A stretch of DNA of 64,000 bases, from NCBI GenBank assembly GCA_948443805.1, contig CAOJUB010000001.1, positions 62,001-126,000 of the forward strand. Reading direction: 5' to 3'. The stretch comes from an uncultured Clostridia bacterium. GTDB lineage: Bacteria; Bacillota; Clostridia; Oscillospirales; UBA644. The translations under genes were made by a program, and so were the position numbers. Of the stretch, positions 1 to 64,000 are shown one piece after another (the stretch's first letter is position 1; each line of letters starts with the position of its first letter). The notes under the pieces were generated by a model. It saw nothing but the letters and a program-made list of their open reading frames with translations, did no database searches and was not told the origin of the DNA.

Positions 1-1
1 C

Positions 2-1060
2 GGCGGGGTTGACAGCAGCGTTGCCGCCTATTTATTGAAAGAGCAGGGGTATGAGTGTATCGGCGCGACAATGCGGCTTTTTGAGAATGCCGACGCGGGT
101 TTGCCGCCGCAGAAAACCTGCTGTTCTCTTGATGATGTTGCCGACGCGGAAGACGTTGCGTATCGGCTGGGTATGAAGTTCTATGTGTTTAATTTTACTT
201 CCGATTTCCGGGAAAAGGTGATTTCCCGTTTTATTTCCGCTTATGAAAACGGCTTGACGCCGAATCCCTGTATCGATTGCAATCGGTATATGAAGTTCGA
301 AAAACTGCATCAGCGTGCCCGGATTCTGGAATGCGACTATATTGCAACCGGTCATTATGCGCGGATCGAAGAGAAAAACGGCCGGTATTTGCTGAAAAAA
401 GCGGCCGATCCTTCGAAAGATCAAAGTTATGTCCTATACTCAATGACGCAGGAGGAATTGCGGCATACGCTGTTTCCTCTTGGAGAAATGAAAAAGGAAG
501 AAACCCGGGAAATTGCTGCGGAGCGCGGTTTTTTCAACGCGGACAAGCCCGATAGTCAGGATATTTGTTTTGTTCCTGACGGCGATTATGCAAAAGTCAT
601 CCGTTCGCATACCGGAAAAGAGTATCCGCCGGGAAATTTTGTGGATCTTTCCGGCCGGGTGATCGGATTGCATAAGGGAATTATTCATTACACCGTCGGG
701 CAGCGAAAAGGATTGGGACAGGGTTTCGGCGAAAAAATGTATGTCTGTGCGGTACGGAAAGAAGACAATACGGTGGTTCTCGGAAAGAACAGCGATTTGT
801 TTACCAAAGAGCTGGAAGTTCAGGATTTTAACTGGATTGCATTTGACGAACCGGAGGTCCCGTTTCAGGCGGAGGTTCGTATCCGGTATCAGCAGAAAGA
901 GCGCCCCGCAACGGTTCTTCCTCTTGGCGGCGGCCGTGTGCGAATCGTTTTTGACGAAGCGCAGCGCGCCGTAACGCCCGGCCAGGCCGCTGTGGTTTAT
1001 CAGGGGGATGCTGTTGTTGGCGGCGGCGTAATTTGTAAAAATAATGTCGTTGATTTTTGA
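2..1060 (+). CDS. mnmA: tRNA 2-thiouridine(34) synthase MnmA (5' end cut by window edge)
   Basis: Reading frame opens at base 2 with GGVDSSVAAYLLKEQGYE (PP-loop SGGVDSSVAA motif), then NPCIDCNRYMKF, ATGHYAR and DKPDSQDICFVPDGDY, typical of MnmA/TrmU. Confidence 0.96.
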   Translation, partial: GGVDSSVAAYLLKEQGYECIGATMRLFENADAGLPPQKTCCSLDDVADAEDVAYRLGMKFYVFNFTSDFREKVISRFISAYENGLTPNPCIDCNRYMKFEKLHQRARILECDYIATGHYARIEEKNGRYLLKKAADPSKDQSYVLYSMTQEELRHTLFPLGEMKKEETREIAAERGFFNADKPDSQDICFVPDGDYAKVIRSHTGKEYPPGNFVDLSGRVIGLHKGIIHYTVGQRKGLGQGFGEKMYVCAVRKEDNTVVLGKNSDLFTKELEVQDFNWIAFDEPEVPFQAEVRIRYQQKERPATVLPLGGGRVRIVFDEAQRAVTPGQAAVVYQGDAVVGGGVICKNNVVDF

Positions 1061-1078
1061 TTGAATTTTTGCTATAAT
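1050..1078 (+). promoter_or_regulatory. SigA-like promoter at the mnmA stop, driving the metF leader
   Basis: TTGATT (1050-1055), 17-nt spacer, TATAAT (1073-1078). Confidence 0.6.
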
Positions 1079-1354
1079 AAAAAAATAATATCGGCTCTGT
1101 GGCAGCAGGAAATTGTGGTGACAGATATATTGAAATATCCGGCTGTGTGAAAGGGATATCTGCCTTTGCGCCGGGGAAAAGAACTTATTATTGTCATTGA
1201 TGTTGTGGATATTCAGGGAACGATCGGAACGGCGACCGCCAAAGAAATATGATTTGCCGAAAAACAGGAAAAAGAGATTTTTTACCATTCAGCCTATGAT
1301 TTATAAAAATGGCCGGATCAAAAGGTTTTTGCCGGCCTTGGAACGGAGAAACAT

Positions 1355-2212
1355 ATGAAAGTCATTGATACCATAACCGCTTCGAAGCCGACGTTGTCTT
1401 TTGAGGTCTTTCCGCCGAAGACCGATGATAAGTTTGAAAGCGTCAGCCGGGCGGTCGGTGAAATCGCCACGCTTGCGCCCGATTATATGAGCGTGACCTA
1501 CGGTGCGGGCGGCGGGACTTCGGAATATACGGCGAGGATTGCCGCCGATCTGTTGCAGAAAGGCGTGGTTTCTCTTGCGCATCTGACCTGCGTCTCGTCT
1601 ACGCGGGAACGGGTTTTTGAACAGCTTGAAAAGCTGCGCGCTTTGGGGATTGAAAATATTCTTGCTCTTCGGGGCGATATCCCCGAAGGGTTGGACCGGA
1701 CGAAACTTTCCTATCATTATGCCTATGAATTGATTGCTGAAATCCGGGATTTCGGCGGTTTCTGCATTGGCGGCGCGTGTTATCCGGAATGCCATCCTGA
1801 AAGTGAAAACAGCGCGAAAGATATTGAGTATCTGAAAATCAAGGTCGAAAATGGGTGCGAGTTTCTGACAACCCAGATGTTTTTTGATAATTCGATTTTA
1901 TATAACTTTTTATATCGTCTGCTCCGCGCCGGCGTCGATGTTCCGGTTGTCGCCGGCGTCATGCCGGTAACAAACGCCGTGCAGATCAAACGGATCGCGT
2001 CGATTTCCGGCACGCCGCTGCCGCAGAAATTTTTACGGATCGTCGACCGATACGGTTCAAACCCTGAGGCTCTCAAACAGGCGGGGATCGCTTTTGCCAC
2101 CGAACAGATCATCGACCTTTATGCAAACGGAATCAATGCCGTTCATGTTTATTCGATGAACAATCCGTCGGTTGCCGGAAAGATCAAAGAGAACCTGAAG
2201 GGCATTGTCTGA
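1355..2212 (+). CDS. metF: 5,10-methylenetetrahydrofolate reductase
   Basis: LSFEVFPPKT, DYMSVTYGAGG, ENILALRGDIP and TTQMFFDN motifs. Confidence 0.95.
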   Translation: MKVIDTITASKPTLSFEVFPPKTDDKFESVSRAVGEIATLAPDYMSVTYGAGGGTSEYTARIAADLLQKGVVSLAHLTCVSSTRERVFEQLEKLRALGIENILALRGDIPEGLDRTKLSYHYAYELIAEIRDFGGFCIGGACYPECHPESENSAKDIEYLKIKVENGCEFLTTQMFFDNSILYNFLYRLLRAGVDVPVVAGVMPVTNAVQIKRIASISGTPLPQKFLRIVDRYGSNPEALKQAGIAFATEQIIDLYANGINAVHVYSMNNPSVAGKIKENLKGIV

Positions 2213-2226
2213 CAGGAGGGAAATGT

Positions 2227-2850
2227 ATGATCAAGCATCCCGACGTCTGCGAAGGCTGTTTGCCTGCAGAAGCCGTTGTTCTAAACCGGAATGAGATTGC
2301 CGCGCGCCTGCATGCTTCGAGGACTTTTGAGGATCCGCTCATCGACCGGTGTCTGGCGCGGCTTTTATCGGTGGTTTCCTACAAATACTGTTATGTCCGT
2401 CTTCCGGTTTCCTTTCCGGAAGCGAATCTTTGTAATTTCGGTTTTGCGGAAGCGGCGAGCGCCGATCTGGCAAAAAATTTGAAAGGCTGCCGGGAAGTCT
2501 TTTTGTTCGCCGTTACTGCAGGGATCGGCGTCGACCGGCTGCTTTCCCGTCTTTCAGCTGCCGGAACGGCAGAAAATTTTATTACCGATGCGCTTTCTTC
2601 GGCCGCTGTGGAATCTCTGTGCGATACGGTTTCTGAATCGCTTTGCCGGGATTGCTCCTGCCGGCCGCGTTTCAGCCCCGGATACGGCGATTTATCTATT
2701 GATTTTCAGCAGCCTTTCCTGGAACGGATCGACGCCTATGCCAGGCTTGGCGTTACGTTGAACGAGGCGCGGCTGATGACGCCGATGAAAACAATCACCG
2801 CTATCATGGGAATAAAAACAGCAGAGGAGAAGGGGTGCCCCAAAAAATGA
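2227..2850 (+). CDS. Stand-alone methionine synthase activation (MetH C-terminal, Met_synt_B12-like) domain protein
   Basis: Lies between metF and a MetH lacking this domain; RFSPGYGDLSIDFQQ and LMTPMKTITAIMGI resemble the MetH activation domain (RxSPGYG motif). Confidence 0.85.
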   Translation: MIKHPDVCEGCLPAEAVVLNRNEIAARLHASRTFEDPLIDRCLARLLSVVSYKYCYVRLPVSFPEANLCNFGFAEAASADLAKNLKGCREVFLFAVTAGIGVDRLLSRLSAAGTAENFITDALSSAAVESLCDTVSESLCRDCSCRPRFSPGYGDLSIDFQQPFLERIDAYARLGVTLNEARLMTPMKTITAIMGIKTAEEKGCPKK

Positions 2851-5261
2851 AAGAAAAAATTACCGAGCGGATGAAAAAACGCCGTATTTGGCTTGACGGT
2901 GGTTTCGGCACCATGCTGCAGCAGCGGGGGCTTGGCCCAGGCGAGACGACGGAAAGCTGGAATCTTTCCCATCCGGAGGACGTTACGGCCGTTCACCGCG
3001 CCTATTTAAACGCCGGATGCGATGTGATCAATGCCAATACGTTTGGAATCAACAGTTTGAAATATGAAAATTATCAGGAATTGCTCCGCGCCGGGCTGCG
3101 CTGTGCCCAAGAGGCCTGCCGGGATTTTCCGGAATGCTATATCGCGTTGGATGTCGGCCCGACCGGCCGTCTTCTTGAACCGCTCGGGGATCTTTCCTTT
3201 GATCGGGCGGTATCGGCATTTGCCGATCTTTTCCGCGCCCTGCCGGAATTGGCGGCGGAAGGGCTTTGTCCGGATCTGATCCTGATTGAGACCATGAACG
3301 ACGCCTATGAAACGAAAGCCGCCGTGCTTGCGGCAAAAGAACATTCCGATCTCCCGATTTTTGTTACCAATGTTTATGACGAGTCGGGAAAGCTGATGAC
3401 CGGCGCCGATCCTGAGGCGATGATTGCGATGCTGGAAGGGCTGGGCGTTTCCGCTTTGGGAATGAACTGTTCTCTCGGTCCGGATAAAATGCTCCCGCTG
3501 ATGGATATTTTTTCCCGCCGGGCCAGTGTTCCGGTGATTGCCAAACCGAACGCCGGGCTTCCGGAAGTTCGGGACGGCAAAACTGTTTTTGCCATGAATC
3601 AGGATGATTTTGCCGGGTATTCCGAACAGCTGGCTCGAAAAGGCGCTTCGATTCTCGGCGGCTGCTGCGGATCGACTCCCGATTATCTCCGGGAAGTCAT
3701 TGCACGGACAAAGGAGATTCCTTTGCCGGTTCTTTCTGATAAAAATATCACCGTTGTGTCTTCTTATTCGCATGCGGTAACGGTGGATCGTTCCCCTGTT
3801 CTGATCGGGGAAAGGATTAATCCCACGGGAAAACCGAAATTAAAAGAAGCGCTCCGGGCGGGAGATATGAGTTATATCCTCGGCGAAGGCATTCGGCAGG
3901 CCGATAGCGGGGCGCATATCCTGGATGTTAACGTCGGTCTTCCGGAGATCGATGAAGCGGCGGTAATGAAGAAGGTCATTCAGGAATTGCAGGCGGTCAC
4001 CGACCTTCCGCTTCAGATCGATACCTCCGATCCGGCAGCTCTGGAAGGCGCAATGAGGGTCTATAACGGGAAGCCGCTGGTCAATTCTGTGAACGGTAAT
4101 GAAGACAGCATGCGGCAGGTTTTTCCCCTGGTGAAAAAATACGGCGGTACGGTCATTGCGCTTACGCTTGATGAAAACGGGATTCCCGAAACCGCCGAAG
4201 GCCGCGTTGCTATTGCACGCCGGATTATTGACCGCGCGGCCGAATATGGGATATTGGCCAAAGATATCATTGTCGACCCGCTGGCGCTGACAGTATCTTC
4301 CGATTCGGAAAGCGCCAATATTACTCTTGCTACCATTAAAGAACTGACCCGGCTTGGAATCAAAACCAGTCTCGGCGTTTCCAATATTTCTTTTGGGCTT
4401 CCGCAGCGGGAAATTATAAATTCCGTATTTTTTGCCAACGCCCTGGAATGCGGACTGTCCTGTGCGATCATGAACCCTTTTTCAAAAGGCATGACCGATG
4501 TCTATTATGCGTTCCGCGCCCTGAAAGGGCTGGATTCCGCCTGTTCGGATTATATTGCGTACGCATCGGCTCTTCCGGTTTTGGAAACGGTTTCTTCCAT
4601 TGTGAAAGCGCCGGCGGCTGAAGAAAAAGAACAGGATACACTGGCTCATTTTATTCTGAAGGGGCTGGTTGCAAAGGCCAAAGAAAAAGCGGACGCCCTG
4701 TTGCAGACCGAAGCGCCGCTGGATGTAATCAACCGGCATATTATTCCTGCGCTGAATACCATTGGGGCGGATTTTGAAGCAGGCAAGGCGTATTTGCCGC
4801 AGCTTTTGATGAGCGCCGACGCCGCTTCGGCTGCGTTTTCTTCGGTGAAGGAAAAAATCCCTCCGGCGCAGCAGTCGTCGGGAAAAGGGGTGATTCTTGC
4901 GACCGTAAAAGGGGATATCCATGATATTGGGAAAAATATCGTGCATGTCCTTTTGGAAAGTTTTGGCTTCACGGTGTATGATCTAGGCCGGGATGTTCCG
5001 CCCGCCGCAGTGGCGGAAGCCGTGAAAAAATATGCTTGCCGTCTGGTTGGGCTCAGCGCGCTGATGACGACTACCGTGCCTGCTATGGAGGAGACGATCC
5101 GGCTTGTCCGGGAAGCCGATCCTCTGGTGAAAACGATTGTCGGCGGCGCGGTTCTGACGCAGGAATATGCCGATATGATCGGCGCGGACTGTTATGCCAA
5201 AGACGCGATGGAAACCGTCCGGTACGCCGAAGCCTTTTACGGCGATGAAACGGAAGAATAA
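2835..5261 (+). CDS. metH: Cobalamin-dependent methionine synthase (homocysteine-, pterin- and B12-binding domains; no activation domain)
   Basis: LDGGFGTMLQQRG, GGCCGSTPDYL, LIGERINPTGKPKLKEAL, and the B12 motif VKGDIHDIGKNIV; ends after the B12 domain. Confidence 0.93.
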   Translation: MPQKMKEKITERMKKRRIWLDGGFGTMLQQRGLGPGETTESWNLSHPEDVTAVHRAYLNAGCDVINANTFGINSLKYENYQELLRAGLRCAQEACRDFPECYIALDVGPTGRLLEPLGDLSFDRAVSAFADLFRALPELAAEGLCPDLILIETMNDAYETKAAVLAAKEHSDLPIFVTNVYDESGKLMTGADPEAMIAMLEGLGVSALGMNCSLGPDKMLPLMDIFSRRASVPVIAKPNAGLPEVRDGKTVFAMNQDDFAGYSEQLARKGASILGGCCGSTPDYLREVIARTKEIPLPVLSDKNITVVSSYSHAVTVDRSPVLIGERINPTGKPKLKEALRAGDMSYILGEGIRQADSGAHILDVNVGLPEIDEAAVMKKVIQELQAVTDLPLQIDTSDPAALEGAMRVYNGKPLVNSVNGNEDSMRQVFPLVKKYGGTVIALTLDENGIPETAEGRVAIARRIIDRAAEYGILAKDIIVDPLALTVSSDSESANITLATIKELTRLGIKTSLGVSNISFGLPQREIINSVFFANALECGLSCAIMNPFSKGMTDVYYAFRALKGLDSACSDYIAYASALPVLETVSSIVKAPAAEEKEQDTLAHFILKGLVAKAKEKADALLQTEAPLDVINRHIIPALNTIGADFEAGKAYLPQLLMSADAASAAFSSVKEKIPPAQQSSGKGVILATVKGDIHDIGKNIVHVLLESFGFTVYDLGRDVPPAAVAEAVKKYACRLVGLSALMTTTVPAMEETIRLVREADPLVKTIVGGAVLTQEYADMIGADCYAKDAMETVRYAEAFYGDETEE

Positions 5262-5315
5262 AAACAGCATAGAATTTTGCCGCTGTATGCAGCGGCAGAG
5301 GGAGGATGTTATCAG

Positions 5316-5744
5316 ATGATGATTTCAACCAAAGGCCGGTATGCTTTGCGGGTCATGATTGACCTTGCTGATCACAATACCGGAAAATATATTCCATTGA
5401 AAGATATTGCCGCAAGACAGGATATTTCGCAAAAATATCTGGAAAGTATTGTCGGTATTCTTTCCAAAGCTGGTTTTGTTTCCGGTCAGCACGGAAAAGG
5501 CGGCGGATATAAGCTGGCCCGTACGCCGGATTCCTATACCGTTGGTTCGATTCTGAAACTGAGCGAGGGGTCGCTGGCGCCGGTTTCCTGTCTGGAAGCA
5601 GGAGAAAATGCGTGCAAGCAGGCGGCAGAATGCCGGACGCTTCCGCTTTGGACGGAATTGTACCGGATGATCGATACTTTTCTGGAAGGCGTTACCCTTG
5701 CCGACCTTGCCAATCAGGCCGATAGCGGCAATTATGTGATCTGA
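5316..5744 (+). CDS. Rrf2 family transcriptional regulator
   Basis: MISTKGRYALRVMIDLA, ISQKYLESIVGILSKAGFVSGQHGKGGGYKLAR; C-terminal cysteines (SCLEAGENACKQAAECRT). Confidence 0.93.
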   Translation: MMISTKGRYALRVMIDLADHNTGKYIPLKDIAARQDISQKYLESIVGILSKAGFVSGQHGKGGGYKLARTPDSYTVGSILKLSEGSLAPVSCLEAGENACKQAAECRTLPLWTELYRMIDTFLEGVTLADLANQADSGNYVI

Positions 5745-5952
5745 CCACGGAAAGGACGGCAATTTTCTGACAAATATCCGGCATTTTTGCCGTGTTTTCT
5801 GTTATCTCTTGCCATTTCAGCAATAATTTGTTATAATAAATCTATCGGTTTATTTTTTTCATGGGAATGGATGCGGAAAAATCTGCATATCTTGCTGTGG
5901 GAATAATTTCAGACCGCGGTGTTCCGCGGCATAAAGAAAGGATGTATGTATC

Positions 5953-6618
5953 ATGTCACAAACAGAATTTGAAGAACAGGGCGTTTCTTCTGCAACAGAG
6001 CCGGTTTCTCCGGAATCCCCCGCGGTTACCGATCTGCCGGAAGCCGATCCTTTTGCTGCGTATGAACCTTCTTCCGGTTCGGAACCTGCTGCGGCGAAAC
6101 CGGAACCGTTTCAGCCTGCTGCCGTGTTTGATGCGGCGGCTGTTCCTGCAGCTCCGTCCCGTCCGGAAAATGTTCTTGCCGGAATCGTCGGTGCGTTTTT
6201 GTTTTCTTTAATCGGCGGCCTGGGGTATTTCTTAATTTATCAGGCGGGTTACATTGCGGGAATCTGCGGCCTGATTACCATGATTTTGGCGGCGTTCGGC
6301 TACGGTTTGTTTTCCGGCAGGAAAAATTCGATGAAAGGCGTTGTTGCCTCTGTCATTTTTACTGTCATTACGCTTTTCCTTGCCGAATACTTCTGCCTTG
6401 CGTTTGAAATTTTTAAAAGTTTCAGCGCGGACTACGGCATCGATTTCTTTGATGCGCTTCGCGCTACCCCGACATTTTTGGTCGATCCGGAAATTCTTCC
6501 GAGCGTGCTTTTTGACCTGGCCATTGCGTATGTTCTCGGCGCGGTTGCTTCTTTTTCCAATATCCGGGCCGCGATTCGTGCCAATCGGGCGGAAAAGGCA
6601 GCAAAACAGGCAAAATAA
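5953..6618 (+). CDS. Hypothetical membrane protein with Pro/Ala/Glu-rich N-terminus and several TM helices
   Basis: Acidic, proline-rich first ~75 aa, then hydrophobic stretches; start codon in ATCATGTCACAAACAG context. Confidence 0.65.
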   Translation: MSQTEFEEQGVSSATEPVSPESPAVTDLPEADPFAAYEPSSGSEPAAAKPEPFQPAAVFDAAAVPAAPSRPENVLAGIVGAFLFSLIGGLGYFLIYQAGYIAGICGLITMILAAFGYGLFSGRKNSMKGVVASVIFTVITLFLAEYFCLAFEIFKSFSADYGIDFFDALRATPTFLVDPEILPSVLFDLAIAYVLGAVASFSNIRAAIRANRAEKAAKQAK

Positions 6619-6639
6619 ATAGATTTTGATTCTTTTTCA

Positions 6640-6675
6640 CGGCGTTGCCGATAGGCAACGCCGAAAGAAAAAACT
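6640..6675 (+). terminator. Putative intrinsic terminator
   Basis: Perfect 10-bp stem CGGCGTTGCC-GATA-GGCAACGCCG; weak T-tract follows. Confidence 0.5.
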
Positions 6676-6742
6676 TTCCGGTTTTTTTCAGCGAAATATG
6701 ATAGTTAGAATGCCGCCCGAATGCGGCTGATTGGAGTTTTGT

Positions 6743-8584
6743 ATGAACGATTATTTTACCCTTTCCCGCCTGCCGGTTCTTTCTTCGGAACGGCAGACGC
6801 TGCAGGTGTCAAGCTTTGACCGCAAAGCGGAAAATGCGGATTTTGACCAGTTTTTGTATCAGGATAAAGACGGTTCTATGGTAATGTTTGATGACAAGGG
6901 CAAAGGCTGCGTGAAGAGCATTTGGTCTGCTATTGTAACCGATGAGAGTTTGCTGTCTTTTTATTTTGACGGCAGCGATATCCCCCGGTTTACCGTAACG
7001 CTGAAAGGCCTGTTTACGGGGGAAGAGCCGCTGCTTTCCGGCGCCGGCGTTTCTTTTGAACGGACGGGCTGGGGGCATTATGATCCCGATCAGTGCCGGG
7101 CGGGAAACTGCATGATTCCGATTCCCTATGAAAAGGGCCTGAAGATTACGCTGAAGGGAAAAACCGATATCTATTACCATATCATGTATGAAAAATATGA
7201 TGCGGATTATGATATGGCGCTTTGCGATGGAGAACGAAGCGATGATTTTTATCATGCTTTTGCCGGAAAAAGAACCTATCCTCAGAAAGAAACCTTCCGG
7301 GAAGATTTTTCTCTGTCGGGTATGTATACGCATGTTTTTGTTTCGGAAAAACCGGGAGTGATTACCGAGTTTTCGCTGGAAGCGCCGGTTGGAACCGATT
7401 TGAGTAAAATCTGGGTGGATATCGCCTGGGACGGAGAGGTGATGTCTCAGGTTTCCGCACCGGTTCTTTCCTTTTTCGCTATGCCGCTGGGATATACCGA
7501 GATTACGACGCATGCCGTCAGTACCCGGACTGAAGGCGATCGGTGGGTCATGTCGTTATATCTGCCGATGCCGTATTGGAAATCTGCCGATATCACGCTG
7601 GTAAACCTGGCGGAAGACCCGGCAAAAGAACCGGTTGATCTGACCGTCCGGTTAGCTATGGATGAAAATACCTATATTCAGAAAGACACCGGTTATTTTC
7701 ATGCGGATTACCGGAAGGGAATTACCGAACTGTTCGGAGACTGGTTGATCGGGGATTTCTTTGGCCGGGGGCAGATCGTGGGCGTGGTTCAGTCCTGTCA
7801 CGGCGGTCAGTACTGCGAAGGAAATGAGCATTTTTATCTCAACGGTGCGATGACGCCGCAGATTAACGGCACCGGAACCGAGGATTTCTATCTTGGCTGT
7901 TATTGGCCGAATACGAAATACGATTTCCCCTGCGCCGGTTGCGTCAACGATGTTTATACGATGAACGATTCTACGGTAAAAGGTTCGTTTAAATATCCTA
8001 CCGCATATTATCGTTTTCTGCACGATATGCCGATTTCATTTCAGAACGGAATCAAACTCTGCATTCAGCACGGAGCCGTCGGCCAGACCTATTCGGATTA
8101 TTCTTCCCTTTGTTTTTCTTACCGTCAGGCCGATTCTCTGATGGAAAAAACGGATTTCATTTCTCTTGGCAGCGATGTTTCCAAAAAACTGCATGATTAT
8201 CAGGCAACGCAGGCGGAGGAAAATCTCCTTCGCGGAAAAGTGGAAATGGAACGCCGTGCCCAGATTCTTGAGAAAAAAGGACTTACGCACAGAAACGGAA
8301 CGGTTTCTTTCACGGCGGCGATCGATCCGGACAATGCCGGCATCTGTCTGCGCCGGGTTTACGACCAGTCGTTGTCTCCGCAGGGCGGCGCCGTTTTTGT
8401 TGACGGACGGTATGTCGGCGATTGGTACACGCCGGGATTGAATCCGGTCACGCCGTTTGCCGACACGGATTTTTATCTGCCGGCTTCCGCCACTGCGGGA
8501 AAAGCCTCGGTGCGGATTGAAATTGCAATTGATACTGTTTATTCCGATTTTGAATATTCCGTATTTTCTTTGAAAAAGCCCTGA
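6743..8584 (+). CDS. DUF2961 (GH172-like) family protein
   Basis: DDKGKGCVKSIWSA, DGSDIPRFTVTLKGLFTGEEPLL, GRGQIVGVVQSCHGG, GTGTEDFYLGCYW characteristic of DUF2961. Confidence 0.85.
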   Translation: MNDYFTLSRLPVLSSERQTLQVSSFDRKAENADFDQFLYQDKDGSMVMFDDKGKGCVKSIWSAIVTDESLLSFYFDGSDIPRFTVTLKGLFTGEEPLLSGAGVSFERTGWGHYDPDQCRAGNCMIPIPYEKGLKITLKGKTDIYYHIMYEKYDADYDMALCDGERSDDFYHAFAGKRTYPQKETFREDFSLSGMYTHVFVSEKPGVITEFSLEAPVGTDLSKIWVDIAWDGEVMSQVSAPVLSFFAMPLGYTEITTHAVSTRTEGDRWVMSLYLPMPYWKSADITLVNLAEDPAKEPVDLTVRLAMDENTYIQKDTGYFHADYRKGITELFGDWLIGDFFGRGQIVGVVQSCHGGQYCEGNEHFYLNGAMTPQINGTGTEDFYLGCYWPNTKYDFPCAGCVNDVYTMNDSTVKGSFKYPTAYYRFLHDMPISFQNGIKLCIQHGAVGQTYSDYSSLCFSYRQADSLMEKTDFISLGSDVSKKLHDYQATQAEENLLRGKVEMERRAQILEKKGLTHRNGTVSFTAAIDPDNAGICLRRVYDQSLSPQGGAVFVDGRYVGDWYTPGLNPVTPFADTDFYLPASATAGKASVRIEIAIDTVYSDFEYSVFSLKKP

Positions 8585-8641
8585 GACGGAATGTTTTAGC
8601 CAGAAAATCGAGTTAACATGAATGAAAGATCGGAGAAACCT

Positions 8642-9643
8642 ATGATTTCAGTAACAAATTATTCTTCCAGGCTTTCGGTTCGGGAAACGCAGAAAGCGAT
8701 TAAGTTCGTTAAAGACGAATTTCAGAAACGGCTTTCGGAATCTCTTTGTCTGGATCGCGTTTCCGCACCGGTTTTTGTACCGAAGAAAAGCGGTGTAAAC
8801 GACGATTTGAACGGGGTGGAGAGAAAGGTTCATTTTACGGCCAAAGAGCTGGGGGAGGAACCTCTTGAGGTGGTTCAGTCTTTAGCCAAATGGAAGCGAT
8901 CCGCCCTGCACAGTTACGGGTTTCAGCCCGGCGAGGGGTTATACACCGATATGAATGCCATCCGGAGAGATGACGATACCGATAACCTGCATTCTATTTT
9001 TGTTGATCAGTGGGATTGGGAAGCCGTTATTACAGAGCAGCAGCGTACGGTGGATTTCTTGAAAGAAGCGGTGAAAAAAATCGTTGCAGCGGTTGCCGAT
9101 ACTGCCGACAGTGTGCGCCGGGCTTTCCCTGCGGTTTGTCCTGAAATTGAGCGGGAAATCTGTTTTATTACCACGCAGGAGTTGGAGGACCGGTATCCGG
9201 AACTTTCCCCCAAAGAACGGGAAAATATGATTGTCAGGGAAAAGAAAACCGTTTTCTTGATGCAGATCGGCGGAAAACTGAAAAGCGGACAGAAACATGA
9301 CGGACGCGCCCCTGATTATGACGACTGGTCGCTGAACGGCGATATTCTGTTCTATAATCCGTTGCTTAACTGTGCTTTTGAAGTGTCGTCCATGGGAATC
9401 CGGGTGGATTCGGCTTCGCTGCTGTCTCAGCTGAAGGAAGCCGGTGCGGAAGACCGGCTTTGTTATCCGTACCATAAAGCGGTTGCCGAGGGAACGCTTC
9501 CTTTGACGGTCGGCGGTGGAATCGGGCAGTCCCGGCTTTGTATGCTCCTTTTGGAAAAGGCGCATATCGGCGAGGTTCATGTTTCGGTTTGGCCGGATGA
9601 TATGATTGAAGAATGCCGCCGGCAGAATATCTTTTTGCTGTAA
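8642..9643 (+). CDS. asnA: Aspartate--ammonia ligase (asparagine synthetase A)
   Basis: GLYTDMNAIRRDD, HSIFVDQWDWE, GGGIGQSRLCMLLL; start chosen downstream of CGGAGAAACCT. Confidence 0.94.
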   Translation: MISVTNYSSRLSVRETQKAIKFVKDEFQKRLSESLCLDRVSAPVFVPKKSGVNDDLNGVERKVHFTAKELGEEPLEVVQSLAKWKRSALHSYGFQPGEGLYTDMNAIRRDDDTDNLHSIFVDQWDWEAVITEQQRTVDFLKEAVKKIVAAVADTADSVRRAFPAVCPEIEREICFITTQELEDRYPELSPKERENMIVREKKTVFLMQIGGKLKSGQKHDGRAPDYDDWSLNGDILFYNPLLNCAFEVSSMGIRVDSASLLSQLKEAGAEDRLCYPYHKAVAEGTLPLTVGGGIGQSRLCMLLLEKAHIGEVHVSVWPDDMIEECRRQNIFLL

Positions 9644-9660
9644 AAAAATATCAATAAAAA

Positions 9661-9696
9661 GGAAAAAAGGAATCTCGAAAGAGATTCCTTTTTTCC
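9661..9696. terminator. Bidirectional intrinsic terminator-like hairpin (repeat copy 1)
   Basis: GGAAAAAAGGAATCTC-GAAA-GAGATTCCTTTTTTCC perfect 16-bp stem. Confidence 0.8.
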
Positions 9697-9788
9697 AGGG
9701 GACAATTTCAGAAGAAGAATGAAAAAGTTATTTCTGTTCTCGTTATGGCTATAGTATACCCGTGTTTCCTTGAATCAAACTTGAAAAA
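9661..9788. repeat. Direct repeat copy 1 (~120 bp hairpin plus tail)
   Basis: Near-identical to 9831-9957: GGAAAAAAGGAATCTC...GACAATTTCAGAAGAAGAATGAAAAAGTTATTTCTGTTCTCGTTATGG..AGTATACC..CTTGAATCAA. Confidence 0.9.
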
Positions 9789-9830
9789 AGTTTAGTTTGC
9801 AATAACTTCAAAATTTTTCTTTTATGGAAA

Positions 9831-9957
9831 GGAAAAAAGGAATCTCAAAAGAGATTCCTTTTTTCGGGGGACAATTTCAGAAGAAGAATGAAAAAGTTAT
9901 TTCTGTTCTCGTTATGGTTACAGTATACCGTTCTTTTCTTGAATCAACCTTGAAAAT
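9831..9957. repeat. Direct repeat copy 2, offset 170 bp from copy 1
   Basis: Same hairpin and downstream block, with few substitutions and one indel. Confidence 0.9.
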
Positions 9958-10002
9958 CATTCTTCTCTTCTTTATTTTACAAATTGTTCAAAGTTGGGCG
10001 TT

Positions 10003-10707
10003 TTATAGCGTTTCGCTCAGGGACTCAAAATCTTTCATCGTACCGCTGTCATAGCCGGTAACCTTTTCTCCGTCCCGGTTTGTGAGGTGGTCGGTGACCA
10101 GAAAGGTTTTCATTCCGATTTTTCCCGCAATCATGTCTTCCGTGATATCGTTGCCCACCATTAGGCATTCTTCCGGCTGTTTTTTTATTGTTGCCGCAAT
10201 TTCCCGGTAATACTCCAGTTTTGGCTTGCAGTAGCGGGAATTTTCCATAACGGTAATCAGTTCAAAATCGGATTCTTCCATCCCGGCCGCCCGCAGCCGT
10301 GCCAGCGTGCCGGTTCGGGGAGAAAATGGATTGGTTGCCAAGACAAGGGTAAATCCCCTCTGTTTTAGTTTTTGCACAATTTTTTTCCCCAATGGATTTT
10401 GTGCAGAATCGGGCGGCAAAAAGGCTGGGGAAGAAAAATAATCATTGAAAAACGCATCGGTTTTTTCATCATAGCATCCGAATATTCGCCGGTACGTTTC
10501 TATAAAAACTTCTCGGTTATAGCGGCTTCCATCATTATTTTTGATTGCTTTGGTCGCTTCTGTCAGTCCGTCGAGAAACAGTTGGCGTGAATAACCGGCT
10601 TTTTCGGCGGCGTCTGCCATTGTTTTTCCGTAGTGCTTTTCGAACGCAGTTGTATCGATCGGATAAAGCGTTCCGTCGAGATCAAAGAGAATGGCGGTGA
10701 TTTTCAT
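10003..10707 (-). CDS. HAD family hydrolase
   Basis: MKITAILFDLDGTLYPID, LVLATNPFSPR, CLMVGNDITEDMIAG; SD-like AAAGGA upstream of ATG at 10707. Confidence 0.88.
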   Translation of the reverse strand: MKITAILFDLDGTLYPIDTTAFEKHYGKTMADAAEKAGYSRQLFLDGLTEATKAIKNNDGSRYNREVFIETYRRIFGCYDEKTDAFFNDYFSSPAFLPPDSAQNPLGKKIVQKLKQRGFTLVLATNPFSPRTGTLARLRAAGMEESDFELITVMENSRYCKPKLEYYREIAATIKKQPEECLMVGNDITEDMIAGKIGMKTFLVTDHLTNRDGEKVTGYDSGTMKDFESLSETL

Positions 10708-10743
10708 GAACATCCTTTCTTTTTTATAAAGAGCCGTTTCCGT

Positions 10744-11916
10744 TTATTCTTTATTAAGAAGGCGGTCTTCGGCAAAAATCTTTCCGTTTTTTTTATAGAT
10801 TCTCGGAACCCGCGGCGTGATCAGGCACACGATCTCGTATCCAATCGTAGAGGCTATTTCCGCAATCTCGTCGGCGGTAATTGTTTCGTCTCCGTCTTCG
10901 CCGAAAATCGTTACCGTATCGTTTAACGAAGCGTCGGGAATCTCTGTTACGTCAATCATGAACTGATCCATGCAGACTCTTCCCAGAATCGGCGCTTTTT
11001 TGCCTCGGACAAGAACGTTGCCCTTCCCTGAAAGCGCTCTCGGAACGCCATCGGCATATCCTGCGCAAACCGTTGCGACGATCGTTTCCCTATCGGTGGT
11101 GTAGGTGTGTCCGTAGCTGACAGAAATCCCTGCCGGCAATGTTTTGATGTGGATAATTTTCGATTTCAGGGACATAACCGGTTTGATTTCCGGGATTTTT
11201 TCGGTATTAACTTCTTTGGACGGACGCAGACCGTATAGAATAATGCCTTCCCGCAGCATATCGTAGCGGGGCGCAAATTCCAGTGTCGCGGCGCTGTTGT
11301 AAAGGTGCTTGAGCGGAATGAAAATTGCTTGTTTTTCCAGTTTTGTGAGAAACTGTTCAAACTGTTCCAATTGGCCTTTTGCATAGGTCTTGTCGGTTTC
11401 GTCGGCAGCGGCAAAATGACTGAAAATTCCCTCAATCGTCAGGTTCGAAAGCCCGGCGATTTTTTGTACTTCCGCAATGCTTTTGTCCGATACGGCAAAT
11501 CCGATTCGGGACATTCCGGTATCGACTGCAATATGGATCGGCATTTTCCGGCCGGCGCTTTCCGCTAGTTGATTGAGTTTTTCCGCATCGGCATAGGTAT
11601 AAATTGACGGGGTAAGCCGATAGGTTAAAAGACGGTCGAAGAGCGCTTCCGGAATTCGGCTAAGAATCAGGATCGGCGTTTGAATTCCGGCTTTCCGCAG
11701 CTGAATTCCCTCTTCGCAGAGCGCTACGGCAAAATAGTCTGCCGAATTTTCCAGCAGCTGGGCGTAACGAACCGCGCCGTGGCCGTAAGCATTGGCCTTG
11801 ATGACGGCGGCAAGTTTTGTTTTTTCCGACGTGCGTTTTCTGATCGCATCGAAATTGTTTTTTGCTCTGTCCAGGTCGATTTCCGCCCAGGTGCGGAGTT
11901 CTTCGGTATACATCAT
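10744..11916 (-). CDS. alr: Alanine racemase
   Basis: TWAEIDLDRAKNNFDAIRK, AVIKANAYGHGAV (PLP lysine motif), GRVCMDQFMIDVT. Confidence 0.96.
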   Translation of the reverse strand: MMYTEELRTWAEIDLDRAKNNFDAIRKRTSEKTKLAAVIKANAYGHGAVRYAQLLENSADYFAVALCEEGIQLRKAGIQTPILILSRIPEALFDRLLTYRLTPSIYTYADAEKLNQLAESAGRKMPIHIAVDTGMSRIGFAVSDKSIAEVQKIAGLSNLTIEGIFSHFAAADETDKTYAKGQLEQFEQFLTKLEKQAIFIPLKHLYNSAATLEFAPRYDMLREGIILYGLRPSKEVNTEKIPEIKPVMSLKSKIIHIKTLPAGISVSYGHTYTTDRETIVATVCAGYADGVPRALSGKGNVLVRGKKAPILGRVCMDQFMIDVTEIPDASLNDTVTIFGEDGDETITADEIAEIASTIGYEIVCLITPRVPRIYKKNGKIFAEDRLLNKE

Positions 11917-11945
11917 TGTTTAACCAGCCTTTTTTCAGGATCGTT

Positions 11946-12710
11946 TTACAGATTTTTCAGCGGTGTAACGGCAACGTCGGCTTTCTGAAGGGCGGCGGAG
12001 ATTTTTTCCGCGAAAAGAACGGCTTTTTCGTTGTCGCCGTGCAGGCAGATTGAATCGGCGCAAATGGAGAGTTCCGATCCATCGTTTGCCGTAACTTTTC
12101 CTTCGGTGACCATTTTTACAACGCGAACGACCGCTTCTTCTTCATTGGTGATTACCGCACCGTCCTGTCCCCGGGGAACAAGGTTTCCGTCCGGCAGATA
12201 GGCGCGGTCGGCGAAAACTTCTTGCCGGTAGGGAAGATTTTCTTCTTCTGCAGCGCGGCACATTTCACTGCCGGAAAGTGCAAGCAGGATCAGTTCCGAG
12301 GATACGGCTTTGACCCCTCGGCAGACAGCTCTGGCCAGAACCGGATCTTTTGCCGCCATATTGTAGAACGCACCGTGGGGTTTGACATGACAGAGCGGCG
12401 TGTTGTTTTCCAGGCAAAAGGCCAGCAGCGCGCCGGTTTGGTACTGTACATAGGCTTTGGCTTCATCCGGGGAGATTTTCATCGGCCGTCTTCCGAATCC
12501 CATCAGGTCGTAAAACCCGGGGTGCGCACCGATGCCCACGCCGTTTTCCGCGGCCGCCCGAACGGCTTTTCCCATGATTACCGGATCGCCTCCGTGCCAG
12601 CCGCAGGCAATATTGACCGAAGATACCAGCGGCAGGATTTTTTGATCGCAGCCGATTGTATAAGCGCCGAAACTTTCGGCATAATCACAGTTGAGGTCTA
12701 CTTTTTTCAT
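11946..12710 (-). CDS. pxpA: 5-oxoprolinase subunit A (LamB/YcsF family)
   Basis: VDLNCDYAESFGAY, SSVNIACGWHGGDP, GAHPGFYDLMGFGRR, ICLHGDNEKAV. Confidence 0.93.
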   Translation of the reverse strand: MKKVDLNCDYAESFGAYTIGCDQKILPLVSSVNIACGWHGGDPVIMGKAVRAAAENGVGIGAHPGFYDLMGFGRRPMKISPDEAKAYVQYQTGALLAFCLENNTPLCHVKPHGAFYNMAAKDPVLARAVCRGVKAVSSELILLALSGSEMCRAAEEENLPYRQEVFADRAYLPDGNLVPRGQDGAVITNEEEAVVRVVKMVTEGKVTANDGSELSICADSICLHGDNEKAVLFAEKISAALQKADVAVTPLKNL

Positions 12711-12737
12711 GGCTTATTTCGGTTCCTTCTTTTATTT

Positions 12738-13526
12738 TTAATTTTTCAGCGAGGTGTTTTTGATATCGGCGATAAACATATGGCCGGGCGCGTGGGTGAT
12801 GGCAAAAGCCGGTTTTGCCGCCATCAGCGCAGCCTGGGGCGTTACGCCGCAGGGCCAGAAAACAGGAATTTCTCCTTCCCGGACGGTGACGCTGTCTCCG
12901 TAATCCGGCGAGGCGATATCGCGGATTCCAATTTGTTCGGGGTTCCCAAAATGAACCGGCGCGCCGTGAACGCGGGGCATCTGGGCGGTAATTGCCGCGG
13001 CACGGATTGCTTCCGCCGGCGTCATCGGGCGCATGCTGACAACCATGTTGCCGTGAAAAATGCCGCCGGGCGCGCAGGGAATATTGGTGTTGAACATGGG
13101 AACATTGCGTCCTTCTTCAATATGCCGTACCGGAATGCCGGCTTCGAGCAATTCTGCTTCAAAGGAAAAACTGCAACCGATCAGAAAAGATACAAAATCG
13201 TCCTGCCACAGGTCTTCAACCGAAAGCCGTTCTTCGGCGAGACATCCGTTTTTATAAACCCGGTATTTGGGCAGATCGGTTGCAATGTCGGCATTTTTTG
13301 CGATATATCGGAGCTCCCGGCTGCCTGTGTCGCTGACTTCAAGCAGCGGACAGGAAAAGGGGTTCCGCTGGGCAAAGAGCAGAAAATCATAGGCCTGATT
13401 TTTCGGCAGAATCACTAAATTGGCCTGCGCATAACCGCTGCACATACCGGAGGTGTTCCCGGTAATTTCCTGATTTCTGATTTTTCCCCGAACCTGAGCG
13501 GGCGTCATGTTGCTATAGGCTGACAT
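12738..13526 (-). CDS. DUF1445/YcsI family protein (D-glutamate cyclase-like N-terminal-half homologue; 'putative hydro-lyase')
   Basis: SGMCSGYAQANLVILP, FLIGCSFSFEAELLEAGIPVRHIEEGRNVPMFNTNIPC, VFWPCGVTPQAA, ITHAPGHMFIADI. Confidence 0.9.
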   Translation of the reverse strand: MSAYSNMTPAQVRGKIRNQEITGNTSGMCSGYAQANLVILPKNQAYDFLLFAQRNPFSCPLLEVSDTGSRELRYIAKNADIATDLPKYRVYKNGCLAEERLSVEDLWQDDFVSFLIGCSFSFEAELLEAGIPVRHIEEGRNVPMFNTNIPCAPGGIFHGNMVVSMRPMTPAEAIRAAAITAQMPRVHGAPVHFGNPEQIGIRDIASPDYGDSVTVREGEIPVFWPCGVTPQAALMAAKPAFAITHAPGHMFIADIKNTSLKN

Positions 13527-13749
13527 GATTGCTTTCGTTTCCTTTCCGTTTGTTTTCGAAAATAGTTTTTCTTTCCTGCCGCCGAAGCAGATAAAACAGA
13601 TTGGCAAGAAGAAGATTGATGAGCGCAAGGATGATACAGATTTTATTCTGCGGTTCTGCCAGCAGATAGATTCCGAAAAACAGAAGTCCGGAAACCGTCA
13701 GCCCGATGCTTGCGATAAGTAATAGTCTGGTGATAGCACGACTGTCCAT
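13513..13749 (-). CDS. 78-aa putative two-TM membrane protein of unknown function
   Basis: MDSRAITRLLLIASIGLTVSGLLFFGIYLLAEPQNKICIILALINLLLANLFYLLRRQ; SD-like AAAAGGAG upstream; overlaps the DUF1445 start by 14 nt; no competing ORF in the gap. Confidence 0.7.
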   Translation of the reverse strand: MDSRAITRLLLIASIGLTVSGLLFFGIYLLAEPQNKICIILALINLLLANLFYLLRRQERKTIFENKRKGNESNHVSL

Positions 13750-13765
13750 ATTTCTATGTCTCCTT

Positions 13766-14719
13766 TTATGGATGGAAGGGAGGAGGCTGATGGAGAGCCT
13801 CAGCCATTTTATTCAATGTGTTTTGATCTTCCCGCAGCGCTTTGTGCGCCTCGGGAAGCGAGATTCTCTGAAAGCGGATAACGGTGCCCGGCACTGCCTG
13901 GGCGAGTTTGGATAAATCTCCTGAATAGACCGTTGCGATTTTTGCATAACCGCCGGTGGTCTGCCGGTCGCACAGGAGGATGATCGGCTGTCCGTTCCCC
14001 GGAACCTGAACCGATCCGGGGGCGATCCCGTCTGAAACAATATCCATCGGCAGGGCGGCTTCCAACATTTCGCCTTCAAGCCGGATTCCCATCCGGTCGG
14101 AGGCCGGTGTGACACGGTAAGACGCAGAAAAAAAAGTTTTCATTCCCTGTTCTGTAAAATAATCGTCCTGCGGACCGGGAATCGCCCGGATAGACAATTC
14201 GGCTTCATATACTGGTCGGGAGATCGTCCGTCTTTTCGCGTCAGGCAATATTTTCGGGGCTTTCAGGGGCAGTTCGTCTTTTTGACGGAGTTTTCTTCCG
14301 TGAAATCCGCCGACCCCGAATTTTAATCCGGTAGAAAGGCTTCCCATTTCCTTGTCCAGCGCAAATCCGCCGCTTACGGCAAGATACCCCCGGCAGCCGC
14401 TTACCGCTGCGGCCATATGGAGAATCGACCCTTTTGTTACCGGGATTGCCGTGTATGGGGGAAGGGAATTTCCGTTCAGCAGAGCGGGGATTTCCGCGCC
14501 GGTCAGGGCGATTGTGCAGTCGGCGAAAAACTGGGCGGTGATTCCTTTTACCGTCATTTCTAAAACGCCCTCGCCGGGATCGTTCCCGACAAGAAGATTG
14601 GCGAGATACATCGCTTTTTTGTCGGCCGCGCCGGTCTGCGGAAAACCAAATTCCTGCCAGCCGGTTCTTCCTTCGTCCTGCACGGTGCAGAGCGGCCCTG
14701 CGGCGATAATTCTGATCAT
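13766..14719 (-). CDS. pxpC: 5-oxoprolinase subunit C (biotin-dependent carboxyltransferase-like)
   Basis: GPLCTVQDEGRTGWQEFGFPQTGAADKKAM, SDRMGIRLEG, SDGIAPGSVQVPGNGQPIILLCDRQTTGGYAKIATV. Confidence 0.93.
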   Translation of the reverse strand: MIRIIAAGPLCTVQDEGRTGWQEFGFPQTGAADKKAMYLANLLVGNDPGEGVLEMTVKGITAQFFADCTIALTGAEIPALLNGNSLPPYTAIPVTKGSILHMAAAVSGCRGYLAVSGGFALDKEMGSLSTGLKFGVGGFHGRKLRQKDELPLKAPKILPDAKRRTISRPVYEAELSIRAIPGPQDDYFTEQGMKTFFSASYRVTPASDRMGIRLEGEMLEAALPMDIVSDGIAPGSVQVPGNGQPIILLCDRQTTGGYAKIATVYSGDLSKLAQAVPGTVIRFQRISLPEAHKALREDQNTLNKMAEALHQPPPFHP

Positions 14720-14759
14720 GACAGAGTCATCCTTTTTTGTTCTTTTTTGAAAAAGGGTA

Positions 14760-15497
14760 TTATTTTGCCGGGGCTTCTTCGGTTATTTCCGGCGTATAGG
14801 TTCCGTTTTCTTCCTGCCGGGCAATCACCTGCAGTTCAGCTTCGGAAATCTCAAAAAAACGGACGTAATCTCCGGCACGCAGCAAAACCGGTTCTTTTTT
14901 TTCTTTCGCGTAAAAACGGACTGGTGTTTTTCCGATCAGCCGCCAGCCGCCGGGCGATTCCAGCGGATAAACGCCGGTTTGGTTGCCGCCGATTCCGACG
15001 GCGCCTGCAAAAATCTTTTTTCTCGGCGTTTCCAGCCGCGGCACGGCGATTTTTTCCGACATGCCGCCCAGATAGGCGAATCCGGGAAGAAACCCCAGCA
15101 TATAAACCCGGTAATCCGTTCCGGTGTGAATCCCAATCACTTCTTTTTCGCTGAGCGAGGTATAGTCGCAGACAGACGGCATATCCGGCGCATATTCTCT
15201 GCCCGAATAGCAGACCGGAATATGGAAAATCCGTTTTTTTTCTTTTTCGGCTCCGGTGTTTTCTTCTGCCGATTCCCGGATCGCCTTTTCCAGTTTCTCA
15301 AAAGGAAGAATCAGCGGATGATAGAGTATTAAAAGCGAACGGTACGACGGGATCATTTCCGAAATTCCGGGTAAGTTTTTCTTTTCCAGCGCTTTTTTCA
15401 GCGCGGTGACCTTCCGGTTGATTTCCGGGGAAATTTCCCGCCCGAATTCGGCGCAGACCGCGCTGTCTCCGGCGGGAAGAATTTTAATGTTCGTCAA
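14760..15497 (-). CDS. pxpB: 5-oxoprolinase subunit B (allophanate hydrolase subunit 1-like)
   Basis: ILPAGDSAVCAEFG, IPVCYSGREYAPD, YMLGFLPGFAYLGGMSEKIAVPR, SPGGWRLIGKTPV. Confidence 0.94.
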   Translation of the reverse strand: MTNIKILPAGDSAVCAEFGREISPEINRKVTALKKALEKKNLPGISEMIPSYRSLLILYHPLILPFEKLEKAIRESAEENTGAEKEKKRIFHIPVCYSGREYAPDMPSVCDYTSLSEKEVIGIHTGTDYRVYMLGFLPGFAYLGGMSEKIAVPRLETPRKKIFAGAVGIGGNQTGVYPLESPGGWRLIGKTPVRFYAKEKKEPVLLRAGDYVRFFEISEAELQVIARQEENGTYTPEITEEAPAK

Positions 15498-16551
15498 AAT
15501 AACCTAACCTCTCGACCCGGTTAAACCATTCTTTGCATATTTCGGGCAGTTTCAAGGTGCTTCTTACCGTTTCCCTCATCAACGAGACAATGGCAAGGTT
15601 CATTTCTTCATTCATGCCATCGATAGCGGGAATTAATTCTCCGTACATATCGATCATCCCGGCTTCCGAAGCGGCGTAAAGCGCTCTTTTCTCGGTTTGG
15701 GGCGTATGCATAATTTCTATATTTCCTTTCAGGTAGGCGAGCGCCGCAATGACGGCGTAAACGCCCCAGTCGGAAACGGTGGCGGTCAGAATGTGCTTGG
15801 CTTTGGTGGCTGCGATGATTCCCGCGTTGCAGCCGCAGCGGCAGGTGTCGTCTCCCGCATAGGGAATATAGCGGCGCAGCGTTTTTTCGATAGTTCCCAT
15901 GCCGATTTCGTTGCCGAGATCACCGACCGCGAAGGTCTCTACGCCTTTTTTTGCCAAACAATCAAAAAGGATATCGGTTTTGGCTTCCAGATCGCTTAAA
16001 TCCAGCCCGGTAGCGTTGTGATAAACGCCTTTTTCGTTCGCGCCCGGCGCTTCGATTGCGATCACCGCGGCGGGGTTTTCCGCTGCCAGCCGTTCGGCCT
16101 GTTTTACCGCTTCTTCCCGGTCTTTGGTAAAAGACACGGCCGCCATAGCGGTCGGATATTCGCGGACTTCTTCAATGGTTCTGTAAAAATGAATACCCGC
16201 CACATACGCGAGTTTTTCCGCCGCCTGCATATTTTCTTCCGGGCAGATTAGCACCGGTTTGGCGCCGATTGCTTTGATTAGGGCGCCGGCAAGCAGAACG
16301 GTGGAGATGATACCGTCCATTTCCGCTTTTTTGAAGGGGAGCAGAACAAATCCGGACAGCAGAAAAACAAGATCGTCTTTTTTGATTGTTTTCAGCAGAT
16401 TTTCAGCAAAGGAGGTTGACAGCGGCGCCTGCGTATATTCCCTTGCCGCCGGATATAATATTTTACATACGCCGTATCCGCGGGGATCAATATTCATGAT
16501 CGAATCAAGCGAATCTCCGAGATTCCGGAGGGTTAGTTCCTTCTGGTTCAT
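15484..16551 (-). CDS. DUF4392 family protein (D-glutamate cyclase-like, C-terminal-half homologue)
   Basis: AIEAPGANEKGVYHNATGLDLS and AVGDLGNEIGMGTIEK resemble the DUF4392 half of DGLUCY; 14-nt overlap with pxpB. Confidence 0.88.
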   Translation of the reverse strand: MNQKELTLRNLGDSLDSIMNIDPRGYGVCKILYPAAREYTQAPLSTSFAENLLKTIKKDDLVFLLSGFVLLPFKKAEMDGIISTVLLAGALIKAIGAKPVLICPEENMQAAEKLAYVAGIHFYRTIEEVREYPTAMAAVSFTKDREEAVKQAERLAAENPAAVIAIEAPGANEKGVYHNATGLDLSDLEAKTDILFDCLAKKGVETFAVGDLGNEIGMGTIEKTLRRYIPYAGDDTCRCGCNAGIIAATKAKHILTATVSDWGVYAVIAALAYLKGNIEIMHTPQTEKRALYAASEAGMIDMYGELIPAIDGMNEEMNLAIVSLMRETVRSTLKLPEICKEWFNRVERLGYFDEH

Positions 16552-16574
16552 GGTCGGTGCAGCATCCTTTCTTT

Positions 16575-17414
16575 TCAGCGCGCGGTTTCTTTCTCAAAAT
16601 CGGCAACGAGTGCGTCCTGCAGTTTTTTCAGCAGTTCAGGCGCTTTCCCACCTGTCGGTTTTCCGTCAATTTCCGAAGCGGCAAGGCAGAAGGAGCCGGA
16701 AGAGGAAACAATAATTTCATCGGCGTCGAATAATTCGGCAAGGGTAAAGGGTCTTTTTTCAACCGGAATGCCGAGTTCCATGGATTTTTTGATCAGGTTC
16801 TTTCTTGCAATTCCCGGAAGGATCAGATTGTCGGTCGGCGGGGTGATGAATTTTCCGTCTTTGATGATATGAACGTTGCTGTGGGCGCATTCGGTGACGC
16901 GGTCGCCCCGGTGGAGAACCGATTCATCACAGCCGGCTTCTTCGGTTTTCTGCGCCGCCATGACGCTGGGGATCAGGTTCAGGGTTTTAATGTTGCAGTG
17001 CAAAAAGCGGGTGTCTTCCAGCGTAATCAGTTTGATTTTTTTGTATGTATCTTTTACCTTCGCCGGTTTCAGCGTAATCCAGACATTTGCCTTGCAGTCG
17101 GGAAATGCATGATTCCGGATTCCTGTTCCCCGGGTTACCTGCCAGTAAACAAACTGTTCGCCGTCGTCCACTTTGTTTACCATATCGCAGAGCAGCGTTT
17201 TCATTTCTTCTTTGGTGTGGGGAATCTCAATCCGAAGCAGTGCTGCGCTGTTGAAAAAGCGGTCGATATGATCGTCGAGGTTGTAAATTTTATGGTTTTT
17301 GCTGTAGGTCGCATCGTAAACACCGTCTCCGAAATAGCTGGCGCGGTCGTTCATGGGAATCATCATTTCTTCCAGCGGGCCGTAATTTCCGTTGTAATAA
17401 CCCAGATTTTTCAT
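16575..17414 (-). CDS. Class IV aminotransferase, probable D-amino-acid (D-alanine) transaminase
   Basis: GYYNGNYGPLEEMMIPMNDRASYFGDGVYDATY, QVTRGTGIRNHAFP, TECAHSNVHIIKDG, LPGIARKNLI; similar to Dat family. Confidence 0.88.
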   Translation of the reverse strand: MKNLGYYNGNYGPLEEMMIPMNDRASYFGDGVYDATYSKNHKIYNLDDHIDRFFNSAALLRIEIPHTKEEMKTLLCDMVNKVDDGEQFVYWQVTRGTGIRNHAFPDCKANVWITLKPAKVKDTYKKIKLITLEDTRFLHCNIKTLNLIPSVMAAQKTEEAGCDESVLHRGDRVTECAHSNVHIIKDGKFITPPTDNLILPGIARKNLIKKSMELGIPVEKRPFTLAELFDADEIIVSSSGSFCLAASEIDGKPTGGKAPELLKKLQDALVADFEKETAR

Positions 17415-17518
17415 TTTCTATCATCCTTTCTTCTATCGCGAGCCTGATGTCTCAGGTTGTGTTTTACGGGGGCGTCTTTGTATCTTCCCTCAAACGGTAA
17501 GATCCAATACTATTATTG

Positions 17519-17546
17519 ATTATAGCACTTATATTTATAAAAACAA
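17519..17546 (-). promoter_or_regulatory. Putative promoter of the 17414-10003 operon
   Basis: On the minus strand: TTGTTT, 16 nt, TATAAT (ATTATA at 17519-17524 on plus). Confidence 0.45.
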
Positions 17547-17686
17547 CAAATATTTTGTGAACATTTTTTTTGTCAAAAAAAATTTGAATTGAATCCGGAA
17601 CAGCGGATAAATCCGCACTGTCCCGTTCGGCCGGAAACGGTTTGGTTTTCTTTTTCCGTTTCAGAATCCGGGGATAAAGACTGTGA

Positions 17687-17715
17687 TTGACAAAAATCCG
17701 GTTTTATGATATACT
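17687..17715 (+). promoter_or_regulatory. SigA-like promoter
   Basis: TTGACA (17687-17692), 17-nt spacer, TATACT (17710-17715). Confidence 0.75.
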
Positions 17716-17854
17716 ATACAAGTAAAATTTTGCTGTGCCGCGATTTCTTATCCCGGACACAATTTTCTGCGGCGGTTCGGGTGAATTTTTTGTCCGGTCG
17801 GAAGCGGCAGCGAAAACCGTTATTCCATATTTTTCGAAGAAAGGGCGAGGCCAC

Positions 17855-19768
17855 TTGAAAAAGATGTTTTTTTGTGTTGGATTTTTTTGTTTTTCTTTGT
17901 TTTTTCTTTCTTCCGCGCTCTTTTCTTCCGCTGCCGGCGAACCGATTGCCGGATCGGCGCCGACCGTTACGGAACTGTACCCGGGGGTTTCGTCTTCTTC
18001 TTATTCGCTGGCTTCTTCCTCGGCATACGGAACACAGAAAATTACGGTAGTGGAGTTCGATCCGAAGCAGGAAGACCTGTATTTTGACGTAACCAATACC
18101 CGCGCCAACCTGAATAATCTTCGCACGGTCTCCAAGGCGGTTTCTGAATTCAACCAGAATAATAACGCTGGAAAGACGGTCATTGCGGCGCTGAACGGGG
18201 ATATGTGGACGACGGCGTACGCGCATTCCCGGATTGAAGGCAAGGGGACAAGCTACGGCGGATATTCCGATGCTGTTGTGACAAAAGAACTGACGGTTCC
18301 CCGTGGATTTACCATGTATAACGGAGAAATTGTATGCAGCCAGCATATGGTTTTTGAAACGCCGTATGAAGGGGTGTTTCAGTCGTTCGGCATGGCGGCC
18401 GACCGAACGCCGTTACTCGGCCAGATCGATGTGCATATTTCGGTGAAAAATTTGCGTTCGGACCGTACTTTTTCTCCCGACGGGCTCAACCGGCTTCCGG
18501 CCAACGATGCGTTTGTTCTTTATTCAGATAAAGGGCCTGCGTCCAATTATGCACTTTCCGATGCTTTTGAAATAACGGTTGATTGCGACGGTGATTACCG
18601 GATTACCGCCGATTCTGTTTTCCGGGGGAAGGTTACCGGATTATATGCGGCGGGCGGGGCAAAACCTGCCATGCAGGAAAACCGTTTGATTTTGACCTTC
18701 CGGGGGACAAAGGCCGACCTTTTCAAAGAATTTGCCGTCGGCGACGAAATAGAGTTTTCTTTTTCTATCGAAGACCGTATGGGCAATACCGAACAGTGGA
18801 AGACTGTGACGAATGCCGTCGGCGGACATATGCCGCTGATTCTGAACGGCGTTTCCACCGGCCTTGCCGATTCGACAAGATATCCGGCAGCGATTCTGGG
18901 AATCAAAGAAAACGGAAATGTTGTAATGATTATTAACGACGGACGGCAGTCGGGATATAGCGTGGGGCTGAAAATTTCACTCTGGGATGAACTTCTTTCT
19001 GAAATCGGCGTGAAAACCGCCTTCCTTCTCGACGGCGGCGGAAGCGCCGAAATGGTTGCGCTGAACGGGGCGGGGTATTCTTTGGTCAACCGGCCCTGCA
19101 ATAAAAAGGCGGACGGTTCGTACGGTGCGGAGCGGACGGTTGTCAATACGGTATTCCTTTCGTGGCATCAGCATTCGGGCGGGCAGGCAAACTGCGCTTC
19201 CGGCGCGGTGTGTGACGTTTGCGGAGAATCTTACGGTCCGTTGGATTCAGACGCGCATTCCTATCAGGAACAGTCGGTGGCGCCCACCTGTGAGGAAGAT
19301 GGCGGGGTTCTTCATCGCTGCGTGTATTGCGACGATCGGTACCTGACCGATATCCTGCCGGCACTCGGTCATACCGGCGGCACGGCAACCTGCCTTGATC
19401 GGGCGGTTTGCGCCCGGTGCTATAAAGAGTACGGCGAGGTTGATCCCAACGGTCATTTCCTTTCCGGAACCCATTGTTCGTACTGCGGCGCTCAGGCAAC
19501 GCTTTTCCGGTGCGGTGATTTAAATTATGACGGCCGGATTTCGTCGGTCGACGCCGTGCTTTGCAGCCGGCTTCTTGCCGGATGGGATATTTCTGTTCCC
19601 CTGTTTGTTGCCGATATGGACGGAGACGGCCGGTGGTCGGTCGTAGACGGCGTTCTTCTCAAGAGAAGTTTGGCCAGATGGACGGTGCAGTCTAAAATCG
19701 GAGAGGAAAAATATCTTTTTGATACCGTCGTTTCTGCCGCTGCGTTCTTTTTGAGGGCGGCATCCTGA
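17855..19768 (+). CDS. Secreted phosphodiester glycosidase (NAGPA/DUF2233-like) with Cys-rich repeats and C-terminal dockerin
   Basis: TTG start with signal peptide KKMFFCVGFFCFSLFFLSSALFSSAAG; catalytic region VMIINDGRQSGYSVGLKISLWDELLSEIGVKTAFLLDGGGSAEMV; dockerin motifs GDLNYDGRISSVDAVLCSRLLAG and ADMDGDGRWSVVDGVLLKRSLA. Confidence 0.85.
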   Translation: MKKMFFCVGFFCFSLFFLSSALFSSAAGEPIAGSAPTVTELYPGVSSSSYSLASSSAYGTQKITVVEFDPKQEDLYFDVTNTRANLNNLRTVSKAVSEFNQNNNAGKTVIAALNGDMWTTAYAHSRIEGKGTSYGGYSDAVVTKELTVPRGFTMYNGEIVCSQHMVFETPYEGVFQSFGMAADRTPLLGQIDVHISVKNLRSDRTFSPDGLNRLPANDAFVLYSDKGPASNYALSDAFEITVDCDGDYRITADSVFRGKVTGLYAAGGAKPAMQENRLILTFRGTKADLFKEFAVGDEIEFSFSIEDRMGNTEQWKTVTNAVGGHMPLILNGVSTGLADSTRYPAAILGIKENGNVVMIINDGRQSGYSVGLKISLWDELLSEIGVKTAFLLDGGGSAEMVALNGAGYSLVNRPCNKKADGSYGAERTVVNTVFLSWHQHSGGQANCASGAVCDVCGESYGPLDSDAHSYQEQSVAPTCEEDGGVLHRCVYCDDRYLTDILPALGHTGGTATCLDRAVCARCYKEYGEVDPNGHFLSGTHCSYCGAQATLFRCGDLNYDGRISSVDAVLCSRLLAGWDISVPLFVADMDGDGRWSVVDGVLLKRSLARWTVQSKIGEEKYLFDTVVSAAAFFLRAAS

Positions 19769-19829
19769 AAAAAATAAATTTAGATATAGAAGTGAGAGCA
19801 GCCGTTTGTCGGCAGAGGGGAGTTCTGGG

Positions 19830-21224
19830 ATGAAAACAGACGTTGTAATTGTCGGCGCAGGTCCCGCCGGAATTTTTACCGCGTTGGAAATGATACGGAA
19901 AGGCAGCCGGAAAAAAATTACGATTGTTGAGAAAGGACAGCCGGTTGAAAAACGGGTGTGCCCGAAAAGCCGGACAAAAAAGTGTGTAAACTGCAAACCG
20001 TATTGCCATATTACCACCGGCTTTTCCGGCGCCGGTGCGTTTTCCGACGGTAAGCTGTCTCTCAGCTATGAGGTCGGCGGTGATCTTCCGTCCCTGATCG
20101 GCGAGGATTTTGCGCAGGAGACGATTCGGTATGCCGATCAGATTTATCTGGAATTCGGAGCCGATACGCATGTGGAAGGAATCCATAATTCTGCTGAGGT
20201 AAAGGATATCCGGAAACGCGCGATCCAGGCCGGCCTGCGGCTTGTGGACTGTCCGATTCGGCATATGGGAACCGAAAAAGCGCAGGGCATTTATTTTTCT
20301 ATCGAACAATATTTGGCCGAGCATGGCGTGGAAATGCTGTTTGGCTGGGAATGTACAAATTTAATTCTGGAAGATTCGGTCTGCCGGGGCGTTACGCTGA
20401 CCGACGGACGCAAGGAAATGGAAATCCTCAGCGGCCGGACGATTGTCGCTACCGGCCGGCGGGGCGCCGATTGGTTGGAGAAAATCTGCGCCGTTCATCA
20501 TATCGCCCATCAGCCGGGAACGGTGGATATCGGCGTCCGGGTTGAGGTTCGCAATGAGATTATGGAGCGGGTTAACGAGGTTTTATATGAATCCAAACTG
20601 ATCGGATATCCGAAACCCTTTAAAAATAAGGTGCGTATTTTCTGTCAGAATCCGGGCGGTTTTGTCAGTCAGGAAAATTATGATAACGATCTTGCCGTTG
20701 TAAACGGCCATTCGTATAAGGATTTGAAATCGGACAACACCAATCTGGCCATCCTGTGTTCGCACAACTTTAACGAGCCGTTCAATCAGCCGATTTCTTA
20801 TGCGCAGAAGGTCGGGGAACTGACCAACATGCTTGGCGCCGGGCATATTTTAGTGCAGCGTTACGGCGATATTCTCGACGGCAAGAGAACCTGGCCGAAA
20901 GAACTTTCGCAGTCAAATCTCCGGCCGACGCTGCCTGACGCCGTTGCCGGCGATATTACGGCCGCAATGCCGTATCGGGCGATGATCAATATTATTAATT
21001 TTATTCAGGCGGTCGATCATGTGGTTCCCGGCTTTGCATCGACGGAAACGTTGCTGTATTCGCCGGAACTGAAATTTTACAGCAACCGGGTAAAAATGAC
21101 GCCGGAACTGGATACGAGTATTCAGGGGCTTCACTGCCTTGGTGATTCGAGCGGCTGGACCCGCGGCCTGATGATGGCTTCGGTCATGGGGGTTGTGATG
21201 GGCAGAAAACTGGCGGAGGAATAG
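19830..21224 (+). CDS. NAD(P)/FAD-dependent oxidoreductase
   Basis: MKTDVVIVGAGPAGIFTALEM, CPKSRTKKCVNCKPYCHITTGFSGAGAFSDGKL, GDSSGWTRGLMMASVMG. Confidence 0.88.
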   Translation: MKTDVVIVGAGPAGIFTALEMIRKGSRKKITIVEKGQPVEKRVCPKSRTKKCVNCKPYCHITTGFSGAGAFSDGKLSLSYEVGGDLPSLIGEDFAQETIRYADQIYLEFGADTHVEGIHNSAEVKDIRKRAIQAGLRLVDCPIRHMGTEKAQGIYFSIEQYLAEHGVEMLFGWECTNLILEDSVCRGVTLTDGRKEMEILSGRTIVATGRRGADWLEKICAVHHIAHQPGTVDIGVRVEVRNEIMERVNEVLYESKLIGYPKPFKNKVRIFCQNPGGFVSQENYDNDLAVVNGHSYKDLKSDNTNLAILCSHNFNEPFNQPISYAQKVGELTNMLGAGHILVQRYGDILDGKRTWPKELSQSNLRPTLPDAVAGDITAAMPYRAMINIINFIQAVDHVVPGFASTETLLYSPELKFYSNRVKMTPELDTSIQGLHCLGDSSGWTRGLMMASVMGVVMGRKLAEE

Positions 21225-21262
21225 AACTTCGTTTGGATTTGTGAAAAAGAAAGGTTGTTTCT

Positions 21263-23035
21263 ATGATGAAAAAAATAACGGCGTTGTTTCTTTTGATTGG
21301 CATGTTGCTTTCTTTTGCGGCAGGATGCAAAGAATATATCCCCCCTGAATCGGAGATCCGGGAATATGATCCGGACGCGAAACGGGAATGCGTGGAGTAC
21401 CGGGACGAGGGAATTTACGGCTTTGGCGTTTACAGAGATGGAACGGCGGTGATTACTTTCGTAAACGCTTCGGGGGATATTGAGATTCCCTCTTCGGTCG
21501 GCGGATATCCGGTAACGGCGCTCCGGGAAGATTTGTTTTCCGAACGGTCGGATATCACTTCCGTAACGATTCCGGAATCGGTGACGGAGATCGGCGACTA
21601 TGCTTTTTACGGCTGTTCTTCTTTGAATACGGTTACGCTTCCGGCTACAGTTTCGGAAATCGGAACCGGCGCTTTCAATAAAACGCCCTGGCTGGAAAAC
21701 AGCACGGAAACGTTTTTGATTGTCGGCGACGGGATTCTTTTGCGCTATCAGCCGGGTGACGAGACTGGAAAGCCTGCGGTCGAGGTTCCGGAAGGGGTCA
21801 AGAAAATCGGCGCGTACGCTTTTTATTCGACTCCGGTTTCATCGGTCCGGATTCCGGAAGGCGTTACTTCGATCGGCGCTTACTCGTTTCATCATTGCGA
21901 ATATCTGACCACGGTTGCCATTCCTTCCACGGTGACCGAACTCGGTATGGGGGCTTTCAGTAACTGCGGCGCGTTGACGAGGGCGGAAATCCCGGAAGGG
22001 GTCGAGGTTCTGCCGGATGCGGTATTCTCGGAATGTTATTCGCTGTCTTCGGTAAATATCCCGAAAAATACGTATTATATCGGGGATTCTGCTTTTTATG
22101 CCTGCTATCTGGTTTCCGAACTGACGATTCCGAAAACGGTGACGGAGATCGGCTTCGAGGCCTTTACCGATACGGCGTGGGAAAAGAACCTGACCGGGGA
22201 ATTTGTCGTTGTCGGGTATGGGATTTTACTGAAATACAACGGAAATCAGGAAACGGTTCGGATTCCGAAAAAAGTGCTGGAAATTTCGTATGCCTTTAAA
22301 GATAATGACACGGTGAAATATATTCATTTCAGTGAGAATATCCGTCAGATCGGCAAAGGAGCGTTTTATAACTGCAAAAAACTTCTGTCTGTTGAAATAC
22401 CAAATACTGTTAAAAAACTGGGCGCAATGGCATTTTTCGGTTGTGAGAGCTTGAATTCGGCAGTCTTGCCGGAAGAACTTTCCGAGATCGGTTTTGCTGC
22501 CTTTTCCGGATGCAAAAGTTTGGTTTCGGTTAATTTTCCTGACGGGCTTGCGGAAATACCGTCTTCTTGTTTTAAAGAGACTTCGATTTCGGAATTCACC
22601 TTTTCTCCCAATGTCCGGGTGATCGGCAGCAGTGCTTTTGAGGGATGTGAGAAAATCACCTCGCTGACAGTGCCGGAAACGGTAACCGAAATCGGCGACG
22701 ATGCTTTTCATAAATGTACATCACTGGAAACGATTGAGCTTTCCGCGAAAATAGACCGGATCGGGTTGGGGGTATTTCAGTCCTGTACTTCGCTGAAAAC
22801 AATAGTGATTCCCGAGGGGGTTCAGCGGCTGCACCTTGCTTCGTTTTGGAACTGTACTGCTTTGGAACGGATTGTCCTTCCTGCTTCTCTTTCGGAAATT
22901 GGCGCTTACGCTTTTGAGAAATGCGAGAATCTGCAAACGATTTGTTTTGCCGGTACGCAGCCGCAGTGGGAGGCCGTTGCCGTGAACGACAGCAACGATC
23001 TTTCTTCGGTTTCGGTTGTTTATGACTATCGTTAA
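21263..23035 (+). CDS. BspA-type (LRR_5) leucine-rich repeat lipoprotein
   Basis: Lipobox-like LLSFAAGC; repeated SVTIPESVTEIGDYAFYGCSSLNTVTLP-type units. Confidence 0.9.
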   Translation: MMKKITALFLLIGMLLSFAAGCKEYIPPESEIREYDPDAKRECVEYRDEGIYGFGVYRDGTAVITFVNASGDIEIPSSVGGYPVTALREDLFSERSDITSVTIPESVTEIGDYAFYGCSSLNTVTLPATVSEIGTGAFNKTPWLENSTETFLIVGDGILLRYQPGDETGKPAVEVPEGVKKIGAYAFYSTPVSSVRIPEGVTSIGAYSFHHCEYLTTVAIPSTVTELGMGAFSNCGALTRAEIPEGVEVLPDAVFSECYSLSSVNIPKNTYYIGDSAFYACYLVSELTIPKTVTEIGFEAFTDTAWEKNLTGEFVVVGYGILLKYNGNQETVRIPKKVLEISYAFKDNDTVKYIHFSENIRQIGKGAFYNCKKLLSVEIPNTVKKLGAMAFFGCESLNSAVLPEELSEIGFAAFSGCKSLVSVNFPDGLAEIPSSCFKETSISEFTFSPNVRVIGSSAFEGCEKITSLTVPETVTEIGDDAFHKCTSLETIELSAKIDRIGLGVFQSCTSLKTIVIPEGVQRLHLASFWNCTALERIVLPASLSEIGAYAFEKCENLQTICFAGTQPQWEAVAVNDSNDLSSVSVVYDYR

Positions 23036-23057
23036 AGGATAACATGAATATTGTATG

Positions 23058-23100
23058 CTCCGCCGCCTTTCTGTGCAGAAAGGCGGCGGAGTTTTGTCGG
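23058..23100 (+). terminator. Intrinsic terminator after the LRR lipoprotein gene
   Basis: CTCCGCCGCCTTT-CTGTGCAG-AAAGGCGGCGGAG followed by TTTT. Confidence 0.85.
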
Positions 23101-23286
23101 TTTTTCTTTTTTTGCAACACCAATTGTTTTGTCTGTTCCCGGACGGCCGCCTGAACGGCTGCGGTGTTGTCTTTCCCCGTTTGCGCTATGCTTTTTTCCA
23201 AGGAAGGCCGGGCTTCTTTGGGAGGAAATGGAAAACTTTTTTGAAAAATCGGCGGGGGAAATATTTACAAGGGCGAAAAAATGTGG

Positions 23287-23440
23287 TATAATATATGCAG
23301 GAAATCATTGTTTCGCTATGATTTAGCGGCGCTGCCGCATCATGCTACGCATGACCTGTATTATTGACGGCCTCGCAAAAATGTTCTTGCAAGCAAACAT
23401 TTTTGCTTCATGGTATAATAAAGAACAGTAAACTGTTCTT
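23287..23440 (+). repeat. Structured palindromic repeat, copy A
   Basis: TATAAT, 7-bp stem enclosing three hairpins (23295-23361), 11-bp inverted repeat (23375-23406), TGGTATAAT, then AAGAACAG-TAAA-CTGTTCTT; homologous to the reverse complement of 31365-31556. Confidence 0.85.
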
Positions 23441-23466
23441 TATCGTGAACGTGAGGGGAATTTTTT

Positions 23467-23889
23467 ATGGTTCGTTTTTATGATGCAGTAGAAGATTCTT
23501 TGTTAAAATTTGCTGTGATTGTCGCGAAATATCGGGGACAATATGTTTATTGCAAACACCGGAGACGGAATACCTGGGAAATCCCGGGCGGGCATCGGGA
23601 GCCCGGAGAGACGATCGAACAAGCGGCGCGGCGGGAATTGGCAGAGGAAACCGGCGCTGTTTTGTATTCCCTGGTTCCTGTTTGCGTGTATTCTGTTTCC
23701 GCTCCGGATTCGGATCTTTGTCCGGAAACTTTCGGCGCGTTGTATTTTGCGGAAATTGAACGTTTCGACGGGACGCTTCATTGTGAAATTGAAAAAATTA
23801 TGTTCTGCGACCGTCTTCCCGAAACGCTGACGTATCCGGAGATTCAGCCTTTTCTTCTGCGGGAGGTTGAACGAAGACTTTTTTCGTGA
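23467..23889 (+). CDS. NUDIX hydrolase
   Basis: [24 protein letters not shown] matches the Nudix box. Confidence 0.93.
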
Positions 23890-23983
23890 AATGAAAATAT
23901 GAAATAGAAAATTGCGGTTTCGGCTGTGCCGGTATCTTTTCCGGCCGACTGAAAGCGAAAAATAAGAAAGGGCGGGGCAGCCG

Positions 23984-24391
23984 ATGAAGAAAGTGGATGA
24001 AACGGTACGGAAAGAAACCGGATATATTGCCGCATGTACGGTCATTTTAAGTATGTTGACGCAGGCGGTGTTTCTGGTGCTGGGTCGCTGGGACATTTCC
24101 GTTCTTTTGGGGAACCTTTTCTGCGGTGGCGTTGCGGTGCTGAATTTTTTCCTTTTGGGGCTGACGGTTCAGTCGGCAATGCAGAAGGAGGAAAAAGAAG
24201 CGAAAGAAACCATGCGTACTTCGCAGCGTCTTCGGACGGTTCTGCTGTTTGTCGCCGCTGTGGTCGGCGTTCTCGTGCCTTGTTTTCATCCGGTTCCGGC
24301 GTTGTTGTCTCTTTTCTTCCCCCGGATCGCCATTCTGTTCCGGCCGTTGTTTATGAAAAAAGAAACGTCCGGGAAACCGGAAAAGGAGTGA
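23984..24391 (+). CDS. AtpI-like small membrane protein at head of the ATP synthase operon
   Basis: Four hydrophobic segments, directly upstream of atpB. Confidence 0.65.
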   Translation: MKKVDETVRKETGYIAACTVILSMLTQAVFLVLGRWDISVLLGNLFCGGVAVLNFFLLGLTVQSAMQKEEKEAKETMRTSQRLRTVLLFVAAVVGVLVPCFHPVPALLSLFFPRIAILFRPLFMKKETSGKPEKE

Positions 24392-24397
24392 TGGGTC

Positions 24398-25598
<1,201 letters not shown>

Positions 25599-25613
25599 AG
25601 GAGACGACTTTTT

Positions 25614-26129
25614 ATGCAAAATCTGGACGTCATATCAATCAATTTATGGCAGATTTTGATTTCTTTATGCAATCTGTTTCTTTTGTTTTTGATTTTGAAA
25701 AAATTCCTGTATAAACCGGTGAAAAAAATGATGGCGCAGCGGCAGGCAGCACTGGATGAACAATATGAGAAAGCGGCCGAAAGCGAACGCGCTGCCGAAA
25801 TGGACCGCAAAGCCTGGGCGGAAAAAATACAGGGGGCGAAGGCGGAAGCCGACCGCCTGGTTAAAACGGCGGAAGCACGCGCCGACCGGCGTTCCGAGCA
25901 GATTGTGGCCAAGGCGAAAGATGAGGCGGACGGAATTCTCCGTGACGCACAGAGCCAGGCAGTTCTGGAAAAGAAAAAGGCCAAGGCCGAGATCAAACGG
26001 GAAATTGTTGACGTTTCTGCTGCGCTGACCGAAAAAATTCTGCGACGCGAGATTTCGGAAGACGACCATCGGGCAATTTTGGATTCAGTCTTGTCGGAAA
26101 TAGGTGAAGAAAATGACGGATATCAGTAA
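25614..26129 (+). CDS. atpF: F0F1 ATP synthase subunit b
   Basis: Single N-terminal TM then a long charged coiled coil; operon position. Confidence 0.93.
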   Translation: MQNLDVISINLWQILISLCNLFLLFLILKKFLYKPVKKMMAQRQAALDEQYEKAAESERAAEMDRKAWAEKIQGAKAEADRLVKTAEARADRRSEQIVAKAKDEADGILRDAQSQAVLEKKKAKAEIKREIVDVSAALTEKILRREISEDDHRAILDSVLSEIGEENDGYQ

Positions 26130-26643
26130 GGAATATGCGTCGGCGTTATTTGAACTGGCACGGGAAATTTCCGCTGAAAAAGAGTTTCTTGAGGCGCTGT
26201 TTCTGATTCAGGCCGCGCTGAAGGAACAGCCGGAATATGTTTCGGTTCTTTCTTCCCCGAATCTTTCGGTGCGGGAAAAAAAATCGTTATTGGAAAAAGC
26301 TTTTGCCTCGTTTGTTCCGGAACCGGTTCTTTCTTTTGCCGAACTGCTTTGTGAAAAAGGGCATATGTCTTGTTTTCATGATTGTGTGAAGGAGTATCAG
26401 GCGCTTTACCAAACATTTTGTTCGGTGTCTTCGGCCAGGGTTGTCAGCGCGGTCGCGCTGACGGAGGAGGAAAAAAGACGTTTGACGGAGAAACTGGAAA
26501 AAATCAGCGGCCATCGGGTGCAGACGCATTATGAAACCGATGAAGCGATTCTAGGCGGCCTGATTGTTTATATGGACGATACGGTTATCGACGGCAGTCT
26601 TCGCCGGCAATTAAAAGACGTAAGGGATGTGATCGGAACATGA
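26113..26643 (+). CDS. atpH: F0F1 ATP synthase subunit delta
   Basis: [13 protein letters not shown] start; [25 protein letters not shown] end. Confidence 0.92.
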
Positions 26644-28130
26644 GTACGAATGCGGAAGAGATCAGCAGTATCATAAAAGAACAGATCCGCGCCTATCGTT
26701 CCCGGGCGCAGATGACCGAGACCGGCACGGTGATTCTTGTCGGCGACGGAATTGCCCGGGTGTACGGCCTTCGGAACTGTATGGCCAGCGAACTTCTGGA
26801 GTTTGAGGACGGCAGTTTCGGTATGGCGCAGAATTTGGAGGATGAGACCGTTTCCGTCGCGGTCCTCTCGGACCGGAACGATATCCGGGAAGGTTCTCAG
26901 GTAAAGCGTACCGGAAAGGTTCTTTCCGTACCGGTCGGTGAAGCGCTTCTCGGCCGGGTTGTGAACGCCCTGGGGGTTCCGATCGACGGAAAAGGCCCTG
27001 CCGACTGCAAACAGACCCGGCCTGTTGAATCGGAAGCACCGGGAATTATTGAGCGGCAGAGTGTTTCGGTGCCTCTGCAGACGGGAATTAAGGCGATTGA
27101 CGGCATGATCCCGATCGGAAGGGGACAGCGGGAACTGATTATCGGCGACCGCCAGACCGGTAAAACCGAAATCGCCGTGGATACGATTATCAATCAGAAA
27201 AATACCGGCGTTTTGTGTATTTATGTTGCTATCGGCCAGAAAAGCACTTCTGTGGTGCAGCTGGCAAACGAACTTTCCCGCGCGGGCGCCATGGCTTACA
27301 CGATTATTGTTTCTGCCTCTGCTTCGGAAAGCGCGCCGTTGCAGTATATTGCCCCGTATGCGGGCTGCGCGATGGCGGAGTATTTCCGCGAACAGGGAAA
27401 AGACGTTTTGATTATTTACGACGATTTGTCCAAACACGCGGTAGCCTACCGCGCGCTGTCGTTGCTGATCCGTCGTCCTCCCGGCCGTGAAGCCTATCCC
27501 GGCGACGTCTTTTATCTGCATTCCCGCTTATTGGAACGCGCGGCCTGCGTTGCCCCGGAATACGGCGGCGGGTCAATCACGGCGCTTCCGATTATCGAGA
27601 CGCAGGCGGGGGATGTTTCGGCTTATATTCCAACCAATGTGATTTCGATTACCGACGGTCAGATTTTTTTGGAGACCGAACTGTTCCATGCCGGGATCAT
27701 GCCGGCGATCAACCCCGGAATTTCGGTCAGCCGTGTCGGCGGGTCGGCGCAGCTGAAACCGATGAAAAAAGTTTCGGGGGAATTGAAACTTCTTTATTCG
27801 CAGTATCGTGAACTGCAGTCTTTCGCGCAGTTCGGCAGCGATCTCGACGCCGACACCAAAGCGCGGCTTGCTCTGGGCGAACGAATTGTGGAAGTGCTGA
27901 AACAGAAACGGAATGCGCCGGTTTCGGTCGGTTGCCAGGTTGCCATTCTTTATGCGGTAATTCACGGGTATTTGGACAAAGTTCCGGTTGATAAAGTATC
28001 GGATTATGAACAGCGGCTTTATGATAAAATGCAGACCGAACACCACAGTTTGCTAGAACGTTTTGAAGCCGGTTATTTTGAGGAAAGCGACGAGACTGCT
28101 TTGAAACAGGCGCTCGAAGAAATGGAGTGA
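26640..28130 (+). CDS. atpA: F0F1 ATP synthase subunit alpha
   Basis: [40 protein letters not shown]. Confidence 0.98.
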
Positions 28131-28134
28131 TTGG

Positions 28135-30604
<2,470 letters not shown>

Positions 30605-30616
30605 AATTGATAAAAA

Positions 30617-30655
30617 AACCGTCGGACGGTAAAAGTCCGGCGGTTTTCTTTTTAT
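30617..30655 (+). terminator. Intrinsic terminator of the ATP synthase operon
   Basis: AACCGTCGGAC-GGTAAAA-GTCCGGCGGTT followed by TTCTTTTT. Confidence 0.85.
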
Positions 30656-30747
30656 TATCACTTATTTATTGCCTTTTGCGATCGCTTGGGTTCTCTTTCT
30701 GCAATATGAACGGTGCGGGCGCATTGTTTTCATGCCTTTGAAGTTGT

Positions 30748-31104
30748 TTATTTTACTTTTATATACTGATTTCCGCAGGCTTTGCAGGTGATTTTCATTT
30801 CATAGTGATCTATTTTTTTGTCCAATAAAGTAATGAGCGGCTCATTGTCTTTTGGACAGCATAATCTGTTTTTTACAAGAATCAATTCTTCGGTGCTGTT
30901 TTTTCCCGGTTTGCTGTCTTCAAAATCGAGTAACGCGCTGCCGTGGCTGCCGCAATGGCATTGATAGTTCAGTTCGAGTCTGTCATACGTGGAATAACAC
31001 AAATAACCGATATTTTCATTGCACGTATCGCAGTACATCCATCCGCCATAATTTGTTGCCAGTCTTGTATTTACCAGTTCTTTATTTTTTACGGTTCTTG
31101 CCAT
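30748..31104 (-). CDS. Small Cys-rich (double zinc-ribbon-like) protein, unknown function
   Basis: CDTC, CHC, CCPKD and CKAC motifs; ATG at 31104 preceded by GAAAGGAAG. Confidence 0.72.
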   Translation of the reverse strand: MARTVKNKELVNTRLATNYGGWMYCDTCNENIGYLCYSTYDRLELNYQCHCGSHGSALLDFEDSKPGKNSTEELILVKNRLCCPKDNEPLITLLDKKIDHYEMKITCKACGNQYIKVK

Positions 31105-31259
31105 GGATTGTCTTCCTTTCTTCAATGGAATCGGGTTGTTTTCCAGCAGGGACATTTTTGCGGTGTGATTTTATATTGCAGCCGTGCTCTGTGCGGAGCG
31201 GCAAGGTCGCAAAGTTGTGCCATACAGGATTTTTCTATACATGCCATGCTGTGCGTTTT

Positions 31260-31662
31260 TTTTAGAACAACTTGTTGTTTTGATAAAACTGTGAATTTTG
31301 CACCGGAAAAAAAGAGGTTATCCGGAACGGAATTTCAACCGAATGGTTGAAACGCTTTTTTCCTAAGAACAGCTTGCTGTTCTTTAGAACAAGCTTGCTG
31401 TTCTTTATTGTACCATGGAGAAAAAATGCTTGCTTGCATGCAAATACTATTTGCATTGGCATTCTTTGCGAGACCGTCAATAGACACAACTGTGCGAAGC
31501 ACAGAGCGGCAACGCCGCTAAATCAATGCAAAGCAATGATTTATGTGTCTATTATACCATGAATTTCGCACCGGAAAAACACCGGCGGCGCAACGCGCTG
31601 TTCGGCTGGATAGCCGAAAGATTTTTTTCCTAAGAACAGTTTACTGTTCTTTATTATACCAT
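31260..31662 (-). repeat. Structured palindromic repeat cluster (copy B plus two copies of a second module)
   Basis: Minus strand holds a homologue of copy A (31365-31556) flanked by two related modules (31262-31384 and 31556-31662) with AAGAACAG..CTGTTCTT palindromes and GGTATAAT/GGTACAAT motifs. Confidence 0.85.
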
Positions 31663-31867
31663 ATTTTTTCTCGCTTGTAAATATTTCCGGGGAAATGATC
31701 TTTCCTTGTTTTTCGTCTGAATTTTTCGACATTTTTCTGAATTTGTTTTTTCCCCTCTTGAACCGTAATAACCGGCAGGTTTATAATAATAAGGTAATTT
31801 TCGTTTTTTCGGCGGTAAATTTCTGTATGATGTCGGCGGAAAGGCAAGGCGGTTGGGAGATGGTTTC

Positions 31868-33235
31868 ATGGAAAAAAATTTGACTTCGGGCAGCGTGCTG
31901 AAAAATATTCTTTCTTTTTCTTTGCCGTATTTGCTTTCGTTTTTCCTTCAGACGCTGTATGGTATGGCCGATTTATGGATTGTCGGCCAATTTAACGGAA
32001 CGGAAAGCATTACCGCCGTTTCAATCGGCAGCCAGGTTATGCATATGCTGACGGTGATGATCGTCGGACTGGCGATGGGCGCTACGGTGACGATCGGGCA
32101 GGCGGTCGGGGCCAGGCAGAAAGAAAAGATCTCCCGTGCGGTGGGAAATACCGCCACCTTATTTTTGCTCGGTTCTTTTGTCGTTACGGTTATTTTGGCG
32201 GTCCTTGTCCGGCCGATTGTCTCGCTGATTTCTACGCCGGCCGAGGCGGTGGAAGGCACGGTGCGTTATCTGACGATTTGTTTTATCGGTATTCCCTTTA
32301 TTACGGCGTATAATATCATCAGCTCGGTGTTCCGCGGGCTCGGCGATTCCCGCAGCCCGCTCTGCTTTATTGCCGTTGCCTGCGCCTGCAATATCGGGTT
32401 TGACCTGTTGTTTATCGGCCCGATGAAAATGGGCTCGGCGGGAGCGGCTCTCGGTACGGTTCTGGCGCAGACGGTCAGCGTGTTTATCGCGCTGGCAGTT
32501 ATTGCAAAAAAGAAAATGGGGATTTCTCTGAAAAAAGAAGATTTCAGGCTTCAAAAGGAGACGGTCGGTTCGATTTTGAAAATCGGCTTTCCTGTTTGCC
32601 TTCAGGACGGTTTTATTCAGGTTTCGTTTCTGATTATTACGGTTATCGCCAATTGCCGCGGCTTAAATGACGCTGCCGCGGTGGGAATCGTTGAAAAAAT
32701 CATCGGTTTTCTGTTTCTGATTCCTTCTACTATGCTTTCTACTGTTTCAGCCCTTGCCGCGCAGAATATCGGCGCCCGGCAGGTTCGCCGCGCCCGGCAG
32801 ACACTGTTGGATTCGGTCGTCATTGCCGTGTTTTTCGGCGTGATCTTTTCCTGTGCCGTCCAGTTTTTTGCTCCGCAGATCGTCGGTATTTTTGAAAAAA
32901 ATGAAACGGTGATCCGGCTTGGCAGCCAATATCTGAAAAGCTATGTGTGGGACTGCGTTTTTGCCGGCGTTCATTTCTGCTTCAGCGGATATTTTTGCGC
33001 GATCGGCCGTTCGGGGCTTTCGTTTCTCCATAACGTGCTGTCGATCGTCCTTGTCCGGGTTCCGTTTGCTTACCTGGCTTCGGCCTGCTTTGCCGACACG
33101 CTTTTCCCTATGGGGCTTGCCGCGCCGGGCGGTTCGCTGCTTTCGGTGGTTGTCTGCGTGATTGCCTACGCCGTTATTTCGCGGCGCGTTTCCGGCGATT
33201 CCTTGACAAGGACGGGCGCTTCTGATATACTATAA
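31868..33235 (+). CDS. MATE family efflux transporter
   Basis: 12-TM-like profile; TLYGMADLWIVGQFNGTESITAVSIGSQ and PMGSAGAALGT-type repeats. Confidence 0.92.
   Translation: MEKNLTSGSVLKNILSFSLPYLLSFFLQTLYGMADLWIVGQFNGTESITAVSIGSQVMHMLTVMIVGLAMGATVTIGQAVGARQKEKISRAVGNTATLFLLGSFVVTVILAVLVRPIVSLISTPAEAVEGTVRYLTICFIGIPFITAYNIISSVFRGLGDSRSPLCFIAVACACNIGFDLLFIGPMKMGSAGAALGTVLAQTVSVFIALAVIAKKKMGISLKKEDFRLQKETVGSILKIGFPVCLQDGFIQVSFLIITVIANCRGLNDAAAVGIVEKIIGFLFLIPSTMLSTVSALAAQNIGARQVRRARQTLLDSVVIAVFFGVIFSCAVQFFAPQIVGIFEKNETVIRLGSQYLKSYVWDCVFAGVHFCFSGYFCAIGRSGLSFLHNVLSIVLVRVPFAYLASACFADTLFPMGLAAPGGSLLSVVVCVIAYAVISRRVSGDSLTRTGASDIL
33203..33231 (+). promoter_or_regulatory. SigA-like promoter inside the 3' end of the MATE gene
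   Basis: TTGACA (33203-33208), 17-nt spacer, TATACT (33226-33231). Confidence 0.7.
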
Positions 33236-33268
33236 GAATAGAAAAGACTGTATGGAAGGAGATTTTTT

Positions 33269-35092
33269 ATGCATCATTCATCCTGTCAATCCGGAAATAA
33301 AAGTTCAGAAGGCCTGAAACCAAAGAGCTTCCGGCCAAAACGCCGGCATTCTTTTTTTGCGCTTCTGCTGGCTGCGGTGCTGTTCGTCGGGCTTCTGCCG
33401 ACGGTTTCGCTGCCGATCACGGCGGCTTCTCCGGCGGCGGATTTCGAGTTTGACGAATCGATCGGCATGATTACAAAATATACCGGTTCAGCAACCAATG
33501 TTGTGATCCCGGAAACAATCAACGGGGTGACGGTTACGGCGATCGGTATGGAGGCTTTTGCCGGCTGTTCTTGGCTGACCAGCGTTTCGATTCCGAACAG
33601 TGTTGTGACAATTGGCGGTGCGACTTTTTCTGGTTGTTCTTCGCTGACCAGCGTTGCTATTCCGGACAGCGTGACGGCAATCGGTGTGGCGGCTTTTGCC
33701 GGCTGTTCCTCGCTGACCAGCGTGACGATTCCGGAACATGTGACGGAAATTCGATATGCGGCTTTTAGCCGCTGTTCTTCTTTAGTGGAGATTCGGGTGG
33801 CGGAAAACAATCCGGCGTATTGTTCTGTCGACGGCGTTTTGTTTTCGAAGGATCAGAAAATGATTTGTAGCTATCCGGCAGGACGTTCGCAAAAAAACTA
33901 TGCGATTCCGGCTGGTGTGTCGGACATCTGCTATGAGGCTTTTGCCGGTTGTTCCGCGCTGACAAGCATTACGATTCCGGAAGGTGTGACAGGAATCGAA
34001 TATCAGGCTTTTGCCGGCTGTTTGTCCTTGACAAGCGTAACCATTCCGGAAAGTGTGACGGCAATTGGCGGCGGGGTTTTTTATTCCTGTTCTTCGTTAT
34101 CAGAGATTCGGGTAGCGGAAAATAATCCGGCGTATTGCTCTGTTGACGGCGTTCTGTTTTCGAAGGATCAGAAAACGATTTACACCTACCCGGCTGGACG
34201 TTCCGAAAAAAACTATGTGATTCCGAACTCTGTGCAATACATAGCCGCTTGGGCTTTTCAGGGCTGTTCCTCGCTGACCGGTGTGACAATTCCGAATGGT
34301 GTAGCCGAGATCGGCAATGGGGTTTTTTCCGACTGTTCTTCGTTAGCAGAGATTCGGGTCGAGGAAAGCAATCCGGCATATTGTTCTGTCGGCGGCGTTC
34401 TGTTTTCGAAGGATCAGACAACAATTTACAGCTATCCGGCCGGCCGTACCTCAAAAAGTTATACGATTCCAGACAGTGTGCAATATATCGCCGCTTTTGC
34501 TTTTCAGGGGTGTTCTTCGCTGACCAGTTTGACGATTCCGGTTCGTGTGAAAAATATCGGCTATAAAGCTTTTTCTCAGTGTTCTTCGCTGACCAGTTTG
34601 ACGATTCCGGACGATGTGCAGTCTGTTGCTGATCTGGCTTTTTCCGGCTGTGACGCCCTGTCAAGCTTGCATGTCCAGGACAGCGAGGGGCGGATTCTTC
34701 TTTCCTTCTTGGTATCGATGAATAATCTTTTCTTTCCGGGGACAGGGGAGAAAGAGACGGATATTCAAATCCTTTATTCCGGTACCAGGGAAGCATGGAA
34801 TTCGATTCCTATTGGGTACGGTTATCTTCGGGATTATTTAACCGCAAGAGTCGTTTTTATTTCTTCTGAGGTTTTTATCTGGGGCGATGTGGACGGAAAC
34901 GGCAAAGTAGAAACGAAGGACAAGGTTTTGATTTCCCGGTATCTGGCAAAATGGACGATGAACGGCGGTTTCAATCAGGCAGCGGCCGATTTCAATAAAG
35001 ACGGCGACGTTACCTCGGCCGAAGCGGTTGTTTTAGCGCGCTATCTGGCCAAATGGACCAATCTGCCGTATCCGGTTGGACAGCTGGCATAA
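33269..35092 (+). CDS. Secreted BspA-type LRR protein with C-terminal dockerin
   Basis: Signal peptide FFALLLAAVLFVGLLPTVSLPITAASP; many LRR_5 units; WGDVDGNGKVETKDKVLISRYLAKWT and ADFNKDGDVTSAEAVVLARYLAKWT dockerin repeats. Confidence 0.9.
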   Translation: MHHSSCQSGNKSSEGLKPKSFRPKRRHSFFALLLAAVLFVGLLPTVSLPITAASPAADFEFDESIGMITKYTGSATNVVIPETINGVTVTAIGMEAFAGCSWLTSVSIPNSVVTIGGATFSGCSSLTSVAIPDSVTAIGVAAFAGCSSLTSVTIPEHVTEIRYAAFSRCSSLVEIRVAENNPAYCSVDGVLFSKDQKMICSYPAGRSQKNYAIPAGVSDICYEAFAGCSALTSITIPEGVTGIEYQAFAGCLSLTSVTIPESVTAIGGGVFYSCSSLSEIRVAENNPAYCSVDGVLFSKDQKTIYTYPAGRSEKNYVIPNSVQYIAAWAFQGCSSLTGVTIPNGVAEIGNGVFSDCSSLAEIRVEESNPAYCSVGGVLFSKDQTTIYSYPAGRTSKSYTIPDSVQYIAAFAFQGCSSLTSLTIPVRVKNIGYKAFSQCSSLTSLTIPDDVQSVADLAFSGCDALSSLHVQDSEGRILLSFLVSMNNLFFPGTGEKETDIQILYSGTREAWNSIPIGYGYLRDYLTARVVFISSEVFIWGDVDGNGKVETKDKVLISRYLAKWTMNGGFNQAAADFNKDGDVTSAEAVVLARYLAKWTNLPYPVGQLA

Positions 35093-35110
35093 AATGTTGA
35101 ATAACAGGAA

Positions 35111-35147
35111 AAACCTGAGAAAACGGTGTGTTTTCTCAGGTTTTTTG
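35111..35147 (+). terminator. Intrinsic terminator after the LRR-dockerin gene
   Basis: AACCTGAGAAAAC-GGTGT-GTTTTCTCAGGTT followed by TTTT. Confidence 0.85.
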
Positions 35148-35177
35148 CTGTATAAAAAACGGCGTTTTCGTTGTTTT

Positions 35178-35882
35178 TTAAGCTTCCGGTGGAATGTCTT
35201 TGCCGTTCCGTTCTTTTTTCCCGATCCATTTGTTGTGAATGAAAATGCCGGCAAGCGCGATCAGGCCGGTAAGCGCGAAAATCAACACCGAATCCCAGAA
35301 TTTTCCGGCAGAAAGGTTTTCTCCCGCCCAGGTGCTGGTTACCAAGCTCGGGATGCGGGCAAAGGTGGCAATCAGAAAAAACTGTAGCGGCTTGATTTTG
35401 GTGAAGGGGCAAAGATAAACCAGCACGTCTTTGGGTACGCCGGGAATGAAAAAGAGAAGAAAAATCAGATAGGCAACGTTTTTTTCCTTGAACAGAAACG
35501 CATATTTGGCGGATTCCTCTTTTTTAATCATCTTGTCGATCGATTTCCGGCCAAGGCGGCGGACAGTAAAATAAATGATGACCGTGGCGATCAGAATTCC
35601 GGCCAGGCAAAGCGCCAAACCGCCCCAGGTGCCGTACATAACGCCGGCGATAATTTCAATCGGTTCTCCGGGGATGACGGCAATAATAATCTGTAAAATC
35701 TGAACTAGCAGCAGCGCGATCGGCCCCCAGAAACCGAGTTGATCAATTTTTTGCGCAAAGGCCTGCCGGGCTTCTTCTTCGCGAAGGGACAGAACCATTG
35801 GCATCAGGAGAACCGTTAAAGCGATAATCGCCGCGGCGGCAAGAAGGATCAGGATGATTTTTCCTGCTTTTTTTCGATTCAT
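35178..35882 (-). CDS. TVP38/TMEM64 (DedA/SNARE-associated) family membrane protein
   Basis: IPGEPIEIIAGVMYGTWGGLALCLAGILIATVIIYFTVRRLGRK and FFIPGVPKDVLVYLCPFTKI. Confidence 0.88.
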   Translation of the reverse strand: MNRKKAGKIILILLAAAAIIALTVLLMPMVLSLREEEARQAFAQKIDQLGFWGPIALLLVQILQIIIAVIPGEPIEIIAGVMYGTWGGLALCLAGILIATVIIYFTVRRLGRKSIDKMIKKEESAKYAFLFKEKNVAYLIFLLFFIPGVPKDVLVYLCPFTKIKPLQFFLIATFARIPSLVTSTWAGENLSAGKFWDSVLIFALTGLIALAGIFIHNKWIGKKERNGKDIPPEA

Positions 35883-35927
35883 TTTCTTTTCCTTTCCCAT
35901 TGTGTGTGTTTTTTGTATGATTTCTAT

Positions 35928-35956
35928 AGTATAGCAAAAAAAGACAGTCTTGTCAA
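35928..35956 (-). promoter_or_regulatory. SigA-like promoter for the TVP38-family gene
   Basis: Minus strand TTGACA, 17 nt, TATACT. Confidence 0.7.
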
Positions 35957-36094
35957 GCCTTTACAGATAACAATGAATAGATGAAAAGGAGAGAAAAACA
36001 GAGAAAAACGATAAAAAAATAAGAAAAAATGTGATAATAAATAAAAAATAAGTATTTTTCGCTTAAAAAAATAAAAAAACCGTTATTTCTGAAT

Positions 36095-36123
36095 TTGCAT
36101 TTTTCTTTTTATCGGGCTATAAT
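36095..36123 (+). promoter_or_regulatory. SigA-like promoter of the ctsR operon
   Basis: TTGCAT (36095-36100), 17-nt spacer, TATAAT (36118-36123). Confidence 0.75.
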
Positions 36124-36125
36124 AA

Positions 36126-36167
36126 AGTCAAACAAAGGTCAAAGATAGTCAAAATCAAATTTTGACC
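36126..36167 (+). promoter_or_regulatory. CtsR operator heptad repeats
   Basis: AGTCAAA (36126), GGTCAAA (36137), AGTCAAA (36147) and inverted TTTGACC (36161); GGTCAAA-GAT-AGTCAAA fits the CtsR heptad-N3-heptad consensus. Confidence 0.85.
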
Positions 36168-36196
36168 TGATTCGACAGAAAGGAGTGTTTTCCGCA

Positions 36197-36655
36197 ATGA
36201 AGTCGAGCGATATGATTACCGCTTTCCTGATGGAAATGCTGGAAAACGGCGACGGAAACCTGGAAATCCGGCGGAATGAACTGGCGCAGCATTTTAACGT
36301 GGTACCCAGCCAGATCAATTATGTGATTTCCTCACGTTTTACGCCGGAGTTGGGTTTTTTGATCGAAAGCCGGCGCGGCGGCGGCGGATATATTAAAATC
36401 AGCCGCGTGCAGGATGATTCAGCGGCGGATCTAATGCATATAATCAATACGATCGGAGATTCGATCAATGCCTTTGACGCGCGTATATTTTTGAGGAATA
36501 TGGAGGAGAATTCTTATATCTCCGGCCAGACGCACGCGCTGATCCGCGCGGCGACGACCGATAAAGCCTATGCTTGCGTTTCGCCTGCGGCGCGTGACAG
36601 GCTACGGGCTTCAATTATTAAAAACATGCTCCTTGCGCTTGCGGTGGCAAAATAG
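36197..36655 (+). CDS. ctsR: CtsR family transcriptional repressor
   Basis: NELAQHFNVVPSQINYVISSRFTPELGFLIESRRGGGGYIKI. Confidence 0.95.
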   Translation: MKSSDMITAFLMEMLENGDGNLEIRRNELAQHFNVVPSQINYVISSRFTPELGFLIESRRGGGGYIKISRVQDDSAADLMHIINTIGDSINAFDARIFLRNMEENSYISGQTHALIRAATTDKAYACVSPAARDRLRASIIKNMLLALAVAK

Positions 36656-36702
36656 AACAGCGGCGGAAACGCCGGCGCACAGAAAGAAACTGAAAGAAAG
36701 GA

Positions 36703-37212
36703 ATGATGGATATGCTGTGTGAGAACTGCAAAAAAAACCAAGCGACTACTTATTTTAAACAAACTGTGAACGGGAAAACCAACGAAATTTTTCTTTGTTC
36801 GGAATGCGCGGCGAAGGCTGGGCTTTCATCTCCTGCCCCGGCGGCGTTCAGTCTGGACGATTTTTTACTGAATCTGCTCGGCGGGCGGACGGCGCAGAGT
36901 GAAAAAAAGGTCTGTCCGGTCTGCGGGATTTCCGAACGGGAGGTTCTTGACAGCGGCCGGGTCGGCTGCGGAAACTGTTATCAGGAGTTTTCGGGACGGC
37001 TGGTTCCCTTTATCGAAAAGGTTCACGGCAACAAAACGCATGTTGGAAAACGACCGAAAAACCGTGCGGCCGAGATTTCTGAGCAAAAGCCTGTCGATCC
37101 GCTTCTTTCTCTGAAAGAAAAGCTGGCGGCGGCGATTAAGGCGGAAAAGTTTGAAGAGGCCGCGGTACTGCGGGATCAGATCCGGGATTATGAACAAAAA
37201 GAACAACAGTAG
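36703..37212 (+). CDS. mcsA: McsA, UvrB/UvrC-motif zinc protein
   Basis: CENCKKN, CSECAAK, CPVCG, CGNCYQEF; C-terminal UVR motif AIKAEKFEEAAVLRDQIRDYE. Confidence 0.93.
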   Translation: MMDMLCENCKKNQATTYFKQTVNGKTNEIFLCSECAAKAGLSSPAPAAFSLDDFLLNLLGGRTAQSEKKVCPVCGISEREVLDSGRVGCGNCYQEFSGRLVPFIEKVHGNKTHVGKRPKNRAAEISEQKPVDPLLSLKEKLAAAIKAEKFEEAAVLRDQIRDYEQKEQQ

Positions 37213-37257
37213 ATTTGCTGTAAAAATGGGTCATGGAACAAGAAAGGGAGGAAGACT

Positions 37258-38235
37258 ATGAACAGCGCTGTTATTTCATCCAGAGTCCGCCTTGCGCGGA
37301 ATTATGCCGAACTTCCGTTTGTGCCGAGAATGACAAAGGAATCAAAGGAACAGCTCAAAGAAAAACTCCGCGCCGCAGTCAAGGGCAGCAGCCTTTCGAT
37401 GAGTTATATCGATATGGAGCAGGTGGACGACATCCGGGCCGGCGCGATGGTGGAAGATCATCTGATCAGCCCGGAGTTCGCGCAGAAACGGCAGGGCGAA
37501 GGCTTGTTTTTGAGCGAACCGTCTGAAAACAGCCTTTCGGTTATGGTCAATGAGGAGGATCATCTTCGGATACAGGCCATTTCAGAGGGGTTCTGCTTGG
37601 AAAAAACCTATGAACTGGCAAACCGGGCGGATGATCTTTTCGGTTCGGTTATGCCGTATGCGTTTTCTGAAAAAATCGGGTATCTGACCTGTTGTCCGAC
37701 CAATCTCGGCACCGGAATGCGGGCTTCGGTTATGCTGCATCTGCCGGTTCTTTCCGAGACCGGAAATATTAACCGGTTTATCAATGCGCTTTCCGGGCTG
37801 GGGCTGACCGTCCGTGGGCTTTACGGCGAGGGCAGCCAGCCGGGCGGCCATATTTATCAGCTTTCCAATCAGGTTTCGCTGGGGATTACCGAGGAAGAAT
37901 CGCTGCAGCGGCTTGCTGATTCGGCTGAAAAGATTGAGGAGAGCGAGTTGGCGCTGCAAAAAAAATATCTGGAAAATATTTCTGTCAAAGACCGGATACA
38001 CCGTGCCTACGGTATTTTGCGCGAAGCGCGGCTTCTTTCTTCTACAGAATTTTTAAAACTGGTTTCGGATGTCCGCTGGGGGATTCTTCAGGGAGAGATC
38101 GACGGCGACCTGAAAAAGCTGGATACGCTTTTCGGCAAGGCGCAGCCGTATAATCTGATGCTTTCTTCGCAGGAAAACGACGCGCCGCAGCGGGATCAGC
38201 GCCGGGCGGAACTGGTAAGAAACACACTGCTGTAA
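37258..38235 (+). CDS. mcsB: Protein arginine kinase McsB
   Basis: ISSRVRLARNYAELPF, NEEDHLRIQ, CPTNLGTGMRASVMLHLP. Confidence 0.96.
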   Translation: MNSAVISSRVRLARNYAELPFVPRMTKESKEQLKEKLRAAVKGSSLSMSYIDMEQVDDIRAGAMVEDHLISPEFAQKRQGEGLFLSEPSENSLSVMVNEEDHLRIQAISEGFCLEKTYELANRADDLFGSVMPYAFSEKIGYLTCCPTNLGTGMRASVMLHLPVLSETGNINRFINALSGLGLTVRGLYGEGSQPGGHIYQLSNQVSLGITEEESLQRLADSAEKIEESELALQKKYLENISVKDRIHRAYGILREARLLSSTEFLKLVSDVRWGILQGEIDGDLKKLDTLFGKAQPYNLMLSSQENDAPQRDQRRAELVRNTLL

Positions 38236-38255
38236 CGGCAGAACGGAGGGATTTT

Positions 38256-40727
38256 ATGATTTTTGATAATTTTTCTGAAAAGGCGAACCGTGCGGTTGCT
38301 TTGGCCATTGAGGGGGCTCAGCAGTTAGGGCACGGATATATCGGAACCGAGCATTTGCTCCTTGGCCTTTGCCAGACGCCGGAAAGCGCCGCTTCTTCGG
38401 CGCTGGAAAAGGCCGGGATTTCCGGCGAAGGGCTTGTCGGCAAAATTGCGGCGGAGATCGGTACGGGCGCGCCGTGCAACCTTTCGCTGCAGGATATGAC
38501 GCCGCGGATGAAACGGATTTTGCAGAATGCATTGAATGAAGCCTATCATATGGGTAGCAAAATTGCCGGTACGGAACATCTTCTGATTGCGCTTCTGCGC
38601 GAGCGGGACTGCAAAGCGGTTGAGCTGCTGCTTTCGGAGGGCGTTGATCTGAAAGATTTGTATTCGGAAATTCTCGAAGAGACCGGCGCTTCCCGCACAT
38701 CTTCCGAAAGCAAGGGAAAACCGGCCGGCGGAAAAAAACATAAAGATACGCCTACGCTGGATACGTTCGGCCGGGATCTGACCGACATGGCTTCCGCCAA
38801 TAAAATCGATCCGGTTATCGGCCGGGGCAAAGAGATTGAGCGGGTTGTTCAGATTCTCAGCCGCCGGACGAAAAATAATCCCTGCCTGATCGGGGAGCCA
38901 GGCGTAGGAAAAACGGCGATTGCCGAGGGGCTTGCCCAGCATATTGTGCAGGGAATGGTTCCTGAGACGCTGAAAGGAAAGAGAGTTGTAACGCTGGATA
39001 TTGCGTCGATGATTGCCGGTTCCAAATACCGCGGCGATTTTGAGGAACGGCTGAAAAACGCGATCGGCGAAGTGACAAAGGCCGGGAACGTCATTTTGTT
39101 TATCGATGAATTGCATGTTTTGGTCGGTGCCGGTTCCGCAGAAGGGGCGGTCGATGCTGCGAATATTCTGAAGCCTTCGCTTGCCCGGGGAGAAATGCAG
39201 GTGATCGGTGCAACAACGCTGGAGGAATATAAAAAGTATATTGAAAAGGACGCCGCGCTGGAAAGACGGTTTCAGCCGATTCTTGTCAGCGAACCGAATG
39301 AAGAGGATGCGGTGGAGATTCTGAAGGGCATCCGCGATAAATATGAAGCGCATCATAAAGTCCGGATTACCGATGGCGCGGTAGAAGCCGCTGTGAAACT
39401 GAGCAAACGGTATATACAGGACCGCTACCTGCCGGATAAGGCAATTGACTTGATGGACGAAGCCGCGTCGAAAATCCGGATCGGAAATCTGACCGCGCCG
39501 CCGGATCTGAAGGCGCAGGAAGCGGAAATCGCCCGGATTTCGGCGGAAAAAGAAGAAGCGGTGAAAAAACAGGAATTTGAAAAAGCCGCGTCTCTCCGCG
39601 ACCGGGAAAAAGAAGAAGCCGCTAAACTGGAGGAACTGCGGCGCCGTTGGAGCAGCGAAGCTTCGGCGAAAGAACTGGTGGTAACAGAAAATGAGATCGA
39701 AGAAGTGATTTCTTCGGTTACCGGCATTCCGGTCAAGCGGCTGGTTTCAGAAGAGAGCGAACGGTTGCTGAACATGGAAAAAATCCTGCACGAACGGGTT
39801 GTGGGGCAGGACGAAGCGGTTTCTGCTGTGTCCAAGGCAATCCGGCGCGGCCGGGTCGGTTTGAAAGACCCGAAGCGCCCGGTGGGTTCGTTTTTGTTCC
39901 TGGGGCCTACCGGCGTTGGAAAAACCGAGCTTTCCAAGGCGCTTGCCGAGGTGATGTTCGGCGATGAAAACGCAATGATCCGCGTGGATATGTCGGAATA
40001 TATGGAGAAGCACACCGTTTCCAAACTGATCGGTTCTCCTCCGGGATACGTCGGCTTTGACGAAGGTGGGCAGCTGACCGAAAAAATTCGTCGGAAACCC
40101 TATTCGGTAGTGTTGTTTGACGAAATTGAAAAAGCGCATCCCGATGTGTTTAACGTTATGCTGCAGATTCTTGACGACGGGCAGCTGACCGACGGACAGG
40201 GACGGAAAGTGGATTTCAAAAATACCGTTATTATCATGACGAGCAATGTCGGCGCTTCGCAGATTTCTTCCCGGCGGCCGCTGGGATTCAACGATTCGGG
40301 CGACGATTATGAAAAAACGCAGGAGAAAATCCGGAGCGATGTGATGGATTCCCTCAAACAGACCTTCCGGCCGGAGTTCCTGAACCGGATTGACGATATC
40401 ATTGTTTTCCGGCAGCTGACAAAAGAAGACATCCGGGAGATTGCGCAGCGCCTTTCTTCCTCGGTCGTTTCTCGGCTGGAAAACCTCGGCATTCACCTTT
40501 TGCTGACCGATTCGGCCATTGATGTTCTCGCGGAGAAAGGGTTTGACGCTTCTTATGGCGCACGGCCGTTGAAACGCGCGATTCAGACGCTGATTGAGGA
40601 TGTTGCCGCTGAAAAGATCCTGGACGGAACATTCGGGAAGGGTGACAGCGTGGAGGTCTCCGGTTTGGACGGGGAAATTCTTTTCCGGAAACAGGATGAA
40701 AAAGAAGTTCCGGAAAACAAAGAATAA
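38256..40727 (+). CDS. clpC: ATP-dependent Clp protease ATP-binding subunit ClpC
   Basis: Clp N-domain, GEPGVGKTAIAEGLAQ, GPTGVGKTELSKALAE, UVR motif. Confidence 0.97.
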   Translation: MIFDNFSEKANRAVALAIEGAQQLGHGYIGTEHLLLGLCQTPESAASSALEKAGISGEGLVGKIAAEIGTGAPCNLSLQDMTPRMKRILQNALNEAYHMGSKIAGTEHLLIALLRERDCKAVELLLSEGVDLKDLYSEILEETGASRTSSESKGKPAGGKKHKDTPTLDTFGRDLTDMASANKIDPVIGRGKEIERVVQILSRRTKNNPCLIGEPGVGKTAIAEGLAQHIVQGMVPETLKGKRVVTLDIASMIAGSKYRGDFEERLKNAIGEVTKAGNVILFIDELHVLVGAGSAEGAVDAANILKPSLARGEMQVIGATTLEEYKKYIEKDAALERRFQPILVSEPNEEDAVEILKGIRDKYEAHHKVRITDGAVEAAVKLSKRYIQDRYLPDKAIDLMDEAASKIRIGNLTAPPDLKAQEAEIARISAEKEEAVKKQEFEKAASLRDREKEEAAKLEELRRRWSSEASAKELVVTENEIEEVISSVTGIPVKRLVSEESERLLNMEKILHERVVGQDEAVSAVSKAIRRGRVGLKDPKRPVGSFLFLGPTGVGKTELSKALAEVMFGDENAMIRVDMSEYMEKHTVSKLIGSPPGYVGFDEGGQLTEKIRRKPYSVVLFDEIEKAHPDVFNVMLQILDDGQLTDGQGRKVDFKNTVIIMTSNVGASQISSRRPLGFNDSGDDYEKTQEKIRSDVMDSLKQTFRPEFLNRIDDIIVFRQLTKEDIREIAQRLSSSVVSRLENLGIHLLLTDSAIDVLAEKGFDASYGARPLKRAIQTLIEDVAAEKILDGTFGKGDSVEVSGLDGEILFRKQDEKEVPENKE

Positions 40728-40741
40728 GATTGATTTCGGTT

Positions 40742-40780
40742 CTGCCGGGGATGAAATCTCCCCGGCAGCGTTTCTTTTTC
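40742..40780 (+). terminator. Intrinsic terminator after clpC
   Basis: CTGCCGGGGA..TCCCCGGCAG followed by a T-rich tract. Confidence 0.8.
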
Positions 40781-41025
40781 TCGCCTGAAAGCGGTATGAT
40801 GCCTGTTTTCCCTGCCGCCGCAGGTTTGCCGGGCTTGGATATCCGGTGAAAAAAATTCGCGCCCTTCCAGCTGCCGCAGGAGTGTTTGCTTTTGAAAATT
40901 CGCCGAATCGTAACACAAAATTTGTTTTTGCTTCTATTGTATGCGGTATAATAAAAAATCAAAAGAATGTCGCCCTGACGGAACCGAAGATAAGATTCAG
41001 GAATCGGGAAAGGATCTGAGACCAC

Positions 41026-42465
41026 ATGAGAGATTTTGATGTTTCGCTGCTCTGTGATTTTTATGAATTTACCATGGGCAACGGATATTTTCGAAGCGGA
41101 AAAAAAGACGTTTCCGTCTGTTTCGACCTGTATTTCCGTAAAGTGCCCGACGACGGCGGGTTTGCGATTGCCGCAGGGCTCGGCAGCGTGATTGATTACC
41201 TTGACAGTCTGCACTTTTCTTCGGAAGATATTTCGTTTTTGCGCTCAAAAGGCATATTCTGCGAAGAATTTCTGGCCTATCTGGAGAATTTCCGGTTTGC
41301 GTGCGACGTCTACGCCGTAGAGGAAGGCACGCCGGTTTTTCCTAATGAACCACTTGTTGTCGTGCAGGGGCCGGCGATTCAGGCCCAGCTGCTGGAAACC
41401 ATGCTGTTGCTTTTAGTGAATCATCAGACGCTGATTGCGACAAAGGCAAACCGGATCTGCCGGGCAGCAGCCGGACGGCCGGTTTTTGAGTTCGGTTCCC
41501 GGCGGGCGCAGGGGACGTATGCGGCGGTTCTGGGCGCCAGGGCTGCTTATATCGGCGGTTGTTCGGGCACGGCCTGCGCTGTCTGTGAAAAAATGTACGG
41601 GATTCCCGCCGTGGGAACCATGGCGCATTCCTGGATTCAGATGTATGACGATGAATTGACCGCTTTTTGCGAATATGCCCGGTTTTATCCGGATAACTGT
41701 ATTTTTCTCGTGGATACCTACAATGTGCTTCGGTCGGGGATTCTGAATGCTGTAAAGGCGTATGAAACGGTTCTGAAACCGATGGGAAAACGGTTGAAGG
41801 GAATACGTATTGATTCGGGCGATATTGCGTATCTGACAAAAAAGGCGCGGAAAATGCTGGATGAGGCTGGACTTTCAGATTGTACGATTTTTGTTTCCAA
41901 TTCGCTGGACGAATATGTCATTCGCGATGTGCTCAGTCAGGGGGCGGAAATTGACAGCTTTGGGGTCGGTGAACGGCTGATTACCTCAAAAAGCGAACCG
42001 GTTCTCGGCGGGGTATATAAATTGGTTTCGGTGAATAAGGACGGCCGGGATATCCCTAAAATCAAGTTCTCAGAAAATGCAGGAAAAGTAACGACGCCGG
42101 GAGTGAAAGAGGTATACCGGTTATTTTCGAACACAACGGGGAAAATGGTTGCCGACCTGATTGCCCTGCGGGAAGAATCGTTCGATTTTACCGCGCCGAT
42201 TACACTTTTTGATCCGGCGTTTACCTGGAAGAGAAAAACTTTTGAAGGGTATACGGCAAAACGGCTTTTGACGCCGATTTACCGGAAAGGCCGTCGGGTT
42301 TACCAACCGCCGTCCATCCAGCAGATCCGCGATTTTTGCCGACAGGAGACTGAAAAGGTCTGGGAAGAGGTTCTGCGATTTGAAAATCCGCAGCCGTATT
42401 ATGTTGATTTATCTCCGAAACTATGGGAAGTCAAACAGGAATTGCTCCGCCGCGGCGGAAAATAA
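41026..42465 (+). CDS. pncB: Nicotinate phosphoribosyltransferase
   Basis: FYEFTMGNGYF, EFGSRRAQG, GTMAHSWIQM, GIRIDSGDIAYL, FGVGERLITSKS. Confidence 0.95.
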   Translation: MRDFDVSLLCDFYEFTMGNGYFRSGKKDVSVCFDLYFRKVPDDGGFAIAAGLGSVIDYLDSLHFSSEDISFLRSKGIFCEEFLAYLENFRFACDVYAVEEGTPVFPNEPLVVVQGPAIQAQLLETMLLLLVNHQTLIATKANRICRAAAGRPVFEFGSRRAQGTYAAVLGARAAYIGGCSGTACAVCEKMYGIPAVGTMAHSWIQMYDDELTAFCEYARFYPDNCIFLVDTYNVLRSGILNAVKAYETVLKPMGKRLKGIRIDSGDIAYLTKKARKMLDEAGLSDCTIFVSNSLDEYVIRDVLSQGAEIDSFGVGERLITSKSEPVLGGVYKLVSVNKDGRDIPKIKFSENAGKVTTPGVKEVYRLFSNTTGKMVADLIALREESFDFTAPITLFDPAFTWKRKTFEGYTAKRLLTPIYRKGRRVYQPPSIQQIRDFCRQETEKVWEEVLRFENPQPYYVDLSPKLWEVKQELLRRGGK

Positions 42466-42499
42466 AAAAGGCTGAAAAGGCCGGCTAACGGAGTTTTTT

Positions 42500-44518
42500 A
42501 TGATACAATGGGATGTGATAAACGATGGTTCCGGTTGCGGAATCCCCCACATACATCCGGTGATTTCCTGTCTTCTGCAAAACCGGGGAATCACCGGCGG
42601 GGAAGCCGAACGGTTTCTTTCCGGAGAGTACGGTCGCTTGTTTTCTCCGGCGCTTCTGCCGGATATGGAAGCGGCAGCCGGACGGATTAGGCGTGCTGTC
42701 GATACCGGAGAAAAGATTACGGTTTACGGCGATTATGACGTTGACGGCGTGACGTCGGTTGCTCTTCTGGTTCGTTTTTTTGCTTCTCTGGGCGTTTCTT
42801 CCGACTGGTATATTCCCGACCGGAAAGAAGGTTACGGATTAAATCTGGCTGCGATTGACCGGATCAAGGCGTCCGGGACGTCGCTGGTTGTTACGGTAGA
42901 TACCGGGACGACGGCGGCGGAGGAAATTGCCTATGCCAAACAGATCGGGCTTGACGTGGTTGTCACCGATCATCATGAATGCGGAGAGCGTTTGCCTGAT
43001 TGCCCGGTGGTTAATCCGAAACGACGGGATTCCCGTTACCCGTTTACGGAGCTGGCGGGGGTCGGCGTTGCGCTGCAGCTGGTTTCTTATCTTTCTTCCG
43101 CAGATGAAGACGTCCTTTTCGAAAAATACGGAGAATACGCGGCAATCGGAACCATTGCCGATATCATGCCTTTGGTTTCTGAAAACCGGGTTATTGTTTC
43201 CCGGGGATTACAAAAAATGAAAAATCCGTCGGTTGGTATTCTTGGCTTGAAAAAACGCTGTTCCGATCAGGAAGATTTATCGGCGTCTGCCGTTGCTTTC
43301 CGTATTGCGCCGCGCTTAAATGCGGCGGGACGGGTTGGCAGCGCGTCTGCCGCAGCGGAACTTCTGCTCTGCGACGACCCTGAAACGGCGGATACACTGG
43401 CAGATTTTCTTTGTCGGGAAAATGATCTTCGCCGCCAAACGGAACAAGCAATTTTTTCCGACGCGGAAGAAAAAATTGCCCGGCGTGACCGGACGGGGGA
43501 AAAACTGATTATGGAAATGTCCGACCGGTGGCACGAGGGCGTAATTGGCATTGTTGCTTCCCGTATGGTTGAAAAATATAACCGGCCGTGCCTTTTGTTC
43601 TGCCAAGAAGACGGTCTGGCAAAAGGCTCCGCGCGGAGCGTTCCGGCGGTGAATATCTATGAGCTGATTTCCGCAAACGCCGCGCTACTTTCCCGGTTCG
43701 GCGGACATCATATGGCGGCGGGGATGTCTCTTTCCGCTTCTAATTTCGAGACTTTCCGAAAACAGATGCAAACCGCTGCGGCAGAGTCCATTCAGGAGGA
43801 TGCGCTTTTTCCCCGGATAACGGCGGAGTGTGAGTTGGAGAATTCCTGCCTTCAGTTGGATTTCTGCCGGGAACTTTCTCGTTTGGAGCCGTTCGGCGCG
43901 GGAAACCCGCAGCCGTTGTTTCTGATTCGGAATCTTCGCGTGCTGTCGGTCGACGGCGTGTCTGCCGACCGGCATACCCGGATTTCTTTTCAGACCAGTT
44001 CGGGGCAGGTGATAAAGGGCATGTTTTTCGGCGTTAGCCCTTGTTGCGCGGGATGTTTTCCCGGAGACGTTGCGGAAGTAATCGGTTCGGTTTCGGAAAA
44101 TGTTTTCCGGGGCGTTCATTCTCTTTCGTTGCAGATTAAAAGTTTGAATCTTCCGGCCTATGAGGCGGATTTCAGCCAAGCAGAAAAGGACTGGCATCTT
44201 TATGAAAAAACCGGAGAGTCTCCGGTGCAGATTACACGGAGCGACGTTTCTTCGGTTTATCGGGCGGTTCGGGCATTATCGGCCGACGGGCGCTGTGAAA
44301 CCACGCCTCTGACGCTTTCCCGCCGGGCGCGGATCGGTTACCTGTCATGCCGGCTGTGTCTTTCCGTTCTGGAAGAACTGAAGCTGATTCATATTACTGT
44401 TTCTCCGGTAAAGTTGTTGAAGGAAGGTTCTTTTTTGCGGATTGAGATGTTTTTTGGGGAGAAAACCGACCTGATGCGGTCCGAAACTTTTCGAAAAACC
44501 GGCATTTTGGCCGAATAA
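42500..44518 (+). CDS. recJ: Single-stranded-DNA-specific exonuclease RecJ
   Basis: VYGDYDVDGVTSVALL, VTDHHECGERLPDCPVVNPKR, GGHHMAAGMSL. Confidence 0.95.
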   Translation: MIQWDVINDGSGCGIPHIHPVISCLLQNRGITGGEAERFLSGEYGRLFSPALLPDMEAAAGRIRRAVDTGEKITVYGDYDVDGVTSVALLVRFFASLGVSSDWYIPDRKEGYGLNLAAIDRIKASGTSLVVTVDTGTTAAEEIAYAKQIGLDVVVTDHHECGERLPDCPVVNPKRRDSRYPFTELAGVGVALQLVSYLSSADEDVLFEKYGEYAAIGTIADIMPLVSENRVIVSRGLQKMKNPSVGILGLKKRCSDQEDLSASAVAFRIAPRLNAAGRVGSASAAAELLLCDDPETADTLADFLCRENDLRRQTEQAIFSDAEEKIARRDRTGEKLIMEMSDRWHEGVIGIVASRMVEKYNRPCLLFCQEDGLAKGSARSVPAVNIYELISANAALLSRFGGHHMAAGMSLSASNFETFRKQMQTAAAESIQEDALFPRITAECELENSCLQLDFCRELSRLEPFGAGNPQPLFLIRNLRVLSVDGVSADRHTRISFQTSSGQVIKGMFFGVSPCCAGCFPGDVAEVIGSVSENVFRGVHSLSLQIKSLNLPAYEADFSQAEKDWHLYEKTGESPVQITRSDVSSVYRAVRALSADGRCETTPLTLSRRARIGYLSCRLCLSVLEELKLIHITVSPVKLLKEGSFLRIEMFFGEKTDLMRSETFRKTGILAE

Positions 44519-44599
44519 TTGGTATAAAAAACAAGCAGCCCTGCCTTCTTTCGGGATCGCGGGTGCACGAATGATACAGATACAGAAAGGGAGACTGTT

Positions 44600-46741
44600 T
44601 TGGAAAACACATATGCTGAGGGCCTGATTTCGGCGTTGGATCATAGCGAATATAAATATGACCGGGAGCAGATTCTCGATGCGCTGGCGTTTGCTTCGGA
44701 AGCGCATGAGGGACAGATGCGCAAGTCGGGCGAACCGTATATTTCGCATCCGATCGAAGTCGCAAAAATCCTGATTTCTTATGCGGCCGATAAACATGCT
44801 GTGATCGCGGCTCTGCTTCATGATACGGTGGAAGATACTTCCGTCAGCCTGGAGGGAATTGAAAAACGGTTCGGCAGCGAAGTTGCCATGCTGGTCGATG
44901 GAGTGACGAAGCTGGAAAAAATTTCCTATTCTTCCAAAGAGGAGCAGCAGATCGAAAATATCCGGAAAATGCTGTTGGCGATGGCGAAAGACATCCGGGT
45001 CATTCTGATCAAGCTTGCCGACCGGCTGCACAACATGCGGACGCTGGACAGCCAGCCGGACGTTAAACGGCGGGAAAAGGCGCTGGAAACGGTGGAAGTG
45101 TATGCGCCGTTGGCGCACCGGCTTGGAATTCAGAACCTGAAAAGCGAGCTGGAGGACACCGCCCTGAAATATTTAGATCCGGTCGGGTATAAAGAAATTG
45201 AGGAGAACCTTGCGGTCTTCCGGAACAATACCTTTTTTCATGAAGTGCATCATCTGATTAATAAAAAGTTGCAGGAGGAACGGATCGATGCGAAGGTGGA
45301 CGGCCGGATTAAGCATATCTACAGCATATACCGGAAAATGTTCAATCAAAATAAAGCCTTTAATGAAATTTATGACCTGTATGCGTTCCGCATTATTGTG
45401 GGTAAAGTCAGCGAATGTTACAACGTGCTCGGCTATATCCATGATATTTTTCACGCCATTCCCGGACGTTTAAAAGACTATATTGCAACGCCGAAACCGA
45501 ATATGTATCAGTCTCTTCATACCACGGTTTCCCATAAGGGATATTTGTTCGAAGTCCAGATCCGTACCGAGGAGATGCACCGGATCGCCGAATTGGGCAT
45601 TGCCGCGCACTGGAAATACAAAGACGGGGTTTTTGCCGATAAAAACACCGATATGAAACTGGAATGGGTGCGGAATCTTCTGGATGTGCAAAGCGACGTC
45701 AACGACGCCGATGACTTTATGAAAACCTTCAAGATCGATCTTTTCGCCGATCAGGTTTTTGTTTCAACGCCAAAAGGAGATATCATCACGCTGCCTGCCG
45801 AAGCGAATGTGATCGACTTTGCCTATGCGATCCACAGCGAAGTCGGCAATCATATGACCGGCGCGAAGGTGGACGGCCGGATTGTGGAACTGACAACGAA
45901 ACTGCAGAACGGAAACGTGGTGGAGATTCTAACTTCGCCGAATTCTTCCGGGCCTTCACGGGACTGGTCGAAGCTGGTAAAAACCTCAGAGGCGAAAAAC
46001 AAGATCCGCCAGTGGTTCAAGCGGGAAAAGCGCGAGGAAAATATTCTGCACGGACGGGAAGATCTGGAACGCGAACTTCGGCATATGAATATTAATTTCA
46101 GCGAATGCAGCCGGGAGGAATTGTATGCTTCGGTAATGAAGCGGTATTCAATCTCCGATATCGATGAATTTTATGCCGCGATCGGTTACGGCGGCATTAC
46201 CCTGTCGAAAATTCTTCCGAAACTGAAGGATGAATACCTGCGTTTCCGTAAACCGGAAGAGAAAAAGGTGGTTGCGCCGAGAAAACGGAAGGCCATCAAC
46301 GGCGTCTGCGTCGATGGGCTGGATAACTGCCTTGTCCGGTTGGCAAAATGCTGCACGCCGCTGCCCGGCGATGATATCCGGGGCTTTATTACCCGGGGTT
46401 CCGGTGTTTCCGTCCATAAGGCCGATTGTCCGCATATTCAGAAGGCAAACCCTGCGCGGATGGTCGATGTTCATTGGGAGGGCGACCCCGGCGAATATTT
46501 TGTTTCTACCCTTTGTCTGGTGGCAAATAACCGGTTTGACCTGGTTCTGGATATCACCACCGTTCTTGCCGGGATGCGGATTGTGACACATTCGATCAAT
46601 ACCCGGGATTCGGGCGACGGACGGACGAATGTCTATGTGTCGATCGATGTGCACAGTATCGATCATCTGGATACGATTGCGAAAAAACTGCGGAAAATAA
46701 ACGGCGTTAACGACGTGTATCGCGCATCCCTGAAAAAATAA
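44600..46741 (+). CDS. RelA/SpoT bifunctional (p)ppGpp synthetase/hydrolase
   Basis: HD domain SHPIEVAKIL..ALLHDTVEDT, synthetase YATPKPNMYQSLHTTV region, TGS and ACT domains; TTG start after AAAGGGAG. Confidence 0.96.
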   Translation: MENTYAEGLISALDHSEYKYDREQILDALAFASEAHEGQMRKSGEPYISHPIEVAKILISYAADKHAVIAALLHDTVEDTSVSLEGIEKRFGSEVAMLVDGVTKLEKISYSSKEEQQIENIRKMLLAMAKDIRVILIKLADRLHNMRTLDSQPDVKRREKALETVEVYAPLAHRLGIQNLKSELEDTALKYLDPVGYKEIEENLAVFRNNTFFHEVHHLINKKLQEERIDAKVDGRIKHIYSIYRKMFNQNKAFNEIYDLYAFRIIVGKVSECYNVLGYIHDIFHAIPGRLKDYIATPKPNMYQSLHTTVSHKGYLFEVQIRTEEMHRIAELGIAAHWKYKDGVFADKNTDMKLEWVRNLLDVQSDVNDADDFMKTFKIDLFADQVFVSTPKGDIITLPAEANVIDFAYAIHSEVGNHMTGAKVDGRIVELTTKLQNGNVVEILTSPNSSGPSRDWSKLVKTSEAKNKIRQWFKREKREENILHGREDLERELRHMNINFSECSREELYASVMKRYSISDIDEFYAAIGYGGITLSKILPKLKDEYLRFRKPEEKKVVAPRKRKAINGVCVDGLDNCLVRLAKCCTPLPGDDIRGFITRGSGVSVHKADCPHIQKANPARMVDVHWEGDPGEYFVSTLCLVANNRFDLVLDITTVLAGMRIVTHSINTRDSGDGRTNVYVSIDVHSIDHLDTIAKKLRKINGVNDVYRASLKK

Positions 46742-46783
46742 AGAAAACACGGCGGTTTTGCCGGAAAAAGAGGAAAACGGAAC

Positions 46784-47230
46784 ATGATAGCTTTGATTCA
46801 GCGCGTTTCCTATGCGAAATTGCGGATCGGCGGAGAAATTTATTCTGAAATCGGGAAGGGGCTGCTGATTTTTCTCGGCGTGGCGCAGGATGATACCGAA
46901 CGGGACGCCGAGATTCTGTCTTCGAAATGCTCGGGGTTACGGATATTTGACGACCCCGATGATAAAATGAATTTGTCTGTGGAGGATTTCGAAGGGGAAA
47001 TTCTGGTGGTTTCGAATTTTACGCTGTGCAGCGAAAGCCGGAGAGGAAAGCGGCCTTCGTTTATCAGGGCGGCCCGACCGGAAAAGGCGAAACCGTTGTA
47101 TGAAAAATTTCTTTCGGGTCTTTCTTGCCCAACACCGGTGAAGACCGGCGTTTTCGGCGCGGATATGAAGATTGAACTGGTCAACGACGGACCGATCACG
47201 ATTCAGATAGAAAGCGAGGATTTCCGATGA
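46784..47230 (+). CDS. dtd: D-aminoacyl-tRNA deacylase
   Basis: IALIQRVSYAKLRIGGE, SNFTLCSESRRGKRPSF, GVFGADMKIELVNDGPITI. Confidence 0.95.
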   Translation: MIALIQRVSYAKLRIGGEIYSEIGKGLLIFLGVAQDDTERDAEILSSKCSGLRIFDDPDDKMNLSVEDFEGEILVVSNFTLCSESRRGKRPSFIRAARPEKAKPLYEKFLSGLSCPTPVKTGVFGADMKIELVNDGPITIQIESEDFR

Positions 47231-47829
47231 CGCTGAAACGGGTTATCACCGGGGAACTGTATACGAATACCTATCTTTTGATCCATGAAGGCAAGGCGCT
47301 GGTTTTTGACCCTGCATTTCAGCCGGAGAAGATTGAAAAGGCGCTGGACGGGGCGGCGGTGGAAAAAATTATTTTGACTCACGGTCATATGGATCATTTT
47401 TATGAACTGAATTATTTCCGGGAAAAATATGCGCCGACAGTTTATCTGCATCAGGACGACGAGGCCTATCTGAACAATCCGGCCCTGTCTGTTCCGGTGG
47501 GCGGGGAAACGCTCGATCTTTCCCGGAGGTATTGGGCAGATGTTATGCTGAAAGACGGCGACCGGATTTCTTTCGGACCGTATACCTTCCAGGTTCTGCA
47601 TACGCCGGGGCATACGCCCGGTTCCTGCTGTTTTTTATGCGGCGATACGCTGATTTCCGGAGACACGCTTTTCTGTAAAGGCGTCGGACGGACCGATTTC
47701 CCGAACGGGGACGCCGGGGCGCTTGCCCGGTCCCTGGAAAGAATTTTGGCGCTTGATGCGCATACGTTGGTATATCCGGGGCATGGGCTTTCCACTTCGG
47801 TGGAAAAAGAACGGTATTGGCTGGGATAA
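47227..47829 (+). CDS. MBL-fold metallo-hydrolase (glyoxalase II-like)
   Basis: LTHGHMDHFYEL (HxHxDH), HTPGHTPGSCCF, SGDTLF. Confidence 0.93.
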   Translation: MTLKRVITGELYTNTYLLIHEGKALVFDPAFQPEKIEKALDGAAVEKIILTHGHMDHFYELNYFREKYAPTVYLHQDDEAYLNNPALSVPVGGETLDLSRRYWADVMLKDGDRISFGPYTFQVLHTPGHTPGSCCFLCGDTLISGDTLFCKGVGRTDFPNGDAGALARSLERILALDAHTLVYPGHGLSTSVEKERYWLG

Positions 47830-47850
47830 CAGACAAAGGGGGCGTTTTAG

Positions 47851-48918
47851 GTGGCGAAAATTGAAGATGTCGATAAGAATTTTATTATGGACGGAAACGA
47901 TGAGGGGCTGTATTATGTTTCCGGCCTTTCGGAACCGATTCGGATTACCGGCCTTGCCTGGCGGGAGGTGAACGGGAATCTTCACCGGCTCCGCGCCGAT
48001 ATGCTGGCGCATGTCAATAACGGTTTGCGCGAACTGTCTCCGCATACCGCAGGGGTGCAGGCTTCGTTCCGGACCAATTCCAAACGGGTTTCTGTCAAAG
48101 CGCAAAACGGATGGAATTACCGCATGCAGCATATGGCGATCAACGGAAGCTCCGGTATCGATGTTTATCTGGGTTCCGGTACGCGCAAAAAATATTTCAA
48201 GACGGTTTTTGCCGGCGTCGGCGAGGATCATTTCGGCGCGGTGCTTTCTCTGGACGGCCGTGAATATGAACTGACGCTGAACTTTCCTCTTTACTCGGGG
48301 ATTGACGATCTTCAGATCGGCCTGGAACCCGGCGCATCGCTGAAACCTCCGCGACCGCACCGGGTTGAAAAACCGGTTGTTTTTTACGGTTCTTCCATTA
48401 CGCAGGGAGCCTGCGCTTCCCGGCCTGGACTGGCCTATTTCAATGCGCTTTCCCGCTGGCTGGATTTCGCGCCGATGAATTTCGGCTTTTCCGGCAGTGC
48501 GCTGGGGGAAGAATATGTCGCTGCGTTTCTTGCGGAACTGGATATGGCGGCTTTTGTGATGGATTATGACTATAATGCGCCTGACGCGGCGTTTCTGGAA
48601 AATACGCACGAACCGTTTTTCCGGGTGATCCGTCAGGCGAATCCCGATCTTCCGGTGCTTTTTGTTTCCATGCCGAACCGGCCCGGTTCCGATCCGGAAT
48701 GCAGGGCGCGGAAGGAAATTATTTTAAAGACTTACCGCAATGCGCTGGCGCGCGGGGATCGGCGCGTCTGGTTTGTGGACGGCAGCAAACTGTGGGGGCG
48801 GGGCGAACGGGAACGCGAATTCTGCACCGGAGACGGCCTGCATCCCAACGATATGGGCTTTTACGGCATGGCGAAAGGAATTTATCCTACGTTAAAGGAA
48901 ATGCTGAATGTATTATGA
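47851..48918 (+). CDS. SGNH/GDSL hydrolase family protein
   Basis: VFYGSSITQGACASRPGLAY, NFGFSGSALGE, DGLHPNDMGFYGMA; GTG-type start, sole long frame. Confidence 0.85.
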   Translation: MAKIEDVDKNFIMDGNDEGLYYVSGLSEPIRITGLAWREVNGNLHRLRADMLAHVNNGLRELSPHTAGVQASFRTNSKRVSVKAQNGWNYRMQHMAINGSSGIDVYLGSGTRKKYFKTVFAGVGEDHFGAVLSLDGREYELTLNFPLYSGIDDLQIGLEPGASLKPPRPHRVEKPVVFYGSSITQGACASRPGLAYFNALSRWLDFAPMNFGFSGSALGEEYVAAFLAELDMAAFVMDYDYNAPDAAFLENTHEPFFRVIRQANPDLPVLFVSMPNRPGSDPECRARKEIILKTYRNALARGDRRVWFVDGSKLWGRGEREREFCTGDGLHPNDMGFYGMAKGIYPTLKEMLNVL

Positions 48919-50288
48919 TACTTGAATTTGAAAACTGTGACCTTCGCTATGATGTGCAGAGCGTTTGTCTTCTTTTTTTCCCCAGGGAACCGTTCTCGGA
49001 GGAGCAGGGGAAACGGCTGAAAGTTTCTCTGTTCAGCGACTGCGCAGAAGCACTGTTCCTTTGGAACGGCCGCTCTTTCCGGGAACAGGAGCCTTTTGAC
49101 CCGCAGGAGTTCGATTCGGTCCGGACGGTGGTGAAACGGGCGGTTTATCAAGTGCTTCGGCAGGCAACGGGAAAGGATTCTGCCTGGGGGATCGTTACCG
49201 GGATTCGTCCGGCGAATCTCTATGAGAAGCTTTTTTCCCGTTTCGGGGCGGACGCCCGGCGGATTTTTGAGGAACGCTATTTTGTCAGCCCCGAAAAAAC
49301 AGACCTGTGCGTGTCGGTTTTGCAGGGACGGAAAAAAGCCGTTTCTTTATTGGAAAAAGAGTCGTCCAGTTTGTATATTTCGGTGCCGTTCTGTCCTTCC
49401 CGGTGCCGGTACTGCTCTTTTGTCTCCGCTTCGACCGAACGGGAGGGCAATATTCTTCCGGCTTATATTGATCTGCTCTGTGCTGAGATTGAAGAAAAAA
49501 CGCGGCGTGCCGAACGGGAAATGATGCCGGTCGTTACGGTTTATGTCGGCGGCGGTACCCCGACGGTTTTGGATGAAACGCTTTTAGAGAAACTGCTTCG
49601 GAAGATTCAGGCGTGTGTTCTCCGCCGGTTTTCTGTGCATGAATATACCTTTGAGGCCGGAAGGCCGGATACTTTGACCGAAGCCAAACTTGCGCTTCTT
49701 GCGCGCTATGGCGTAACCCGGCTCAGCGTCAATCCTCAAACACTCAACAACCGGGTTCTTGAAACGATCGGAAGAAAACATACCGCCGAGGACTTTTTCC
49801 GTGCGTATACGCTGGCCGAAACGTATCCGTTTGTTTTGAATACCGATCTGATCGCCGGGCTTCAGGATGATACCTTTGCCAGTTTTCAGCGCACGGTCGA
49901 CGGCCTGACCGCGCTTTCTCCGGGGAATATTACCATGCATACGCTCTATTTGAAAAGAGCCGCCGATATCGGCGCTGCGGAGATCGGCCGGAAGATTGCC
50001 GAAGGCACACAGGCTTCCCGGATGGTGGAGTATGCGGAAAAAACGCTTCCGGAGAAGGGGTATTTCCCATACTACCTGTACCGGCAGAAAAATACGCTTG
50101 AAAATCTGGAAAACGTCGGGTATGCAAGAGAAGGCGAAGAATGCCGGTATAATATCTATATGATGGACGATCTGCAGCAGGTTTACGGCGCCGGAGCGGG
50201 CGCGGTAACAAAAATTCTTCTGCCCGGCGGCGTCCGGAGAGAATGTAATACCAAATTTGCATATAATTATGTGAAAGACCGGAGTTGA
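48915..50288 (+). CDS. hemZ: Coproporphyrinogen dehydrogenase HemZ-like radical SAM protein
   Basis: ISVPFCPSRCRYCSFVS (CxxxCxxC), VYVGGGTPTVL, RLSVNPQTLNNRVLETIGRKHTAEDF, DLIAGL; ATGA overlap with previous gene. Confidence 0.88.
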   Translation: MILEFENCDLRYDVQSVCLLFFPREPFSEEQGKRLKVSLFSDCAEALFLWNGRSFREQEPFDPQEFDSVRTVVKRAVYQVLRQATGKDSAWGIVTGIRPANLYEKLFSRFGADARRIFEERYFVSPEKTDLCVSVLQGRKKAVSLLEKESSSLYISVPFCPSRCRYCSFVSASTEREGNILPAYIDLLCAEIEEKTRRAEREMMPVVTVYVGGGTPTVLDETLLEKLLRKIQACVLRRFSVHEYTFEAGRPDTLTEAKLALLARYGVTRLSVNPQTLNNRVLETIGRKHTAEDFFRAYTLAETYPFVLNTDLIAGLQDDTFASFQRTVDGLTALSPGNITMHTLYLKRAADIGAAEIGRKIAEGTQASRMVEYAEKTLPEKGYFPYYLYRQKNTLENLENVGYAREGEECRYNIYMMDDLQQVYGAGAGAVTKILLPGGVRRECNTKFAYNYVKDRS

Positions 50289-50407
50289 CCGGCACGGCAA
50301 AAAGCGGGATTCCCGCGTGAAACAATCGTTTTTAATCCGATAAAAAGGATCCTGTTTGAACAATGGATGCGGTATTGTTTTTTGAACTTCACAGGAGGGA
50401 GATTTTT

Positions 50408-51034
50408 ATGGCTGGGAATGGCGAGCCTTTTTGGGAAAAAGCGTACCGGGAGGAAAATGCGGTTGCTTTTTCTTCTGAACCGAACCGGACGATTAAGGAA
50501 TTTGAATATTTGTTGAAAAAACCGTCGAGAATCCTTGATGTCGGCTGCGGCGAAGGACAAAATGCGTTCTATTTGGCGCAGCAGGGGTACGGTGAAGTGG
50601 ATGCCTTTGACCGGAGCATATCTGCGATAGAAAAGTGTAAAAAGCGCAGTCTGGCGACCAACACAAAGATTCATGCTTTTGTTGCCGATCTGAAAAATTA
50701 TCAGTGGAGACAGAGTTATGACTGGATCCTTTCTTTCGGAACCTTTCATTTTGTGGAAAAAACAGATTGGAAGTCTTTTATCCTTCAGGCCAAGACGCAC
50801 ACGAATCAAGGCGGAATTCATATTGTTCAGATATTTACCGATGCGCTGCCTGCGCCGGAGGATATTTCACCTTTTTCCATTGGTTTGGCAAAAGACGGAG
50901 AAATCCGGGAGCTTTACCGGGATTGGGAGATTCTGCAATTTCAGTCGTATCTCTTCGAGGAGGAACATCCTGGCATTCCGCGGCATACGCATGCTTCGAA
51001 TAAAATTGTCGCCAGAAAAACAGACTGTGTTTGA
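50408..51034 (+). CDS. Class I SAM-dependent methyltransferase (TehB-like)
   Basis: SRILDVGCGEGQNAFYLAQQGYGEVDAFDRS; ATG after GGAGGGAG. Confidence 0.9.
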   Translation: MAGNGEPFWEKAYREENAVAFSSEPNRTIKEFEYLLKKPSRILDVGCGEGQNAFYLAQQGYGEVDAFDRSISAIEKCKKRSLATNTKIHAFVADLKNYQWRQSYDWILSFGTFHFVEKTDWKSFILQAKTHTNQGGIHIVQIFTDALPAPEDISPFSIGLAKDGEIRELYRDWEILQFQSYLFEEEHPGIPRHTHASNKIVARKTDCV

Positions 51035-51147
51035 CGATGAATGCCTGCTGCATGGCGGCGGGGGTGCGGTTTGTGTTTTTGTGGAAAATGTCCGGTTTGC
51101 AGGTTTTGATTTTTCAGAGAATTTAATGCAGGAAGGGAATTTCATGT

Positions 51148-52074
51148 ATGTCCATTAAAAATAAAAATAATGAATATATGCTGGATATCATCAACCGGTC
51201 GGTGACCGTATGTCGGGATATCCTGATTGAAAACGCCGAGGAAATCTATCATGCGCAGCTGGTTCACGCGGCGCTTTCCGGCGGCGAAAAAAGCATTTTT
51301 CTTGTTGCCGGGCCATCGGCTTCCGGAAAAACAACGACGGCAAACAAACTCAAATATGAACTTTCCCGTATGTGCCGGGATTCGGTTGTTTTTTCCATGG
51401 ATAATTTTTATAAAGACCGGGATCGGATGCCTGTCGTTGACGGGAAAGCCAACCCCGAAGTGGTGGAAGCGCTGGAGGTGGATCTTCTTGCCGAAAAGAT
51501 GAGGCAGATTGTACGGGAAGGCCGGGCCAGACTTCCGGTATATGATTTTTTGACCGGAACTCGGACAGATGATGCGGAAGAGGTGTCGGTCGGGAAGAAC
51601 GGCGTTTTGATTATCGAGGGAATTCATGCGCTCAACCCCGTTGTTTACCGCGGTGTGGATCCGCTTCTTCTCCATCGGATCTATGTCAGCCCGCACAGCG
51701 GTTTTGCCGTTCCGGGGAAAACGGTACTGACAAAACGGGAACTGCGCTTTATCCGCCGTTTGGTCCGGGATTCCTGGGCGCGCGGCAGCAGCGCCGAAAA
51801 TACTTTCCGCATGTGGCGCGAGGTTTGCCGCTGTGAAGACCGGTATATCCGTCCGCTGGCTTCGGAGGCCGATATTACGATCGATACCACGCATGCTTAC
51901 GAGCCGGCGGTATTGAAAGCGCAGGCTGTATCTCTTCTTTCTACGATTTCGCCGCAAAGTCCGTATTTCTGCGACGCCCGCGCGCTTCTTTCGGCGCTCT
52001 CGGAGGTCGTTCCGGCTGATCCCGGCGTGATTCCGGCAACTTCGCTGCTCCGGGAGTTTGTTTCCGTCGGCTGA
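51148..52074 (+). CDS. Uridine kinase-like nucleoside kinase (PRK/URK family)
   Basis: [45 protein letters not shown]. Confidence 0.9.
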
Positions 52075-52121
52075 TTTGGGGGATTATACAAAAAGTTCAC
52101 TTTCTTTTTTTCGGAAACCTA

Positions 52122-52150
52122 TTGACATTTCAGGAAAATTGCGATATAAT
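52122..52150 (+). promoter_or_regulatory. Consensus SigA promoter of rpsU
   Basis: TTGACA (52122-52127), 17-nt spacer, TATAAT (52145-52150). Confidence 0.9.
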
Positions 52151-52240
52151 AAATGCAAGATACTATATTGGGGAGTTTGCTTCGCCCATATAGTTCCGGC
52201 CTGTGAAAGGTCACTGACGATGGAGGGAGGGAAGCATGGT

Positions 52241-52417
52241 ATGGCAGAAATAAAGATCAAAGAGAACGAATCTCTGGACAATGCGCTCCGTCGTTTTAAG
52301 AGGCAGTGTGCCAAAGCTGGAGTACTTTCTGAATTGAGAAAGAGAGAGCATTACGAAAAGCCTTCGGTCAGAAGAAAGAAAAAGTCTGAGGCCGCAAGAA
52401 AGCGTAAATACAAATAA
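52241..52417 (+). CDS. rpsU: 30S ribosomal protein S21
   Basis: [70 protein letters not shown]. Confidence 0.97.
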
Positions 52418-52429
52418 AATATTGTCCGG

Positions 52430-52463
52430 AAAGCTGTACCTCGTAATGGGTACAGCTTTTCTT
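52430..52463 (+). terminator. Intrinsic terminator after rpsU
   Basis: AAAGCTGTACC-TCGTAATG-GGTACAGCTTT then TCTT. Confidence 0.85.
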
Positions 52464-52560
52464 GAAATTATTGTTTCCTTCGCATTCCGCCGGGGGAAGC
52501 GGCCGGCGAAGGATGACGCTGTTTTTGGTCAGACCGTTTATCGGGATGATTTTTGTATGA

Positions 52561-53058
52561 ATGGAGAAAGAGGGCTGTTTTATGCCGAGAAAATTTCTTC
52601 CCGACGATACGCTGCGGGATTTTACCTGCGTTGATGCCGAGTATATCCGGAAACACCGTATCCGCGGGATTTTAACCGATCTGGATGATACGCTGGCAGA
52701 ACATAACAGGCCGCAGCCGCACCCTGCTTTTGAAACGTGGCTTTCGGAGATGAAGCGGCTTGGTGTGCGGCTCTGCATTCTTTCCAATAACGGAACGAAC
52801 CGCACGAAAGCGTTTGCCGAACGGCACGGAATCGCGTATATTCCGAACGCTTATAAACCCCGCGCCTATTATTATAAAAAAGCAGCGGGGGTTCTGAATC
52901 TTTCTGTGCAGGAATGTATTTTTCTCGGGGATCAGCTGTTTACCGATATCCGCGGCGCAAAAAAAAGCGGTGTTTTTGCGGTGAAGGTGCAGCCTTTGGG
53001 AAACCGCTCGAATTTTTTTATTCGTATCAAACGAAGACTGGAGGATTTTTATGGTTAA
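52561..53058 (+). CDS. YqeG family HAD IIIA-type phosphatase
   Basis: IRGILTDLDDTLAEHN, LCILSNNG, AYKPRAYYYKKA, FLGDQLFTDIRGAKKSG. Confidence 0.92.
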   Translation: MEKEGCFMPRKFLPDDTLRDFTCVDAEYIRKHRIRGILTDLDDTLAEHNRPQPHPAFETWLSEMKRLGVRLCILSNNGTNRTKAFAERHGIAYIPNAYKPRAYYYKKAAGVLNLSVQECIFLGDQLFTDIRGAKKSGVFAVKVQPLGNRSNFFIRIKRRLEDFYG

Positions 53059-53917
53059 GTTCGGCCCTGCGGGGACTTCCGATCATATGAAAGCGCTTGG
53101 CGCGAAAAAAAGCCTTTTTGTTCCGAAAATTTTACATGAAATGGGGCTTGACGCCTTTGAATATCAGTGCGGAAACGGCGTTGTGATTTCTCTTCCCGCT
53201 GCGGAGGCGTTGGGCGAAGAATGTAAAACGTGGGGAGTTGCGCCTTCGGTTCATGCGCCGTATTATATTTCCATGTCTTCGGTGGAAGAGGAAAAACGGC
53301 AGAACAGTGTGGATTATATCCTGAAAACAGCGCGTGTTGCCAAGGCGATGGGCGCTGAGCGGATCGTTGTCCATACCGGTTCCTGTGCAAAACTTTCAAG
53401 AGAAGAAGCCATGGTTTTCGCCGCCGATACCCTTAAAAAAGCCCTTGCCGCTTTGGACGAGGAAAATCTGGGTTCGGTTTGTATCTGCCCGGAAACCATG
53501 GGAAAGATCAATCAGCTTGGTACTTTGGAAGAGGTTCTGGAACTCTGTAAAATAGATGAACGGTTGATTCCCTGCATTGATTTCGGGCATTTGAATGCCC
53601 GAACATTCGGTTCGATCCGGACAAAAGAAGATTATGCCGCAATTTTGGACGCGGTAAAAAACGAATTGGGCGAAACCCGCGCGGCGAATTTCCACAGCCA
53701 TTTTTCCAAGATTGAATATACTGCCGGCGGAGAAAAGCGTCACCTGACGTTTGAAGACACCGTTTTCGGCCCTGATTTTGAACCGCTGGCGGAATTGATC
53801 GCGGAACGGAACCTGTCGCCCCGGTTCATTTGCGAATCGTCAGGTACGATGGATACCGACGCGCTTTTGATGAAACAGTGTTATCTCGCCAAATGCGGAG
53901 GAAGAAAGCATGATTGA
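53051..53917 (+). CDS. Endonuclease IV-like TIM-barrel protein
   Basis: FEYQCGNGV, VHAPYYISMSS, IVVHTGSCAKLSREEA, CICPETMGKINQLG, CIDFGHLNAR. Confidence 0.85.
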   Translation: MVKFGPAGTSDHMKALGAKKSLFVPKILHEMGLDAFEYQCGNGVVISLPAAEALGEECKTWGVAPSVHAPYYISMSSVEEEKRQNSVDYILKTARVAKAMGAERIVVHTGSCAKLSREEAMVFAADTLKKALAALDEENLGSVCICPETMGKINQLGTLEEVLELCKIDERLIPCIDFGHLNARTFGSIRTKEDYAAILDAVKNELGETRAANFHSHFSKIEYTAGGEKRHLTFEDTVFGPDFEPLAELIAERNLSPRFICESSGTMDTDALLMKQCYLAKCGGRKHD

Positions 53918-54977
53918 TCGTTTGCAGCCGCTGCTGAAACCCGGCCAGTGCGCGGCGGTCTTTTCACCGGAAAACCGCCGGTATTATACCGGAATGAATA
54001 CTTCGAACGGGCTTCTTTTGGCAACAGCGGAGCAGGCGGTGTTTTTCACCGATTTCCGTTATATTACGGCGGCGAAAGAAAAAATAGAACCGGAAATCCC
54101 GGTTCGGCTCTTTGAGGGAAGTGCAGCAAGAACGCTTTCCGGATTTCTTGCCGAAACCGGCTGCAGAGAAGTTCTTTATGAAGAGGATTTTTTACCTGCC
54201 GGAAGGTGGGAAGCTCTGCAAAAAGAAGCACCGGGCATTTCCTTTACGCATGGCGCCGCGTTGATTTTTTCACCGAGACGGATAAAAACGCCGGAGGAAC
54301 TCGCCGCTGTCCGCCGCGCGCAGAAGATTGCCGATGAGGCTTTTCTTTCGGTCTGCGATTATATCGCTGCGGAAAAGAACAACGGGCTTACCGAAAAACA
54401 GATTGCTTTTTTTCTGGAATTTGAAATGCGGAAAAATGGTTCTGGGCGCATGCCGTTTTCCGTCATTGCCGCTTCCGGAAAAAATTCGGCCTGTCCGCAT
54501 GCCGAACCTTCCGACCGGGAAATCCGGGAAGGGGATTTTATAACCATGGATTTCGGCGCGACTTTTGACGATTATTGCAGCGATATGACCCGCACGGTGG
54601 CGGTCGGTCATGCAAGTGAAAAACAGCGAGAGGTCTATGAAGTTGTCCGGGCGGCGCAGCAGGCGGCGCTGGATCGGATCAAAGCCGGGATGACCGGCCG
54701 GGAAGTCGATGCGATTTCCCGGGAAAAAATTGCCGAAGCCGGGTACGGAGAATTCTTTGGGCATGCGCTGGGGCACAGCGTCGGTTTGTTCATTCACGAA
54801 CCGCCGTCCTTTTCTCCGAATTGCCAGGAGCCGATTCTGGAAAATACGGTTATTTCGGTTGAACCGGGCATTTATCTTCCGGGAGAATTCGGGGTTCGGA
54901 TTGAGGATTTAGTCGTAGTGAAACAGGACGGCGTTGAAAACCTGACCCGCTCGGCAAAGAGCCTTTTGCTTCTGTAA
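53910..54977 (+). CDS. M24 family Xaa-Pro aminopeptidase
   Basis: FITMDFGATFDDYCSDMTRTVAVG, GHALGHSVGLFIHEPP, VISVEPGIYLPGEFGVRIEDLV. Confidence 0.94.
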   Translation: MIDRLQPLLKPGQCAAVFSPENRRYYTGMNTSNGLLLATAEQAVFFTDFRYITAAKEKIEPEIPVRLFEGSAARTLSGFLAETGCREVLYEEDFLPAGRWEALQKEAPGISFTHGAALIFSPRRIKTPEELAAVRRAQKIADEAFLSVCDYIAAEKNNGLTEKQIAFFLEFEMRKNGSGRMPFSVIAASGKNSACPHAEPSDREIREGDFITMDFGATFDDYCSDMTRTVAVGHASEKQREVYEVVRAAQQAALDRIKAGMTGREVDAISREKIAEAGYGEFFGHALGHSVGLFIHEPPSFSPNCQEPILENTVISVEPGIYLPGEFGVRIEDLVVVKQDGVENLTRSAKSLLLL

Positions 54978-55040
54978 AGTGGATTTTTATGAAAAAGAAT
55001 ATCCTCCGGCCGGAATGGCTGCCGGAGTGGAATAGGGTGT

Positions 55041-56408
55041 ATGATGAAACAAACAATGTCATTGCCGGGTGAGCGCCGCGCTTTCTACCGGTCTGTTTTT
55101 GCGCTTGTTTTGCCGATGGCGCTGCAGAATTTGATTAATGTCGCCGTGCAAGCGGCCGATGTCATGATGCTGGGTCGGGTCGGGGAAAAGGTTTTGTCCG
55201 GCGCTTCTCTTGCCGGGCAGGTTGCTTTTATTATGAATCTCGGTTTTTTCGGCATTACATCCGGCGCGGCTGTTTTGGCTTCGCAGTATTGGGGCAAGGG
55301 GGAAAAACAGACGATCGGTAAAATCCTTGGGATTGCGCTGCGACTGTCGCTGCTTATTGCGCTTTTGTTTACGGCCGTTGCCTTTTTCTTTCCTTCCTTT
55401 TGCCTGTCTTTGTTTACAAATGATCCGGAAGTTATTGCGGAAGGTGCGAAATATCTGAAAATTCTTTCTCTTTCGTTTTTGCTTTCAGCGGTATCCATGA
55501 CATATCTGAACGTGATCCGGAGTCTGGAAAAAGTCATTGTTTCTACCGTTGTTTATTCTGTTTCTCTGGTCTGCAATATTCTGCTGAACGCCGTTTTGAT
55601 CTTTGGTCTTTGCGGTTTTCCCGCTATGGGGATTCAGGGCGCGGCGGTCGCCACTTTGACCGCTCGGGTTGTTGAAGTCGTGATTGTCTTCTTCTATGCC
55701 GGAAGTAGGCGTTCACCGCTGAAGCTTTCGCTGAAACAGATTTTTGTCCGGGATAAGCTTCTTTTTGCTGATTTTATGCGGTATTCTTCACCGGTTATTA
55801 TTAATGAACTTGCCTGGGGCGGCGGAACTTCCATGACCGCCGTCATCATCGGACATCTGGGAAGCGCCGTTGTCGCCGCTAATTCGGTGACGCAGGTAAC
55901 TCGGCAGCTGGCTATGGTTGTCGGGCTGGGGCTTGCAAACGCCGCCGCGGTAATGATCGGAAAAGCGATTGGCGGAAACGATGAGGAAAAAGCATTTCTG
56001 TATGGTAAACGGTTTATGCGCCTTGCCGTTATTTTCGGCCTTTGTTCCGCGCTTGTCATTCTTCCTTGTATTCCGGTTATGCTGCATTTTATGGCGCTCA
56101 GCGAGGAATCCCGGACCTACCTGATTGTGATGATGCTGATGATGACCTGCTTTGTCTTTCTCCAGAATATCAATTCCACTGTGATTGTCGGCATCTGCCG
56201 GGCAGGCGGAGATACGAAATTTGGTCTGCTTGCCGATGTCGGTTCCATGTGGTTTTTCTCGATCATTCTGGGGGCTGTCAGCGCCTTTGTTTTTCATTGG
56301 AGCGTCCCCGTTGTCTATATGTTCCTTCTCAGCGATGAAGTGCTCAAGCTGCCGCTGGTTGTCTGGCGCTATAAAAGCAGGAAATGGCTGAAAAACGTAA
56401 CCCGGTAA
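55041..56408 (+). CDS. MATE family efflux transporter
   Basis: ALPMALQNLINVAVQAADVMMLGRVGEKVLSGASLAGQ; 12-TM-like hydrophobicity. Confidence 0.92.
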   Translation: MMKQTMSLPGERRAFYRSVFALVLPMALQNLINVAVQAADVMMLGRVGEKVLSGASLAGQVAFIMNLGFFGITSGAAVLASQYWGKGEKQTIGKILGIALRLSLLIALLFTAVAFFFPSFCLSLFTNDPEVIAEGAKYLKILSLSFLLSAVSMTYLNVIRSLEKVIVSTVVYSVSLVCNILLNAVLIFGLCGFPAMGIQGAAVATLTARVVEVVIVFFYAGSRRSPLKLSLKQIFVRDKLLFADFMRYSSPVIINELAWGGGTSMTAVIIGHLGSAVVAANSVTQVTRQLAMVVGLGLANAAAVMIGKAIGGNDEEKAFLYGKRFMRLAVIFGLCSALVILPCIPVMLHFMALSEESRTYLIVMMLMMTCFVFLQNINSTVIVGICRAGGDTKFGLLADVGSMWFFSIILGAVSAFVFHWSVPVVYMFLLSDEVLKLPLVVWRYKSRKWLKNVTR

Positions 56409-56413
56409 AAAAA

Positions 56414-56450
56414 GAAAAGGAATAGGCGTTTCCGCTTATTCCTTTTCCGG
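56414..56450. terminator. Terminator-like hairpin between convergent genes
   Basis: GAAAAGGAATAGGCG..CGCTTATTCCTTTTC stem. Confidence 0.75.
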
Positions 56451-56467
56451 CTATTTTTCTTTTTCCG

Positions 56468-56752
56468 TTATTCAAAATCCACGGATACCGATTTTTCAAC
56501 CACGCTGTGCACATATTCGGCAACGTTTCTGTGGAAAGGATAGTCTTTGTAGTCGAAGAAATCCTGTTTGGAATCGAATTTGACATACAGGCTGACGTCG
56601 AAGGAGCGGTCAAGGCCGAGGCCGTCGGTTCCGGATTCGAGGCTTCTGATCTGCGGTACGTTTCCGACCATCGACTGAAACTTTTCCTGCAGCGCTTTTT
56701 TATTTTCTTCCGATGGATTTTTGAGTTTGTAAAGTACAATATGGGTAAACAT
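56468..56752 (-). CDS. Dabb (stress-responsive alpha/beta-barrel) family protein
   Basis: MFTHIVLYKLKNPSEENKKALQEKFQSM, SFDVSLYVKFDSKQDFFDYKDYPFHRNVAEYVHSVVEKSVSVDFE. Confidence 0.92.
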   Translation of the reverse strand: MFTHIVLYKLKNPSEENKKALQEKFQSMVGNVPQIRSLESGTDGLGLDRSFDVSLYVKFDSKQDFFDYKDYPFHRNVAEYVHSVVEKSVSVDFE

Positions 56753-56951
56753 CGTTACTTTCCTTTCTTCTGGTATGGCATTTTTCTTTTATTATAAATG
56801 ATTTTTTCGGTGAAAGCAAGGGCGCCGGTAAAAAATTCGGGAAAATTTTACGATGAAAAACCGGTTGTTGCAGTTCTTGGATACAGAAAAGACGGATGCC
56901 GGCAAAAAACAGGAAAAACAAATCAATGCGGAATGAAAGGCTTGGAAACGG

Positions 56952-57572
56952 ATGGAAATCTTTACGGTTAAACAGGATGTTTCGATAGAATATACCGAAA
57001 AAAAATCGCTTTTTATCGGGCATGCCTTTTTCGTTACGGAAGAATCGGAGGCCATGGCGGCGATTGCTTCGGTAAAAAAACAGCATGCCGAGGCTACGCA
57101 CAATGTCTGGGCATACAGTCTTCGGAAATTTTCCGCACAGCGGTTTTCCGATGACGGCGAACCGCAGGGAACGGCGGGTATGCCGGTTCTTTCGGCCATT
57201 AAAAAGTATGGGATATGCGACGTCTGTATTGTTGTTACACGGTATTTCGGCGGTATTCTTCTCGGCGCGGGCGGCCTTGTTCGCGCCTATACCAAAACGG
57301 CTGCGATGGCGATTGAGGCGGCGGGGAAAACGCCGGTGGTTCTGATGTCCCGTTTCCGTCTTGTCTGTGGATATGACCTGTATAACACTGTCTGCCGGAT
57401 CGCGGCCTCTTTCGGTGTGGAGACCGAATCCTCCGAATTTCTAGAAAAAGTAACGGTTTTCGGCCGGATTGAAGCGGCGCGGTTCGAAGCGTTTGGCGCG
57501 GCGCTGACAGAAGTTTGTTACCGGGATATGGAATTGACCGAATTGTCCCGGGAATGTTCACGGCTTCTCTGA
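56952..57572 (+). CDS. YigZ/IMPACT family protein
   Basis: EKKSLFIGHAFFV, NVWAYSL, DDGEPQGTAGMPVL, VTRYFGGILLGAGGLVRAYTKTA. Confidence 0.93.
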   Translation: MEIFTVKQDVSIEYTEKKSLFIGHAFFVTEESEAMAAIASVKKQHAEATHNVWAYSLRKFSAQRFSDDGEPQGTAGMPVLSAIKKYGICDVCIVVTRYFGGILLGAGGLVRAYTKTAAMAIEAAGKTPVVLMSRFRLVCGYDLYNTVCRIAASFGVETESSEFLEKVTVFGRIEAARFEAFGAALTEVCYRDMELTELSRECSRLL

Positions 57573-57774
57573 AGAGAAGGTTTTACAAAATTTTCGTTTT
57601 TGAGGACCGGCGCTTTCCCGGGAAAATATTTACAAGCAGGCAAAAATATGCTATAATAAAAAAAGATAATTCCCTGCGGACAAGGTTTGCCGCTTTCTTT
57701 TTTCAGTAATGCTACGGTTTGGGGTTTTCGGCGGGGATTTTTGCGATAAAAATGGTACAGATGGGAGATATATC

Positions 57775-58914
57775 ATGAAAAGATTCTTTACTTCCGAATC
57801 GGTCACGGAAGGGCATCCGGATAAAATTTGCGATCAGATTTCCGACGCGGTTCTGGATGAAATCCTGAAAGACGATCCGAAAGCCCGGGTGGCTTGTGAA
57901 ACGATGGTTACAACCGGTATGATTATGCTGATGGGGGAAATTTCCACCTCCTGTTATGTCGATATCCCGAAAATCGCCAGAAGCGTCATCCGGGAGATCG
58001 GTTACGACCGGGCAAAGTTCGGGTTCGACTGCGATACCTGTTCGGTTCTTACGGCGATCGATGAACAGTCTCCGGATATTGCGCTCGGTGTGGACCGCGA
58101 GGGCGCGGGCGACCAGGGCATGATGTTCGGGTATGCCTGTGATGAGACCGAAACCTGTATGCCTATGCCGATTTATTACGCGCATCGTTTGGCGAAACAG
58201 CTGACCTATGTCCGGAAAAAAGGAATTTTAGGATTTCTCCGTCCGGACGGTAAAACGCAGGTAACCGTAGAATATGACGGAGACAAGCCCGTGCGGATCG
58301 ATACAATCGTTGTTTCCTCGCAGCATTCGTCTCAGGTCAGCCAGAAATCGATCCGGGAGGGGATTGTTGAAGAGGTTGTCAACAAGGTTATTCCGGCCGA
58401 GTTTATGGATGAGAACACAAAAATCCTGGTAAATCCTACCGGTCAGTTCGTGGTCGGCGGCCCGCAGGGAGACAGCGGTTTGACCGGCAGAAAAATTATT
58501 GTGGATACGTACGGCGGTTATTCCCGCCACGGCGGCGGCGCTTTTTCCGGGAAAGACCCGACGAAGGTAGACCGCAGCGCAACTTATATGGCGCGTTATG
58601 TTGCGAAGAATCTTGTCAGAGCCGGCATCGCCAAACGGTGTGAAGTGCAGCTTGCTTACGCCATCGGCGTTGCGGAACCGGTTTCTGTTTTTGTAGAAAC
58701 TTTCGGTACCGGCATCTGTTCCGAGGAAGAGATTGCGTTGGCTGTCCGGAAAATTTTTGATCTGACGCCGGCAGGGATCATTGAAGAACTGGATCTGGCA
58801 AAACCGATTTATAAGGCGCTTTCCGCTTACGGCCATATCGGCCGCGAAGAACTGGGTGTTCGCTGGGAAGACTGCGACCGGGTCGACGCGCTGAAAGAAG
58901 CGCTTGGGTTATGA
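57775..58914 (+). CDS. metK: S-adenosylmethionine synthetase
   Basis: [53 protein letters not shown]. Confidence 0.98.
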
Positions 58915-59723
58915 GTTACCGGCAGGATTTTCATATCCATACCACGTTTTCCCCGGACGCGGAATCCCGGCCGGAAGAGGTTCTCCGGGCGGCGGAAGCA
59001 CAGGGGCTTTGCGAGATTATGATTACGGATCACTGCGACTGCGACAACGGCTGCGCCATTCCTGCGCCGCTGGAAGCTTGGCCGCGTCTGGATCTGAAGC
59101 AGTATACGGAAAAAATAGAATCTCTCCGTTCGATGACCGATATCCGGGTCGGCGTGGGGATCGAGCTCGGCGAAGCCGATCAGATGCCGGAATATTCGGC
59201 AGAGGTTCTTTCTTTTTACGATTGGGACTATGTCATCGGTTCGTTCCATAATCCGAAAGGAAAAATCGATTATTATTATACCGATTATACGGCTTTGGAT
59301 CTCCGGACGGTATTCGATGAATATTTTGAGGGCGTTTACCGGCTTGCGGTTGATAACCGGTTTGATGTTCTCGGCCATTTATATTATCTGGTTCGGTATA
59401 TTTACCGGCAGGGGCTGACGGCAGATTTGTCCGGGTACCGTGGGAAGATCGAAGAGATTCTCCGGGTTCTTGTCCGAAACGGAAAGGGGATCGAAGTCAA
59501 TACCTCCTGCCTGAAAGACCGGTTCGGCGGGCTGATTCCCGGTTATGATGTGATAAAAATGTTTAAGGACTGCGGCGGTGAGATTATTACCGTCGGTTCT
59601 GACGCGCATACGCCGGAGCGCGTCGGCGAAGGGTTTGACGAAGCGCTTGAAGCGATCCGGGAAGCCGGATTTACGGCGCTGGCCTCTTTTGAAAAACGGA
59701 ATCCCGTTTTCCGGGATATCTGA
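58911..59723 (+). CDS. PHP-family histidinol-phosphatase (HisJ-type)
   Basis: [41 protein letters not shown]. Confidence 0.88.
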
Positions 59724-59734
59724 CCGGAGGGATT

Positions 59735-60889
59735 ATGGAAAACGAAACGGTTTCTCTGATCCCCTGCGCCGCTTATGATTTTTCGGCGTTAACCGGGGTG
59801 ATCACAAGACATTTTGAAAATATGGGCGGGCTTGACCGGCTGGTTCCGGTGGGGTGCCGGGTGGTTATCAAACCCAATCTTGTTATGGGCAAAGACCCGG
59901 CGCGGGGCGCGACCACGCATCCGGAATTTCTCCGCGCGCTGATTTCCGTGCTGAAAGCGCGGACAGAAAATATTTTGATTGCCGAATCTCCCGGAGGGCC
60001 GGGCGGCGAGGCTCGCTTTCGGTCGGTTTGCCGCGCTTCCGGTATTTATGATTTAGGCTGTGACATCCTTTTTGAAGGAGAGATTGCAGAGGTTTCCTGC
60101 CCCGGTGGGGTAAAGGGAAAGAAATTTTCGGTTCTGAAGGCGATTGCCGGGGCGGATCTTTTGATTTCTGCTGCGAAACTGAAAACGCACGGCATGATGA
60201 CCTACACCGGCGCGGTTAAAAATATGTTCGGTGCCGTTTACGGTCTGGAAAAAAGCGAATACCATTTCCGCTATCCGAAAACCGAGGATTTTGCTGAATT
60301 TCTGGTGGATCTTTGCTCTGCGGTACGGCCGCAGATCTCATTTATCGACGGGATTCTCGGCATGGAAGGAAACGGACCGACAGGCGGGGATACCGTGCAT
60401 GCCGGGCTGACGTTTGCCGGGAGAAATCCGTTTGCGCTGGATGCTGTGGCCGGAGAAGCGATCGGGATTCCCGTTGCGGAAAATCCGCTGATTTTTGCGG
60501 CGGCAAAACGAAATCTCTGGTCGGGCGATGTTTCTGCGGTTTCTCTTTTAGGAAAAGACGGCGAACCCATACCGTCTCTTTCGGTTTATTCGCATCCGTT
60601 CCGGCGGCCGGATTCGGTCGACGGTATGCAGTTTTCCGGTTTCCGTTTTGTCCCTCGCTCGGTTCAGAAATTCTTAAAAAAGAATTGCACGCCATACCCG
60701 TCGGTGAAAAAAGACCGTTGCGTGGGCTGCGGTGAATGCGCGGCCTCCTGCCCGAAAAAAATCATTCGGATTGCCGGAGGAAAAGCCTTGATCGATCTGA
60801 AAAAAGGCTGCATTTCCTGTTTTTGCTGCCAGGAAATGTGTCCGAAAGAGGCAATCCGGGCAAAGAAACGCCTTTCTATCCGGTTTTGA
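59735..60889 (+). CDS. DUF362 domain protein with C-terminal 2x[4Fe-4S] ferredoxin domain
   Basis: VVIKPNLVMGKDPARGATTHPEFLRALI, AKLKTHGMMTYTGAVKNMFG, CVGCGECAASCPKKII, CISCFCCQEMCPKEAI. Confidence 0.92.
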   Translation: MENETVSLIPCAAYDFSALTGVITRHFENMGGLDRLVPVGCRVVIKPNLVMGKDPARGATTHPEFLRALISVLKARTENILIAESPGGPGGEARFRSVCRASGIYDLGCDILFEGEIAEVSCPGGVKGKKFSVLKAIAGADLLISAAKLKTHGMMTYTGAVKNMFGAVYGLEKSEYHFRYPKTEDFAEFLVDLCSAVRPQISFIDGILGMEGNGPTGGDTVHAGLTFAGRNPFALDAVAGEAIGIPVAENPLIFAAAKRNLWSGDVSAVSLLGKDGEPIPSLSVYSHPFRRPDSVDGMQFSGFRFVPRSVQKFLKKNCTPYPSVKKDRCVGCGECAASCPKKIIRIAGGKALIDLKKGCISCFCCQEMCPKEAIRAKKRLSIRF

Positions 60890-60937
60890 TCGTATTTTTT
60901 GAATCGGATCAACCATTTTTTATTAGGAGCTGTTTTT

Positions 60938-61795
60938 TTGGGGGAAACTATAACACTGAAAACCAAAGCAAACGCAAAGATCAATCTTACGCTTGATATT
61001 CTGGGACAGCGGCCGGACGGTTATCATCTGCTGTCTTCGGTCATGCAGGAAATTTCGCTTTTTGACGAACTTTCACTGACTTTGTCTGCTTCGGAGAAAA
61101 ATAAAATTTCTATCGAGGGAAATTTTGACTGTCCGCCTGAAAAGAATTTATGCTATAAAGCGGCGGAAGCTTTTTTTCTTGAATTTGGGATTTCCGGCGC
61201 GGCGCTTCATATTTCGGTAGAGAAGCGGATTCCTTCGGGCGCCGGGCTTGGCGGCGGAAGTTCCGACGGCGCGGCGGTGATCCGGGCTTTGGCCGGGTAT
61301 TATGGCATTGACGACAAGGAACGGCTGAAAAAATTGTGTCTGTCTCTGGGGGCGGACGTTCCGTTTTTTCTGGAAGGCGGAACGCAGCATATGGAAGGGA
61401 TCGGCGAACGGTTGTCTCCTGTTTCCCGCTGTTTTGATTCGTTTGTCGTTCTTGCAAAGCCGTTTCCCTCCGCGTTGAGCGGCGATATGTATCGTTTGTA
61501 TGATTCGCTTGGCTATCGCTCTTTTGCGGCAACGGAAAATTTTCTCGCCGAGAATCATCAGGGAGGCAGTCCCTTTGATTATGTTTCAAACGCTTTGGAA
61601 AAAGCGGCCGTTTCTTTCTGCGGCGATATCCTGTCCATCAAAACCGCGTTTTTGGATTCCGGTGCAAAAGCCGCTTGTATGAGCGGCAGCGGGACGGCTG
61701 TTTATGGCTTGTTTCAGGAACGGGAGGCTGTTCGGGCGGCATTGGAAAAAGTGAAGGAAAACAGCGCTTTTTGCGGAATTTATGAATTTATCTGA
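60938..61795 (+). CDS. ispE: 4-diphosphocytidyl-2-C-methyl-D-erythritol kinase
   Basis: ANAKINLTLDILGQRPDGYHLLSSVMQEISL, KRIPSGAGLGGGSSDGAAVIRAL, SGSGTAVYGLF; TTG start downstream of TAGGAG. Confidence 0.94.
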   Translation: MGETITLKTKANAKINLTLDILGQRPDGYHLLSSVMQEISLFDELSLTLSASEKNKISIEGNFDCPPEKNLCYKAAEAFFLEFGISGAALHISVEKRIPSGAGLGGGSSDGAAVIRALAGYYGIDDKERLKKLCLSLGADVPFFLEGGTQHMEGIGERLSPVSRCFDSFVVLAKPFPSALSGDMYRLYDSLGYRSFAATENFLAENHQGGSPFDYVSNALEKAAVSFCGDILSIKTAFLDSGAKAACMSGSGTAVYGLFQEREAVRAALEKVKENSAFCGIYEFI

Positions 61796-61811
61796 TATAG
61801 GAGTATAAGCC

Positions 61812-64000
61812 ATGAAGTATATGGGTCTGAATGAAATCCGGGAAAAATATCTTAGTTTTTTTGAAAGCAAGGGGCATTTGCGGCTTCCTTCGTTTCCTCT
61901 GGTTCCCCAAAACGATAAAAGTATTTTGCTGATCAATGCGGGAATGACGCCGTTGAAACCCTATTTTACGGGGGAACAGACGCCGCCCAGGAACCGTGTG
62001 ACAACCTGTCAGAAATGTATCCGTACGCCGGATATTGACAATGTCGGAAAAACGGCGCGGCACGGTACGTTTTTTGAAATGCTCGGGAATTTTTCTTTCG
62101 GCGATTATTTCAAAAAAGAGGTGATTCCCTGGGCGTGGGAATTCTGCACCGAGGTTATGCAGCTGCCGAAGGAAAGGCTGTATGTTACGGTATATCTGGA
62201 CGATGACGAGGCGTACGATATCTGGAAAAACGATATCGGCGTTGACCCTTCCCATATTTCAAGAATGGGAAAGGAAGATAATTTCTGGGAACACGGACAG
62301 GGTCCCTGCGGCCCCTGTTCGGAGATTTATTTTGACCGGGGCGAAGAAAAAGGCTGCGGCCGTCCGGATTGTAGGGTGGGTTGCGAGTGCGACCGGTATG
62401 TAGAATTCTGGAATCTTGTCTTTACCCAGTTTGACAATGACGGCAAGGGGAATTATACTAAGCTGGATCACTGCAATATCGATACCGGCATGGGGCTGGA
62501 GCGCCTTGCCTGCATTATGCAGCAGGTGGATTCTCTGTTTGATGTCGATACAATTAAAAATATTACGGCGGAAATCTCGGCGCTTTCGGGGAAAAAATAC
62601 GGGCAGTCTCATGAGACCGATGTGTCTCTCCGTGTGGTTACCGACCATATCCGGAGCACGGTGTTTATGGTCGGAGACGGGATTCTTCCTTCCAATGAAG
62701 GGCGCGGATATGTTCTTCGGCGTCTTTTGCGCCGTGCGGCGCGTCACGGGAAGCTGCTGGGGATAACCGCAGAGCATTTTCTCTGCGATCTGGCAGAAGT
62801 GGTTATCCGGGAAAGCGGCGGCGCTTATCCGGAACTTCAGGAGAAAAAAGAATATATCAAAACGATCATCGAACAGGAGGAGAACCGGTTTAATCAGACG
62901 ATCGACAGCGGCCTTGTCATTCTTTCCGAAATGATGGATCAGGCAAAAAAAGCGGGAGAAACAAAAATCTCCGGCAGCGATGCTTTCCGGTTATATGATA
63001 CGTTTGGTTTTCCGCTGGATCTGACGCTTGAAATTTTACGGGAAAACGGGCTGGAAACCGATGAAAACGCGTTTCACGAGTGTATGCAGGAGCAAAAGAC
63101 CCGGGCAAGAAATGCCCGTCAGGCTTCAGATTCTTCTGCCTGGAAGGGCGATGAGGCGGTGGCCGGTCTTCCGAAAACGGTTTTTGAGGGCTATATGGCT
63201 CTTGAGGGTTCAGGTACGGTTCTCCGGGTAATCGGTGGGGAAAATACCACGGTGATAACCGATAAAACAGTATTTTACGGCGAAAGCGGCGGACAGGCCG
63301 GCGATTGCGGAACCCTGATTGCCGATGGGGTGGAGTACCGCGTGACCGGCTGCAAAAAGAAAAACGGCGTTTTTCTGCATATTATTGCAGGGGAGGCTGA
63401 TATTTCGGAAGGCTGCGAGGTTTTTCTGAAGGTTTGCCGTGACTGCCGGGAAGCAACCATGCGGAATCATTCTTCCGCCCATCTTTTGCAGGCTGCGCTG
63501 AAAAAAGTTCTTGGCGGACATATTGCGCAGGCCGGCTCGTATGTGGATCGGGAGCGGATGCGATTTGACTTTTCGCATTTTGCACCGCTGACCGAAGACG
63601 AACTGAAAACAGTGGAAGACGAAGTGAATCGGGCTGTTTTTGCGGGACTTCCGGTTGTTTCTGAGGAAATGCCGCTGGAAGAGGCGAAAAACACCGGCGC
63701 GACGGCGCTCTTCGGTGAAAAATACGGCGATACCGTGCGGGTGGTTTCCATGGGAGATTTCTCGGTCGAATTCTGCGGCGGGACGCATGTGGAAAATACC
63801 GCCGGAATCGGGTTATTCAAGATTGTCTCTGAGACCGGCGTTGCTGCCGGCGTCAGAAGAATTGAAGCCGTGACCGGTGAAAACATGCTGGCGCTTTTCC
63901 GTGAAAAGGAAGCGCTTCTTAAAACGGTCTGCGGAATTCTGAAAACACCTGAAAAAGAAGCCGCTGCTCGGGCGGAATCGCTGACTGCTGAATTGAAGCA
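61812..64000 (+). CDS. alaS: Alanyl-tRNA synthetase (3' end cut by window edge)
   Basis: Open frame to window end: MNEIREKYLSFFESKGH-like start, QKCIRTPDIDNVGKTARHGTFFEMLGNFSFGDYFK, NHSSAHLLQAAL, EFCGGTHVENT. Confidence 0.97.
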   Translation, partial: MKYMGLNEIREKYLSFFESKGHLRLPSFPLVPQNDKSILLINAGMTPLKPYFTGEQTPPRNRVTTCQKCIRTPDIDNVGKTARHGTFFEMLGNFSFGDYFKKEVIPWAWEFCTEVMQLPKERLYVTVYLDDDEAYDIWKNDIGVDPSHISRMGKEDNFWEHGQGPCGPCSEIYFDRGEEKGCGRPDCRVGCECDRYVEFWNLVFTQFDNDGKGNYTKLDHCNIDTGMGLERLACIMQQVDSLFDVDTIKNITAEISALSGKKYGQSHETDVSLRVVTDHIRSTVFMVGDGILPSNEGRGYVLRRLLRRAARHGKLLGITAEHFLCDLAEVVIRESGGAYPELQEKKEYIKTIIEQEENRFNQTIDSGLVILSEMMDQAKKAGETKISGSDAFRLYDTFGFPLDLTLEILRENGLETDENAFHECMQEQKTRARNARQASDSSAWKGDEAVAGLPKTVFEGYMALEGSGTVLRVIGGENTTVITDKTVFYGESGGQAGDCGTLIADGVEYRVTGCKKKNGVFLHIIAGEADISEGCEVFLKVCRDCREATMRNHSSAHLLQAALKKVLGGHIAQAGSYVDRERMRFDFSHFAPLTEDELKTVEDEVNRAVFAGLPVVSEEMPLEEAKNTGATALFGEKYGDTVRVVSMGDFSVEFCGGTHVENTAGIGLFKIVSETGVAAGVRRIEAVTGENMLALFREKEALLKTVCGILKTPEKEAAARAESLTAELK

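Follow-up and report, generated by a model that had tools for sequence, protein, structure and literature searches.

Elements in the form of small, non-autonomous hairpin repeats are already known, and several described systems resemble in part the repeat unit analyzed here. Bacterial MITEs (Correia/NEMIS, RUP, BOX) are short, dispersed and non-coding and can carry promoter parts, whereas this element is without terminal inverted repeats and inserts at a defined sequence, a promoter element. Putative mobile promoters are promoter-containing sequences that have spread upstream of unrelated genes, but the boundaries of the present element are exact, its only mobile promoter part is the -10 box, and its cargo is a conserved fold. 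Integron cassette arrays consist of head-to-tail units behind one promoter, with folded sites, while the units described here are without cassette genes and form arrays that begin at many different promoters.

A partial likeness is also seen in REP/REPIN-RAYT systems, whose small, non-coding, intergenic hairpin repeats are likewise present in many copies, non-autonomous, and marked by compensatory changes. REP/REPIN units have a GT(A/G)G or equivalent head 5' of the hairpin, whereas the units here lack such a head and begin N-[stem] right after TATAAT; they also target -10 boxes in one orientation and can be near-identical across families, unlike REP elements, which are species-specific (PMC2817692, PMC6006769, PMC8049555). 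No RAYT was found in the host genome, and the RAYT-like genes of some carriers are not flanked by these ends. The nearest analogy is provided by IS200/IS605 elements and their derivatives, organized as target, hairpin with guide, second hairpin, and target-like end (PMC6006769). With the present element they share hairpins near the ends, a lack of terminal inverted repeats, and a target that precedes the left end and is resembled by the sequence at the right end, but the IS200/IS605 target is a tetranucleotide and the one here is a promoter box of ~9 bp. A second class of our elements (below) looks much like IS200/IS605, whereas class 1, to which the locus under study belongs, shows only an AAT/ATT pairing with its target. 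No Y1 transposase element with matching ends was found in the host genome or in the carriers examined, and because the enzyme is missing from the host and many carriers, the element cannot be filed as IS200/IS605, although by analogy it may work like one. TnGBS, ISLre2 and ISKra4 (Mutator-like p-MULT) likewise insert in one orientation and at a constant position with respect to sigma-A promoters (PMC3942029). TnGBS-type elements insert 15-17 bp upstream of the -35 box and have DDE transposases and inverted repeats (PMC3942029), while the present element splits the promoter just after the -10, measures ~130 bp, and is non-coding. Insertion exactly at a -10, combined with a -10 that is brought along and with more than 95% identity across families, was undescribed in the open-access literature searched; this negative, being limited to that literature, is weak evidence.

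The window, by which we mean the whole 64-kb stretch of DNA analyzed, is C1:62001-126000 of a 1.81-Mb MAG (35 contigs, 98.9% complete), hereafter the host genome. The original prediction placed a cloverleaf-like repeat at 23295-23361 (+, copy A) and 31550-31482 (-, copy B), and both copies are present at those coordinates with the letters given. The feature had been cut short, however: it covers the 5' half of a unit measuring ~127-150 bp, which for copy A runs from 23293 to 23419 (127 bp), and the predicted segment is contained in its 5' cloverleaf. Sequences reported as conserved flanks are conserved, but 23363-23410, which had been read as flank, is the conserved 3' hairpin of the unit itself. 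Also missed were TGGTATAAT at both ends and the character of the repeat as a dispersed, horizontally spread unit ending in -10 boxes. We propose that this unit is probably a non-autonomous mobile element that inserts into housekeeping-type promoters, directly 3' of their -10 hexamer. As far as comparison of the loci can demonstrate them, the boundaries at the -10, the -35 boxes, the stacking of units, their horizontal spread, and selection on their fold are established.

At the copy A locus (Table 1), the hexamer TATAAT at 23287-23292 belongs to a promoter with 11 of 12 consensus matches and TG before the -10, and homologues of the unit stop at the same places as copy A does. The bases AAT (23290-23292) of this -10 box pair with ATT in the outer stem. 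The solo dyad that follows the unit is probably a remnant of an a- or c-type unit. BspA-type leucine-rich-repeat proteins (21263-23035 and 33269-35092, the latter with a dockerin domain) flank the stretch bearing both arrays. Elsewhere in the window, a 98-bp direct repeat (9690-9787 and 9859-9956, 91% identical, 169 bp apart) is adjoined by inverted repeats.

Table 1. Features of the two element arrays (positions within the 64-kb window).
Feature	Position	Strand	Basis or remarks
Sigma-A-type promoter hosting the element	23264..23292	+	-35 TTTACA 23264-23269, 17 bp, extended -10 TGGTATAAT
Element copy A, type f, class 1, 127 bp	23293..23419	+	Begins one base 3' of TATAAT and ends with the following TATAAT
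5' cloverleaf of three hairpins, with an outer stem that extends into the -10 box	23290..23365	+	Covariation, fold
Conserved 3' module ATTGACGGCCTCGCAAAAATGTTCTTGCAAGCAAACATTTTTGCTTCA, terminal hairpin	23363..23410	+	In 39/391 genomes of the class
Second extended -10 TGGTATAAT, brought at the element's 3' end	23411..23419	+	
Solo copy of the 20-bp dyad (AAGAACAGTAAACTGTTCTT) that forms the first hairpin in units a and c	23421..23440	+	
Gene downstream of copy A: NUDIX-domain protein, 140 aa	23467..23889	+	PF00293, E 2.8e-14
Promoter of second array: -35 TTTACA, 17 bp, TATAAT 31658-31653	31653..31681	-	
Unit a: dyad, hairpin domain, own TGGTATAAT	31551..31652	-	
Unit f (copy B): longer 3' hairpin region, ends TGGTACAAT	31407..31550	-	
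Unit c: dyad doubled, 3' -10 decayed	31282..31406	-	
Degenerate class-1 copy	31155..31248	-	L089 1366-1459, 33 bits, E 7e-6

A search of the host genome with the copy A region gave 83 matches, and searches with this region and the neighboring repeats, in which the stretches around the matches were read, yielded ~53 related units of four subtypes at ~40 sites (f, 3 copies; b, 8; a, 14; c, 28). Types f and b are homologous, with a cloverleaf on the 5' side separated by ATTGA(C/A).. from a hairpin on the 3' side; in types a and c, a 20-bp dyad (AAGAACAG..CTGTTCTT) comes first, and the hairpin domain behind it has a long outer stem. Nearly every unit starts directly after a -10 hexamer, undecayed units end ...TGGTATAAT, and the element sequence CATGG regularly precedes the right ends. 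By reading, the ends of units a, b, c and f are not complementary, and terminal inverted repeats are therefore absent. Units are stacked head to tail, as in the copy B array (a-f-c, from 31652 to about 31282 on the minus strand) and at C7:50160-50564 (b-c-c), and together the unit types of this genome are one modular system. At C10:51222-51330, five tandem copies of the 20-bp dyad lie immediately 3' of a -10, suggesting that the dyad alone is able to multiply. Exact dyad patterns were found neither in genome_contigs nor in viral_contigs, sets from which records near the host genome may be left out, and the dyad seems to be genome-specific.

The -10 boxes at which arrays begin have the surroundings of functional promoters. 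A TTGACA-like -35 box (at least 5 of 6 matches), nearly always with a spacer of 17, accompanied the first -10 of 23 of 35 arrays, a count that is a lower bound because in a few others the true -10 escaped the script; by the same criterion, all 10 internal -10s lacked such a box, as did all 119 in shuffled DNA. Judged by these motifs, the first -10 of an array is part of a real promoter. Most sites in the host genome are intergenic. At 30 of 39, the longest ORF downstream, from crude ORF calling, runs in the direction of the units. The genes 3' of the two arrays are unrelated, one encoding the NUDIX protein and the other a protein without a Pfam match, so that homologous promoter regions stand ahead of non-homologous genes, as in putative mobile promoters. 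In their upstream part, three promoters of the window, at 23257-23293 (+), 31688-31652 (-) and 57620-57658 (+), are unusually alike (GGAAATATTTACAAG..AAAAAT.TG.TATAATA). The third precedes a putative metK (ATG near 57775) and, having no element, resembles an unoccupied target.

Selection on a four-way-junction fold, claimed in the original prediction from copies A and B, is supported by the larger set of homologues. Between the two copies, the outer stem (ATGCAGG/CCTGTAT versus AGACACA/TGTGTCT) does carry the three double changes reported, at positions 2, 6 and 7, and additionally one G.T to A-T change; three more double compensatory changes are present in hairpin 3, also as reported. With DNA parameters and no G.T pairs, the cloverleaf core folded more stably than 500 dinucleotide shuffles (z = -3.9 for A and -6.8 for B; 0/500 as stable). 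Among 48 class-1 homologues, in an alignment that was fitted to the model and leans toward it, both sides change in 27 of 29 pairs and 91.8% of cells pair, with a covariation score of 0.501 compared to 0.180 (sd 0.009) for shuffled alignments (0/500) and at most 0.106 for slid controls. Covariation was also found in independent alignments, one of units a and c (14/24 pairs) and another with 9/19 pairs. No Rfam 15 match reached the gathering threshold, the matches below it being at chance level, and the window contains no tRNA or tmRNA gene, in agreement with the view that the repeat is neither a tRNA nor a member of a named family; neither the covariation nor the Rfam result came out against the fold.

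The outer stem bears on the molecule in which this fold forms. The base after TATAAT covaries with the 3' arm (A-U 32, G-C 5, C-G 3, U-A 1), and the covarying outer-stem columns of the class-1 alignment are 8-150 and 11-147 to 14-144. Transcription normally starts ~7 nt after TATAAT, so that, for the inferred starts of the arrays, most of the 5' arm of the outer stem would lie outside the RNA. Given that the outer stem covaries 5' of the expected start and takes in the AAT of the -10, a fold in single-stranded DNA is favored over one in RNA alone, and this covariation is the main argument for it. Of the two alternatives in the original wording, "RNA or extruded DNA", the second is thus the more likely.

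The distribution of the element was revealed only by the structure model and the conserved 3' module, the sequence search of the family being blank. The host genus is represented by one genome in the set, and a DNA similarity search of 19 family members gave no match. A covariance model of the cloverleaf (R1), the search that the original prediction had called for, gave 69 matches, distributed over 21 genera and 27 of the 394 genomes searched in the order; among the loci that were read, most also showed upstream -35 boxes or the common 3' end, neither of which is part of R1. The 3' module was sought with a hand-made 65-nt consensus of the R1 loci, which had matches in 39 of the 391 genomes searched in the class, belonging to 27 of its 223 genera and to more than one order, and the unit ends and the -35 recur at these loci. 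A unit in a genome of another family (G194) is 96.3% identical to the C14 copy of the host genome over 135 bp without gaps, and the alignment is bounded by the TGG of one -10 and the TATAAT of the other. Such identity between families, with bounds at -10 boxes, points to the horizontal spread of a unit. A class-1 unit is also present on a viral contig (L362).

Other element families share the same plan. Two TGGTATAATA boxes 60-90 bp apart occurred in 19 of 394 genomes of the order, while the reversed pattern occurred in none, and a looser two-box pattern in named genomes matched mostly Clostridia (Oscillospirales- and Lachnospirales-type names). The order is taken to be Oscillospirales because its genomes have sequences in common with named records, for example G223 with Agathobaculum desmolans (L201) and G328 with L159. 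Many of the interiors are different hairpin families; those of 91 two-box clusters fold at -20.1 kcal/mol versus -10.4 when shuffled and pair with the left -10 over 3.7 versus 1.1 nt of 7. Two-box matches in viral contigs were mostly ordinary tandem promoters (mean difference -2.7), indicating that the pattern alone does not create the signal. The second class (L192, L305, L308; Anaerotruncus colihominis) has a large central hairpin, whose internal loops are conserved, between one -10 palindrome on the left and another on the right, with TATTATACC and TTATACCA 5' of hairpins. A. colihominis DSM 17241 has ~60 matches to this class, whose arrays contain up to six near-identical units. Where strain JM4-15 has several whole units, DSM 17241 has one -10 and a decayed unit between flanks that are ~93% identical, a strain comparison that demonstrates gain or loss of whole units at a -10 for this second class, which is not the class of the window. 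Further families with the shared plan, ACCTCA..GAGAACATTGTA.., ACGAGGAAAGCG..GTCGAGA.. and TCGACAGATATTATACC.., were seen at L126-L129 and L145 (G041, G106, G351, G363), at L204, L225 and L232, and at L189, L224 and L230. One two-box match, in a Saccharibacteria record (L185), has an unrelated cause, a CRISPR-like array whose repeat ends AATTATGGTATAAT.

Several described mechanisms could account for parts of these observations. Mobilization by a Y1 (HUH) tyrosine transposase, as for a non-autonomous element of IS200/IS605 or REPIN type, with the -10 serving as target on the left and as cleavage site on the right, would explain the order of target, hairpin and target-like end, the single-strand fold without terminal inverted repeats, and, in class 2, the position of TATTATACC and TTATACCA 5' of hairpins, like guide sequences (rule in PMC6006769). 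We consider this unlikely: no Y1_Tnp was found in the 98.9%-complete host genome, nor any Y1 over the cut-off in G185, G041, G106, G351, G269, G122, G287, G295, G194, G385, G266, G050, G165 or G296; Y1 genes are no more frequent in carriers (9/18, 7/17) than in relatives (9/20), and the Y1 elements of G335, G344 and G184 have other ends and are positioned after terminators. Integron- or phage-integrase-like recombination, in which a tyrosine or serine recombinase acts site-specifically on a circular form, would use the -10 as shared core, and it is consistent with a core directly repeated at each junction, with head-to-tail arrays free of terminal inverted repeats, and with folded sites, as in integron attC; we assign it a low probability. 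Still less likely is a MITE of a DDE transposon whose target duplication, AT-rich and 8-10 bp long, resembles a -10. The direct repeats of ~9 bp would suit it, and a few sites have the same rare variants on both sides (TAGAATA, TAAAATA, TACAATA), but sharing of variant bases between left and right -10 (5 versus 2.5 expected) was not significant (p = 0.08) and is only suggestive of target duplication, no unit has terminal inverted repeats, and the CATGG regularly found before right ends is element sequence.

The arrays might instead encode a structured 5' leader RNA, regulatory or stabilizing, that is copied as a ready-made promoter-proximal module, with selection acting on the RNA. All copies lie at expected transcription-start sites and point downstream, covariation is strong, and G.U exceeds A.C in the broad class-1 alignment (45 versus 22, p = 0.007), a small excess that would fit RNA-level selection, although the fitted alignment favors G.U. 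In units a and c of the host, however, G.T and A.C are equal (36 versus 32), leaving the wobble comparison mixed as a test of RNA-only selection. Since the outer stem extends over the -10 box and other bases 5' of the expected start, the downstream genes are unrelated, and several unrelated hairpin families occupy the same junction, we regard a leader RNA as an improbable explanation. Copying through RNA from the element's own promoter was rejected, because the first bases of every unit precede the expected start. Ordinary tandem promoters or chance similarity might be suspected from the closeness of TGGTATAAT to the extended -10 consensus, but the backward control pattern was zero in all genomes, the folds covary, and the sharp-ended 96% identity across families refutes this explanation, to which we attach practically no probability.

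For the reading that we prefer, a mobile element inserting 3' of the -10, we envisage the following mechanism. Insertion would always be oriented in the direction of transcription, and each unit ends with its own extended -10, TGGTATAAT, so that the target keeps a -10 on both sides and the gene keeps a potential promoter. The new -10 would limit damage to the host gene and would also be a new target, which explains how units come to stack head to tail. The moving form may be the folded top strand as single-stranded DNA, with -10 bases pairing with the element; a recombinase acting in trans would recognize the fold and join it to a -10 box, perhaps while the box is single-stranded in the open promoter complex. 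More tentatively, and with the odds somewhat against it, these repeats may form a new, Clostridia-wide class of mobile DNA: tiny folded elements that integrate at the -10, perhaps in the open complex, re-create a -10 at the opposite end, and are moved by a new recombinase.

The idea is made testable by A. colihominis DSM 17241, which is in culture, has a complete genome, and carries a version of the element particular to it, with ~60 matches. If correct, it would raise the question of whether the open complex is the target, would point to an undiscovered recombinase, and would provide a natural case of promoter-targeted integration at the -10 itself. A common element of gut Clostridia would then split promoter from gene with single-base precision at dozens of loci per genome, and would be the origin of many of the 5' leaders and tandem -10 boxes that these organisms have.
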